This document shows, piece after piece, positions 1 to 45,344 of a stretch of 45,344 nucleotides of DNA. How positions within the stretch are numbered: the first letter of the stretch is position 1; each line of letters starts with the position of its first letter. The position numbers and the translations under genes are program-made. Where the stretch lies: positions 1-45,344 of the forward strand of contig JALONQ010000030.1 in NCBI GenBank assembly GCA_025454835.1, in the 5' to 3' direction. The notes under the pieces are model-generated. The model saw only the letters and a list, made by a program, of their open reading frames with translations. It was not told where the DNA came from and did no database searches. Source of the stretch: Bacteroidota bacterium (GTDB lineage: Bacteria; Bacteroidota; Ignavibacteria; UBA10030).

Positions 1-122
1 CCCGGTTCTCTCAGGGAAAAAGATGAACGCTGATGACGCAGAAGAAAAGGATGACCGCAGATCAAGATCCTTCGATCAGCGTAAATCTCCTTTTTCAGCG
101 TCATCTGCGTTCCCGGTTCTCT
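1..122. repeat. Imperfect 38-bp inverted repeat with flanking 11-bp direct repeat
   Basis: Bases 26-63 and 74-111 form an inverted repeat matching at about 28 of 38 positions around a 10-base loop. The outer ends are AACGCTGATGACGC and the complement of GCGTCATCTGCGTT. The 11-mer CCCGGTTCTCT occurs at 1-11 and again at 112-122, directly after the right arm. The stop codon of the neighbouring GxxExxY gene (76-78) lies inside the right arm, so the last residues of that protein are written by the repeat. A related solitary hairpin occurs at 34861-34930. Confidence 0.75.
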
Positions 123-513
123 TTCTTAGGCCGGACTTTCGCTCATTCGCAAATACCTTGCGCCGGACTTCAGGCTTGGGGCCGAAATTCAACAACAGCC
201 CGACTTCGACATCCGTTGCGCGCAGATAGTTGATCAATTGATATTCATGGTCCACAACAAGGTGTTCCACCGCCTTGATCTCGACAATGACCTTCTGATC
301 CACGAGGATGTCGGCCGCGTAATTGCCGACGATGTAGCCATGATACTGAACGGAGATCGGCATCTGTCGAACAGCGGGCAGCTCACACTCGCGAAGTCGT
401 ATCATCAATGACTGCTCGTAGACTTTCTCCAAGAAACCATATCCCAACTCGTTGTAGACCTCATAGAAACACCGGATGACCCGTTCGGTCAATTGCTCGT
501 GCAGGTAGGACAT
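76..513 (-). CDS. GxxExxY family protein (predicted PD-(D/E)XK nuclease-like)
   Basis: This 145-residue protein matches the GxxExxY family, small proteins of unproved function predicted to have a PD-(D/E)XK nuclease-like fold. The naming motif is visible as GYGFLEKVYEQSL near residues 22-34. The core follows with YAADILVDQKVIVEIKA, where the Asp and the E-x-K resemble the nuclease metal site, and then the usual QLINYLRATDVEVGLLLNFG. The start is set at the ATG before SYLHEQ, since residues upstream are not family-like. An ATG four codons earlier would add MGGG. A run of nine G sits at 515-523 between these two ATGs and may act as Shine-Dalgarno sequence or as a slippage tract. The C-terminal tail (about 11 residues) is encoded by the flanking inverted repeat, which suggests the gene and repeat move or spread together. 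Biological role unknown. Confidence 0.85.
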   Translation of the reverse strand: MSYLHEQLTERVIRCFYEVYNELGYGFLEKVYEQSLMIRLRECELPAVRQMPISVQYHGYIVGNYAADILVDQKVIVEIKAVEHLVVDHEYQLINYLRATDVEVGLLLNFGPKPEVRRKVFANERKSGLRKRTGNADDAEKGDLR

Positions 514-514
514 A

Positions 515-523
515 CCCCCCCCC
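515..523 (-). promoter_or_regulatory. G9 tract immediately 5' of the GxxExxY start
   Basis: Nine consecutive G on the minus strand end two bases from the ATG at 513. Such a tract can serve as a degenerate ribosome binding site and is prone to length change. The GIY-YIG gene at 22264-22593 has a similar G8 tract. Confidence 0.5.
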
Positions 524-629
524 ATGGAGATCGGTAGGGGATGATACGGAGCAGGAGGGAGAGATGGAAGGAGCCGCCGAACCGGGATCAGTCCGGGCAA
601 TCAAGGTTTGTTGCGTTGCTCGAGTCCGA

Positions 630-1631
630 CTAGCGGCGGTTCACGTCCGAAAGCCTCAGGGCCGTCGCGGGCACGAAGTAAATGTCCTCCTGCCCGTTCC
701 CGGCTTCGTTGCGTGTTCGGCGAATGTCGTCGAGTGTTTTCGTCGAAGACCAGTACGAGCCTTGAGCCGGTCGCCGGCTGGAAAAGAGCAGGAAGGACCC
801 GTCAGGCGACACCCACGGACAGTAATCGAGCGACTTCGAATTGATCTCGGGTCCGAGGATCCGGGCCGCCCCCCAGCTTCCGTCGGCGAGCCGCTCCGAG
901 ATGTAGATGTCGCCGCCGCCGATCTGATCGGCCCGACCGAAAGACGAGAAGAGGATGAATCGCTCGTCCGGGTCGACGAATGCGTTGAACTCTCCCTTTG
1001 TAGAATTGACGCCTGGACCGAGATTCACCGCTGCTCCAAATCCCTTTTCCAGTCGCTCGAATTTGAAGATATCCTCCCCACCGAGTGTACCGTCGATCTC
1101 TGCCGTCACATACAGGTCCCCACGACGGGTCGCTGAGGCATAAAACTCATTCTTGGCGGTATTGACGGGCGAACCGACGTTGACGGGATCGCCCCAACCA
1201 TTTCCGCGTCGCTCGACATACCATATGTCATAGTCCTTTGGCGGACCGTCTCCGGTGATAGGACGATTCGACGCGAAGTAGAGACGCTTCCCGTTTGGAG
1301 CGACAAAGGCCTCCACATCGCTGTATCGGCCGGAAAACGGAACGACCTCCGGCGTGCTCCAACCCGATGGCCCAAGCTTCGTCGCGACGATGGCACCATA
1401 CGGTCCGGTCCAGACGGAGTAGTAGAACTCCTTTCCGTCGGCCGTGAAGCAACCGTCTCGTTCGCCCAGGCCCGTTGAAATGAACCCTGGAGCGACGAGC
1501 TGAACCGTATCTGGCGCGATCAAGCCGAAGAACGGAGCGGAAGATGGGGCTTGCCCGGGCGCAGCATGCGAACAGAGCATGGTGCACACGGCAACGAGGG
1601 ACAACAGATGTGTCCGGTCCGTTGAGCGCAT
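630..1631 (-). CDS. Exported PD40 (TolB-like) beta-propeller protein
   Basis: The 333-residue protein starts with a basic N-terminus and a hydrophobic stretch (HLLSLVAVCTMLCSHAAPG), a probable Sec signal peptide. The rest consists of repeated blades with PD40/WD40-like signatures: FTADGKEFYYSVW, VAPNGKRLYFASNRP, VDPDERFILFSSFG and VSPDGSFLLFSSRRP. Each ends in a 'D-(I/L)-(W/F/Y)' strand such as DYDIWYVERR, EDIFKFERL and GDIYISERL. Such propellers usually bind proteins or glycans in the periplasm or at the surface. No catalytic motif is visible. It is transcribed away from trmO with a 70-base gap and may be in the same minus-strand unit. The family is clear; the ligand and role are unknown. 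Confidence 0.8.
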   Translation of the reverse strand: MRSTDRTHLLSLVAVCTMLCSHAAPGQAPSSAPFFGLIAPDTVQLVAPGFISTGLGERDGCFTADGKEFYYSVWTGPYGAIVATKLGPSGWSTPEVVPFSGRYSDVEAFVAPNGKRLYFASNRPITGDGPPKDYDIWYVERRGNGWGDPVNVGSPVNTAKNEFYASATRRGDLYVTAEIDGTLGGEDIFKFERLEKGFGAAVNLGPGVNSTKGEFNAFVDPDERFILFSSFGRADQIGGGDIYISERLADGSWGAARILGPEINSKSLDYCPWVSPDGSFLLFSSRRPAQGSYWSSTKTLDDIRRTRNEAGNGQEDIYFVPATALRLSDVNRR

Positions 1632-1701
1632 AGCGGCCTCTCAGATCGATGGAAAAGCGTGATCGGTAGATCGGAATGTGTACGGCGCGAACGGCCAGTG
1701 G

Positions 1702-2415
1702 TTACACGCGCTGAGCGCCAATCACGTCGATACGGTTGGCCGTGACACGGTAGGTGAGTCGCCACCGCTTCACCGCGATCACCCAGGAACCGTCGGGCCG
1801 AGCCTTGATGCGGCGATACGCGTGAGGAAATGGGTCGCGGGAAAGTGTCTGCCGGACGTAGTCCCTGAGAGTTGAACGCTCCACCGCCGGCAATGACGTC
1901 AGTGCCCGATTGGCCGGGTGGGTGAAGACGACACGGTGGGTCGGCGGAGTGCGTTCATGCGTCTCCCCGATCCATCCGGCCTTCGCCCGGGGGTATGCTT
2001 CCGCGTGGGGTACGTAGGGCTTGATGTCGAGGATCGGTGTGCCGTCCAGAAGGTCAGGATTCTCAACGAGGATCGTCCGGCCTTTCACGGAGAGCAGTTT
2101 GCAGAGAGACAGTCCGATGGGATTCGGCCGATGCGGTGACCGCGTGGCGAAGAGGCCGCGTTTGGTCCTGTCGCTGACCGGCGGAAGGACTTTGGGCTTC
2201 CAGCCCTTGGCCTGGTCGAACCAGAACAGGACCCAGACATAGCCGAATCCATCGAGGTCGTGCAGAGCTTGCTCGAAATTCGATCTCGGGTTGAGCGTGA
2301 TGACGCCCACGGACCTCGACCTGGACGTTGCCGGCTGCCGCGGAGCGGAGTATTTCGACGTGTGCGGAGTGCGGATCACGCCAATAGGGCGGCACTCCAG
2401 ATTTCTATTGTTCAT
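1702..2415 (-). CDS. trmO: tRNA (N6-threonylcarbamoyladenosine37-N6)-methyltransferase TrmO
   Basis: TrmO (also TsaA or YaeB) uses S-adenosylmethionine to methylate t6A37 of certain tRNAs. The 237-residue length matches the E. coli enzyme (about 235). Visible family marks are the opening PIGVIRTPH, PRQP near residue 26, the DLDGFGYVWVLFWF strand, the hallmark FATRSPHRPNPIGLS loop, LLDGTPILDIKPYVP, and a C-terminal domain ending in KRWRLTYRVTANRIDVIGAQRV. The start is the ATG at 2415, which puts IGVIR at the position usual for the family; residues upstream in the same frame are not TrmO-like. An intrinsic-terminator-like hairpin with a T-run lies only about 15 bases upstream of this start. Confidence 0.93.
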   Translation of the reverse strand: MNNRNLECRPIGVIRTPHTSKYSAPRQPATSRSRSVGVITLNPRSNFEQALHDLDGFGYVWVLFWFDQAKGWKPKVLPPVSDRTKRGLFATRSPHRPNPIGLSLCKLLSVKGRTILVENPDLLDGTPILDIKPYVPHAEAYPRAKAGWIGETHERTPPTHRVVFTHPANRALTSLPAVERSTLRDYVRQTLSRDPFPHAYRRIKARPDGSWVIAVKRWRLTYRVTANRIDVIGAQRV

Positions 2416-2835
2416 GCCAGAAGGTATGCAAAAAAGGCCGGGGTCTCCGGCCTTCTGTGTGGGCTTTCCATGGCCTCTTTCCTGACTTCTGCATTCTGAC
2501 TCCCTGATCCCGAAGCCGCCGTTCGACGTATCGGTGATCGCTTCGCGATCGGATCTCACAGGTCTCCGGCAATCTCACCAGCATCGACTCCGTGATCTCC
2601 GCGAACTTGGTCCCGCCCCGTCGGGTCCCAGAGAACGGAAGAAGGGATTCCCATCCGTGCGAATTGGGCTTGAGTAATTTGTGGAGGAATGCCAACGCTA
2701 GATGACCTATGGCCCATATGCCGCGTATTCTGCCAACCTGAGACAGGCAGTTTCCGCAAGATGTGGCAGGGAAATTGAAGGGAAATTGCGGCGTCAGTGT
2801 CCGCTTCTTCCCAAGACACATCCAGGAGCAAAGCC
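2416..2835. other. 420-base gap without a gene
   Basis: No convincing gene is seen. The gap holds the minus-strand terminator-like hairpin at 2430-2454, a short perfect inverted repeat GATCGC-TTC-GCGATC at 2536-2550, and weak period-7 repeat traces (ttctgcattctgactccctg) near 2487-2506. The Shine-Dalgarno AGGAGC of the DUF362 gene is at 2824-2829. The overlapping reading frames on both strands have no recognisable protein features. Confidence 0.5.
2430..2454 (-). terminator. Terminator-like hairpin in the trmO leader
   Basis: The perfect stem AAGGCCGG/CCGGCCTT (2434-2441 and 2447-2454) has a 5-base loop. On the minus strand it is followed by six T (2435-2430). It lies about 15 bases before the trmO ATG, and no minus-strand gene is seen upstream for it to terminate. 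It may be a leader attenuator or the terminator of an unseen short transcript. Confidence 0.7.
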
Positions 2836-3786
2836 ATGAATCGGCGTTCCTTCCTTCGCAACAGCCTTGCCCTCCCGGCCATGGCCGGCGCCTTACCAGG
2901 GATTCTGAGGGCCGGATCCCCAATCCCGAATCCCGATTCCCCAATACCCATTCCCCAATCTCCGATTCCCGCTGCTTCTCCCTACCACCTCGTCGCCGTC
3001 AAAGGGGGCGAGCCCGACGTCATGTTCACGAAGGGAATCGAGGCACTCGGCGGCATGTCGATGTTTGTCAAGAAGGGACAGAAGGTGGTGGTGAAGCCGA
3101 ACATCGGCTGGGATGTGCCTCCGGAGCGCGCGGGGAACACGAACCCCAAGCTCGTCGAAGAGATCGTGAAGCAATGCTACCAAGCCGGAGCGAAGGAGGT
3201 CTACGTCTTCGACAACACTTGCGACAACTGGGAACGCTGCTACCGGAACAGCGGCATTGAAAGAGCGGTGAAGAACGCGAACGGCAAGATCGCGCCAGGC
3301 AACTCCTCCGGCTACTACCAGGAAGTGAAGATCCCCAACGGCCAGTCATTGAAGGATGCGAAGGTCCATGAGCTGCTGCTGGGTGCCGACGTCGTCATCA
3401 ACGTCCCCATTCTCAAGGACCACGGCGGAGCGCGGCTCACGATGTCGATGAAGAACCTCATGGGGGTCGTGTGGGACCGCCGTTACTGGCACCGTAACGA
3501 CCTTCACCAGTGCATCGCAGATTTTGCCACGTATCATAAGCCCACGCTCAACGTTCTCGACGCGTACTATGTGATGAAGCAGAACGGTCCGCGCGGGGTT
3601 TCCGTCGACGACGTCGTGCAAATGAAGTCGCTTCTGATCTCCACCGACATGGTGGCGATCGACGCGGCCGGGGCGAAGCTGCTGGGGTTCGATCCCGCTG
3701 ACGTCAGGTACATCGGGCTGGCCGAGGCCGCGAAGGTTGGGCGAAGCGATCTGAGCGCGATGAACATCAAGCGGATCTCCATATGA
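2836..3786 (+). CDS. Tat-exported DUF362 domain protein
   Basis: The 316-residue protein begins with a twin-arginine signal (NRRSFLRNSLALPAMAG). DUF362 follows: VVVKPNIGWDVPPERAGNTNP, then a segment around GADVVINVPILKDHGGARLTMSMKNLMGVVW, then DMVAIDAAGAKLLGFDPADVRYIGLAEAAKVG. DUF362 proteins are often found with iron-sulphur proteins and may carry or handle Fe-S clusters, but the activity is unproved. The start ATG at 2836 has AGGAGC 7 bases upstream. Between signal and domain, residues 27-48 form a heptapeptide repeat (SPIPNPD, SPIPIPQ, SPIPAAS) encoded by a 7-bp DNA repeat, unusual for this family. The next gene (3916) encodes a polyferredoxin, supporting a joint redox role at the membrane. 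Confidence 0.87.
   Translation: MNRRSFLRNSLALPAMAGALPGILRAGSPIPNPDSPIPIPQSPIPAASPYHLVAVKGGEPDVMFTKGIEALGGMSMFVKKGQKVVVKPNIGWDVPPERAGNTNPKLVEEIVKQCYQAGAKEVYVFDNTCDNWERCYRNSGIERAVKNANGKIAPGNSSGYYQEVKIPNGQSLKDAKVHELLLGADVVINVPILKDHGGARLTMSMKNLMGVVWDRRYWHRNDLHQCIADFATYHKPTLNVLDAYYVMKQNGPRGVSVDDVVQMKSLLISTDMVAIDAAGAKLLGFDPADVRYIGLAEAAKVGRSDLSAMNIKRISI
2918..2975 (+). repeat. Period-7 array (CCCCAAT/CCCGATT units) inside the DUF362 gene
   Basis: Seven-base units CCCCAAT, CCCGAAT, CCCGATT, CCCCAAT, ACCCATT and CCCCAAT follow each other, then decay. Because 21 bases equal seven codons, the array yields a heptapeptide repeat in the protein. Confidence 0.75.
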
Positions 3787-3795
3787 GAACATAAG

Positions 3796-3912
3796 GGTGA
3801 ATGGTGAATGGGGAATGGTGATTGGGAAAGCGGAGTCCGTTGAGAACACGGCCATGCTTTCTCCATATTCCATACTCCATACTCCTGTCTCCACGCTCCG
3901 TTCTCTCCACGC
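3796..3912. repeat. Two period-7 arrays between the DUF362 and polyferredoxin genes
   Basis: GGTGAAT, GGTGAAT, GGGGAAT and GGTGATT run from 3796 to 3823. A second array from about 3862 reads TCCATAT, TCCATAC, TCCATAC, TCCTGTC, TCCACGC and TCCGTTC. It ends just before the polyferredoxin start at 3916. Confidence 0.75.
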
Positions 3913-3915
3913 CCC

Positions 3916-5475
3916 ATGCACCCCCTCCGCCGCACACGCCTCGTCGTCTCCACCGTCATGGCCGTCGCCGTGGCGGCGATCTTTCTCGACGTCGGCCACG
4001 TCATCCCATCGTCGTGGACCCGCCTCATCCTCTCCCTGCAATTCGGACCCGCGGTGTTGAACGCCTTGACCGGCGCTGGCGTCGCCATCGGTGGACTGGC
4101 ATTCGTGCTCTTGCTGACCATCCTGTTCGGCCGCGTCTACTGTTCACACCTCTGTCCTCTCGGCGTTCTACAGGATATCGTCATCTGGTTCCGACAGCAG
4201 GTGATGAAGCATCGGAAGTTCCCGTATGCGACGCCGATGTATCGATGGCACTATACGATCACGGCGGCGGTGATCGCCCTGGCCCTCGGCGGAAGCATGG
4301 CGGCGGTCGACCTGCTCGAGCCCTACAGCAATGCGGGGCGCATCCTGACAGACCTCGTGCGTCCAGCGCTCATGCTGGCGAACAATGGGGCGGCCCTCGT
4401 TGTGGGACTCACCCAGCAGGACTGGCTGCAGCTGATGCCCATCGCCGTGCCCCATTGGACGACGCTGGCGGGCGTCGTCGGGTTCACGGTGTTCATCGTC
4501 GTCTTGTCCTATCGATCGGGGCGGCTCTTCTGCAATCTCCTCTGTCCGGTCGGAGGCCTCCTCAGTCTCCTCTCGCATCGGCCGGCATTTGCCATTCGGA
4601 TACGGGGCACAGCATGCATCGACTGCGGCTTGTGCGAGCGGGTGTGCCGGGCCCAGTGTATCGACAGTGACCGAAGGACGATTGACACGGCGGCGTGCGT
4701 GGGTTGTTTCGACTGCCTGACCGCCTGTCCGACGCACGGGATGGAGTTCACGTGGAAGAAGAAGAGAATTGAGCGCCATGGACCAGGGGGCCTGGAGCAA
4801 GGAGACCGTTCGCAGCGGAGGAGGGTGTTGGTTTCGATCGCTGCGATCGGCAGTGCTTGGCTGTTGCCGAAGAGGACGGAGGCAGAGTTGCAGTCGATCT
4901 ACGATGCCGCGAAGTCGCGGCCGGCCGTTCCGCCGGGCGGGGCGTCGCAGGACCGCTTTAGCAACCTCTGCACCTCATGTCATCTCTGCGTCGCGGCATG
5001 TCCGACACAGGTGATCCAGCCGGCGGCGCTCGAGTACGGATGGGCCGGCCTCTTTCAGCCGAAGATGGACTATGCCGTGAACTACTGCACGTTCGATTGT
5101 GTGGCGTGCGGAGAGGTGTGCCCCACCGGAGCACTTCTGCCTCTGTCGCTCGACGCAAAACATGTTCTGCAGCTCGGGACGGTGGTCTTCGTCAAGGAGG
5201 ATTGCGTCGTCGAGGCGAAGAAGAAGGACTGCGGCGCTTGTGCAGAGCACTGTCCGACGAAAGCGGTGAGGATGGTGCCGTTCGAAGGGAAGCTGCGGAT
5301 CCCGGAAGTGGACAACCAGTACTGCATTGGATGCGGTGCGTGCGAGCACGCCTGTCCCACCATTCCGCGACGGGCGATCTATGTCGACCCGCTTGCCGTC
5401 CACGGCGTCGCCAAGGTCCGCCCACAAGAACGCCTGGCGCCGGTCCAAGCGACGCCGGAGGAGTTTCCGTTCTGA
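3916..5475 (+). CDS. Membrane polyferredoxin, NapH/NosR-like plus NapG/MauM-like 4Fe-4S protein
   Basis: The 519-residue protein has an N-terminal membrane half and a C-terminal ferredoxin half. Helices are visible near residues 9-30, 50-75, 108-130 and 180-205. Each is followed by a NapH/NosR-type Cys pair: YCSHLCPLG after the second helix and FCNLLCPVG after the fourth. Then come CIDCGLCERVC and CVGCFDCLTACP. A basic patch leads to a further hydrophobic segment (VLVSIAAIGSAWLLP), after which a NapG/MauM-like part carries CTSCHLCVAACP, CTFDCVACGEVCP, CGACAEHCP and CIGCGACEHACP, enough for several 4Fe-4S clusters. Known relatives move electrons between the quinone pool and periplasmic redox enzymes. 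Being next to the DUF362 gene suggests the two work together. The redox partner is not known. Confidence 0.87.
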   Translation: MHPLRRTRLVVSTVMAVAVAAIFLDVGHVIPSSWTRLILSLQFGPAVLNALTGAGVAIGGLAFVLLLTILFGRVYCSHLCPLGVLQDIVIWFRQQVMKHRKFPYATPMYRWHYTITAAVIALALGGSMAAVDLLEPYSNAGRILTDLVRPALMLANNGAALVVGLTQQDWLQLMPIAVPHWTTLAGVVGFTVFIVVLSYRSGRLFCNLLCPVGGLLSLLSHRPAFAIRIRGTACIDCGLCERVCRAQCIDSDRRTIDTAACVGCFDCLTACPTHGMEFTWKKKRIERHGPGGLEQGDRSQRRRVLVSIAAIGSAWLLPKRTEAELQSIYDAAKSRPAVPPGGASQDRFSNLCTSCHLCVAACPTQVIQPAALEYGWAGLFQPKMDYAVNYCTFDCVACGEVCPTGALLPLSLDAKHVLQLGTVVFVKEDCVVEAKKKDCGACAEHCPTKAVRMVPFEGKLRIPEVDNQYCIGCGACEHACPTIPRRAIYVDPLAVHGVAKVRPQERLAPVQATPEEFPF

Positions 5476-5482
5476 GGTGTCA

Positions 5483-5535
5483 CTGATCTCTTGGCCCTTG
5501 GCACTTGCTGTTGATCACTGGCGCTTGGAGTTTCA
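5483..5535. repeat. Weak period-7 array after the polyferredoxin gene
   Basis: Units CTCTTGG, CCCTTGG, CACTTGC, TGTTGAT, CACTGGC and GCTTGGA can be read in sequence. The period is clear in the first three units and decays after that. Confidence 0.5.
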
Positions 5536-5559
5536 CGCCCCTTCCGCGACTCGGCTTCC

Positions 5560-6186
5560 CTACGAGTTCTCTTCCCTCCTCAACCGCTTGTAGATCACGT
5601 AGCGTCCTTCGATCATGATCGGGTGCGTGGCCTGACCCAGTCCGACGGACGTGATCGCCATTTGGACCGGAAGTGGGAAATCCTTGAGCGGGCGCGGACC
5701 GAGGTACCCTGAATCTTGCGCCGTTGGCCCCAGTGAATAGCGCATGGCCAACGATCCGAAATCCCGGCCATCCGACAGAAGAGCATAGATCGAATCCGCC
5801 AATGAGCGGGTGGCCACGATGATCTCAGCCAAGGGGATGGGGTGTGCTTCGGCGAATCGGAGCGTCACGGGGAAGCGGACCCAGGCAGGTACGGGGCGGC
5901 CGTTCTGGAGCGCCGGCGAGAAGCGCCAGCCCCGGATCGCCAGCACGGCCAGTGAATCCCACAGGTCGTCCCCTGTGCGAGGGGATATCTGAGCCGCGCG
6001 AACGGTGCCGTCATCCGAGATGAGGGCGCGCACATTGATGCGAATGCTGTACGGGACGTCAGACGGATACACGGGGAGAAAGACGTCGCCGATCGGAGTT
6101 GGGAGGCGTTCGGGAACGATCGTGTCGATCGCTGACCCGCAGCCGTTTGTCACCAGGAAGGCCAACAGCAAGATGCGCACAATCAT
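5560..6186 (-). CDS. Lipoprotein fusing a TonB C-terminal domain to a parvulin-type PPIase domain
   Basis: This 208-residue protein starts with a lipoprotein signal (ILLLAFLVTNGC, lipid Cys at 16). Residues about 45-112 match a TonB C-terminal domain: VRALISDDGTVRAAQIS, then AVLAIRGWRFSPALQNGRPVPAWVRFPVTLRF, the typical 'W-x-F-x-P-A-x-x-x-G-x-P-V' pattern. Residues about 117-203 match a parvulin-type peptidyl-prolyl isomerase: PLAEIIVATRSLADSIYALLSDGRDFGSLAMRYS, a GYLGPRPLKDFP turn, and GLGQATHPIMIEGRYVIYKRL. The usual leading His of parvulin (HILV) is Glu here, so isomerase activity may be lost. The combination in one short lipoprotein is unusual. A periplasmic role in folding or envelope assembly is possible but unproved. 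Confidence 0.75.
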   Translation of the reverse strand: MIVRILLLAFLVTNGCGSAIDTIVPERLPTPIGDVFLPVYPSDVPYSIRINVRALISDDGTVRAAQISPRTGDDLWDSLAVLAIRGWRFSPALQNGRPVPAWVRFPVTLRFAEAHPIPLAEIIVATRSLADSIYALLSDGRDFGSLAMRYSLGPTAQDSGYLGPRPLKDFPLPVQMAITSVGLGQATHPIMIEGRYVIYKRLRREENS

Positions 6187-6286
6187 TTGCGCCTCGATCG
6201 TTCCGCAAGCAACAACGGCATTCGCGCGTCCATTGTCAAGCGGCCTTCCGGAGAGTCCGTCCTGAAAGGTCCGGCACGGATGTCGG

Positions 6287-6886
6287 TCAGAACTTGCCGA
6301 ACCTCAGCGTCAGCACTCCGTTGGCGCCGCCGAGCTTTTCGTTCGTCGTGGCGGGCGTCGTGACTCCGCTGACATACCGGTAGCTCGCGCCGGCTGAGAT
6401 CCGGAAGAACTTCGTGATGTTCAGATGTGCCTGGATCGCCGGTTCGACGACGAAGACTTCGTCGGCCGATCCCAGGTCGCCGCCCCCCATGACGTCCGAC
6501 CGGCGGTATCCGACCCCTCCGGCGCCGACGAGCACCAACACGGACCAATGCATCAGTCGGTCGTAGTGATGGACATACTCCAACTCGAGCCCTCCGTACC
6601 CGAAGTTCAGACGACGATCGCCGGTGGCATGAGGCACGAGCGCGTCGATCGCGCTGACGAGCCCGTACCCACCTCCGCCGATGATAAAGCGGTGCGCGAC
6701 GATCCAGCCGCCGCGGCCGCCGAAGAATACACCGGTGGTACCGTTGATCTGTCCGGCCTTGAGGACGGGGCCCCCGAATCCACCGTGGTCGATATCATTC
6801 TCGCCGAAGATCGTTTCCACGTCCTGAGCGGCGGCGGGTACGGCGATCAGGACGAGGAGGGCGATGAGCGCTGTGCCGAGTTTCAT
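6287..6886 (-). CDS. Exported outer-membrane beta-barrel-like protein, function unknown
   Basis: The 199-residue protein has a clean Sec signal (MKLGTALIALLVLIAVPAAAQ). The rest is Gly-rich alternating beta strands: GGFGGPVLKAGQI, FFGGRGGWIVAHRFIIGGGGYG, LNFGYGGLELEYVHHYDRLMHWSVLVLVGAGGVGYRR and FFRISAGASYRYVSGVTTP. It ends in an aromatic residue within GVLTLRFGKF, as is common for outer-membrane barrels. Similar small barrels are frequent in Bacteroidota and relatives and have no known function. It starts 100 bases upstream of the TonB-C/parvulin gene on the same strand, so the two may be co-transcribed. GAGGGATCCCT precedes the start. Confidence 0.72.
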   Translation of the reverse strand: MKLGTALIALLVLIAVPAAAQDVETIFGENDIDHGGFGGPVLKAGQINGTTGVFFGGRGGWIVAHRFIIGGGGYGLVSAIDALVPHATGDRRLNFGYGGLELEYVHHYDRLMHWSVLVLVGAGGVGYRRSDVMGGGDLGSADEVFVVEPAIQAHLNITKFFRISAGASYRYVSGVTTPATTNEKLGGANGVLTLRFGKF

Positions 6887-7022
6887 AGGGATCCCTCAGG
6901 TGGGACGTATGAAAGGGGGAGGAAACACACTCCCAATGTACACGATGACAAGTAGAATGTTGCATGTCGGTTTCGAGAATGTCACGCCAGCCGCCGTGCA
7001 CAAGCAACGATGTGCGAGTGAT

Positions 7023-7038
7023 TGGCAAGAAATTGCCA
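7023..7038. promoter_or_regulatory. Inverted repeat in a divergent promoter region
   Basis: TGGCAA-GAAA-TTGCCA is a perfect 6-4-6 inverted repeat in the 197-base gap between the divergent barrel and deacetylase genes. An AT-rich stretch (actcatattgatatg) follows it toward the deacetylase, so it may be an operator. No regulator is named by the sequence. Confidence 0.35.
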
Positions 7039-7083
7039 GAATACTCATATTGATATGACTCAGACCTCGACCAGGACATCTCC

Positions 7084-7968
7084 ATGCGATCATGGGCCTT
7101 GTTGATCACCGGTTTGCTGACGTGGGCCATTGCCGCCGGGCAGGCGTCATCCCCCGCTCACGCCTTCGACGTCATGGTCCGCTGTGACGACGCTGGAATG
7201 TCGCACGCGGTGAACGCAGGTTTCGAGCGGCTCGCCATGTCGGGTCTTCCATTTTCGGCGTCGGTCATGGTCCCATGTGCGTGGTTCCCTGAGGCAGTTG
7301 AGGTCCTGGACCGCCATCCGCACGTCTCGGTCGGGATCCATCTCACGTTGAACTCGGAATGGAAAGGTATGCGTTGGCGTCCAGTGGCCGGGGCCCGCTC
7401 CGTGCCCAGTCTCGTCGACAGCCTCGGCTTCTTCTTCCCGTCGCGGGCTCTGCTCATGGCGCACGCTCCGAGGCTGGACGAGGTCGAGAAGGAACTTCGT
7501 GCGCAGATCCAGACGGCCATAGAGGCCGGCTTGAGGCCTGCGTATGTGGACTATCATATGGGAGCGGCTGTCGGGACGCCTGAGCTGCGAGCGATCGTTG
7601 AGAAGCTGGCCGCGGAATTCAAGCTGGGCGTTTCGCGCTACTTCGGTGAGCAAGATGTCGACGGACTCTATCGCGCCATGCCCGGTGTGAAGGTCGATAC
7701 GCTCGTGGCCATGCTCGGTCGTCTCAAGCCTGGTGTCCGGAACCTGATCGTGTGTCATATCGCTGATCCGTCGGCGGAGATGGATGCCCTCACCGACCTC
7801 AATGCCAGCGGACTTCCGGAGATGGGGCGGCACCGTGCCGGAGAATTGACAGCCCTCCTCTCACCCCGATTCCGCGAGGCCGCACAGGTCCGGGGAGTCC
7901 GGTTCCTGACGTACCGCGACATCATCGCTGCCGACGGGCTGGCGGCCATGCAGCGGCCAGCCCCCTGA
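7084..7968 (+). CDS. Exported YdjC/ChbG-type carbohydrate deacetylase
   Basis: The 294-residue protein belongs to the YdjC/ChbG family, metal-dependent deacetylases that remove acetyl groups from chito-oligosaccharides and related sugars. A Sec signal (SWALLITGLLTWAIAAGQA) precedes the domain. The first metal motif is RCDDAGMS (Asp35-Asp36). It is followed by GIHLTLNSEWKG with His86, the VDYHMGAAV segment and the late LIVCHIADPSAEM. The core ends in FREAAQVRGVRFLTYRDI, typical of the family. The export signal implies periplasmic or extracellular sugar as substrate. The next gene, 37 bases downstream on the same strand, is a secreted M1 aminopeptidase, so they may share a transcript. Family assignment is firm; substrate is inferred. 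Confidence 0.85.
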   Translation: MRSWALLITGLLTWAIAAGQASSPAHAFDVMVRCDDAGMSHAVNAGFERLAMSGLPFSASVMVPCAWFPEAVEVLDRHPHVSVGIHLTLNSEWKGMRWRPVAGARSVPSLVDSLGFFFPSRALLMAHAPRLDEVEKELRAQIQTAIEAGLRPAYVDYHMGAAVGTPELRAIVEKLAAEFKLGVSRYFGEQDVDGLYRAMPGVKVDTLVAMLGRLKPGVRNLIVCHIADPSAEMDALTDLNASGLPEMGRHRAGELTALLSPRFREAAQVRGVRFLTYRDIIAADGLAAMQRPAP

Positions 7969-8005
7969 ACATTCCCGAGTCAGCGCTCGTATCCCTATCC
8001 ACGCC

Positions 8006-10024
8006 ATGAACACTCACCATCGCTCGACCGGCCTTGTTCTCGTCGCATCGCTCGCCCTGGTCTTCAGTCCGGCCAGGGGGCAACAGTCCGACGCGCCGGA
8101 CGACGAACTGTCGCTCCGAGAGGCGCGCCGCTATCGAGTTCTGGCCGAGGCCATGGCGGGCGCTCCGACCGCCGGGCAGGGCATCGACGTGACCTTCTAC
8201 GCGCTCGACCTGTACCTCACGGGCGCGCGCGGAACGATCCGTGGTTCCGTCGCCACCGAAGCGTTCGTCGTGGGGTCATCCACTTCGGTGGTGACGGTCG
8301 ACCTCTCCTCGGCGATCGCGGTGGATTCGGTGAGGATGGGAAACTCTGCGCTCAGCTTCACGCGTGCCGCCCACGTCCTGACGGTGACGTTACCCCGGTC
8401 GTACGGCGTGGGTGAGCGCGTCGGCTGGACGGTCTACTACCGTGGGACGCCGGCGGCCACCGGCTTCGGCAGTTACACCGACAGCCTTCGAACGAATGGC
8501 ACGCGCTGGGTCTACACGTTGAGCGAGCCCTACGGCGCGCGAGAGTGGTGGCCGTGCGTGGACCATCCCACGGACAAGGCGGATTCGGTCGACATCCGCA
8601 TGACCGTCCCTCCCACGTATCAGGCCGTGGCCAATGGCGTCCTGCGGTCGTCGGTGACGAATGGCGATGGCAGTGTGACGGTGCTCTGGTCGCACCGCTA
8701 TCCGGTCGCGTCGTATCTCGTGGCGATCAACGCCGCTCCGTTTACGACGTTCGGCGATTGGTATCGGTATGCGCCGACGGATTCTTTTTTCGTCATGAAC
8801 TACGTCCAGACCGACCTGCTTTCGCGACGTCCATCGGCGCGCGCGGCCGCCGCGTTGACGCCGCGGATGCTCGAGGTCTTCGAAGCGATGTTCGGGCCGT
8901 ATCCGTTCCGTTCGGAAGGCTACGGCCACGTGGAGTTCGGATGGGGTGGAGGAATGGAGCATCAAACGCTGACGTCACTCGGCTGGGGCGCGTTCAATGA
9001 AGGGACGATCGCTCACGAGCTGGCCCATCAGTGGTTCGGCGATCTCATTACCTGTCGCACGTGGCCCGATCTGTGGCTGAATGAGGGCTTTGCAACATAT
9101 AGCGACGCGCTCTTTCGCGAAAGGCAGTACGGCCGCACGACATTCCTGCAAGCCATGCAATCGCGCGCGTCGGGGGCTCGGTCCGCCTCCGGAACGCTCA
9201 TCGTGCAGGATACCGTCTCCGTCGGGAATCTGTTCGCCTCCAGCAGGGTCTACAGCAAGGGGGCGTGGGTGCTGCATATGCTGCGTCGGGTCGTGGGAGA
9301 CTCGCTCTTCTTCCGGTCCGTTCGGGCCTACGCCGACGACGCATCGCTCCGGTTCGGCACCGCGTCGACGAACGACCTGCAATCGGTGTTCGAAGCCGTT
9401 ACGGGGCGTGACTTGGATTTCTTCTTCGACCAGTGGGTCCGAGGAGAGCGGTATCCGGCGTACACGTGCTCGCTGCACGTCGAGCAGCAAACGGGTCAGG
9501 TGCGTGCGACGGTCAGGATCCGACAGAGCACCGGGACCTCGAACCCCACGCTGTTTCGGATGCCCATCGACCTGCGGTTCAAAGGCCGTTCGATCGATAC
9601 GATGGTGACGGTGTGGAACGACTCGCTCGACCAGTCGTGGCAATTCACGCTGGGTGGCGTTCCCGATTCGGTGACGCTGGACCCGGACAGCTGGATCTTG
9701 AAGACCGTTCAATACGGACAGCGGACGCTCGTCGACGACGGGTCGATCCCGGCCGACCTTGAACTCTCGGCGAATTATCCGAATCCGTTCAACGGCACGA
9801 CGCGGGTCCGGTTCGGTTTGCCGGAGCGTGGGCATGTGCTGATCGAAGTCTTCGACCTCGCCGGAAGACGAGTGGCCACGTTGGCCAACGAGGTCATGCA
9901 AGAGGGGCGGGCAGAGGTCCCGTGGAATGCGGTCGGGTCGACAGGAACATATGTTTGCCGACTGGTCTTCACGACCTTCAGAGGTTCTTCGGTCGTTGCC
10001 CGTCGAATGCTCTATTTGAAATAG
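8006..10024 (+). CDS. Secreted M1 family aminopeptidase with type IX sorting domain
   Basis: The 672-residue protein has a Sec signal (TGLVLVASLALVFSPARG) and an N-terminal beta domain. The gluzincin site follows: H337-ELA-H341 and Glu360 in DLWLNEGFATY give HExxH-x18-E. The substrate-binding motif is GGGMEHQT, a variant of GxMEN. The C-terminal part leads into a sorting/FlgD-like domain: LSANYPNPFNGTTRVRFGLPE, then IEVFDLAGRRVATLANE and GTYVCRLVF. Such domains are typical of type IX or Por secretion in Bacteroidota and Ignavibacteria. The protein should therefore be exported and trim N-terminal residues from peptides outside the cell. A strong terminator lies directly downstream. Confidence 0.92.
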   Translation: MNTHHRSTGLVLVASLALVFSPARGQQSDAPDDELSLREARRYRVLAEAMAGAPTAGQGIDVTFYALDLYLTGARGTIRGSVATEAFVVGSSTSVVTVDLSSAIAVDSVRMGNSALSFTRAAHVLTVTLPRSYGVGERVGWTVYYRGTPAATGFGSYTDSLRTNGTRWVYTLSEPYGAREWWPCVDHPTDKADSVDIRMTVPPTYQAVANGVLRSSVTNGDGSVTVLWSHRYPVASYLVAINAAPFTTFGDWYRYAPTDSFFVMNYVQTDLLSRRPSARAAAALTPRMLEVFEAMFGPYPFRSEGYGHVEFGWGGGMEHQTLTSLGWGAFNEGTIAHELAHQWFGDLITCRTWPDLWLNEGFATYSDALFRERQYGRTTFLQAMQSRASGARSASGTLIVQDTVSVGNLFASSRVYSKGAWVLHMLRRVVGDSLFFRSVRAYADDASLRFGTASTNDLQSVFEAVTGRDLDFFFDQWVRGERYPAYTCSLHVEQQTGQVRATVRIRQSTGTSNPTLFRMPIDLRFKGRSIDTMVTVWNDSLDQSWQFTLGGVPDSVTLDPDSWILKTVQYGQRTLVDDGSIPADLELSANYPNPFNGTTRVRFGLPERGHVLIEVFDLAGRRVATLANEVMQEGRAEVPWNAVGSTGTYVCRLVFTTFRGSSVVARRMLYLK

Positions 10025-10042
10025 GCTCCTCGTAACTCAAGC

Positions 10043-10080
10043 ACCGAAAACGCGCGATTTCGCGCTTTTTCGGTTTCAGA
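10043..10080 (+). terminator. Intrinsic terminator after the M1 aminopeptidase
   Basis: Left arm ACCGAAAACGCGCG (10043-10056), loop ATTT and right arm CGCGCTTTTTCGGT (10061-10074) pair with one mismatch. Runs of A and T in the stem could serve both strands. It separates the aminopeptidase from the GntR-controlled locus. Confidence 0.8.
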
Positions 10081-10088
10081 CCGACCCA

Positions 10089-10138
10089 TTGACATAAGTT
10101 GGTTCTTGTCGTATTGTATACTGTATACAGTATACGAT
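10089..10138 (+). promoter_or_regulatory. Promoter and 20-bp palindromic operator of the GntR locus
   Basis: TTGACA (10089-10094) is followed after 17 bases by TATTGT (10112-10117), a plausible sigma70-type promoter. Overlapping the -10 box and reaching the start codon is the perfect palindrome GTATACTGTATACAGTATAC (10116-10135). It extends on both sides (TAT before, ATA after) with one mismatch. A TGTATACA core is typical of operators of GntR regulators with an FCD domain. A repressor bound here would block the promoter, so autoregulation is likely. The expected transcript would have a very short leader. Confidence 0.75.
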
Positions 10139-10855
10139 ATGCCAAACGCCGAGTTGAAGAAGATAGCGGCAACAGAACTGGCACCGCTAAGAGATCGGAT
10201 CGCCGATTCCATCCGGACATCGATCATCGACGGTCGTGTAAATCCGGGTGAGCGACTCACGGAGCCTGACGTCGCTCGACAACTCGGCGTCAGCCGCACG
10301 CCCGTACGCGAGGCGTTCTTTCTTCTCATCTCCGAAGGTTTCGTCGAAGCCGCCCCCCGTCGGGGCGTCGTCGTAGCCGACCTCTCGCCGCAGGATGCTG
10401 AAGAGACGTACGTGCTCAAAGGCGCGCTCGAGGCGCTTGCCGCAACACTGGCTGCCGGCAAGGTCTCGCAGCAGTTAACGTCCGTCCTTGAACTCATCAA
10501 CGAAGAGCTCCGAGAGTCGATCGAAGTCGCCCCGGTCGAAATGGGGCGGGTCCTGGATCTCAACAATCGATTCCACCAGACCCTCAGCGATGCCTGCGGC
10601 AATCGCAAGCTGTCACGCCTGGTGACGGTCTATCGGCGCCAAACCCTTCGTTACAACTACATCTACTTCTCGGACGTCTCCCGGCTCCGTCAATCCGTCG
10701 AAGAGCACCGTACGATGATCATGGCGCTGCGTCGGAAAGATGTGGCCGAGGTCGGACGGCTCGTTCGTCTCCACAATGACGCAGCACTTCGCTCCCTGCG
10801 AAGCATCATGGCCGTTCCGGCCGCCACTGATCGAACACCCCGGAGTTCCACATGA
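10139..10855 (+). CDS. GntR family transcriptional regulator with FCD domain
   Basis: The 238-residue regulator has the N-terminal winged helix of the GntR/FadR group: LRDRIADSIRTSIIDGRVNPGERLTEPDVARQLGVSRTPVREAFFLLISEGFVEAAPRRGVVV. The all-helical FCD domain follows from about residue 75, with the metal-site pattern D-LNNRFHQTL and later EHRTMIMALRRKD. FCD regulators sense small organic or amino acids and usually repress the neighbouring catabolic genes. The ATG at 10139 is preferred over a TTG 33 bases upstream because the latter would translate the palindromic operator. Its stop overlaps the next start by four bases (ATGA), which ties it to the dehydrogenase gene and the aminomutase genes beyond. 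Confidence 0.93.
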   Translation: MPNAELKKIAATELAPLRDRIADSIRTSIIDGRVNPGERLTEPDVARQLGVSRTPVREAFFLLISEGFVEAAPRRGVVVADLSPQDAEETYVLKGALEALAATLAAGKVSQQLTSVLELINEELRESIEVAPVEMGRVLDLNNRFHQTLSDACGNRKLSRLVTVYRRQTLRYNYIYFSDVSRLRQSVEEHRTMIMALRRKDVAEVGRLVRLHNDAALRSLRSIMAVPAATDRTPRSST

Positions 10856-11775
10856 GCAAGATCCGAATCGCGATTGTCGGCTACGGTCACGTCGGCGAAT
10901 GCGCCCTGCAATCGGTCCTGGACGCACCCGATATGGAGGCTGTTGGCATTGTCGAACTGCCAGCCGTTGTCCAGAAAATGTGCCAGCTGGAGCCGATGCA
11001 GCCGGCCGTCCTGTCGCATCTCCCCATCGTCGACAACATCAAGAAATTGTCGAACGTCGATGTCGCCGTGTTGTGCTGTCCGTCGCGCGGCGTGCACCGA
11101 CTCGCGACCGAGATGCTCGAGGCCGGCGTGAACACCGTCGACAGCTTCGACATCCATTCCGAGATCCCGAAGTTGCGCCGACAGCTGGGCGAAGTGGCGC
11201 GTCGCGTCGGCAAAGTGTCGGTCCTCTCCGCCGGATGGGACCCCGGCATCGATTCGGTCGTGCGGGGATGGCTGGAGGCCATGGCGCCAAAGGGGATCAC
11301 GCACACGAACTACGGGCCCGGCATGTCGATGGGACACACCTGCGCCGCCAAAGCCATCGAAGGGGTCAAGGATGCCCTTTCGATCACCGTCCCCATGGGC
11401 ATGGGGGTCCATCGGCGCATGGTGTATGTCGAGGTGGCGGACGGCGCCGCCTTCGAAGATGTCGAAAAGCGTATCAAGCAAGACGCCTACTTCGCGAAAG
11501 ACCGGACGCTTGTCTTCCAGGTGAGCGACGTAAGAACATTGCTGGACGTCGGACACGGAGTGACGATCGAGCGCATTGGGGTCTCCGGCACGACGCATAA
11601 TCAGAACTTCAAGTTCATGATGCGGATCAACAATCCCGCTCTGACGGCCCAGGTGATGGTCTCCGCCGCCCGGGCGGCGATGCGCCACGAGCCGGGATGC
11701 TACACCATGATCGAGCTTCCCGTCATCGACTTCCTCGCCGGTGACGTCGAAACCTTCGTGCAGCAACTTGTGTAG
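10852..11775 (+). CDS. meso-Diaminopimelate dehydrogenase-like NAD(P)-dependent amino acid dehydrogenase
   Basis: The 307-residue protein aligns over its length with meso-diaminopimelate dehydrogenase. The Rossmann start is RIAIVGYGHVGECAL, followed by VDSFDIHSEIPKLR and SVLSAGWDPGIDSVVR. Next comes YGPGMSMGHTCAAKAIEGVKDALSITVP, the substrate-loop region around DVGHGV, and INNPALTAQVMVSAARAA near the end. Diaminopimelate dehydrogenases oxidatively deaminate the D-centre of a diamino acid. Its position in an aminomutase locus rather than with lysine biosynthesis genes suggests it oxidises a diamino acid made by the mutase, in the role of 2,4-diaminopentanoate or 3,5-diaminohexanoate dehydrogenase. 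That role is inferred. A four-base overlap with the GntR gene indicates translational coupling. Confidence 0.85.
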   Translation: MSKIRIAIVGYGHVGECALQSVLDAPDMEAVGIVELPAVVQKMCQLEPMQPAVLSHLPIVDNIKKLSNVDVAVLCCPSRGVHRLATEMLEAGVNTVDSFDIHSEIPKLRRQLGEVARRVGKVSVLSAGWDPGIDSVVRGWLEAMAPKGITHTNYGPGMSMGHTCAAKAIEGVKDALSITVPMGMGVHRRMVYVEVADGAAFEDVEKRIKQDAYFAKDRTLVFQVSDVRTLLDVGHGVTIERIGVSGTTHNQNFKFMMRINNPALTAQVMVSAARAAMRHEPGCYTMIELPVIDFLAGDVETFVQQLV

Positions 11776-11776
11776 T

Positions 11777-11870
11777 GCGTGGGGAAAGAATAGAAAATGG
11801 AGAACAGAGAATCGGAAGGCAGATCATCGCACGAAACTCGACAATCGTCACTCGTCAATCGACATTCCCC
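11777..11870. repeat. Period-7 arrays between dehydrogenase and small protein genes
   Basis: Units AGAATAG, AAAATGG, AGAACAG and AGAATCG are followed, from about 11839, by TCGACAA, TCGTCAC, TCGTCAA and TCGACAT. The second array ends just before the ATG at 11871. Confidence 0.7.
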
Positions 11871-12320
11871 ATGGACCCCTACGCCCGCAACCTGATCAAG
11901 ACGAACTTCTTCCATGCCAAACGCCCGATCGCCGGCTCGGTGGTTGTGGTCTTGGACGGCTACTTGGACAACCGGTCGCTGTCGCTGATCCAGCCGATCT
12001 CGCGGGCTTATCCGAAACATACGATCATCGAGCTGATCGCCACGGAGGAGGATTCGGCCGTTCCAGGCGGGTCTGTCCAGGCGATCGCGTATCTCGGCTT
12101 CGTCGAGCTGCTGACGAGCGGAGTGATCGTGGTGGGGGATGAGGTGGTCGTGAAGAAGAAGGCCGTCGGCACCATCGCCGGCTACGACGACACGCATATG
12201 CCGAACCACCAGAATGTGATCGTGAAGGTGGAAAAGCGATTCTCAGGGAAAGATCTGAAGTGGCGCGTGGGAGAGCGGGTGGAGATCAAGAGGCGGAAGC
12301 GAGGGATCAGTGATCAGTAA
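11871..12320 (+). CDS. Uncharacterised small basic protein of the aminomutase locus
   Basis: I do not recognise a named function for this 149-residue soluble protein. It has a beta-rich pattern: GSVVVVLDGYLDNRSLSLIQPISRAYPKHTIIELIAT, then FVELLTSGVIVVGDEVVVKKKAVGTIAGYDDTHMPNHQNVIVKVEK, and a basic end. The 'GDEV-V-K-x-VGTIAGYD-TH' stretch could fold as a small SH3-like barrel. In gene order it holds the place of OrtA, the small beta-rich subunit of 2-amino-4-oxopentanoate thiolase in the clostridial ornithine cluster, but I cannot show homology. The ATG at 11871 is preferred because the upstream in-frame sequence is a 7-bp repeat array. The last four codons (ISDQ) and the stop lie in another array, so the natural C-terminus may have been altered. 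Confidence 0.7.
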   Translation: MDPYARNLIKTNFFHAKRPIAGSVVVVLDGYLDNRSLSLIQPISRAYPKHTIIELIATEEDSAVPGGSVQAIAYLGFVELLTSGVIVVGDEVVVKKKAVGTIAGYDDTHMPNHQNVIVKVEKRFSGKDLKWRVGERVEIKRRKRGISDQ

Positions 12321-12333
12321 TCAGTGATCAGTG
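12304..12333. repeat. Heptamer array ATCAGTG x4 over the stop codon
   Basis: ATCAGTG, ATCAGTA, ATCAGTG and ATCAGTG fill 12305-12332. The TAA stop of the preceding gene (12318-12320) lies within it. Confidence 0.85.
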
Positions 12334-12435
12334 GCTTGGGTTTGGGTGAGGGAACCAGCCAACGCGCGGCTCTGATTGGCCACGGCGCGCAAGAACCTTG
12401 CTCGGGGTGCCTTCAATCACCTTCCCTGACGTCAC

Positions 12436-12475
12436 AGAATCGACAATTGACATTTGACAATCGACAATCACTCAG
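12436..12475. repeat. Period-7 array (TCGACAA/TTGACAT)
   Basis: Units TCGACAA, TTGACAT, TTGACAA and TCGACAA occur in tandem in the 174-base gap upstream of the PLP enzyme gene. It is the same unit family as the array at 11839-11870. Confidence 0.8.
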
Positions 12476-12494
12476 TTCTCTTAAGGACACCAAC

Positions 12495-13967
12495 ATGGCA
12501 CGCCCGCAGTTTCGCTTCCAGATGTACAAACGCCTGCAACAGAACCTGCAGAAGATCTACGCCGACGCCCGGAAGGCCGCTGAAACCCTCAATATGCCGG
12601 CCGAACTCAAGGGGGCCATCGGGCTGACCGGCGCCATCTCGGGTTGCCCCTCGCCGTTGCGCGAGGACATCGAACATGCCATGGCCGTCGAGGCAAAGAA
12701 GGTCGTGCCGCTCAATGTCTACGTCGACCAGATCCGGGAGCTGATCAAGGGGTTCTACGGTGACGAGTATGACGCTTGCCCGATCAACACCTGCGAAGCG
12801 GGTCTTTGGACCACGTTCGACTGCCTGATGACGCCTCCGTTCCAAGGTCGGGGGGACAACTACCGCTCGCGCTACATCGCCCCCCTCGAACGCCACACGC
12901 ATCATCAGGCCTCCTACGGCCGGCCATTTCCGCCCAAGTACAAGGATATTCTGGCCGATCGCGGCTCGACGGCCGGTGAGTTGGGCTTCTATGGGAAGCG
13001 CCAGCACAACTTCGACACGGTTCTGGTTCCGATGGCCGGCGCCGATTATACCGTGCACGGTATCAAGTACCATCCGGTTCCGCTCATGAAGAACCTGAAG
13101 GTGAAGGAATCCCTCCAGGCGCTCGAGGCGACGGCGAAACGGCACGAGACATTGCTCGCGGGGTTTGCGTCACTCGGCTATGATACGCCGGGCTACGGAT
13201 ACAGCGACAAGGACAAGGAAGGAACGCCCAATTTGTTGAAGGGCATCGCCGCGTTGGCGAAGTCGTACAACGTTCCCTACGTCATCGACAACGCCTGGGG
13301 CATTCCGTTCATCGGCACGAACATCAAGAAGGTCGGCGCCGACGTGATGATCTACAGTATGGACAAGGCGACAGGATCGGCCACGAGTGCGCTCATCATC
13401 GGCAAGGAGGAGGCCCTCGTTCCGATCCGCCGCGCCCTCGGCTATCATGGGGCCCGCTACGGCACGGCCTCGTCGTACGGCAAGGCGGCCTACGTCGGGT
13501 TCGACCCAGGAAAAGAGGGACTGTCGGGCCAGGTGGCGGCGCTGCGTGTCATCCTCGATCGGCCCGAGGTCCTGACGAAGCCGGTGGACCAGCTCCACAA
13601 GATCGTCGTCGAAGAGTTTGCCAAGATCGACCCGCGGATCCGGCCGTTCTTCAAGATCTACAAGAGCCGCAATTGCGGGACCGTCGAGGTCAACTACGAG
13701 GACAGCTGGAAGGGGGGCAAGCTGGGCATCCCGATCTTCTCGATCGAGGACATGTACGCCGGCTCGCACCTGTTCCAGGATGGCATGATGCAGATGGGGA
13801 TCATCCCGACCATCTCGTACGACGCCAACTTCTTTATTTCACCGGGACTGGGTACCACGGACAGCAAAGGCCAGTTGATCCCGGAACGGGCTCGCATGAT
13901 CATCCGCGGTCTGGTGATGCTCATCGAGATCGTGTGTGAGCACAGCGGAATGCATGAGTCGACGTAA
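12495..13967 (+). CDS. Fold-type I PLP-dependent enzyme of the aminomutase locus
   Basis: The 490-residue protein has the marks of an aminotransferase-fold (type I) PLP enzyme. Asp265 in VPYVIDNAWGIPF should contact the pyridine nitrogen, and Lys291 in IYSMDKATGSATSALIIG should bind PLP. Upstream, GAISGCPSPLREDIEHAMAVEAKK and DACPINTCEAGLWTTFDCL resemble the substrate and phosphate-binding half of the large domain. I cannot name the reaction: decarboxylation, transamination, C-C cleavage or elimination are all possible. In the ornithine pathway this gene position holds OrtB, but OrtB is a threonine-synthase-like (type II) enzyme, so this is a different family. Shine-Dalgarno AAGGAC lies 6 bases before the ATG; the in-frame upstream extension runs through repeat DNA. 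Confidence 0.82.
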   Translation: MARPQFRFQMYKRLQQNLQKIYADARKAAETLNMPAELKGAIGLTGAISGCPSPLREDIEHAMAVEAKKVVPLNVYVDQIRELIKGFYGDEYDACPINTCEAGLWTTFDCLMTPPFQGRGDNYRSRYIAPLERHTHHQASYGRPFPPKYKDILADRGSTAGELGFYGKRQHNFDTVLVPMAGADYTVHGIKYHPVPLMKNLKVKESLQALEATAKRHETLLAGFASLGYDTPGYGYSDKDKEGTPNLLKGIAALAKSYNVPYVIDNAWGIPFIGTNIKKVGADVMIYSMDKATGSATSALIIGKEEALVPIRRALGYHGARYGTASSYGKAAYVGFDPGKEGLSGQVAALRVILDRPEVLTKPVDQLHKIVVEEFAKIDPRIRPFFKIYKSRNCGTVEVNYEDSWKGGKLGIPIFSIEDMYAGSHLFQDGMMQMGIIPTISYDANFFISPGLGTTDSKGQLIPERARMIIRGLVMLIEIVCEHSGMHEST

Positions 13968-14078
13968 GATGCAAGATCAAAGACAGAAGACTGAAGCGGA
14001 TGAGTGATGGATGGGTCCAGTGGCTGCTCAGACCCAACGCTTCAGTCTGATATCTTCCATCTTGGGTCTCACATCCCT
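13968..14078. repeat. Inverted pair of period-7 arrays forming a long hairpin
   Basis: Units AAGATGC, AAGATCA, AAGACAG and AAGACTG (from about 13971) face CTTCAGT, CTGATAT, CTTCCAT and CTTGGGT (from 14040). The inner ends AGACTGAAGCG (13988-13998) and CGCTTCAGTCT (14038-14048) are perfectly complementary. A further stem TGGGTC/GACCCA (14012-14017 and 14031-14036) lies in the loop. The structure sits between the PLP gene and the dimerisation-domain gene. Confidence 0.7.
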
Positions 14079-14095
14079 AACGGAAGGGATTTCCA

Positions 14096-14341
14096 ATGGA
14101 TCAACCCTCCTCAGCCTATTCTCACGTCATTGACGCCATCGACGTCGAAACATATCTCCTCTGCGGTTCTGCTCAGGAAGGGCATGAACTCGCACGACGA
14201 CTCGGCCGCGAACTGAACCTCGGCGATGTCGACGTGATGTTCGAGGAGTTCGACGGGTACGGCGTTCGCGTTCGGTTCCGGTCGATGGTCCACCGGCCGG
14301 CGGCGAACTATGCCTGGCTGGGAGAGAAGGAGGGGGCATGA
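14096..14341 (+). CDS. Stand-alone aminomutase dimerisation (OAM-type) domain, small mutase subunit
   Basis: This 81-residue protein resembles, from memory of the sequence, the N-terminal dimerisation domain of the lysine 5,6-aminomutase beta subunit (KamE). The shared pattern is a strand, a helix of the type 'AQEGHELARRLGRELNL', then VDVMFEEFDGYGVRVRFRSMV, matching the KamE order 'strand, AA..A.KMG, VV....L...FTFFVVYG'. In KamE this domain is fused ahead of the B12 domain. Here it is its own gene and the B12 domain follows directly, with start and stop overlapping in ATGA. Shine-Dalgarno AAGGGA is 7 bases upstream. It has no similarity to OraS that I can see. A structural subunit role is inferred. 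Confidence 0.65.
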   Translation: MDQPSSAYSHVIDAIDVETYLLCGSAQEGHELARRLGRELNLGDVDVMFEEFDGYGVRVRFRSMVHRPAANYAWLGEKEGA

Positions 14342-16137
14342 GATCGGTCCTGTGCGTTCCCCTCGACCCGGTGCACGACGTCGGGATCAAACTCATTCGT
14401 AACGCCTTGGCTGAACGCGGACATCGAACCGAGATCCTGTCGCCCGATCTTTCGATGGAGGAGGTGGTGCAGCGGGCTGCGGCTGGTTCGTATGACTTCA
14501 TTCTCGTCAGCCGCACGCTGGGGTACGGCGTGGCGGAGCTGCTGGCCCGGTTCGTGGACCTGTTGGATGCGGCCGGCGTGCGCGAGCGCTCGAAGATCGT
14601 CATCGGCGGCAAGCCGGTAACGCCCGAACTGGCGGCCGAACTGGGGTTCGACAAGGGGTTCGGAGAACACAGCAGCATCGAGGACGTCGTCGCCTACATC
14701 GAAGGGCGTGGATCCTCGGCGAAGGTCTCGGTCGCTGTCCGCGCAAGACCGGACGTGACCGCGGGCTTCTCGTATCGTGTGACGCACGACCGGGCGCGGA
14801 GCTTGCTCGAGACGATCGCGTCAAAGACCCTGGCCTGGACGAAGGACCGATCATCTCCGGCGCTCCGGCGCGTGCGGATCCGCGAGAGCATGCGCGGTAC
14901 CTCGGGACCGGAACTCGCCAGGCTGTGGGAGCAGTACCATGCGCTGTGCGACGGGCCTGTTGTAGAGGGGAACCGTTCGGGGGCGTATCCCAAGGGCGTC
15001 CGCCGGGTCAGGGAGAGCGAAGTGGAGGCCCTGCGCAGCATGCTGGCCGAACGGGTGGCGGTCGGCGCACGGCCCATCCGGCACGCTGGCGACAAGCCCC
15101 TGTTCTTCAAGTTCCTCGGCAGCGGATGTCCGGTGATGGATATCGTACATGGCAAAGTGTGCGAGCGCTACGGCATCGACGGCTTCCTCATCATCAATCC
15201 GTCGTGGGAGGCAAGGTATGAAGGACTGCTCGACGGCCTGCTGACACACGAGAACGACGGCACGATCACGTCGGAACAGAACATCCGGTTCATGCGGGAA
15301 ATGCTCGACCCGGCGACCGTGCTGACGGTGCGTGCGCATCGGGGCTTGAACACACCGGAGACCGTTCTGCTGGCGGCGCATGCCGGCGCGGACCTGACGA
15401 AGATCAATCTCGTGTACGGTTCGCTGGGGGCCGGCACAGACCCGGAACGACTGGCGGTCGACGGTGTGGAGGCGATGCGGATCGCGGCGAAGGCAGGGAT
15501 GGGCTTCGATATACCGGGAAATGACGAGCTGAGCGGAGTCCCGGCGTGGAAGACGCTGGCGGGCCTCATGATCACCGCGGCGATCGGTCACGCCGTTGGG
15601 GCACGTCCGATCCTGAAGCCGCTCTTCTGTTACGGACCGCATATTGTTCTGCACGGTCAGATGTCGAAGAACTTCATCGACTACAACGTGGCCAAGATCC
15701 GGGCGCTGCGGTCGATCATGGATGCACCCATCTGGCCGGGGGAGCCGATCGCATTCATGACGCAGACCGAAGACCGCGTCCAGTCGGCCAACTCGACCTC
15801 GTATCATGCCTCGCTCGCCGCGACGGCCGGCGTCGAAGCCATCACCATCGCGTCGACCGACGAGGCCTATTCCCGCGGTCCGATCTCGCTCGCGGCGCGG
15901 ATCGACTCCATTCGCGCGGTAGCGGATGCCTATCGATTCGTCGGCGACGCGCGCTTCCAGCCGACCTCGGAGGCTGACCGGTTCACGCAGCAGATCACCG
16001 ACGGCATCCTGTCGACGCTCGAAGAAGTGGCCAGGCACGAAAGCCTGCCGCACGCCATCAACGCCGGCGCCCTGGGGAACGCGGAGGATGGGGCGTACCC
16101 GGGAAAGTTCGGGGCGGGAACCGTGGGAATATCTTAG
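14338..16137 (+). CDS. B12-dependent aminomutase-like protein: cobalamin domain fused to KamD/OraE-type TIM barrel
   Basis: The 599-residue protein starts with a cobalamin-binding Rossmann domain: LDPVHDVGIKLIRNAL with His13 as likely Co ligand, FILVSRTLGYG, then GGKPVTPELAAELGFDKGFG. The last segment closely follows the KamE pattern 'GGPRINNEIAKELGYDAGFG'. From about residue 250 a TIM barrel follows with KamD (lysine 5,6-aminomutase alpha) signatures: TSEQNIRFMREMLD, GLNTPE, VYGSLG with Tyr360 at the PLP-stacking tyrosine position, TDEAYSRGPISL, and the C-terminal AINAGALGNAEDG. In KamDE the two domains are separate genes; in OraE the order is barrel then B12. Here it is B12 then barrel. In KamE the PLP Lys lies 11 residues after the Co-ligand His; here that residue is Leu24. 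Substrate unknown. Confidence 0.8.
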   Translation: MRSVLCVPLDPVHDVGIKLIRNALAERGHRTEILSPDLSMEEVVQRAAAGSYDFILVSRTLGYGVAELLARFVDLLDAAGVRERSKIVIGGKPVTPELAAELGFDKGFGEHSSIEDVVAYIEGRGSSAKVSVAVRARPDVTAGFSYRVTHDRARSLLETIASKTLAWTKDRSSPALRRVRIRESMRGTSGPELARLWEQYHALCDGPVVEGNRSGAYPKGVRRVRESEVEALRSMLAERVAVGARPIRHAGDKPLFFKFLGSGCPVMDIVHGKVCERYGIDGFLIINPSWEARYEGLLDGLLTHENDGTITSEQNIRFMREMLDPATVLTVRAHRGLNTPETVLLAAHAGADLTKINLVYGSLGAGTDPERLAVDGVEAMRIAAKAGMGFDIPGNDELSGVPAWKTLAGLMITAAIGHAVGARPILKPLFCYGPHIVLHGQMSKNFIDYNVAKIRALRSIMDAPIWPGEPIAFMTQTEDRVQSANSTSYHASLAATAGVEAITIASTDEAYSRGPISLAARIDSIRAVADAYRFVGDARFQPTSEADRFTQQITDGILSTLEEVARHESLPHAINAGALGNAEDGAYPGKFGAGTVGIS

Positions 16138-16195
16138 AGCATTTCGGATTGCGGAATATCAATGAAGATCGTCAGATGGACTCATCATCGATGAT

Positions 16196-16248
16196 CTCTA
16201 TCGCCTACGCTTTGCGATTCTCTATTCACCATTCTCTATTCACCGCAT
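16196..16248. repeat. Period-7 array (GATTCTC/TATTCAC) upstream of the P-loop gene
   Basis: Units GATTCTC, TATTCAC, CATTCTC and TATTCAC follow one another from about 16215 to 16242. They end at the TTG start of the next gene. Confidence 0.8.
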
Positions 16249-17274
16249 TTGAATTCCTCAGTTGTCCTGGGAATTGCTGGGACTGCCAAGAACACCGGCA
16301 AGACCACGGCGCTCAACGCGCTGCTGGAAGAGGCGCATGCCCGGCGCGTTCCGGTGGCGGTCACAAGCATCGGCTACGACGGCGAAGCGGTGGACAATGT
16401 CACCGGCCTGCCCAAGCCGCGCATCGTACTCCAACCAGGGACCATCGCCACGACGTCGGTCGCATGCCTGCCCCGGACGGGATACGAGGTGGTGGAAGAA
16501 ACGGAATGGTCGACTGCTCTCGGCCGCATCCTGATCGTTCGATGCATCGAGGCGGGCCCGATCGTGCTGGCAGGACCGAGCACGCGGCGAGACCTGGCAG
16601 CGATCGTTGAACGGATGCGGGGGCTTGGGCCATCGCTGACGCTCGTCGACGGCGCTCTGAACCGTCTGGCCCCGATGTCTGCCGCCTCGGCGCTGATCGT
16701 CTCGACCGGAGCGGCGCGGTCGGACGACTTGCGGGCATTGGCCCTCGAGACGGCGGCCATCGAAGCGATCTTCTCGATCGCCGCCGCTTCGCCAGCGGCC
16801 GGTTCGTCTGAGATCCAGGTCGGAACGCCGTTCGCTTCGATCGAGGACGTTCGGGGCGCCTTGGAACGTAACGTGCACCGGGAGGCCCGTCTGTTCCTGC
16901 GAGCACCCGTCGCTCCATCCCTGTTGCATGCCCTCGCGAACACGAGCGAACGCCTCGTCCGGGTGCGGTCCATCGTTCTTCCCGATCCTGTCGCGGTACT
17001 GCTCTCAGCCGACGTGGTGGAGATGCAGCGTTCGATCGAGGCCTGTCGGGCCAGCGGCATCGACGTGACCGTTGCTCGGACGTTGAAACTGGCGGCGGTG
17101 ACCGTCAATCCCTTCATTCCCAGGCTAGAGGGTCATCGGTATGTCGCCGACGCCGTTCACGGCGAGGATCTGCGCCGGACTCTGCGGTCGGCCGTTCACT
17201 CGCCCGTGATCGACGTCGTTCACGACGGAGGCCGTGCACTGTGGGAGGCTCTCTCGCCCGCTTTGGCTGTTTGA
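16249..17274 (+). CDS. P-loop protein resembling KamB, probable aminomutase reactivase subunit
   Basis: The 341-residue protein has a BioD/CobQ-type P-loop near its start (GIAGTAKNTGKTT, Lys18) followed by VAVTSIGYDGEAVDNVTGLPKPRIVLQPGTIATTS. From memory, this P-loop plus 'TS-G-DGE' arrangement is that of KamB, a protein encoded beside lysine 5,6-aminomutase and annotated as a reactivase subunit. B12 mutases are inactivated during turnover, and such partners exchange damaged cobalamin using ATP. A late segment is ALIVSTGAARSDDLRALALETAAIEAI. The partner ATPase KamC is not in the window. No ATG is available; the TTG at 16249 is the first start after an in-frame stop and directly follows a repeat array, so the original start region may have been replaced. 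Position after the mutase supports the role. Confidence 0.6.
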   Translation: MNSSVVLGIAGTAKNTGKTTALNALLEEAHARRVPVAVTSIGYDGEAVDNVTGLPKPRIVLQPGTIATTSVACLPRTGYEVVEETEWSTALGRILIVRCIEAGPIVLAGPSTRRDLAAIVERMRGLGPSLTLVDGALNRLAPMSAASALIVSTGAARSDDLRALALETAAIEAIFSIAAASPAAGSSEIQVGTPFASIEDVRGALERNVHREARLFLRAPVAPSLLHALANTSERLVRVRSIVLPDPVAVLLSADVVEMQRSIEACRASGIDVTVARTLKLAAVTVNPFIPRLEGHRYVADAVHGEDLRRTLRSAVHSPVIDVVHDGGRALWEALSPALAV

Positions 17275-17413
17275 GCTGGCTTGTGAGTGAGGCACGGATT
17301 GACGTACTTGTGAGTGCCGCTGAGGGGCAGGGCACCTCCTTGTGATCGGCGCATGCCGGATGCAGGGACCCTGACCGAACGGCGGCCTCCCCATCCACCT
17401 ACGGTGTGCGATC

Positions 17414-19954
17414 ATGCCCTCGACGCCCCGCTCGAAACGTCCCGCCAACTCCGGGCAACGCACGACCACGGCTCCACTTGCGACCGCATCGACGAGCGAC
17501 GAGAAAGTGCGGACCGGCCATTCCCCTGAGGCCATCGAGCAGGACATCCGCGACAATCTCTACCTCATCCAGGGTCGTGTCCCCCGAACGGCCACGAAGA
17601 ACGACTGGTATATGGCCGTGGCGTACACCGTCCGGGACCGCATCCTGCACCGATGGATGCAAACCATCGAAGCGTTCATCGGCAATCAGGAGAAATCGGT
17701 CAGCTATCTCTCCGCCGAGTTCCTGATCGGGCCGCAGCTTGGAAGCCATCTGGTCTGTCTCGGGATCCAGGACCAGGTCCGCGACGCCGTAACGAAGTTG
17801 GGCCAGCACCTGGACGAACTGCTGGAACAAGAAGAGGAACCGGGCCTCGGCAACGGAGGGCTCGGACGGCTGGCCGCGTGCTTCCTCGATTCACTGGCCT
17901 CGCTCGAGATCCTCGGCGTCGGCTACGGCATCCGCTATGAGTTCGGGATCTTCGACCAGGAGATCCGCAACGGCTGGCAGGCCGAAACGGGGGACAAATG
18001 GCTCCGTCTCGGCAGTCCGTGGGAAGTGCCGCGTCCCGAGATCGAGTTCCCCGTCGGTTTCGGCGGTCATACCGAGCACTGGGTGGACGACGCGGGCAAG
18101 TACCGCGTGAGTTGGGTGCCCGACCGGACGATCCGCGGCGTGGCCTGCGATGTCCCGGTGCCGGGCTATCGCGTCAATACGGTGAACTTGCTGCGGTTGT
18201 GGAAGGCGGAAGCCTCGGAGGCGTTCGACTTTCAGGCGTTCAACGCGGGCGATTACTGGCGTGCGGTCGAAGAGAAGGTCGGCTCGGAGAATATCACCAA
18301 GGTCCTCTACCCAAATGACGAAGCCATCCGCGGCAAACGACTGCGGCTCGAGCAGCAATATTTCTTTGTTTCGTGTTCGCTGCGCGACCTCATCCGCGTG
18401 CAGAAGCTGCGCGGCCACGATCTGCGGACGTTCCACACGACGAACGCGATCCAGCTGAACGATACGCATCCGTCGATCGCCGTCGCGGAGCTGATGCGAT
18501 TGCTGGTCGACGAGGAGGGGTTGGAGTGGGAGGAGGCTTGGTCGATCACGCAGAAGACGCTCGCCTACACGAACCACACCCTGCTCCCCGAAGCCCTCGA
18601 GAAGTGGTCCCTGCCGTTGTTCGGCGACCTCCTGCCCCGGCATCTGGAGATCATCTACGAGATCAACCGCAGGTTCCTCGACGATGTCCGCGCGCGCGGC
18701 GTCGTGGATGATGCTGCGATCTCGCGCCTGTCGATCATCGACGAAGCCGGCACGAAGTACGTGCGCATGGCCAACCTGGCCACGATCGGCAGTCATGCGG
18801 TCAACGGGGTGGCGGCGCTCCACACCGAGCTGTTGAAGCGCGACGTCCTGCACGACTTCGCCGCGCTGTTCCCGGAGAAGTTCCTGAACGTCACGAACGG
18901 CGTCACGCCGCGGCGGTGGGTGGTCATGTCCAACCCGCAGATGTCGTCGCTCATCACGGAGCTCATCGGCGATGCCTGGGCGCACGACATGGAGGACGAG
19001 CTGCCGAAGCTCGAACGCTTCGCCGACGACCGTTCCGTGCGCATGCGTTGGGCGGCCATCAAGAGGGCCAACAAAGAACGCCTGGCGGCCGCCATCAAAC
19101 AGCGGACGGGCATCGTCGTCGACCCCTCGTCGATGTTCGACATCCAAGTCAAGCGCATCCACGAGTACAAGCGTCAGCACCTCAACATCCTCAGGGTCGT
19201 GGCGGCCTACCAGCGGATCAAGCGGGCCCCGAAGGCCGACGTCGTTCCCCGCACGGTCATCTTCGGCGGGAAAGCGGCCCCCGGCTATTTCATGGCCAAG
19301 CTGATCATCAAACTGATCAACAGCGTCGGAGCTGTCGTGAATGACGATCCGGATGTCCGTGGCCGATTGAAGGTCGTGTTCATTCCGGACTTCAACGTGA
19401 AGCACGCGCATGCGATCTATCCGGCGGCGGATCTCTCAGAGCAGATCTCGACGTCGGGCAAGGAGGCTTCGGGGACGGGGAACATGAAGTTCTCGATGAA
19501 CGGAGCGCTGACGATCGGCACGCTCGATGGGGCGAACATCGAGATACGCGAGGCGGTCGGGGCAGAGAACTTCTTCCTGTTCGGACTGACGGCGGATGAG
19601 GTGAAAGCGCTCAAGAGTATCGGGTACAATCCACGACGATCCCTCGACACGGACGAAGAACTGCGCCATGCGTTGGACCTGATCCATGCGGGCGCTTTCT
19701 CGCCCGAGGATCCGGGTCTCTTCCGGCCGTTCGTGGAATCACTCTGGTATCACGACGAATATCTCGTTCTCGCGGACTTCCAGGCGTATTCCCGTTGTCA
19801 GGACGCGGTTGACGAGGCTTATCGTGACCAGGACGAGTGGACGCGGCGTTCGATCCTCAACGTGGCGAGGATCGGTCGGTTCTCGTCGGATCGGTCGATC
19901 CGGGAGTACGCAGCGAAGATCTGGGGGGTGAGGCCGGTGGCGGTGAAGATCTGA
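17414..19954 (+). CDS. glgP: Glycogen/starch phosphorylase
   Basis: Glycogen phosphorylase releases glucose 1-phosphate from alpha-1,4-glucans with PLP as cofactor. The 846-residue length is usual for the family. The hallmark is TSGKEASGTGNMKFSMNGALTIGTLDGANIEI with PLP Lys692. Other conserved parts are YLSAEFLIGPQLG, EPGLGNGGLGRLAACFLDSLASL, QLNDTHPSIAVAELMRLL, VTNGVTPRRW, FDIQVKRIHEYKRQHLN, and FGGKAAPGYFMAKLIIKLIN. The first 40 residues are low-complexity and poorly conserved; a later start is possible. It probably acts in the cytoplasm on stored or imported glucan. No other glycogen genes are adjacent. Confidence 0.96.
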   Translation: MPSTPRSKRPANSGQRTTTAPLATASTSDEKVRTGHSPEAIEQDIRDNLYLIQGRVPRTATKNDWYMAVAYTVRDRILHRWMQTIEAFIGNQEKSVSYLSAEFLIGPQLGSHLVCLGIQDQVRDAVTKLGQHLDELLEQEEEPGLGNGGLGRLAACFLDSLASLEILGVGYGIRYEFGIFDQEIRNGWQAETGDKWLRLGSPWEVPRPEIEFPVGFGGHTEHWVDDAGKYRVSWVPDRTIRGVACDVPVPGYRVNTVNLLRLWKAEASEAFDFQAFNAGDYWRAVEEKVGSENITKVLYPNDEAIRGKRLRLEQQYFFVSCSLRDLIRVQKLRGHDLRTFHTTNAIQLNDTHPSIAVAELMRLLVDEEGLEWEEAWSITQKTLAYTNHTLLPEALEKWSLPLFGDLLPRHLEIIYEINRRFLDDVRARGVVDDAAISRLSIIDEAGTKYVRMANLATIGSHAVNGVAALHTELLKRDVLHDFAALFPEKFLNVTNGVTPRRWVVMSNPQMSSLITELIGDAWAHDMEDELPKLERFADDRSVRMRWAAIKRANKERLAAAIKQRTGIVVDPSSMFDIQVKRIHEYKRQHLNILRVVAAYQRIKRAPKADVVPRTVIFGGKAAPGYFMAKLIIKLINSVGAVVNDDPDVRGRLKVVFIPDFNVKHAHAIYPAADLSEQISTSGKEASGTGNMKFSMNGALTIGTLDGANIEIREAVGAENFFLFGLTADEVKALKSIGYNPRRSLDTDEELRHALDLIHAGAFSPEDPGLFRPFVESLWYHDEYLVLADFQAYSRCQDAVDEAYRDQDEWTRRSILNVARIGRFSSDRSIREYAAKIWGVRPVAVKI

Positions 19955-20060
19955 AAAAAGGTGAGAGGTGGGAGGAGGGAGGAGTTGGGGAGGGGGCAAA
20001 GGACGTCGTCAGAGAGGTGAGAGGATGAAGGAGTTGGGGAGGTGTCGTTGAAGGTCGTCG
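19955..20060. repeat. Purine-rich period-7 arrays after glgP
   Basis: Units GGTGAGA, GGTGGGA, GGAGGGA and GGAGTTG start at about 19961. A second run (GAGAGGT, GAGAGGA, TGAAGGA, GTTGGGG) starts near 20012. The rest of the 221-base gap up to 20175 shows no gene. Confidence 0.7.
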
Positions 20061-20175
20061 GCGAGAAGATGAGAGGGAAGGCGCGAGGGGTCATGTGTGC
20101 GTGTGACGGAGTTCGGGTTGAGGATCGAGAAATGTCGTCCGCCTGCGTGCGATTCCCATATGAAAGGGCCTTGCC

Positions 20176-20565
20176 ATGTTCATCACATTGCTGATCATCA
20201 CGTTCGTCATCGCGTTGATCATGTCGACGCTCGTTGTCGCGCTCTTCCGACGGCCGATCTTCAAGATCCTGGGCCGATTGGTCACCGAGGAGCTGGCGCC
20301 CACTTGGCAACGGTATATCCTGTTCACGATGTTCGTGGTCGGCATCTCCGGCGGAGTTCCCCTGTGGGACATCGAGAAGTACGTCACGCCGGACAAAGAC
20401 GGGAAACTGCTCGTTCTCACGTCCGATCGCTGGGTCATCGAGATCTATCGATCGCTCATCGGCTCGCTGACAAGCATCGCCTGGATGCTGTTGGTCGTGT
20501 TTCTGTTCGCCCTCGTCGCTTACGTTGTCGTGCGGGGATTTGAGGCCCGGCGGCAAGGAGGGTAG
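20176..20565 (+). CDS. Small membrane protein with two transmembrane segments, function unknown
   Basis: I do not recognise a named family for this 129-residue protein. It has an N-terminal helix (FITLLIITFVIALIMSTLVVALF), a central soluble part with GGVPLWDIEKYVTPDKDGKLLVLTSDRWVIEIYRSLIG, and a second helix (SIAWMLLVVFLFALVAYVVV). A third hydrophobic stretch (WQRYILFTMFVVGISG) between them may also enter the membrane. The tail is basic (RGFEARRQGG), so the C-terminus is probably cytoplasmic. It lies alone between glgP and a dehydrogenase gene with repeat DNA before it. No catalytic residues are evident. Confidence 0.6.
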   Translation: MFITLLIITFVIALIMSTLVVALFRRPIFKILGRLVTEELAPTWQRYILFTMFVVGISGGVPLWDIEKYVTPDKDGKLLVLTSDRWVIEIYRSLIGSLTSIAWMLLVVFLFALVAYVVVRGFEARRQGG

Positions 20566-20682
20566 GGAAGAAGGAAGGACAAAGGGGCGGGTGAAATTCT
20601 GTCAGAGCAGATCTCCTGCGGTGGTGCCGATTTCCCATTGACTGTCCACCATTCTCTCATCACGCTTCGTGCACCGATCTCC

Positions 20683-21642
20683 ATGGACGTCTACTTCTAT
20701 GAAGCATTCGCCGAAGAAGCCGAGGCGCTGAAGCGCCTGCTGCCGCCGACGGTCTCGTGTGAATATTCCTGGAAGACCATTCAGGAGTCTGGCCACTCAT
20801 CGCCCCGCTCGACGATCGTGAGCATCCGCACGCAATCGGTCATTCCGTCGGATTGGGCAGGGCAGATGGAGGGCGTCCTGAGCCGGAGTACCGGTTACGA
20901 TCATCTCAGGGCATTCCGGGCGCGCGTCCCGGTCGCGGTTCCCTGCGGCTATCTCGAGGAATATGCCACCCGGGCGGTGGCGGAGCACGCCCTCCTCATG
21001 GTCATGTGCCTCCTGCGGCGACTTCCGTTGCAGCAGGAACAGGTTGCCCGCTTCGAACGCAACGGGCTGACGGGTCGTGAATGTCAGGGACTCCGACTGC
21101 TTGTCGTGGGGGTCGGAAGGATCGGCAGCGAGACGGTGCGTCTCGCCAAGGGGATCGGGATGGACGTTCGCGGCGTCGACATCGTCCATCGGCACAAGGA
21201 CGTGCACTACGTCGAGCGCGAAGAGGGGATCCGCTGGGCCGACGCGATCGTGTGCGCGATGAACCTGACGCACGAGAATCGGGGATACTTCAACGCCGAG
21301 CGGATGCGCCTGGCCCGACCCGGGATCATCTTCGTCAACATCGCGCGGGGCGAGCATTCGCCGTTGGAAGACCTTCGACAGCTGACGCATTCCGGACACC
21401 TCGGCGGATTGGGGTTGGATGTCTTCGAAGACGAGCCGGCCGTGGCGGGGGCCTTGCGCGACCCGTCGTCGCCCCGGTCCCCGGGGGCAGACATCGTCCG
21501 CGAACTCCTGATGCATCCGAACGTCCTTTGCACGCCGCACAACGCCTTCAACACGCTCGAGGCGGTGGAGCGCAAGGCGGCGTTCACTGTCACGCAGATC
21601 CAGCACTTCCTGAAGCACCGCGACTTCCTCTGGAAGGTCTGA
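20683..21642 (+). CDS. D-isomer-specific 2-hydroxyacid dehydrogenase
   Basis: The 319-residue protein has the full set of marks of NAD-dependent D-2-hydroxyacid dehydrogenases, which interconvert 2-keto and D-2-hydroxy acids. The NAD motif is LLVVGVGRIGSETVRLAKGIGMDVRGVDI. The catalytic triad is Arg222 (NIARGE), Glu251 (DVFEDEP) and His286 (CTPHNAFNT). The N-terminal catalytic domain contains SRSTGYDHLRAFRARVPVAVPCGYLEEYATRAVAEHALLM, similar to D-lactate and vancomycin-type dehydrogenases. The ATG at 20683 is chosen because the 15 in-frame residues before it come from a 7-bp repeat-like tract. The GNAT gene begins four bases after its stop, so the two probably form an operon. The exact substrate is not decided by the sequence. 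Confidence 0.9.
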   Translation: MDVYFYEAFAEEAEALKRLLPPTVSCEYSWKTIQESGHSSPRSTIVSIRTQSVIPSDWAGQMEGVLSRSTGYDHLRAFRARVPVAVPCGYLEEYATRAVAEHALLMVMCLLRRLPLQQEQVARFERNGLTGRECQGLRLLVVGVGRIGSETVRLAKGIGMDVRGVDIVHRHKDVHYVEREEGIRWADAIVCAMNLTHENRGYFNAERMRLARPGIIFVNIARGEHSPLEDLRQLTHSGHLGGLGLDVFEDEPAVAGALRDPSSPRSPGADIVRELLMHPNVLCTPHNAFNTLEAVERKAAFTVTQIQHFLKHRDFLWKV

Positions 21643-21646
21643 CAAC

Positions 21647-22138
21647 ATGACTGGCGGCTCGGCTTCTCCGGCCAATGTCGGTCGCATGATCGCCCTCGCC
21701 GAAGAGGTCTTCGGCATGCGGAGCGATACGGACCAGATCTCAGTCGACCAGGAGGTCGTGGCCAGATTGGAGGCGATCCACCCGGCCACGATGGGGGAGA
21801 TGGCGGACGAGAACGGACCGATCGCCTGGATGCTCGCCATTCCGACGAGCCGGGAGGTGATGGAGCAGTTTCTGTCGAAGCGGATCAGCGAACGACAGAT
21901 CCTGGAGCGGACCTCATCGGGAGTCGAGGCGACGGCGATCTATCTCTGCTCGGCGCTGGTGTTGCCGGAACATCGCGGTAAGGGCTACGCCAAACGTCTC
22001 GCGTTGGACGCGATACGGGCGATCCGCAAGGAGCACCCGATCGAAACGCTCTACGTCTGGTCGTTCAGCGACGAAGGCCTCGCGCTGGCTCAGAAGGTCG
22101 CACGCGAAGCTGGATTGCCGCTGCGAGAGCGGGGGTAG
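21647..22138 (+). CDS. GNAT family N-acetyltransferase
   Basis: The 163-residue protein shows the acetyl-CoA binding part of the GNAT fold: ALVLPEHRGKGYAKRLALDAIRAI, with the R/Q-x-x-G-x-G/A motif read as HRGKGYA, preceded by a strand TAIYLCSALVL. The N-terminal half (AEEVFGMRSDTDQISVDQEVVARLEAIHP) is not diagnostic. The gene starts four bases after the hydroxyacid dehydrogenase stop, which argues for co-transcription. The acyl acceptor is unknown. The C-terminus ends close to the first of two REP-like hairpins. Confidence 0.75.
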   Translation: MTGGSASPANVGRMIALAEEVFGMRSDTDQISVDQEVVARLEAIHPATMGEMADENGPIAWMLAIPTSREVMEQFLSKRISERQILERTSSGVEATAIYLCSALVLPEHRGKGYAKRLALDAIRAIRKEHPIETLYVWSFSDEGLALAQKVAREAGLPLRERG

Positions 22139-22152
22139 GTCAAGCTAAGCCC

Positions 22153-22183
22153 CGTCAGGCTTCGGCTCACGCTCAGCCTGACG
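22153..22183. repeat. REP-like hairpin, left copy
   Basis: CGTCAGGCT (22153-22161) and AGCCTGACG (22175-22183) form a perfect 9-bp stem around a 13-base loop. The complement of the loop, GAGCGTGAGCCGA, matches 11 of 13 bases of the loop of the hairpin at 22626-22658, so the two are related and inverted. Confidence 0.8.
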
Positions 22184-22263
22184 TCAGTTCCGGCTGGTCC
22201 TCGGAAATCTGGTGCCTAATCATCTGTCCGTCCAGCAACATAAAACATCTGGCTGGGCGATTT

Positions 22264-22593
22264 CTATTCGGGGTCCATTCCCTCGCGGCGAAGAGGGGTG
22301 GAGCGACTTGCATTTTGGCACTTCGACAAGCGTTTCAACTGCATGATATCGCCGTCGATCAGCGCTTGCTTCTTGGCGTGTGACCAGCGTTTCAACCGCT
22401 TCTCTGTTGCAATGGCGTCTACGATTCTTTCGAAGTGTTTGCACCAGACCAACTGAACCGGTAGCCGCGAGGCAGTGTATGCAGTCGCCTTGGAGCCCCT
22501 CATGTGCTCCCTGAGACGCTCCAGGATCCGTGCCGTCACACCAACGTAGAACGTACCATCTGCGCACAGCAAGATGTAGACCCATCCTCCCAT
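22264..22593 (-). CDS. GIY-YIG domain endonuclease-like protein
   Basis: The 109-residue protein is a single GIY-YIG domain of the short UvrC-like type. GGWVYILLCADGTFYVGVTARILERLREH carries the 'VYIL-C-G-YVGVT' core with the catalytic Arg in the helix. KATAYTASRLPVQLVWCKHFERIVDAIATEKRLKRWSHAKKQALI has the Glu of the family (ATEKRLK). Members cut DNA in repair, restriction or mobile-element contexts; many small ones have no known role. The start is the ATG before GGWVYILL; upstream in-frame residues have no conservation and run into a hairpin. The gene lies exactly between two related inverted hairpins (22153-22183 and 22626-22658). A G8 tract precedes the start by four bases. Confidence 0.9.
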   Translation of the reverse strand: MGGWVYILLCADGTFYVGVTARILERLREHMRGSKATAYTASRLPVQLVWCKHFERIVDAIATEKRLKRWSHAKKQALIDGDIMQLKRLSKCQNASRSTPLRREGMDPE

Positions 22594-22597
22594 TGCA

Positions 22598-22605
22598 CCC
22601 CCCCC
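22598..22605 (-). promoter_or_regulatory. G8 tract as ribosome binding region of the GIY-YIG gene
   Basis: Eight consecutive G on the minus strand end four bases before the ATG at 22593. The tract probably supplies the Shine-Dalgarno contact and is prone to slippage. It parallels the G9 tract before the GxxExxY gene. Confidence 0.55.
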
Positions 22606-22625
22606 TGTGTTATTGTGAATCAGAG

Positions 22626-22658
22626 CCGTCATCCCGAGCGGTAGCCGAGGGATGACGG
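22626..22658. repeat. REP-like hairpin, right copy
   Basis: CCGTCATCCC (22626-22635) and GGGATGACGG (22649-22658) pair perfectly over 10 bp around the 13-base loop GAGCGGTAGCCGA. Stem bases differ from the left copy in a compensated way, while the outer CGTCA/TGACG and the loop are conserved. Confidence 0.85.
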
Positions 22659-22744
22659 GACTGCCAGTACAACCGCCCAAGAACTTTGACGTCGGGTTCA
22701 ACGCGCTCTGCCACGGCGCAGCTTGCCGCAGATTCTTCTCACCA

Positions 22745-25384
22745 TCAGCGATCCATCACGCGCGGCTCTCCTGTGATCGTCACCCGCCCCGACACTGTTC
22801 CCGTCGTCACTGCGTGCAGCCGCCCGCGCACTCCCGGTTGCTCGCCTCCAGCGCTGATGCGAACCCGCCCCGGCGTTTGAGCCATTCGGCCGCCCCCGTC
22901 CACCGATGCTAGGTCACGAGGGGTGAAGACCCGGTTGATGAGTCTCGACTCCCCCGGGGCGAGCGAAATGCGTTCGAATCCTACCAGCGAACGGAGCGGC
23001 GCCGGGCCGGACCCTCCCTCCAGCGACACATACCACTGAACGACCTCTTCGCCTGAGCGGCTTCCGGTGTTCCGCACCGTCACAGACGCTGTGATCGTGG
23101 CTCCCGTCGTGGCACGCACCGGAATGGACAACGCGTCATACGCGAACGTTGTGTAGCTCAGTCCGTATCCGAAGGGATACAGCGGCTTCCCGGCGAAGTA
23201 CCGATAGGTCCTGTTCGTCATCGCGTAGTCGTCGAACGGCGGAAGCTGTTCGACGGAACGGAAGAATGTCACCGGCAGACGGCCTGACGGATTTGTGTCG
23301 CCGAACAACACTTCGGCCACGGCCGTCCCTGCGGCCTGCCCGGGATACCAAGCCTCGACGATGGCCGGAACGTGATCCGCGGCCCAGTTGATGGCCAACG
23401 CACTGCCGTTCATGAGCACGAGCACCACCGGCGTCCCCGTTGCGACGACCGCCTTCAGCATCTCCTCCTGCTCGCGCGGTAGGTCGAGCGAGGTGCGGTC
23501 GCCGCCGGCAAAGCCTTCCACCTGTACCGGCATCTCTTCTCCCTCAAGCCGCGGGGTGAGACCCAGCACGACGATCGCGATGTCGGCGCCCTTCGCGGCG
23601 GCGACGGCTTCCTCCAGCGCATGTGGGTTCGGGATCGACCATACCAGTTGAATGAGTGCGTCCCGACGACGGTCCTCGAAGTCCAGACGGATCTGATATT
23701 CCCGCCCCGCCTCCAATCGGATCCGAGCCGTCTGCGTAAAGACGACGTGCCGGTCGGAGTATTCAGTGAGCAGCGTATCGTCTAGCCACAAGCGGAATTG
23801 GCCGAAGACCCTCGCCCCAAGGTCGTATGTTCCCGTCAGCGGTGGAACGAGAACGCCCGACCAATGGACGAAGAAGCTGTCCGCCGGCACTGACGGGATC
23901 GGCGCCGCATCCCACCAGTTGAAATCCACCTTGCCGTCGATCCGTGTTTCGATCGGCCGTCGCGGATCCCGGAGTGCGCCGTACTCTGCACGCAATCCAT
24001 GCTTGCGATCAGGGCCGGCTTCCGTGAAAAGCGCTCCTTCCGCAACCGGCACGACGATGGGCGTCTGCTCCGTCACGTTGCATCCGCGGGCGGACGTGAC
24101 GATCGTCGACGGATCGACCGCGTTCCAGATCCCCTGCAGGATCGTGACAGGGTCGAGCGGAGTGCCGTTGTAATTGCCAAGAAGTGCGTCGACGTCGTCG
24201 ATGGTCGGACCGATGACGGCGATGCGGCGAAGGTCCTTGCGGAGGGGGAGCAGGCCCCCTTCGTTCCGCAGCAACACGATGGATTTGCACGCGGCCTCGA
24301 GAGCGAGCCGGCGATGCTCGTCGCGGTCGACAACCTCCATGCTGATCGAGGCGTATGGAACTTGCGATGGAGGATCGAACATACCGAGCCGGAATCGGAC
24401 CTCCAGCGCGCGGCGCAGGGCGCGATCGATGTCGGCCTCTCGCACCAGGCCCAGCCGGAGCGCTGTCCGCAGACTGTCGAACGAGACGCCGCACTCGACG
24501 TCGGTGCCGGCCAGGAGGGCGGTGGCGGCCGCATCGGCCTGGTCGCGGGACGTGCGATGGAACTGCCAGAAGTCGGAGATGGCCCAGCAATCGGAGACGA
24601 CGTAGCCGCCGAATTTCCATTCGTCCCGCAGGATCCGCTGAAGAAGGGCGGTGCTTCCGCAACATGGCTCTCCAGAGAATCGATTGTAGGCGCACATGAC
24701 TGAAGCGACATGCGCTTCGACGACCGACGCTCGGAAGGCGGGTAGGTAGGTCTCGCGGAGATCCTGTTCGCTCACCCGTGCGTCGAACCGATGACGGTCC
24801 GGCTCCGGTCCGCTGTGGACGGCGAAATGCTTGGCCGTGGCCGCCGTCTTGAGATACCGCGGGTCATTGCCCTGCATGCCGCGAATGAAGGCGATGGCCA
24901 TGCGCGACGTGAGGTAAGGATCTTCGCCGTAGGTCTCCATCCCCCGGCCCCATCGAGGGTCACGAAGGATATTGATGTTGGGGGAGAAGAAGGTTAACCC
25001 TTCGTAGATGCCCGTCGCGCCGGTACGCAGTGCCGCATGGTGCTTGGCTCGGGCTTCATCAGACGTGGCCGTGGCCACCCGGTGCATCAGATCTGTGTCG
25101 AAGGTCGCGGCAAGGCCGATGGACTGAGGGAAGACGGTGGCTTTCCCCGCACGCGCTACACCGTGCAGCGCCTCACTCCACCAGTTGTAGGCCCGAATGC
25201 CCAACCGTTCGACCGCCGGTGCATTGTAGAGCAGTTGGCTGATCTTTTCCTCCACCGTCAGGCGACGGATGAGGTCGTCAATGCGACGATGGACCGGGAT
25301 CGCAGGATCGCGAAAGGCAGGCCGTTCGAGCGAGTCCGCCGGAGGTGCGGCAATGATCGGGATCAAGAGGAGGAGGGCGTTCAT
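22745..25384 (-). CDS. Exported GH3 family beta-glucosidase with inserted PA14 domain
   Basis: The 879-residue enzyme has a Sec signal (NALLLLIPIIAAPPA). The GH3 N-terminal barrel runs to about residue 320, with the nucleophile Asp265 in YVVSDCWAI and the family pattern EALHGVAR, PQSIGLAATFD and GMQGNDPRYLKTAATAKHFAVHSGPE. The C-terminal GH3 domain starts near IVLLRNEGGLLPL and is interrupted by a PA14 module (about 440-580) with DSFFVHWSGVLVPPLTGTYDLGARVFGQFRLWLDD. The chain then returns with IAIVVLGLTPRLEGEEM and ends in an FnIII-like part (RNTGSRSGEEVVQWYVS). GH3 enzymes release sugar from non-reducing ends; PA14 usually helps substrate binding. The exact glycosidic specificity is not readable. 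Confidence 0.95.
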   Translation of the reverse strand: MNALLLLIPIIAAPPADSLERPAFRDPAIPVHRRIDDLIRRLTVEEKISQLLYNAPAVERLGIRAYNWWSEALHGVARAGKATVFPQSIGLAATFDTDLMHRVATATSDEARAKHHAALRTGATGIYEGLTFFSPNINILRDPRWGRGMETYGEDPYLTSRMAIAFIRGMQGNDPRYLKTAATAKHFAVHSGPEPDRHRFDARVSEQDLRETYLPAFRASVVEAHVASVMCAYNRFSGEPCCGSTALLQRILRDEWKFGGYVVSDCWAISDFWQFHRTSRDQADAAATALLAGTDVECGVSFDSLRTALRLGLVREADIDRALRRALEVRFRLGMFDPPSQVPYASISMEVVDRDEHRRLALEAACKSIVLLRNEGGLLPLRKDLRRIAVIGPTIDDVDALLGNYNGTPLDPVTILQGIWNAVDPSTIVTSARGCNVTEQTPIVVPVAEGALFTEAGPDRKHGLRAEYGALRDPRRPIETRIDGKVDFNWWDAAPIPSVPADSFFVHWSGVLVPPLTGTYDLGARVFGQFRLWLDDTLLTEYSDRHVVFTQTARIRLEAGREYQIRLDFEDRRRDALIQLVWSIPNPHALEEAVAAAKGADIAIVVLGLTPRLEGEEMPVQVEGFAGGDRTSLDLPREQEEMLKAVVATGTPVVLVLMNGSALAINWAADHVPAIVEAWYPGQAAGTAVAEVLFGDTNPSGRLPVTFFRSVEQLPPFDDYAMTNRTYRYFAGKPLYPFGYGLSYTTFAYDALSIPVRATTGATITASVTVRNTGSRSGEEVVQWYVSLEGGSGPAPLRSLVGFERISLAPGESRLINRVFTPRDLASVDGGGRMAQTPGRVRISAGGEQPGVRGRLHAVTTGTVSGRVTITGEPRVMDR

Positions 25385-25524
25385 CGCGGCCTCGGTCGGA
25401 ATGATGGGGAGAAGGTAGCGAAAGAAAACCACACGCGGAGAAGTGAAGGATTGTGCTCACGTTCCCCATTCCGTATGTTGACGGCAGCGTCCACCCGCAT
25501 CGGCGCACCCAGGACGGACCCCCC

Positions 25525-26694
25525 ATGTACGCACTGCTGGCACTTCTTTTCCTGCACGAGCCGACCGACTCGTTCAGTCGCTTTCTCGCGTATCTTCGCC
25601 AACTCCCTGTGACGTCCCGCGCCGCAGAGGTCCGCCGGTACTTGGACGGCAAATCGACGCCTCTGATCGAGTCGGATACGGTCGTTCACTTCGTTCACCT
25701 CGGTATGGCTTCGACGGTCCTCATCAACGGCGACCTGCAAAGCGGTTGGTCGCAACCCGATACGATGAAGGCCATTCCATGCGGCGAAACGGCACTTTTC
25801 TACTGGTCCACCGCGGTGCCGCGCGATGCCCGCGTGGACTACCAGTTCATCGTCGACGGAGAGACGATCACCGATCCCCGCAATCCCCGGATCACGCCGA
25901 GCGGATTCGGCCCGCATTCCGAGCTGGCCATGCCCGGATTCCGTTCGTCGCCGTGGCTGGAGAGTCGGGCGGGCGTCGGCCGCGGATCAGTCGATACGCT
26001 TCGATGGGTCCCGCGCGACACGACGATCAAGCCGCGCAACATCATTGTCTATCGGCCAGCGGGCTACGACAAGCTCTCGAAGCTCCCGTCGGTCTATGTG
26101 CACGATGGACTGGAAGCGAACGACTTCGGCAAATTCTCCGTCGTGCTCGACAATCTCATCGCCGCGGAACGAATTCCGCCGATCCTGGCTGTTCTCATTC
26201 CTCCCGTCGAGCGACAGGACGAGTACGTGTGGTCGAAGTATCGGCAATTCCGATCGGCTCTCTGCGACGACCTTGTACCCATGATCGATGGTCGCTATCG
26301 GACCGCCAGGGTCCCGGGAAAGCGCGGGATGATGGGCATCTCCAACGGCGGCCACATTTCCCTCGTCACCGTGCTGCGCCGGACGGACCTGTTCCTGAAC
26401 GTGGCCGGCCAATCCTCCACGATCACGCTGCAGTTGCTGGAGGCGACGGATGCCGCGCTCGGAAAGAGCGTGCCGAAGGGTCTTCGCGTTTACACGGATG
26501 TCGGCGTGTTTGATCTGGCGGGACAGGGAGATCCGACCTACAGTTTTCTGAATACAAACCGGGGGTACCGTGACGAACTCCGGACGCGAGGTGTTGAGCA
26601 TCGGTATCGCGAGTTCAACGACGGACACGAGTGGGCGAATTGGAGGGAGAGGACGGCGGAGATCCTGGAGTTCTGGTGGGGGAAGAACGACTGA
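25525..26694 (+). CDS. Enterochelin-esterase-like alpha/beta hydrolase with N-terminal Ig-like domain
   Basis: The 389-residue protein pairs a beta-rich N-terminal domain (VVHFVHLGMASTVLINGDLQSGWSQPDTM, resembling the E-set domain before Fes-type esterases) with an esterase-D-like catalytic domain. The latter shows RNIIVYRPAGYDKLSKLPSVYVHDGLE, GRYRTARVPGKRGMMGISNGGHISL with the nucleophile Ser in GISNGG, and a C-terminal HRYREFNDGHEWANW with the catalytic His. Such enzymes act on siderophore esters, feruloyl or acetyl esters of polysaccharide. The ATG at 25525 places a short hydrophobic start (YALLALLFLHEP), which may be a weak signal. It is divergent from the GH3 gene. Confidence 0.82.
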   Translation: MYALLALLFLHEPTDSFSRFLAYLRQLPVTSRAAEVRRYLDGKSTPLIESDTVVHFVHLGMASTVLINGDLQSGWSQPDTMKAIPCGETALFYWSTAVPRDARVDYQFIVDGETITDPRNPRITPSGFGPHSELAMPGFRSSPWLESRAGVGRGSVDTLRWVPRDTTIKPRNIIVYRPAGYDKLSKLPSVYVHDGLEANDFGKFSVVLDNLIAAERIPPILAVLIPPVERQDEYVWSKYRQFRSALCDDLVPMIDGRYRTARVPGKRGMMGISNGGHISLVTVLRRTDLFLNVAGQSSTITLQLLEATDAALGKSVPKGLRVYTDVGVFDLAGQGDPTYSFLNTNRGYRDELRTRGVEHRYREFNDGHEWANWRERTAEILEFWWGKND

Positions 26695-26697
26695 ACA

Positions 26698-26794
26698 TCG
26701 TCCACGAGGAAGCACGAAACACGAAATGCGAAATACGAAACGAGCACGAATCGGCCAAAGCAAAGCCCCAAGCACGAAATGCGCGTGGAGAAGC
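26698..26794. repeat. Period-7 array (ACACGAA/ATACGAA units)
   Basis: Units GCACGAA, ACACGAA, ATGCGAA and ATACGAA occur from about 26711, with further copies (GCACGAA) near 26740 and 26772. The reverse complement unit TTCGTAT recurs at 29804-29838. Confidence 0.75.
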
Positions 26795-28231
26795 TTGAGA
26801 GCCAGTTGGGCCGCATCGATCTGCGCAATAACGCTCATCTCGTTGTCGCCGCTTTCAGCCCAGTCTGTTGAGACCTACGACATCGTCATCCGCAACGGGC
26901 GTGTGATGGACCCGGAGTCGGGGACCGATGCGGTGATGACGGTCGGCATTCGTGGTGATGCCATCGCGGCGATCACGGCCGATACCCTGTGGGCAAAGAA
27001 GATCATCGACGCCCGCGGGCTGGTGGTCGCGCCCGGATTCATCGACATCCTGTCGTATGCGCCGCGTGAGGCGGGCAACTGGAACAAGCTGGCCGACGGC
27101 GTGACGACGAACCTGGCCATGCATGGAGGGACGGCGTATCCGACGCGATGGTACAGGTCGATGGGGGACCAGAAGCCGCCGCTGCACTACGGGGCATCCT
27201 TCTTCTACACGGAGGCGCGGAACCGCTTCGTCAGCGACCGCAATGCGAAACTCGCGAAGAAACACTTCGCGGCCATGCACGCCCTTGCCGACTCTGCGTT
27301 GCGGGCCGGAGCGCTCGGCGTCTCGTTCAGTCTCGAGTACGTGCCGGGGATCTCCTCTGAGGAGATCCTTCCGTTGATGCGGCTGGCGAAGCGGTACGAG
27401 GTTCCGGTCTTCTTCCATGCCCGGTACTCAGACATGGAGCCGCCGGGTACGAATCTCGACGCGATCGACGAGCTCGCGGCCTACGCCGATTCAACGGGGG
27501 CGGCCATCCATATCGATCACATCAACAGCACGGGCGGCACGTTCTCGATGCCCCAGTCGATCGAGCGGATCGAGGCCGCACAGCGGCGCGGTCTGGATAT
27601 CACGGCATGTGTCTATCCCTACACATTCTGGGGGACGTATCTCAACTCAGCCCGATTCGACAAGGGATGGCAACAGCGTTTCCGCATCTCGTATGATAGC
27701 CTGCAGCTGGGCGGCTCGGCGGAGCGCCTGACAGAGTCCAGCTTCAAGAAGTACCGTGCCCAGGGAAAGCTGGCCATCGCATATGCGATCCCGAACGAGG
27801 ATGTCGTCGCGGCCTTGAAGGCGCCGTGGGTGATGATCGGGAGCGACGCGATCTTGGAGTGGGGCTATAACAATCATCCGCGAGCGTCGGGAACGTTCAG
27901 CCGCACGATCGCGGTCTACGTGAGGGAGCAGAGAGCCATTTCGCTCATGGAGGCGATCTCGAAGATGGCCCTGCAACCGGCGCGGCGCTTGGAGCGAGGT
28001 GCGCCTGCCTTCAAGAAGAAGGGGCGGCTCTCGGTCGGAGCCGATGCCGATATCGTTGTGTTCGACCCGGAGAAAATCCGGGATCGTTCCACGGTGGAGC
28101 ACCCCGAGTATCCATCCACCGGCATGCAGTCTATCATGGTAGCGGGTCGGCTTGTGATGGAGAACGGCCGGTTGGACCGCAAGGTGCGGCCAGGGCGTCC
28201 GATCAGGGCCCATGGCCAGCCGATCCAATGA
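26795..28231 (+). CDS. Exported N-acyl-D-amino-acid deacylase-like amidohydrolase lacking the HxH motif
   Basis: The protein (478 residues from this start) is an amidohydrolase of the D-aminoacylase/dihydroorotase branch: YDIVIRNGRVMDPESGTDAVMTVGIRGDAIAAI, ARGLVVAPGFIDI, later FFHARYSDMEPPG, AIHIDHINSTGG, and the conserved WVMIGSDAILEWG. The C-terminus rebuilds the small beta domain (GRLSVGADADIVVFDPEKI). In typical members GFID is followed by H-x-H; here it reads GFIDILSYAP, so the first metal site is missing. The TTG at 26795 gives a good signal peptide (RASWAASICAITLISLSPLSAQ) free of repeat DNA. An in-frame ATG at 26726 also exists but lies in a repeat array. It may release D-amino acids from peptides or cell wall. 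Confidence 0.78.
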   Translation: MRASWAASICAITLISLSPLSAQSVETYDIVIRNGRVMDPESGTDAVMTVGIRGDAIAAITADTLWAKKIIDARGLVVAPGFIDILSYAPREAGNWNKLADGVTTNLAMHGGTAYPTRWYRSMGDQKPPLHYGASFFYTEARNRFVSDRNAKLAKKHFAAMHALADSALRAGALGVSFSLEYVPGISSEEILPLMRLAKRYEVPVFFHARYSDMEPPGTNLDAIDELAAYADSTGAAIHIDHINSTGGTFSMPQSIERIEAAQRRGLDITACVYPYTFWGTYLNSARFDKGWQQRFRISYDSLQLGGSAERLTESSFKKYRAQGKLAIAYAIPNEDVVAALKAPWVMIGSDAILEWGYNNHPRASGTFSRTIAVYVREQRAISLMEAISKMALQPARRLERGAPAFKKKGRLSVGADADIVVFDPEKIRDRSTVEHPEYPSTGMQSIMVAGRLVMENGRLDRKVRPGRPIRAHGQPIQ

Positions 28232-28390
28232 ATCTGGATCCTTGCGCTTCAAGCTTTCATCTTCCTACTTTCCTAGAAGCCATCTCAAAAATGGTTCGCG
28301 CGGCGTTCGCGGCGGTAGCGGCGGCCGCAACGTTAATGATAACTACCGATTCTTAACCGCTGCGAGCACTGCACTCTCGATAGCCTCACC

Positions 28391-29659
28391 ATGCCCTCTC
28401 GCCGCTCATTCATGAAGATCTCTGCGGCCCTCGCGGGAGCCGCAGCCGTCCATCCCCGCCTCGAGGCGGCGCCGCAAACTGGCCCCGACGCCATCAAACG
28501 GCTCAAGCCGATGACCGACGGCATCGTCCCCATTAGGGACGAAGAGCGATGGGACCGAATCCGGAAGGCCCAACGGCTGATGTCGGAGAACGGCATCGGG
28601 GCGATCTTTCTGGAGCCCGGTACATCCACCTTCTATTATTCTGCATTCAGAACGTGGATCAGTGAGCGGATGATCGCCTTGGTCATTCCGGCGAAGGGCG
28701 ATCTGGCCTGGATCTGCCCGAAATTTGAAGAGGACCGGATGCGGGAGATCATCCGGTTCGGGACCGACATACGAACGTGGGAAGAGGATGAGAGTCCCTA
28801 CAAACTCGTCGCTGGGATCTTTCGGGACCGGGGAGTTGGGACCGCAAAGGTGGGGATCGAAGAGCGCGTACGGTTCTTTCTCTATGACGGATTGCGGAAG
28901 GAGACGGGCGGTATCGAGTATGTCAGTGCAGACCCGATCACAGCGGGTTGTCGGATGTTCAAATCGCCGGCCGAGATCGCATTGATGCAGCGCGCCAATG
29001 ACATCACGCTCGCGGCCTACAAGGCCACGGTGGAATCGCTGAAGGAGGGAATGACCCCTGCCGATATCGGCGCACTTTGCCGCGACGCGCATCGGGCCTT
29101 GGGGGCCTCGGGCGGAGCGAGCGCAAACATCGGTGAAGCGTCTGCCTATCCGCACGGAAGTTCCAAGCCCCAGCGGCTGAAGGAAGGCGACATCGTGATG
29201 ATGGATGGCGGTTGCAGCATTGAAGGATATCAGTCGGACATCACGCGCACGGTCGTGCTCGGTCAACCAACCCAGCGACAGCGCGACATCTGGGACCTGG
29301 TCCGACGCGCACAAGACGCAGCCTTCGCGGCGGCCCAGCTTGGCGTGCCATGCGAAGAGGTCGACAAGGCCGCCCGAAAAGTCATCGTCGATGCAGGATT
29401 CGGTCCGGGCTACAAGGTGCCGGGCCTACCGCACCGCACAGGACACGGCATCGGGCTCGACGGACACGAATGGACCAATTTTGTCCTCGGCAACACAACG
29501 CCACTTCAGGTCGGCATGTGCTTCAGCGACGAGCCGACCGTGGCCATCCCCGGCGAGTTCGGTGTGCGCCACGAGGACTGTCTCTACATGACTGCCGAGG
29601 GTCCGAAGTTCTTCACGAAGCCACCCAAGTCGATCGAGGACCCGTTTGGGAGTGCGTGA
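28391..29659 (+). CDS. Tat-exported M24 (aminopeptidase P-like) peptidase
   Basis: The 422-residue protein has a Tat signal (PSRRSFMKISAALAGAAAV). The creatinase-like N-terminal domain covers about residues 45-185. The M24 pita-bread domain carries metal ligands in MMDGGCSIEGYQSDITRTVVLG (two Asp), GHGIGLDGHEW (His), SDEPTVAIPGE (Glu) and VRHEDCLYMT (Glu). Aminopeptidase P-type enzymes remove an N-terminal residue before proline; prolidases of this fold split Xaa-Pro. Export is unusual for housekeeping methionine aminopeptidases but common for this subgroup. It follows the amidohydrolase by 159 bases and fits a peptide-degrading set with the M1 enzyme. A strong terminator lies 60 bases downstream. 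Confidence 0.92.
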   Translation: MPSRRSFMKISAALAGAAAVHPRLEAAPQTGPDAIKRLKPMTDGIVPIRDEERWDRIRKAQRLMSENGIGAIFLEPGTSTFYYSAFRTWISERMIALVIPAKGDLAWICPKFEEDRMREIIRFGTDIRTWEEDESPYKLVAGIFRDRGVGTAKVGIEERVRFFLYDGLRKETGGIEYVSADPITAGCRMFKSPAEIALMQRANDITLAAYKATVESLKEGMTPADIGALCRDAHRALGASGGASANIGEASAYPHGSSKPQRLKEGDIVMMDGGCSIEGYQSDITRTVVLGQPTQRQRDIWDLVRRAQDAAFAAAQLGVPCEEVDKAARKVIVDAGFGPGYKVPGLPHRTGHGIGLDGHEWTNFVLGNTTPLQVGMCFSDEPTVAIPGEFGVRHEDCLYMTAEGPKFFTKPPKSIEDPFGSA

Positions 29660-29720
29660 GGAGGAACATGGAGAGGAGGAAGGTGAGAGGAGAGAGGTGG
29701 TTGGGAGGTGTCGACATGAA
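29658..29720. repeat. Purine-rich period-7 array after the M24 gene
   Basis: Units GGAGAGG, AGGAAGG, TGAGAGG, AGAGAGG and TGGTTGG can be read from about 29671. They resemble the array behind glgP. Confidence 0.65.
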
Positions 29721-29721
29721 G

Positions 29722-29756
29722 AAGCCCGGCAAATGATCTCGCCGGGCTTTCGTTTT
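29722..29756 (+). terminator. Intrinsic terminator after the M24 peptidase gene
   Basis: AAGCCCGGC (29722-29730) and GCCGGGCTT (29741-29749) form a 9-bp stem with a 10-base loop, followed by TCGTTTT. Confidence 0.85.
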
Positions 29757-29803
29757 GCCGCAACCTCTGTATTGAGTCTTGATGATTCGGGTTTCGAGAT
29801 TGT

Positions 29804-29838
29804 CTCGTATTTGTCCCTTCGTATTTCGAATTTCCCGA
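29804..29838. repeat. Period-7 array (TCGTATT) beyond the terminator
   Basis: Units TCGTATT, TGTCCCT, TCGTATT, TCGAATT and TCCCGAA occur in tandem. It ends at the stop of the minus-strand sorting-domain gene. Confidence 0.7.
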
Positions 29839-29842
29839 AGGG

Positions 29843-30820
29843 CTACTTCGCCAACACCATTCGCTTCATGTCAATGGCGCCACCCGCCTCCAGGCGAGCT
29901 AAGTAGAGGCCGCTCGGCATTCCCGTGGCATCCCAGGTGACCGTGTGCCGGCCTGCCGTCATCGGCCGGTCGACCAGCGTCGCCACCTTGACGCCAAGCA
30001 GGTTGTAGACGCTCAGCCGGGCCGTCTGATCGGCCGGGAGCGAGTATGCGATCTGGGTCGAGGGATTGAACGGGTTGGGATAGTTGAACTCCAGCACGAT
30101 GTGTTCGGGGACCGAAGGCTGGTCCGCAACGGACGTGCTGGTCGTGTAGCTGATGGTCAACTTGGGACGATTGGCGACGATGGCGTTCTCTCGGGAATCG
30201 AAGCGTTTGGCGGTTCCGGGACCGGCTTCGCCCCCGATGACGATCCAGCCGAAATTTGTGGAAGGATTCGCCAGCCATCCCTGAACATCGGCAACGAGCT
30301 CAGGCGTCGAGCTCCAGGTGTAGGATTGGACACCACCAACCGCGAGACTGGCACTCACCCCAGCAGCAAGATCACCTCCGGCCGTGGTCCAGTTCGAGGT
30401 CCCCTTGAACCTGTGGATCCAGGTCGCGTCGCCAGCAACGGACGCTGCGCCGCCACCTTCGTTGCCGGCGGCATCAGAGGACCCTTCACCCCAGTCGGCC
30501 GTCACCTTCCTCAGGACAACGGTCTGCGTCCCTGATGTGGTCTTGGACATGTTCAACGTCAAGGCTACGGACGTGATAATGGCTCCCGATGGCACTGTCG
30601 GGGAGATGTCGAATTTTACCAGGCCTCGTCGGATCTTTCCACCCCCTGTACCTGCGACCCGCCCGACGAAGAAATTGGCGCCGATACCGTTGCTGGTCGA
30701 GCCGTCAGCAGTCTCGAGGAGCGTGTTGTCTCTTGATGCTGTCAGCACAACTTGCTGTTGGGCGATGGCAGGCAGACAGAAGACGGCAGTAATGAACAAG
30801 GCGAGCGTTATGAGGCGCAT
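29843..30820 (-). CDS. Exported DNRLRE-type protein with type IX sorting domain
   Basis: The 325-residue protein has a Sec signal (RLITLALFITAVFCLPAIAQ). A DNRLRE/CBM-like beta domain follows, with VVLTASRDNTLLETADGSTSNGIG, RRGLVKFDISPTVPSGAIITSVALTLNMSKT, VTADWGEGSSDA and FGWIVIGGEAG, up to NRPKLTISYTTS. The C-terminal sorting domain reads FNYPNPFNPSTQIAYSLPADQTARLSVYNLLGVKVATLVDRPMTAGRHTVTWDATGMPSGLYLARL. It should therefore be a surface or secreted structural protein. Shine-Dalgarno GGAAGAG lies 3 bases before the ATG at 30820. The inverted repeat at 30848-30867, close upstream, may control it. Confidence 0.85.
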   Translation of the reverse strand: MRLITLALFITAVFCLPAIAQQQVVLTASRDNTLLETADGSTSNGIGANFFVGRVAGTGGGKIRRGLVKFDISPTVPSGAIITSVALTLNMSKTTSGTQTVVLRKVTADWGEGSSDAAGNEGGGAASVAGDATWIHRFKGTSNWTTAGGDLAAGVSASLAVGGVQSYTWSSTPELVADVQGWLANPSTNFGWIVIGGEAGPGTAKRFDSRENAIVANRPKLTISYTTSTSVADQPSVPEHIVLEFNYPNPFNPSTQIAYSLPADQTARLSVYNLLGVKVATLVDRPMTAGRHTVTWDATGMPSGLYLARLEAGGAIDMKRMVLAK

Positions 30821-30847
30821 GATCTCTTCCTTCTGGGCCGAACAGGG

Positions 30848-30867
30848 AATTCTCACTATTGAGAATT
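30848..30867. promoter_or_regulatory. Inverted repeat AATTCTCA-CTAT-TGAGAATT, putative operator
   Basis: Perfect 8-4-8 inverted repeat beginning 28 bases upstream of the sorting-domain gene start and next to a TACAAT box on that strand. Its core TTCTCA-N4-TGAGAA is repeated at 31469-31488. No further copy was seen in the window by eye. Confidence 0.6.
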
Positions 30868-31005
30868 GTAAGAAAACATAGTCAATTTGCCTCCGGTGCG
30901 CAAGCGTCGATCGTCGCTGCTCTCACAGGCAACCAACGACCCATTGGGACGTTGTAGGAAGGCACGTTCTTGTTCACCTTTTCTCAACCTCCCGGAGGTA
31001 GCGAC

Positions 31006-31383
31006 ATGAGGATCCCGTTCAGCAGCATCATCAACCGTACGTTCGCCGTCTTTCTCTGCTCCGTTGTGGTCGTCGGAGCCCTCTCGGCCCAAGGGATGCG
31101 GGCGTCGCCCGAAGAACGCGCCAAGATGCTGAAGGATTCGCTCGCGCTCGACAAGGCACAGACTGTGAAGGTCACGGCGATCTACAAAGAATCGCAGGAC
31201 GCGATGATGAGCGCCTTCCAGAACGCATCGGGTGACCGAGAAGCGATGCGAGGCACGATGCAGGAGATCACGAAGAAGGCCGATGAGAAGGTCAAGGCGC
31301 TTCTGAATGAGACTCAGAAGAAGAAGTTCGAGGAAATGATCAAGAACCGACCGGCGCGGGGAATGCGTCCCCGCGGTAATTGA
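31006..31383 (+). CDS. Small periplasmic Spy/CpxP-like helical protein
   Basis: The 125-residue protein has a Sec signal (FAVFLCSVVVVGALSAQ). A charged helical domain follows: RASPEERAKMLKDSLALDKAQTVKVTAIYKESQDAMMSAFQNA, then REAMRGTMQEITKKADEKVKALLNETQKKKFEEMIKNRPARG. The 'L-L-x-x-Q-x-x-K-V-x-x-I' then 'L-x-x-x-Q-x-x-K-F-x-x-M' order is that of the Spy/CpxP or DUF4890-like periplasmic chaperones of Bacteroidota. The ATG at 31006 has a strong GGAGGT 6 bases upstream. It lies between two copies of the TTCTCA-N4-TGAGAA inverted repeat. Chaperone or metal-stress function is inferred from the family. Confidence 0.75.
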   Translation: MRIPFSSIINRTFAVFLCSVVVVGALSAQGMRASPEERAKMLKDSLALDKAQTVKVTAIYKESQDAMMSAFQNASGDREAMRGTMQEITKKADEKVKALLNETQKKKFEEMIKNRPARGMRPRGN

Positions 31384-31407
31384 GGTCGTTCGCAGAGCCT
31401 GTTCTTC

Positions 31408-31435
31408 CAATGCCCGGCCCGTTCCGGGCATTGGT
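31408..31435 (+). terminator. Hairpin after the Spy-like gene
   Basis: CCAATGCCCGG and CCGGGCATTGG form an 11-bp perfect stem with loop CCCGTT. The tail is GTATTTCG, so it is a weak intrinsic terminator by T-content but a strong hairpin. Confidence 0.65.
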
Positions 31436-31468
31436 ATTTCGTAGGCTCGTGGTCTTTGGGCGCCGCAA

Positions 31469-31488
31469 GGTTCTCAAGAATGAGAACC
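31469..31488. promoter_or_regulatory. Inverted repeat GGTTCTCA-AGAA-TGAGAACC, putative operator
   Basis: Perfect 8-4-8 inverted repeat sharing the TTCTCA-N4-TGAGAA core with the site at 30848-30867. It lies upstream of a probable promoter, TTGCAC (31504-31509), 18 bases, TATATG (31528-31533), which would serve the ABC transporter operon starting at 31580. Confidence 0.6.
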
Positions 31489-31579
31489 GCCTGGCGGAGG
31501 TGGTTGCACTTTCGCCCCGCGTTTGCGTATATGGAATCGAGTTCGTTGGCCGTGTCATCACCATTGTAGATGAGCTTCC

Positions 31580-32491
31580 ATGAACGCCGTTGAAGTGGTC
31601 AACGTCACCAAGTCGTACGGAACACATGTGGCCGTCGAAGACCTCACGTTGCACGTTCCTCAAGGGACCGTGTACGGATTCATCGGTCCGAACGGTTCGG
31701 GGAAGACGACGACGCTCCGGATGATCATGAACATCTTGTATCCGGACCGCGGTCAGATCAGCGTGCTGGGTGCGTCACTCTCCCGAATGGTCGTGGACCG
31801 GGTCGGCTATATGCCTGAGGAACGCGGCATCTATCGTCGCATGCGCGTTGGCGAACTGCTCGAGTTCTTTGGCCGCCTGAAGGGGCTCGAGCGACCGACG
31901 CCCGTGGTCAAGGTCTGGTTGAAGCGGTTCGGCCTCGCGGAGTGGTACGACAAGAAGGTCGAGACGCTGAGCAAAGGCATGAGCCAGAAGATCCAGTTCA
32001 TCGCCACCGTCGTCGCGAGGCCTGAGCTGGTCCTGCTGGACGAACCCTTCACGGGGCTCGACCCGGTCAACGCCGATGTTGTGCGCGAAGCCATACTGGA
32101 CCTGCGCTCGAAGGGGACGACGGTCATCTTCAGCACCCACGACATGGCGATGGCCGAGCGGATGTGCGATTTCATCTTCATGATCTTCCGCGGCCGAAAG
32201 GTGCTGGACGGTACGCTGGCGTCCATCCAAGATGCCTACGGAATGGATACGGTCCGAGTTCGAACGGAACGTGGGCTGTCCGTCCTCGAGGGACTTCCCG
32301 GTGTTGAGAAGGTCACGGACTTCGGCGGCCTGCAGGAGCTGCGTCTCCTTCCCGGCGCCGACTACCATTCCGTGCTTGAAGCCATGGTCGCACGGACGCG
32401 CGTGCGGAGTTTCGATGTCGTCAAGCCGTCGCTGCATGAGATCTTCGTCCGGATCGCCGGGCCTCAAGCGGAGGAGGCCGGCCATGCGTAA
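31580..32491 (+). CDS. ABC transporter ATP-binding protein (NatA-like)
   Basis: The 303-residue ATPase carries Walker A (GPNGSGKTTT), the signature LSKGMSQKIQFIATVVARP, Walker B (LVLLDEPFTGLD) and the switch His in IFSTHDMAMAE. The C-terminal extension (about residues 225-303) is typical of the ABC-2/NatA branch that exports ions, lipids or drugs. The stop overlaps the start of the permease gene by eight bases, so both are translationally coupled. Together with the radical SAM gene, they form a three-gene operon. The exported substrate cannot be read from the sequence. Confidence 0.93.
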   Translation: MNAVEVVNVTKSYGTHVAVEDLTLHVPQGTVYGFIGPNGSGKTTTLRMIMNILYPDRGQISVLGASLSRMVVDRVGYMPEERGIYRRMRVGELLEFFGRLKGLERPTPVVKVWLKRFGLAEWYDKKVETLSKGMSQKIQFIATVVARPELVLLDEPFTGLDPVNADVVREAILDLRSKGTTVIFSTHDMAMAERMCDFIFMIFRGRKVLDGTLASIQDAYGMDTVRVRTERGLSVLEGLPGVEKVTDFGGLQELRLLPGADYHSVLEAMVARTRVRSFDVVKPSLHEIFVRIAGPQAEEAGHA

Positions 32492-33794
32492 AGCGCTCGT
32501 GCTTGCCGGCCGGGAATATCTGGCGTCCGTCAGGACAAAGGGCTTCATCATCGGTTTGATCATCGCTCCCGTCATGATGAGCGGTAGTCTTATCGTATTC
32601 CTGCTCTTCAAGGACCGTGTCGATACAGCGGACAAGCGCATCGTGATCGTGGACCGGGCGGGCGGAATCGCCTCCTGGGTGATTGGTGCCGCAGAGCGCC
32701 GGAACGCGACGGAAACGATCGATACCGCCACTGGTCAGAAGGTCAAACCCCGCTACGCCATCGTCGAAGAACCGTCCGCGGCAGACCGGCGACAACAACT
32801 CCTTGATCTGTCGGCGCGCGTCGAACGCGGCGACATCCATGCATTCATCGTGATCGGTTCCGCGGTGCTGCATCCCGAGAATATGGGAGAGGAGGGTCGC
32901 ATCGCCTACCACGCCCGAAACGCCGCAGTGGACGATGCACGGCGGTGGTTCTTCGGTCCGCTGAACGATCGTATCAAGCAGTCGCGGCTGCAGGAAGCGG
33001 GTATCGACCCGTCGCGCATGCCCGATCTCTTCTGGAACGCAGCCGTGGAGCCTTTCGGTCTGGTCACGCGCGATGAGAGCGGTGCCGTCGGAAAGGAGCG
33101 CAGGTCGAGCGAAGCAGAGGCCTTGCTCGCGCCGATCGTGACGATGCTCCTGATGTTGCTGATGATCATGATGAGCGTACCCGGCCTGTTGAATTCGATG
33201 ATGGAGGAGAAGACGCAACGCATCGCCGAAGTGCTGCTGAGTTCGATGACGCCGTTCGAGATGATGACGGGAAAGCTCATCGGCGGCGTGGCTGTTTCCC
33301 TGACCAGTGCGACCATCTATCTTGTCGGCGCTGTGCTGGTCCTGCAATCGCTGGCACTCTCGGGGCATCTGCCGCTCCAAGCGCTCCTGTGGTTCCCTGT
33401 GTACATGCTGCTGGCGGTCGTGATGTACGGCGCCATGGCGCTGGCCCTGGGCGCGACGTGCAGCGAGCCGAAGGACGCCCAGTCGCTGACATTCCCGGTC
33501 ATCCTCCCGATCATGCTCCCGATGTTCTTCTACGTGTTGGTCGCGCGCGAACCCGGCGGCACCTTCGCAACTTGGATGTCGCTCATCCCCTTCTTCACAC
33601 CGCTGTTGATGACCTTGCGATTGGCCACGCCGGAAACGGTGCCGTGGTGGCAGCCGGTCGTTGGGCTCGCCGGCCTGGCGGGCTTCACCTACCTGTTCGT
33701 CTTCCTGGGTGCCCGCATCTTTCGCATCGGAATCCTGGTCCAAGGCACGCCGCCGAAGCTTTCGCGCATCGTGGAGTGGATGATCCGTGGATGA
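32484..33794 (+). CDS. ABC-2 type transporter permease
   Basis: The 436-residue protein has one N-terminal helix (GFIIGLIIAPVMMSGSLIVFLLF) and a large extracytoplasmic segment (about residues 45-205). A C-terminal cluster of helices follows, including TMLLMLLMIMMSVPGLLNSMMEEKTQRIAEVLLSSMTPFEMMTGKLIGG. The EEKTQRIAEVLLSS element is a family mark of NatB/YhaP-like ABC-2 permeases. Further helices include VSLTSATIYLVGAVLVLQSL, VYMLLAVVMYGAMALALGA and PVILPIMLPMFFYVLVA. The ATG at 32484 overlaps the ATPase gene. The radical SAM gene begins within its last codons. Confidence 0.92.
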   Translation: MRKALVLAGREYLASVRTKGFIIGLIIAPVMMSGSLIVFLLFKDRVDTADKRIVIVDRAGGIASWVIGAAERRNATETIDTATGQKVKPRYAIVEEPSAADRRQQLLDLSARVERGDIHAFIVIGSAVLHPENMGEEGRIAYHARNAAVDDARRWFFGPLNDRIKQSRLQEAGIDPSRMPDLFWNAAVEPFGLVTRDESGAVGKERRSSEAEALLAPIVTMLLMLLMIMMSVPGLLNSMMEEKTQRIAEVLLSSMTPFEMMTGKLIGGVAVSLTSATIYLVGAVLVLQSLALSGHLPLQALLWFPVYMLLAVVMYGAMALALGATCSEPKDAQSLTFPVILPIMLPMFFYVLVAREPGGTFATWMSLIPFFTPLLMTLRLATPETVPWWQPVVGLAGLAGFTYLFVFLGARIFRIGILVQGTPPKLSRIVEWMIRG

Positions 33795-34776
33795 CCTGCG
33801 TATGCGTCCAGCGCCGATCCCCTCGATCGAATGGGAATTGACGACGCGCTGCAACTACGGCTGCTCGTACTGCACGCAGCGGCAGTACGCGGCGCTCTCG
33901 TGGGGCGACTGCGGGGACGAGGTCGTCGATGCCGTGCTTCGGCTTCTCCGGACCCGTGCCGGAAGCTGGCTCGTCAAACTCAGCGGCGGTGAACCATTCC
34001 TGCACCCGCGATTCCTGGAGATCGCCGGAACGCTCGCGTCGATGACGCACCGGATCGGTACCACGACGAACCTGTCGGTGCCGCAACGCGTGCTCCAACG
34101 ATTCATCGATGAGACCGGGGACCGATTGTCGTATCTGACGGCGAGCCTTCATCTGTCGCAGGTGCGAGATCTTGACGGATTCGTCGAGAAGGCCCGTTGG
34201 TTCCACAGGACCAAGCCGTCGGCAAGCCGGTTCGTGGTAACAACGGTCGGCGTTGAGGAAGAGCTTCCGCGTCTCCGGCCTTTGGCTGAACGGTTCGACG
34301 CGCTCGCCATCCCGTTCGAAGTGGCGCCGCTCAAGGATGGCACTTCGTATGTGAAGTATCGCGACCAGGAGTTCATCCGCTTCATGGAATCGCGCCCCTT
34401 GAGTCATGTCGAGGAGATCCGAGGGGCGACCCTTCTGGGAACCGTTTGCCACACCGGCTCGCAATTCGTGCGCATCACGCTCGACGGGGACGCACTTCGC
34501 TGCTACAACCTTCAGCCGCGATTCGCCTTGGGTAATGTGGCCGACGGCAGCTTCCGATGGCTGGAGGCGCCCAAACCGTGCCTGGCGAAAAAGTGCACCT
34601 GCACGGTCCCGGCCAACCGGAACATGATCGAATATGGAAACCGGTTCGATCCGGCGGAGCTCGTGGTGGATGCGGTTCGGGCGCTCGTGGAGCACACTCC
34701 GGCCTCTGTCCGACTAGCAGGACGGTGGGTTCGACGGTCGATTGGAAGCCACGGGAATTCCGGCCGAATGGAATGA
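33787..34776 (+). CDS. Radical SAM protein with SPASM-like C-terminus, coupled to the ABC exporter
   Basis: The 329-residue protein has the radical SAM motif CNYGCSYC (Cys22, Cys26, Cys29) after IEWELTTR, and the SAM-binding LSGGEPFLHP. Late Cys residues (VCHTGSQF, LRCYNLQP, PCLAKKCTCTVP) fit a SPASM or twitch-type extra cluster, followed by NRNMIEYGNRF. Such enzymes modify peptides or small molecules. The GTG at 33787 overlaps the permease stop; an ATG at 33802 is an alternative. Coupling to an ABC exporter recalls ribosomal-peptide (RiPP) maturation and export, but no precursor peptide was identified, so the substrate is open. Confidence 0.85.
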   Translation: MDDLRMRPAPIPSIEWELTTRCNYGCSYCTQRQYAALSWGDCGDEVVDAVLRLLRTRAGSWLVKLSGGEPFLHPRFLEIAGTLASMTHRIGTTTNLSVPQRVLQRFIDETGDRLSYLTASLHLSQVRDLDGFVEKARWFHRTKPSASRFVVTTVGVEEELPRLRPLAERFDALAIPFEVAPLKDGTSYVKYRDQEFIRFMESRPLSHVEEIRGATLLGTVCHTGSQFVRITLDGDALRCYNLQPRFALGNVADGSFRWLEAPKPCLAKKCTCTVPANRNMIEYGNRFDPAELVVDAVRALVEHTPASVRLAGRWVRRSIGSHGNSGRME

Positions 34777-34801
34777 CACGAGTGTAGGCCGTCGCCAGTA
34801 T

Positions 34802-34828
34802 GCGGAGGTCGGGGAAACCCGCCTCCGC
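34802..34828 (+). terminator. Hairpin after the radical SAM gene
   Basis: GCGGAGG-t-CGGG and CCCGCCTCCGC pair with a one-base bulge around a short loop. There is no T-run, so termination is only probable. Confidence 0.5.
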
Positions 34829-34860
34829 TTCGTCATGTTGACGTCCCAAAGAGGGAACGT

Positions 34861-34930
34861 TGATGATCACTGAAACAGGGATACTCACAGATCTGTGATC
34901 ATCTGTGCTTTTCAGTGTCATCAGTGTCCA
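34861..34930. repeat. Solitary hairpin related to the GxxExxY-linked repeat
   Basis: The centre TCACAGATCTGTGA (34885-34898) is a perfect palindrome. Arms outward read TGATGATCACTGAAACAG on the left and the complement of TTTTCAGTGTCATCA on the right. The right arm read backwards resembles the arm at 74-111 (ATGAC-CTGAAAA-GATC order). It has no nuclease gene, so it may be a non-autonomous copy. Confidence 0.6.
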
Positions 34931-34949
34931 TCTTCCCCCTTGAGTGCCC

Positions 34950-36347
34950 TCAGGTCAGGCTGATCTCCTCGGCTTCTGCAGGTCCCGTCGCTTGCTTCCC
35001 TGCCTGCGCGGACGCCCCGGCGGGCGAGTTTTCTCCCGTCTCCTTCTTTCCGTTGCCCAGCGAGAACCAGTCAACCCTCCGCGTCAGGTACATCATCGTC
35101 CCCAGGCTGATGAGCAATCCCAGACTGCCCGCCAGCAGAGCATAGTCCTCGATCTGCAGGACCACGAACAAAAATGTGTACACGCCGGATTGAACGCCCG
35201 CGACGACGTAGGCGGTCTGCTTTCGCGCCGCAATGGAGAGGGTGTACAGGCCGACCATCAGCACCACGGAGAGCGCCGAGACAACATACGCCGCGACGAA
35301 TCCAGTGTGTTCTGAGAGCGCGAGCACCAGAAGGAAGAACAGCACCAACGCCAGGCCGACGAGCGCATAGTGGATCGGGTGAAATCGTTCGCGGACGAGG
35401 ACCTCGGACATGAAGAAGGCAAGGAACGTAAGGGCGATGACGAGAATGGCGTACTTGGCCGTCCGGTAGGTCTCCTGGTACTCATCGACCGTCTGAAGAA
35501 GCCTGACGCCAAAGGCCGCCGATTGTCCATGATCGCCGGCCCCGATGCGGGAATGCGGGAGATCGCGATTCATCTCCAGCACGGTCCAATGAGCCGTGAA
35601 CCCAGCATCGTTCACGTCGTGCCGTGTTGGCAGAAAACTGCCGATGAAGCTCGGGTCCTTCCACGGAGAGGAGAGTATCACCTCCGTCCGGCGAGCGGTG
35701 GGAATGAACTGCAGGTCGGACGCGCCATTCAGGTTCAGCGTCAGTGAAAAGTCGTAGACGGGCGTCTTGGGATCCACCGACGGGGTCAGCGTGACGCCCG
35801 AGGGGGCCACTTCCGTCGTCCGGAGCCCCGCTTGTGCGGGGACGTTGGCGCCGTTCCAAAGCATCGCGATCTCGTCCTTGATCCCTCGAAGGTCGGTCAT
35901 GCCGATCGAGACAGTGGCTTCGTTCCAGAGCGGCTCACGGTCCGACGTGTTCAGTTGCGGCACATTGCGGAGATCGAACCGGCCCGACAGTGATACCCGG
36001 CCATTGTAGAGGACCGCTTCGTAGAGGCCCCTTCGGCGCACCTCCGTCGTCAGATCTCCTGTGACCTTGAGCGATTCTGGAAAGACGTGCAGACAATTCC
36101 TGACCGTCTTCGTCCGGCCGTCCTCGTCGCGTACGGTCCTGACGAGTGGAATGGTCAACGCCGGGCCCGAGAGGACCTGCGCAGTCCCCCAGGTGCGACT
36201 GATCTCGGCTACGGCGGCCGTCCGGCGGTCTTGCCGTTCACGGATCGTGGACTCGACCATGACGGTCGGGATGAGGAGGACCAGCGTCAGGAGGCTGACG
36301 AGCAACATCCTGAGGAGAATGGACGAACGAAGGCGGCTATCTTGCAT
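34950..36347 (-). CDS. creD: Inner membrane protein CreD
   Basis: CreD is an inner membrane protein of the Cre regulon linked to envelope stress and colicin tolerance in E. coli. The 465-residue length is usual. The N-terminal helix is LLRMLLVSLLTLVLLIPTVMVESTIRERQDRR, followed by the conserved WGTAQVLSGPALTIPLV and a periplasmic domain with HVFPESLKVTGDLTTEVRRRGLYEAVLYNGRVSLSGRFDL. The C-terminal membrane half has YAILVIALTFLAFFMSEVL, PIHYALVGLALVLFFLLVLALSEHTGF, and further helices. The tail is charged (GKKETGENSPAGASAQ). No creBC regulators are adjacent. Confidence 0.93.
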   Translation of the reverse strand: MQDSRLRSSILLRMLLVSLLTLVLLIPTVMVESTIRERQDRRTAAVAEISRTWGTAQVLSGPALTIPLVRTVRDEDGRTKTVRNCLHVFPESLKVTGDLTTEVRRRGLYEAVLYNGRVSLSGRFDLRNVPQLNTSDREPLWNEATVSIGMTDLRGIKDEIAMLWNGANVPAQAGLRTTEVAPSGVTLTPSVDPKTPVYDFSLTLNLNGASDLQFIPTARRTEVILSSPWKDPSFIGSFLPTRHDVNDAGFTAHWTVLEMNRDLPHSRIGAGDHGQSAAFGVRLLQTVDEYQETYRTAKYAILVIALTFLAFFMSEVLVRERFHPIHYALVGLALVLFFLLVLALSEHTGFVAAYVVSALSVVLMVGLYTLSIAARKQTAYVVAGVQSGVYTFLFVVLQIEDYALLAGSLGLLISLGTMMYLTRRVDWFSLGNGKKETGENSPAGASAQAGKQATGPAEAEEISLT

Positions 36348-36424
36348 GGCGGAAGGCTCCGTGCGCAGAGAAGTGGCGGTCGGTGTGGTGGGGACAACAC
36401 TTCTTTGACGCAGCGAGCCTCCCG

Positions 36425-36490
36425 TTTGCTCCCGGCGCTTTGTGCTTTTTGCGGTTTTTGTGCTTCTTGTGTCACCTTCTTCATCCTTCT
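36425..36490. repeat. Weak period-7 array before the first M16 gene
   Basis: Units GCGCTTT, GTGCTTT, TTGCGGT, TTTTGTG and CTTCTTG can be read from about 36437. The period is clear only in part. Confidence 0.5.
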
Positions 36491-36502
36491 CAAGGACACA
36501 CT

Positions 36503-37879
36503 ATGCGAAAGCTCGCCTTCCTGCTGGCCGCAGCGGCGATGGGACTCGCGGCACAGAGCGCGAAGATCTCCGTTCCCTACGAGCAGTTCCGCCTGCCCAA
36601 CGGCCTCAACGTCATTCTCCACGTCGACCGGACGACGCCGACCATCTCGGTCAACACATGGTTCCACGTCGGTTCCGGATACGAAGAGCCCGGACGGACC
36701 GGGTTTGCCCATCTTTTCGAACACCTGATGTTCGAGGGCTCGAAGAGCGTTCCCGAGGGCAAGTTTGACGAGTGGCTTGAAGCAGCCGGAGGCAACAACA
36801 ACGGCTCGACCACCGAGGACCGAACGAACTACTTCGAGGACATTCCGAGCAACGCGCTCGAACTGGCTCTCTTCCTCGACAGCGATCGGATGGGCTACCT
36901 GCTCGATCCGATGACGCAGGAGAAGCTCGACGGCCAGCGGGACATCGTCAAGAACGAACGGCGCCAAAGCTATGAGAACCGGCCGTACGGCATGGCCGAC
37001 ATCATCCTCAATCATTACCTCTTCCCCGACAAGCATCCGTATTCGTGGCCGGTGATCGGTTCAATGGCGGACCTCTCCGCGGCGAGTCTGGACGACGTCA
37101 AGAACTTCTTCCGCCGCTACTACGCCCCCAACAACGCGAGCCTCGTCGTCGCCGGCGACATCGACGTTGCCAAGACCAAGTCGCTCGTCACGAAATGGTT
37201 TGCCGAGATCCCGCGCGGCCAACCGATCTCCCCGCAGGCGGTTCCCGCTTCGGTCCTGAACGAGGAACGGCGGTTGATCATTGAAGACCGCGTGCAGCTT
37301 CCTCGCCTGTACATACAGTGGATCTCGCCGGCGCAGTACACCCCGGGCGACGCCGAGCTCGACATGGTGGCCGACGTCCTGGCCGGCGGCAAGAATTCGC
37401 GCCTTTACAAGCGGCTGGTGTACGACATGCAGATCGCCCAGGACGTTGCAGCCTATCAGGGTTCGATGCGGTTGTGTTCGCAGTTCACGATCGTGGCGAC
37501 GGCACGCGTGGGACACACGCTCGCGGAGCTCGAGAAGATCATTCAAGAAGAGATCGACCGGTTGAAATCGGACCCGCCCACCGACCGCGAGGTCCAGCGG
37601 ACGAAAAACAAGTATGAATCGTCTTTCCTCTCGCGCCTCGAAGGGGTCGGAGGTTTTGGAGGGAAGGCCGACCAGTTGAACCGCTATTACTATGCGACGG
37701 GCAACCCCGACTACTTCCAGGAGGACCTGGCGCGGTACATGGGCATCGAGCCGGGCGATGTACGGGCGATGGCCGTGAAGCACCTGCGCAACGATGCGCG
37801 TGTCGTTCTCAGCGTCGTGCCGAGGGGCAAGCAGGACCTCTCAGCACCCGGATCATTGGTCTCGACGGAGGGAAAATAA
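36503..37879 (+). CDS. M16 family zinc metallopeptidase (active subunit)
   Basis: The 458-residue protein has an N-terminal signal (RKLAFLLAAAAMGLAAQS). The inverted zinc motif H70-LF-E73-H74 lies in GFAHLFEHLMFEGS, with a third ligand Glu152 in VKNERR. The second M16 domain begins near RLIIEDRVQLPRLYIQW and has GFGGKADQLNRYY late. M16 peptidases of this type degrade peptides in the periplasm and commonly work as pairs of an active and an inactive subunit. The next gene, starting one base after this stop, lacks the motif and is its likely partner. The ATG at 36503 is preferred; the 40-residue upstream extension is repeat-like. Confidence 0.93.
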   Translation: MRKLAFLLAAAAMGLAAQSAKISVPYEQFRLPNGLNVILHVDRTTPTISVNTWFHVGSGYEEPGRTGFAHLFEHLMFEGSKSVPEGKFDEWLEAAGGNNNGSTTEDRTNYFEDIPSNALELALFLDSDRMGYLLDPMTQEKLDGQRDIVKNERRQSYENRPYGMADIILNHYLFPDKHPYSWPVIGSMADLSAASLDDVKNFFRRYYAPNNASLVVAGDIDVAKTKSLVTKWFAEIPRGQPISPQAVPASVLNEERRLIIEDRVQLPRLYIQWISPAQYTPGDAELDMVADVLAGGKNSRLYKRLVYDMQIAQDVAAYQGSMRLCSQFTIVATARVGHTLAELEKIIQEEIDRLKSDPPTDREVQRTKNKYESSFLSRLEGVGGFGGKADQLNRYYYATGNPDYFQEDLARYMGIEPGDVRAMAVKHLRNDARVVLSVVPRGKQDLSAPGSLVSTEGK

Positions 37880-37880
37880 G

Positions 37881-39443
37881 ATGGAGAATGGGAATTGGGT
37901 AATAGGAATTGGGGATAGAGGAGCGGGTCGTGAGGAGCGGGGATCAGGTAGCGGGCATCGGGTGCGGGGGGCCGGGCTTTCCCCCCGATCACCCGATCAC
38001 CACTACCTTCTCACCACACTTCTCGCATTGGCGTTCTTGGCGGTCCCCGCTGTTGCTCAGAGTCCGGACCGCACCTCGCCGCCAAAACTCGGTCCGCCGC
38101 CATCGCTCAAGCTGCCCGCGATCCAACGGTTCGAACTGCCGAACGGTCTGAAGGTGGTGTTGCTCGAGAAGAACACCCTGCCGCTCGTCCAGGTCACGAT
38201 GCTCTTCAACGTTGGCTCGGTGAACGAGAAGCCCGAGAAGCTGGGATTGGCGTCGATGATGGCGGCGATGATGGACGAAGGGGCCGGCAAACGTACGTCG
38301 CTGGAGATCGCGGAAGAGGTCGAGTTCTACGGCGCCAGCCTGGGCGTGGGGGGCGATCTGCACACGTCGGCGGTCTCGGTGTTCACGCCGACCTCGAAGC
38401 TCGACGACGTCATGCCGATCGTGGCCGACGTTGTGCTGCGGCCGACGTTCCCGCAGAAGGAACTCGACCGCCTGCGCAAGGAGCGGTTGACGGGGCTCCT
38501 GCAGGCGCACGACCAGCCGCGGGCCATCGCCAGCGCGGCGTTCCGCCAGCTTGTGTATGGGAACGATCACCCGTATGGCCGCACGGCGATGGGCACGGAG
38601 ACCAGCCTGAAGTCGCTGACCGTGGCTGACCTGAAGGCATGGCATGAGACCTATTTCCGCCCGAACAACGCCACGGTCATCGTGGCCGGCGACGTCTCGC
38701 GCGACCGTGCACGCAAGCTGCTCGACCAGTGGTTCGGCGGTTGGGACCCCGGTCGTGTACCAACGGTCGTCGTGCCGCCGGCGCCGCAGGTCGGCTCTCG
38801 TACGGTCTACCTCGTCGACAAGGCGGAGGCCCCGCAGTCGGAGATCCGGATCGGACGCGTAGGACTGCCGCGCAAGACGAACGAGTATTTCGCCGCGACG
38901 GTGCTGAACACAGCCCTGGGCGGATCATTCACCTCGCGGCTCAACCAGAACCTCCGCGAGACGCACGGATACACTTACGGAGCAGGTTCATCGTTCGACT
39001 TCCGGCCGTCGGCGGGCCCGTTCATGGCCGCCTCGGCTGTCAAGACCGACGTGACGGACGAATCCCTGACGGAGTTCATGAAGGAATTGAATGGCATTCT
39101 CCAACCGATACCGGCGGAGGAGTTGACCCGCGCGAAGAACTATGTGGCGCTCGGGTATCCCGGCGATTTCCAGTCGGTCCAACAGATCGCGGGGAAACTC
39201 ACGGAGATGGTGGTGTACGACCTGCCGTCGAACTACTTCAATACCTACATCGAACGAGTCTTGGGAGTGACGCAGGCCGATGTGTCTCGTACCGGCCGCA
39301 GCGCGATCGACCCTGAGAAACTGGTCATCGTCGTGGTGGGAGATCTCGCGTCGATCGAGAAGGATGTGACGGCGCTCGGCCTCGGTCCGGTGAAGAACCT
39401 GACGATCGAGGAGGTGTTGGGGAAGAAGCCGAGCGTGGAGTGA
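37881..39443 (+). CDS. M16 family protein lacking the zinc motif (partner subunit)
   Basis: The 520-residue protein has the M16 fold, but the HxxEH site is replaced by LASMMAAMMDEGAGK, so it cannot bind zinc in the usual way. It retains the conserved Arg/Tyr pair of the second domain in LNQNLRETHGYTYGAGSSFDF. It is probably the substrate-binding partner of the active M16 subunit directly upstream. GGAGGG 8 bases before ATG 37881 supports this start. The following residues (about 2-27) are a translated 7-bp repeat array rather than a normal N-terminus. An in-frame GTG at 37962 would give a compact signal peptide (VRGAGLSPRSPDHHYLLTTLLALAFLAVPAVAQ in part). Confidence 0.88.
   Translation: MENGNWVIGIGDRGAGREERGSGSGHRVRGAGLSPRSPDHHYLLTTLLALAFLAVPAVAQSPDRTSPPKLGPPPSLKLPAIQRFELPNGLKVVLLEKNTLPLVQVTMLFNVGSVNEKPEKLGLASMMAAMMDEGAGKRTSLEIAEEVEFYGASLGVGGDLHTSAVSVFTPTSKLDDVMPIVADVVLRPTFPQKELDRLRKERLTGLLQAHDQPRAIASAAFRQLVYGNDHPYGRTAMGTETSLKSLTVADLKAWHETYFRPNNATVIVAGDVSRDRARKLLDQWFGGWDPGRVPTVVVPPAPQVGSRTVYLVDKAEAPQSEIRIGRVGLPRKTNEYFAATVLNTALGGSFTSRLNQNLRETHGYTYGAGSSFDFRPSAGPFMAASAVKTDVTDESLTEFMKELNGILQPIPAEELTRAKNYVALGYPGDFQSVQQIAGKLTEMVVYDLPSNYFNTYIERVLGVTQADVSRTGRSAIDPEKLVIVVVGDLASIEKDVTALGLGPVKNLTIEEVLGKKPSVE
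37882..37972 (+). repeat. Period-7 array at the 5' end of the second M16 gene
   Basis: Units GAGAATG, GGAATTG, GGTAATA, GGAATTG, GGGATAG, then AGGAGCG, GGTCGTG, AGGAGCG, GGGATCA, GGTAGCG, GGCATCG and GGTGCGG run in phase. At least twelve units can be read. The array lies inside the reading frame after ATG 37881. Confidence 0.85.
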
Positions 39444-39535
39444 AAAAAGTCAAAAGGGAAAAAGAATAAGTGATAGATAAGGCTCAGTCGGGGCCGAGGG
39501 ACGGGTTGCTGTATCCATAACTTCTTCCTTACCTC
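39444..39535. repeat. A-rich and pyrimidine-rich period-7 tracts between convergent genes
   Basis: AAGTCAA, AAGGGAA, AAAGAAT and AAGTGAT follow the M16 stop. CCTTACC and TCTTACC precede the stop of the GH38 gene. No clear terminator hairpin is seen. Confidence 0.5.
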
Positions 39536-42500
39536 TTACCACTTCACCTCGATCCTCACCGTCATCACTTCGAAACCGGCCAATATCAGTTTCGGCCCCA
39601 GTGGCCGTCCGCGTTCTTCGTGCAGCGAGGAGCGTTGGATGGCCGCTGTCGTTCCGGGCCTGGAGCGAAAGACGATCTGGCTTGAGTCGGGTGAGGGATT
39701 GTACAGCCGGGCGATCCAACCTTCTCCATCCCGAGCCGGCCTGATGGTGGCCGCCGTGACAGCTGAGGAAATGAATGCGACGGGGAACGATGCGCGAGGG
39801 GTGGACTCTGAAGCGCGCCGGACCACGAACGGCTGGTTCCATCCTACCCCGAACCGATAGGCGGCGACCGGGTCAAGACCCTCGTGCGGCCTGACGGCAT
39901 AACGGTAGACGCTCCGCCCCGACTGATCGGCCTTGTAGTTCGTGTGCCAATAGTTGTTCATGACGTAAGAGAAGACGGACCCGGATGACGACGCGGACGT
40001 CTTCCATCCGGAGGGACCCTCATTGTGGCGGCGTTCATCCACAGGCCCGTCAAACGCGATCAACGGCGCCTCGGAGGTCGCCCACAGGATCCCGCCCGCC
40101 GGACCGGTCGCGTCCACCCAGCGCTGGACCGAGAAATAGTCCTTACAGGAGCCCGGCAGTTGATCGGCTTCGGGACGCACGACGCCCCATCCCAGGTCCA
40201 TGCGGACGGTGGGAGAGGAGACGTTCAAGTCGAACGCGAAGTAGAGCGCTTCCTTCGTGCGCACCGGCCGCTTGTCGATCGTATTGATGAACTCGACGCG
40301 ATCGAGGCCATCGATGAGCCGGACCTCACGCCGCACCGATCCCCGGTCGGCGATCTCTCCCTCCGTCACATACGACAGAACGAGCGGTCCACGTTCCACG
40401 CATCCATGACGGTCGACGCGGATGAGCATCGTTCGGGCCGGATCAGTACCGTCAACGTAGACAACGGAGTTCATGCCGTGGCCCCCCGGACGCACAAGTT
40501 CCGGGCCGCTTGCGGTATGTCGCAGGCCGCTCACGGAACCGGTGATGGTATCGATCGACACGGAGAAGCCGGCGTGCATCATGTTGCCGCGCGGTTCGAT
40601 TCCACGATCCCGGTCCTTCACTGCGCCGGCGATGACTCGGTATCGTTTGGATCCCAGAGGCGGCACGCGGTCGGCGCGAAACATGAGTTCACCCGTGGTC
40701 AGCCGTTGGCTTCTGACCTTCCCGCCGCGCTCATCCGTCACGACATCCCCGGCCCGTGAGTCCTCCTCCGACAGCGTCACGATGTCCGTCCGCTCCCAGG
40801 TTGAGGTGTTGATGATCTCGAGGACATCCCCCACCGACCGTTGACCGTCGACCCTCGACCGTATTCCCTCCGCCCGTCTCTCCGCTTCCACCGCGAAGCT
40901 CCTCTTGATCTCCCATTGCCGGACCGCTTCCGGATGGTCCGGGTCGCTCACGCTGTTCCACGCGCCCCACGTGTGCTCATTCCAGAGGTTCACCGCGCTC
41001 CACGCCTCGTCGAACTGAGAGGGTGAGAGATCGGAACCAAGCATCGCGGCCAGGATCTCCGATTGTGCCAGCGACTCGGAGGCGCGGATCACGCTACCGA
41101 CCTCGGCCGCTGTCGATGCGGCTCCATCCTCCCAATATGGCGTGAGGTCCCCGCTGTACGAGGGCAGGGACGCGCCGTAGCGGCGTTCGAGGGCCTTGAA
41201 CATCTCGTCGGACGTGGCGATGCGCAGGACGGGCGACACGGTCCTGGCGTTCCAGTCACGAACGACGTCCGGCATCGTCGAATCTGTCATCCCGTTGTCG
41301 GAGTAGATGGAATAGCGCATCTGGACGAGGTCATACGGGTAGTCGGATGCCGTGAGACGCTCGAGGTAGTCGGTGAGTTTGAGCCGGAAGCCGTCGTTGC
41401 CGCTCAAGGTCCGGGTGGCGTGGAACATGGAGTATCCGGTACCGGCCACCCACACCAGAAGGCTGTCCTTGCCGGAGGGGGAGCGCCACCAGAAGGGCTT
41501 GTCGCCCCAGACGACCCCGAAGTGGCCGATGCGGTCGCCGGAGTTCGGACCGCTCGTGAAATAGCGGACGCCCGCCTGCGTCAACGCCGGCACGATGCCC
41601 CAGCTGTATCCGGGGATATCGGAGATCATCGCCGTGCGGGTCTCGAGTCCATAGCGGCGGCGCAGATCCTGAGCCACATCGGTCAAGTGCATGAGCGCCT
41701 CCGGTCGCGAGATGCCCGTGAGCGGATTGACCGACAGCGCGTTGAGGCCTATCTCTCCACGGCGTGCGGCGCCGACGAAGGCATCGATCTCGTCCGGTGA
41801 CCCGTTCTGGAGCAGGCTGTCGATCGGCCAGAGGATCTCCACGTTCCATCGGAATCGTGCGCCGTCCGGATACGCTCGAGTCGCCTCGGCCAAACGAATG
41901 GCGTCACGGAGGTTCTGGCGTTGAATGTCGGCGACCTTTGTTTGCACGTCACTGTATCCGATGTCGTTGTGCGAGTGGGGAAGCAGGTAGATAGTCCGCC
42001 GCGCGACCGGACGGACGAGTGCGGTCTGGCGATGTGCCGGGCCTCCGTTCACCGATATCACGACGGGCATTGAGGTATCGGAGGCAACGGCATCGGTGAG
42101 GAGCTCGATCGAGTTCCATCCCAGTGAGACATCGCGCGTGACGGCGGGTTGTCCGGCCAGCGTGACGGTCGCCGTCCCTTTCGGGAAGGGAGCGTCGATG
42201 CTCACCTCGACGGGTTGGCGGATCCTCCCCTGATCACGCACGAGGAACGGCAGCGAGCGGACCTGCGCAGACTCGCGTACGGCGTACCGGAAGGTCATGT
42301 ACCAATCACGGTAGGGCGATGCGCGGCCGGTCACGGACAGATGGAGGGGACGGCCCGCGCGGACCAGCGCGGCGGGTACGGTCAGCGTGCAATAGCCGTG
42401 TGCGTCGAGCACATGGTCGGTCCACACATGCTTGAATGAGAGCGAGGCGCCGCGCCGAGACGTGACCGTCCAGTTCTGCTTCACCCCTCCTTTCTGCGTG

Positions 42501-42832
42501 ACGAAGGAGACCGTGTCACGGCCATCAATCACCAGGTCGAACGTATGGTCGGATCGAGATGTCCCAGTGGAATAGGCGCCGATCCACATGAACGAGACCG
42601 ATGCGGCAAACGGCGACGCAGGGACCGGCTGGGTCTCCCACGCGATCGTCATGGTACCGGTGGTCGTGCGGGTCAGGAGCGACTGCCTGGCGAACGGATG
42701 AAAGCTCCAGTAGCTCAGGACCTCACCTTGGATGTCCCTCGCGTAGCCGCTGAGGAGCGGGGTGGTCTGCTGGGCGCGCAAGTCCGCCCTCAGCATTCCG
42801 AGGACCAGCAAGAAGAGCATTATCCGGGGCAT
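39536..42832 (-). CDS. Exported GH38-like alpha-mannosidase
   Basis: The 1098-residue protein has a signal (RIMLFLLVLGMLRADLRAQ). An N-terminal beta domain covers about residues 20-280. A GH38 catalytic domain follows: IYLLPHSHNDIGYSD with the zinc-binding His and Asp, RFRWNVEILWPIDSLL, and AMISDIPGYSWGIVPALTQAGVRYF with the likely nucleophile Asp. A helical segment has WSAVNLWNEHTWGAWNSV. The C-terminal beta domains (GFSVSIDTITGSVSGLRH and later) are typical for the family. GH38 enzymes release alpha-linked mannose. ATG 42832 is chosen because the 64 in-frame residues before it have no features. Confidence 0.88.
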   Translation of the reverse strand: MPRIMLFLLVLGMLRADLRAQQTTPLLSGYARDIQGEVLSYWSFHPFARQSLLTRTTTGTMTIAWETQPVPASPFAASVSFMWIGAYSTGTSRSDHTFDLVIDGRDTVSFVTQKGGVKQNWTVTSRRGASLSFKHVWTDHVLDAHGYCTLTVPAALVRAGRPLHLSVTGRASPYRDWYMTFRYAVRESAQVRSLPFLVRDQGRIRQPVEVSIDAPFPKGTATVTLAGQPAVTRDVSLGWNSIELLTDAVASDTSMPVVISVNGGPAHRQTALVRPVARRTIYLLPHSHNDIGYSDVQTKVADIQRQNLRDAIRLAEATRAYPDGARFRWNVEILWPIDSLLQNGSPDEIDAFVGAARRGEIGLNALSVNPLTGISRPEALMHLTDVAQDLRRRYGLETRTAMISDIPGYSWGIVPALTQAGVRYFTSGPNSGDRIGHFGVVWGDKPFWWRSPSGKDSLLVWVAGTGYSMFHATRTLSGNDGFRLKLTDYLERLTASDYPYDLVQMRYSIYSDNGMTDSTMPDVVRDWNARTVSPVLRIATSDEMFKALERRYGASLPSYSGDLTPYWEDGAASTAAEVGSVIRASESLAQSEILAAMLGSDLSPSQFDEAWSAVNLWNEHTWGAWNSVSDPDHPEAVRQWEIKRSFAVEAERRAEGIRSRVDGQRSVGDVLEIINTSTWERTDIVTLSEEDSRAGDVVTDERGGKVRSQRLTTGELMFRADRVPPLGSKRYRVIAGAVKDRDRGIEPRGNMMHAGFSVSIDTITGSVSGLRHTASGPELVRPGGHGMNSVVYVDGTDPARTMLIRVDRHGCVERGPLVLSYVTEGEIADRGSVRREVRLIDGLDRVEFINTIDKRPVRTKEALYFAFDLNVSSPTVRMDLGWGVVRPEADQLPGSCKDYFSVQRWVDATGPAGGILWATSEAPLIAFDGPVDERRHNEGPSGWKTSASSSGSVFSYVMNNYWHTNYKADQSGRSVYRYAVRPHEGLDPVAAYRFGVGWNQPFVVRRASESTPRASFPVAFISSAVTAATIRPARDGEGWIARLYNPSPDSSQIVFRSRPGTTAAIQRSSLHEERGRPLGPKLILAGFEVMTVRIEVKW

Positions 42833-42975
42833 GGTTCGGTGTGCTCGAGTTGGACGGGACCGTATGATAGCGTACGGTCCATGCGGGCGCAATCGCCCGG
42901 CGGCGCCCCGCTGGTTTCTGGCCCGACGAGATACGATATTGATGGACCATCTGGCGCACCTACCACGGAGGTCGT

Positions 42976-43911
42976 ATGTCGCATCATTGTTCCGGCATGG
43001 ACCGGCGCACGTTCGTCCGGTCAACCCTGACCCTGGCGGCCATGCATGTCGTGGCGCCGTCCATCCTGCGTTCCCAGCAGCCGACGCCCGCCGTCGCCTT
43101 CAAGGATCTGAGGAAGGGCGTCGGCCTTTTCACCGGCCGGGGCGGAACGATCGGCTGGTACATCGACAAAGACGCCCTTGTTGTGGTCGACACGCAAATG
43201 CCCGAGACGGCACCGGCTTGCCTGGCCGGACTGGCTGAGCGAACTCCGCGCTCCATCGACCTGCTGATCAATTCGCATCACCATTTCGACCATACGGGCG
43301 GCAACGGTGTCTTCAAGCCGAAGACGAAGCGCATCCTGGCGCATGCAAATGTGCCAGCCCTTCAAAAAGCGGCAGCGGAGCGGATGAACCGGCTCGAGGG
43401 ACAGGTCTATGCCACCGAGATATATGAAAAGGATTGGAAGGAGGAGCTCGGAAAGGAAACGGTCCACTTGCACTATTGGGGATCGGCGCACACGAACGGC
43501 GACAGCATCATCCATTTCGAAAAGGCAAACGTCGTCCATACCGGCGACCTCGTCTTCAATCGCGTGGCCCCCGTCATCGACACGCAGGGGGGCTCGTCGG
43601 TCGAGAATTGGATCGTCGTCCTGGAACGCCTGCACAAGGACCTCTCTGACGACACGATCTTCATCTTCGGACATGGCAGCGAGGCCAACGGCGTCACGGG
43701 CAAGCGTGCCGATCTGCTGGCGATGCGCGACTACCTGACGGCGCTCCTCCAGTTCGTACGCAAGGGCGTGCAGGCTGGATTGAACATCGACTCCCTCGCG
43801 ACAGCCTCATCCCTGCCCGGTTTCGAGGCGTACGCCGCCGGGAATCTCGTGGACCGTTTCCGCGGCGGGATCCGGCAGACGTATCAGCAACTCGTCCCCG
43901 CTGCCCGCTAG
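42976..43911 (+). CDS. Tat-exported MBL-fold metallohydrolase
   Basis: The 311-residue protein has a Tat-like signal (MDRRTFVRSTLTLAAMHVVAPSIL) and a metallo-beta-lactamase fold. The metal motif is NSHHHFDHTGGN near residues 100-111. Further ligands are in YWGSAHTNGDS (His), VVHTGDLVFN (Asp) and IFIFGHGSEANGV (His). The family includes lactonases, lactamases and quorum quenchers; the sequence does not decide. GGAGGT precedes ATG 42976 by three bases; starting at Met8 (42997) would bring the Tat motif closer to the N-terminus. The gene is divergent from the GH38 gene. Confidence 0.88.
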   Translation: MSHHCSGMDRRTFVRSTLTLAAMHVVAPSILRSQQPTPAVAFKDLRKGVGLFTGRGGTIGWYIDKDALVVVDTQMPETAPACLAGLAERTPRSIDLLINSHHHFDHTGGNGVFKPKTKRILAHANVPALQKAAAERMNRLEGQVYATEIYEKDWKEELGKETVHLHYWGSAHTNGDSIIHFEKANVVHTGDLVFNRVAPVIDTQGGSSVENWIVVLERLHKDLSDDTIFIFGHGSEANGVTGKRADLLAMRDYLTALLQFVRKGVQAGLNIDSLATASSLPGFEAYAAGNLVDRFRGGIRQTYQQLVPAAR

Positions 43912-43926
43912 CGAACCCGCGGTGGA

Positions 43927-44856
43927 ATGATGCGACACCGAACGATCTTATTGATCGCTGCGTGTGCGCTCGGCGCATTGGGCCTTATCGGTTGTATCGA
44001 TGACGAGATCGACATGGTGTATCTCGAGTTCGACTCGCCCGTGGTCCAGCCTGCGCTCTCGCTTCCTGCCGATCCCGACCACTCCTCACGCATCAGTTTC
44101 TGGCTCTCCAAGCCCGTCGTTACGCGTCGCGATGGATTCTTCGACCGGAACGACGGTCGAAGCGTCAACTGGACGCACGATACGATCGCAGGTCCGGGAG
44201 GTATCGGTTCATACGTCATTCAACGAAGGACCTCCCACTATCAGGGGCCGTTCACGAGGTTGCGGGATACTCACTGGGATCTGCCGTCGATCCAGGGTGG
44301 GGGACATTTCGAATTCTCGGTGACGAACGAAGTGACGCTCGGCTTCGGCGGCCAGTGGGCCTCGGGCGTCAATGGAACGACCTGGCTCGCGGAAGCGCGC
44401 TTGTCGACCGACATCGCCGCCGAAGCGCCGCAGGCCCGGTTTTCGCTCGGGGGATTCCTGGGACGACACACCGTACGCGCCGCCTACTTGCGCCAGGTGG
44501 AGGAGTCAGTACCGATCGTTTCCTGGGCCGACGGACGGCAGTCGACGGACGGGTACTTTGGCGAGCTGGTACTTGGACCGTCAGCGCATCACCGTGGCAT
44601 TGCCGGATTCGCCGGCGTCACTGTTGTGTACCAACACTTGTTGACGCATGCCGTTCCGGCACCCGACCCCCGCGTGAGCACGTCGATCGTGAACGAGTGG
44701 CAGACGGTCTGGACGCTGACGATGGGCCTGCGTGTGCCCCTCTCAGCGGCGACGGACCTGATCGTCGCGCCGCGACTTGTCATCGACCAGACGATCGAAA
44801 CGACTTACCCGGCGACGTTCTTGATGCCTCACGTGCAAGTGAATGTTCGTCTCTGA
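43927..44856 (+). CDS. Lipoprotein with beta-barrel-like repeats, function unknown
   Basis: The 309-residue protein begins with a lipoprotein signal ending in LIGC (Cys23). The rest is made of alternating beta strands such as HFEFSVTNEVTLGFGGQWASGVNGTTWLAEARLSTDIA, ARFSLGGFLGRHTVRAAYLRQV, and HHRGIAGFAGVTVVYQHLL. It ends with a strand LMPHVQVNVRL. I do not recognise a named family. Proteins of this shape are common at the outer membrane in Bacteroidota. It starts 15 bases after the MBL gene stop, so the two are probably co-transcribed. Confidence 0.7.
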   Translation: MMRHRTILLIAACALGALGLIGCIDDEIDMVYLEFDSPVVQPALSLPADPDHSSRISFWLSKPVVTRRDGFFDRNDGRSVNWTHDTIAGPGGIGSYVIQRRTSHYQGPFTRLRDTHWDLPSIQGGGHFEFSVTNEVTLGFGGQWASGVNGTTWLAEARLSTDIAAEAPQARFSLGGFLGRHTVRAAYLRQVEESVPIVSWADGRQSTDGYFGELVLGPSAHHRGIAGFAGVTVVYQHLLTHAVPAPDPRVSTSIVNEWQTVWTLTMGLRVPLSAATDLIVAPRLVIDQTIETTYPATFLMPHVQVNVRL

Positions 44857-44882
44857 CCCGCTCGTGAGCCCACAGAACGACA

Positions 44883-44906
44883 CATGCCCGGGAACGCCCG
44901 GGCATG
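44883..44906. terminator. Hairpin between convergent genes
   Basis: CATGCCCGGG and CCCGGGCATG form a perfect 10-bp stem with loop AACG. There is no T-run. It sits between the lipoprotein stop and the histidine kinase end and may act in both directions. Confidence 0.65.
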
Positions 44907-44933
44907 CGCATGTACGGCCGATGTCGTCCACGC

Positions 44934-45344
44934 TCAGACGTTCGGAGGCGGTGTGTGATCCTCGAGCGTGAACGAGAACGGCATGGACCCAGATCTGGCC
45001 GCCGTGCCGCGTGACGATCCGGTGGACGATGGCGAGGCCGACGCCCGTCCCTTCGAATTCGTCGATGGCGTGGAGCCGCTGGAAGACGCCGAAGAGTTTG
45101 TGGGCGTACTTCATATCGAACCCGACCCCGTTGTCGCTGACGGTGAAGGTCGTTCTGCCGTTCTCTCGTGTCGCGGTCACGGTCACGCGAGGCGAAGGTA
45201 CTTTCGACGAATACTTGACGGCGTTCGCGATGAGGTTCGAGAACACCTGCCGAAGCAGGGAGCGGTCGGCATGGGCCACGGGAAGGTGGCCGATGAGGAC
45301 GTCCGTTCCTGCCGTTCGGATAGCCGGCTGCAATTCCTCGACGA
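44934..45344 (-). pseudogene. 3' part of a sensor histidine kinase with a frameshift near the end
   Basis: The window ends inside this gene, so only the last 130-140 codons are seen. The ATP-binding domain is clear: RQVFSNLIANAVKYS (N box), VSDNGVGFDMKYAHKLFGVFQRLH (G1 and F box) and GTGVGLAIVHRIVTRHGGQIWV (G2). This is the phytochrome-like/PAS kinase type. After GGQIWV, the expected short Gly-rich turn (type 'EGxxGxGAT') is missing. The normal final strand FSFTLEDHTPPPNV and its stop (44934-44936) are found in a different reading frame. A short out-of-frame deletion explains this. If it is real, translation runs past the stop across the hairpin. Sequencing error cannot be excluded. Confidence 0.65.

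Follow-up and report, generated by a model that had tools for sequence, protein, structure and literature searches.

The window analysed here, a stretch of 45,344 nucleotides from the genome of a Bacteroidota bacterium (Ignavibacteria, UBA10030; assembly GCA_025454835.1, contig JALONQ010000030.1), contains a small gene for a GIY-YIG nuclease that is enclosed by two short hairpins of the REP type in inverted orientation. The following features were assigned:

22153..22183, minus strand: downstream hairpin (REP) with CGTC tag, 9-bp stem and the 13-nt core GAGCGTGAGCCGA, from the sequence, the genome pattern search and DNA folding (z -4.0)
22162..22174, minus strand: core GA-GC-GTGA-GC-CGA, a GNNA-capped mini-hairpin within a GA/CGA internal loop
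22264..22593, minus strand: GIY-YIG nuclease gene, 109 aa (PF01541, E 5e-13)
22627..22657, plus strand: upstream hairpin (REP), inverted relative to the downstream one, with CGTC tag and the core GAGCGGTAGCCGA (DNA folding z -4.1)
22636..22648, plus strand: core GA-GC-GGTA-GC-CGA, a GNNA-capped mini-hairpin
22153..22657, no strand: the whole putative unit REP - GIY-YIG - inverted REP, 505 bp, with a similar layout on contig C18 of the same genome

The gene and its hairpins in the window's genome

Read on the minus strand, the hairpin at 22153-22183 consists of CGTCAGGCT GAGCGTGAGCCGA AGCCTGACG, while the plus-strand reading of the hairpin at 22627-22657 is CGTCATCCC GAGCGGTAGCCGA GGGATGACG. 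Both have stems of 9 bp and loops of 13 nt that are identical at 11 of the 13 positions, and their inner arms differ by a compensated change (GGCT/AGCC versus TCCC/GGGA). The details given in the preliminary description, namely the CGTCA/TGACG ends, the similarity of the loops, the compensated inner arms and the presence of exactly one enclosed gene, were all found to be correct, this gene being a single one with a PF01541 match. No other perfect hairpin with a 9-bp stem and a 13-nt loop exists in the window, and first-order simulations of the window (n = 20) yielded 0 or 1 such hairpin each. A T-run follows neither hairpin, and an Rfam search of positions 21900-22900 returned nothing at E <= 1.

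The predicted protein carries a GIY-YIG domain with a PF01541 score above the cut-off and matches no other Pfam domain. The sole NCBIfam match, to a group I intron endonuclease, lay far under its cut-off and was rejected. In an alignment of 63 sequences (the window protein and those from 62 of the 80 named loci described below) the residues Y6, Y16, G18, R26, H30 and E64 are invariant. The catalytic residues of GIY-YIG enzymes are Tyr, Tyr, Arg and Glu. The AlphaFold model of the nuclease (pLDDT 86) was most similar in fold to UPF0213 structures (1zg2, 1ywl), followed by Slx1, a nuclease of branched DNA, at TM-scores of about 0.5; YhbQ and YazA are presumably members of UPF0213. The nuclease is under purifying selection: ten pairs gave dN/dS values of 0.03-0.22, and the window gene compared to its relative on C18 gave 0.07, dS being saturated in several of these comparisons.

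The genome of 3.2 Mb (47 contigs) was searched for the full hairpin pattern with up to 3 mismatches, giving five matches, three of them exact, and none in the reversed control. Four of the five flank two GIY-YIG genes, the one in the window (contig C45) and a second on C18, and the fifth lies on C5, a contig without a PF01541 match. Such a count had been proposed in the preliminary description with a view to both abundance and linkage to GIY-YIG genes. The linkage held, the abundance did not: five full matches in 3.2 Mb mean that the hairpins are rare, one of the two observations named there as speaking against the idea. PF01541 matches number eight in this genome, of which two have the hairpins and six do not. 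Twelve of the 23 matches to the 13-nt core lie at the C45 and C18 genes, the control total being 7. The C18 gene (L002), which is 82% identical to the window gene, is accompanied by tandem hairpin arrays, including a one-sided head-to-tail array of 28-bp units at 1060-1380.

Palindromes of a different kind lie near two more small GIY-YIG genes in the same genome, one on C15 (L003) with two consecutive CGTCCCG...CGGGACG hairpins at 314-372, the other on C34 (L006) with the palindrome GTCCCGTCCC...GGGACGGGAC at 1920-1963. These palindromes possibly represent further REP families with nucleases of their own.

Recurrence of the core beside GIY-YIG genes

When 98 genomes of the order were searched at the protein level, the nuclease was detected in 52 at E <= 1e-6, and 40 of the 99 places outside the window's own genome were analysed with 8 kb on each side where the contig allowed. 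Within 250 bp of these genes the strict core GAGCGN(N)AGYCGA occurred 35 times in 19.5 kb, as compared to nine times in 340 kb at a distance of 2-8 kb; the reversed sequence, used as a control, did not occur at the 40 loci. A loose version of the core was present within 250 bp of the gene at 21 of the 40 loci and missing from the other 19. A sister clade of the nuclease served as negative control: the strict core was found at 0 of its 9 loci and the loose core at 3, versus 11 and 18, respectively, of the 31 loci in the rest of the set.

For a wider survey, 84,980 genomes were scanned with an alignment of 27 nucleases and the best 80 of 547 loci, chosen by protein alone, were kept. These belong to Bacteroidota (38), Pseudomonadota (32), Cyanobacteriota (3), Ignavibacteriota (2), Nitrospinota (2) and Actinomycetota (1), with 2 unplaced. 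The loose core was present within 250 bp of the gene at 59 of these best 80 loci, in 212 copies, a number that is inflated by tandem arrays, which leave locus counts unaffected. Its density amounted to 5.37 per kb within 250 bp versus 0.18 per kb at 4-8 kb, a difference of about 30-fold, and to 0.08 per kb within 250 bp for the reversed control. An alphaproteobacterial core, CCTGAGGNGC, occurs at 18 of the 80 loci; one or the other was present within 500 bp at 72 loci and neither at the remaining 8. In six named phyla, with Actinomycetota represented by one locus only, the core clusters strongly around the genes of this nuclease lineage. The RPE-like core GAGCGNAGCGAA was rejected as a candidate, with 2 copies within 250 bp of these genes and 9 beyond 2 kb, and screening for tagged hairpins irrespective of the core gave a weak signal, six within 250 bp at 5 of the best 80 loci.

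Core types were compared to the nuclease tree, which is poorly resolved. Across phyla, 16 changes were required, and none of 300 within-phylum shuffles gave a number as low. The signal was weak in Alphaproteobacteria, where 20 of 300 shuffles reached as low a number (5 changes versus 7.0 after shuffling), as well as in the order set, with 35 of 300 (6 versus 7.8). On the same tree the nuclease of L115, from the gammaproteobacterium Methylobacter, is nested among cyanobacterial ones, a placement that suggests transfer between phyla.

In a survey of plasmids 36 records matched, and eight loci were read, three of them as controls. The exact core CCTGAGGTGC stands on either side of the gene on a Methylobacterium plasmid (L239), a related form of it was found at L240 and a single loose core on a Sphingobium plasmid (L241), and the locus on a Cupriavidus plasmid (L245) had no core. 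A Sinorhizobium plasmid (L242, 2897-3586) carries a more distant GIY-YIG gene with hairpins of a wholly different family, ATTCCTGTG...CACAGGAAT, on both sides. The cores were absent from the three control loci, which were yazA, yhbQ and a GIY-YIG gene of Salinivibrio.

The outer stems of the elements covary: the third and fourth pairs are of the Watson-Crick type in 86% and 84% of cases, with 32% and 31% expected from the letters. When the five letters between GAG and YCGA were left free, 179 of 231 near-gene cores read C-GNA-G, with all four nucleotides used at N (G 70, A 53, T 35, C 21), and a second class read C-YY-G with a pyrimidine dinucleotide, chiefly CTTG and CCTG. Freeing the columns singly left the others nearly fixed, except for N and the pyrimidine. 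Among the C-GNA-G cores 126 have T and 53 have C as the pyrimidine, so that in the commonest core the second inner pair is a G facing a T rather than G-C, and the full GCGNAGC is found in only 53 of the 179. A passage in PMC4686876 describes GNA and GNNA loops closed by at least two G-C pairs, including d(GCGAAGC), as extraordinarily stable DNA mini-hairpins. Both window cores are of the GNNA form with both G-C pairs present, and for these DNA folding predicts an inner hairpin of 2 bp that closes a 4-nt loop; for two GNA examples tried, the same program did not predict the inner hairpin. Alphaproteobacterial elements have longer, varied inner hairpins (33 different ones among 35), with GNA in 18 and GNNA in 1 of the 35 loops, and a further four elements have no inner hairpin. 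We infer that what is recognised is the folded DNA strand. At some REP ends of L194-L196 and L199 (Chryseobacterium), a longer stretch able to form small hairpins takes the place of the core loop.

Across 120 loci, cores within 400 bp of the gene were present on both sides in 47, upstream only in 33, downstream only in 8 and on neither side in 32, and the reading frame itself crosses a core in 39. Counted by position, 182 cores lie upstream and 138 downstream. The nearest upstream and downstream cores are oriented (+,-) in 25 of the 47 two-sided loci, and the other three combinations account for 8, 7 and 7; the window pair is (-,+), the opposite of the commonest arrangement.

In some genomes inverted core pairs are also dispersed without a nuclease gene. 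In one Dyadobacter genome a 14-nt core occurs 115 times, versus 0 in the control, and the 100 cores listed include several arrays and, counted by eye, about 20 opposite-strand neighbours within 100 bp; the other three genomes of this search had 13, 13 and 1 copies. Sixteen of 20 dispersed copies read in Chryseobacterium are inverted pairs of about 80-100 bp and four have a single core, the query itself having contained such a pair. A further tandem hairpin array exists at L157. Core abundance goes along with the presence of the enzyme: the median excess of cores over control was 10.5 where the nuclease hit was strong (30 genomes), 7.5 where it was weak (22 genomes) and 1.0 where there was none (46 genomes; strong versus none, P 3e-5, or 5e-5 without the window's genome).

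Presence, absence and exchange of the unit

Of 59 Chryseobacterium genomes compared at one site with a conserved gene on either side, 11 contain the full unit; in a further one (G143) the match begins only inside the nuclease gene. Nineteen sites without the full unit were read. Twelve have a short spacer of 38-124 bp, many of them with an unrelated or solo REP-like hairpin, and seven have a longer one of 323-768 bp, of which the ends were read. The comparison with empty sites in relatives, asked for in the preliminary description, thus shows that related species differ in whether they carry the unit at this syntenic position. A tree built from the flanks of these 30 sites requires at least seven state changes, near the mean of 9.3 obtained with shuffled states (minimum 6), and the pattern of occupied and empty sites would be the same for gain or loss. 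Five of the sites without the unit (L201, L203, L209, L211, L218) contain another recurrent hairpin-like stretch of the GGTTTAGGT...CCTTAATC kind, perhaps a separate repeat family. The same-genus relative G024 was unusable as an empty site for the window unit: the GNAT and dehydrogenase neighbours are also missing at that locus, and it is therefore not a clean one.

Sequence exchange was examined at the Chryseobacterium site. L155 and L180 share 355 bp without any difference, a stretch that takes in most of the nuclease gene and the right REP and runs just into the next gene, while their flanks are 91.3% and 86.4% identical. The flanks of L195 and L196 are 96-97% identical and their nucleases just 92.4%, with the left and right REP types swapped. 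Vertical descent fits most of the 78 pairs compared, among which conversion tracts were not general. Conversion as a way of spread would thus be read mainly from one species pair, L155/L180.

Elsewhere, the unit is inverted between the same flanking genes in two Dyadobacter (L130, L131), and similar nuclease genes have different flanks in Reyranella, Aquimarina and Pedobacter. Synteny is conserved in Winogradskyella, Chryseobacterium and Bradyrhizobium.

Relation to known systems and possible mode of spread

REPIN/RAYT systems, to which the locus had initially been likened with a GIY-YIG nuclease in place of the Y1 transposase, have several properties in common with the unit described here: a single enzyme gene between inverted palindromes, scattered inverted pairs that lack the gene, and a link between the enzyme and the abundance of its repeats. 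The gene-free pairs were found in Dyadobacter and Chryseobacterium, and copies are few in the window's genome. In contrast to the GTAG-tagged REPs and their REP-associated tyrosine transposase, the enzyme here is a GIY-YIG nuclease without HUH/Y1 chemistry and the hairpin core is GAG-[C-GNA-G]-YCGA. The repeat-flanked gene of REPIN/RAYT is a Y1 (HUH) gene, whereas the gene enclosed here matches PF01541; the unit thus resembles REPIN/RAYT in how it works, yet lacks the enzyme by which that system is defined. Y1_Tnp matches exist in 8 of 8 genomes tested (2 in the window's genome), and the core was missing beside those Y1 genes that were checked: none of 26 Y1 places in five genomes (G000, G013, G098, G099, G100; coordinates read by eye) had a listed core within 1 kb, a comparison that used 100 of 115 cores of G099, the 13-nt cores only of G000 and one 14-nt core only for G098 and G100, and that left out G053, G083 and G084. 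The nearest Y1-to-core distance was 1.26 kb, in G013, where two of the three GIY-YIG places have cores within 150 bp. The initial analogy therefore gains support from the concentration of the core at the 40 order and 80 named loci, the dispersed pairs, the co-occurrence, the syntenic presence and absence, and the 0 of 26 Y1 places, with the qualification that dispersed copies are few in the window's own genome and that the nuclease is a putative mobiliser.

The elements also partially fit the description of CGTC-tagged REPs in PMC3733652, for which a dedicated transposase was reported to be lacking (Di Nocera et al. 2013). These REPs are described as having an 8-9 bp stem, a 4-5 nt loop and a CCA tail. 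Points in common are inverted pairs, occurrence in several phyla and, in some elements, a CGTC, TGTC or CCTC tag at one end, often followed by AT. Both window hairpins bear the CGTC tag, and tags accompany 69 of 286 near-gene cores of the GAGC type and 46 of 99 of the GAGGNGC type, with 13 and 3, respectively, at the mirrored end. The CCA tail is absent from the window hairpins, and the loops of 4-5 nt differ from the 11-13 nt cores found here, unless the inner mini-hairpin is counted as the loop. The term 'GIY' does not appear in the main text of PMC3733652, and a literature search, with preprints and most subscription journals outside it, found no paper linking GIY-YIG genes with REPs among the entries listed.

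Free-standing GIY-YIG homing endonucleases resemble the unit in the small nuclease gene, the occupied and empty sites and the one conversion-like tract, and differ from it in that the window protein has no further Pfam domain, the borders are hairpin repeats and these repeats also occur without the gene. UPF0213 nucleases share the single-domain size and comprise the nearest solved structures (1zg2, 1ywl), but the yazA and yhbQ loci that were read lack flanking cores.

Our preferred reading, which we regard as probable, is that of a small REP-bounded unit with a single-domain GIY-YIG nuclease, similar to REP/REPIN systems, that may spread by nuclease-triggered gene conversion. It builds on the association of core and gene, the selection on the hairpin, the dispersal of the repeats, the polymorphism of the site and the one conversion-like tract. 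The hairpin would be recognised as folded single-stranded or extruded DNA, at which the nuclease may nick or break the DNA in a structure-dependent manner. Host repair could then copy the REP-flanked gene, or the REP pair alone, between hairpin-bearing sites, and the process would be a homing-like gene conversion and not strand transfer by a transposase. In such a system the nuclease would act autonomously and the dispersed pairs would be its non-autonomous counterparts, the roles proposed for RAYT and REPINs.

The similarity of the closest solved folds to UPF0213 and Slx1 suits another explanation, to which we assign a minor but real share of the probability. The nuclease could be a structure-specific host enzyme of the Slx1/UPF0213 type that trims or resolves REP cruciforms, the REPs spreading by replication slippage, and gene and repeats would stay together because the repeats need or regulate the enzyme. 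The tandem hairpin arrays at C18 and L157 and the synteny kept in Winogradskyella, Chryseobacterium and Bradyrhizobium fit this scenario as well, whereas the patchy presence, the differing flanks in Reyranella, Aquimarina and Pedobacter, the inverted Dyadobacter unit and the nesting of the Methylobacter nuclease have the look of a mobile element. It is rather improbable that a RAYT or other Y1 transposase encoded in the same genome mobilises the REPs, with the GIY-YIG gene as a captured passenger: such transposases are available in all eight genomes tested, but none of the 26 Y1 places is close to a listed core and the association with GIY-YIG genes recurs in six named phyla.

We see very little room for the hairpins being ordinary transcription terminators around a small gene. 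Hairpins are common downstream of genes and some empty Chryseobacterium sites bear other hairpins; the window hairpins, however, have neither a T-run nor an Rfam match, it is the asymmetric core and not the stem that is conserved, more cores lie upstream than downstream, arrays and dispersed pairs also occur, and the yazA, yhbQ and Salinivibrio loci do without cores. Several of the GIY-YIG genes are situated near contig ends, as could be expected from an assembly artefact, but artefact or chance resemblance is a negligible prospect given reversed controls of zero or near zero and the same pattern on long contigs of named isolates.

Beyond the REP-bounded unit with its putative gene conversion, a more far-reaching proposal can be made only tentatively. 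These elements may form a separate class of selfish elements across many phyla, in which a GIY-YIG nuclease recognises GNA- or GNNA-capped hairpins in single-stranded DNA, spreads them together with its own gene by cut-and-repair copying, independently of Y1 enzymes, and is the enzyme so far missing for at least some of the CGTC-type REPs. For the question of their transposase, the recurrent GIY-YIG partner offers an identified gene that lends itself to simple testing, at least where the repeats fit. If the proposal is true, two unrelated enzymes can drive families of palindromic repeats, and distant bacteria would make natural use of an already known ultra-stable DNA mini-hairpin as a recognition mark. 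The recurrence of this gene with its hairpins in distantly related bacteria suggests selfish DNA of a kind that has attracted little notice and that multiplies short palindromic repeats without relying on the usual transposase.
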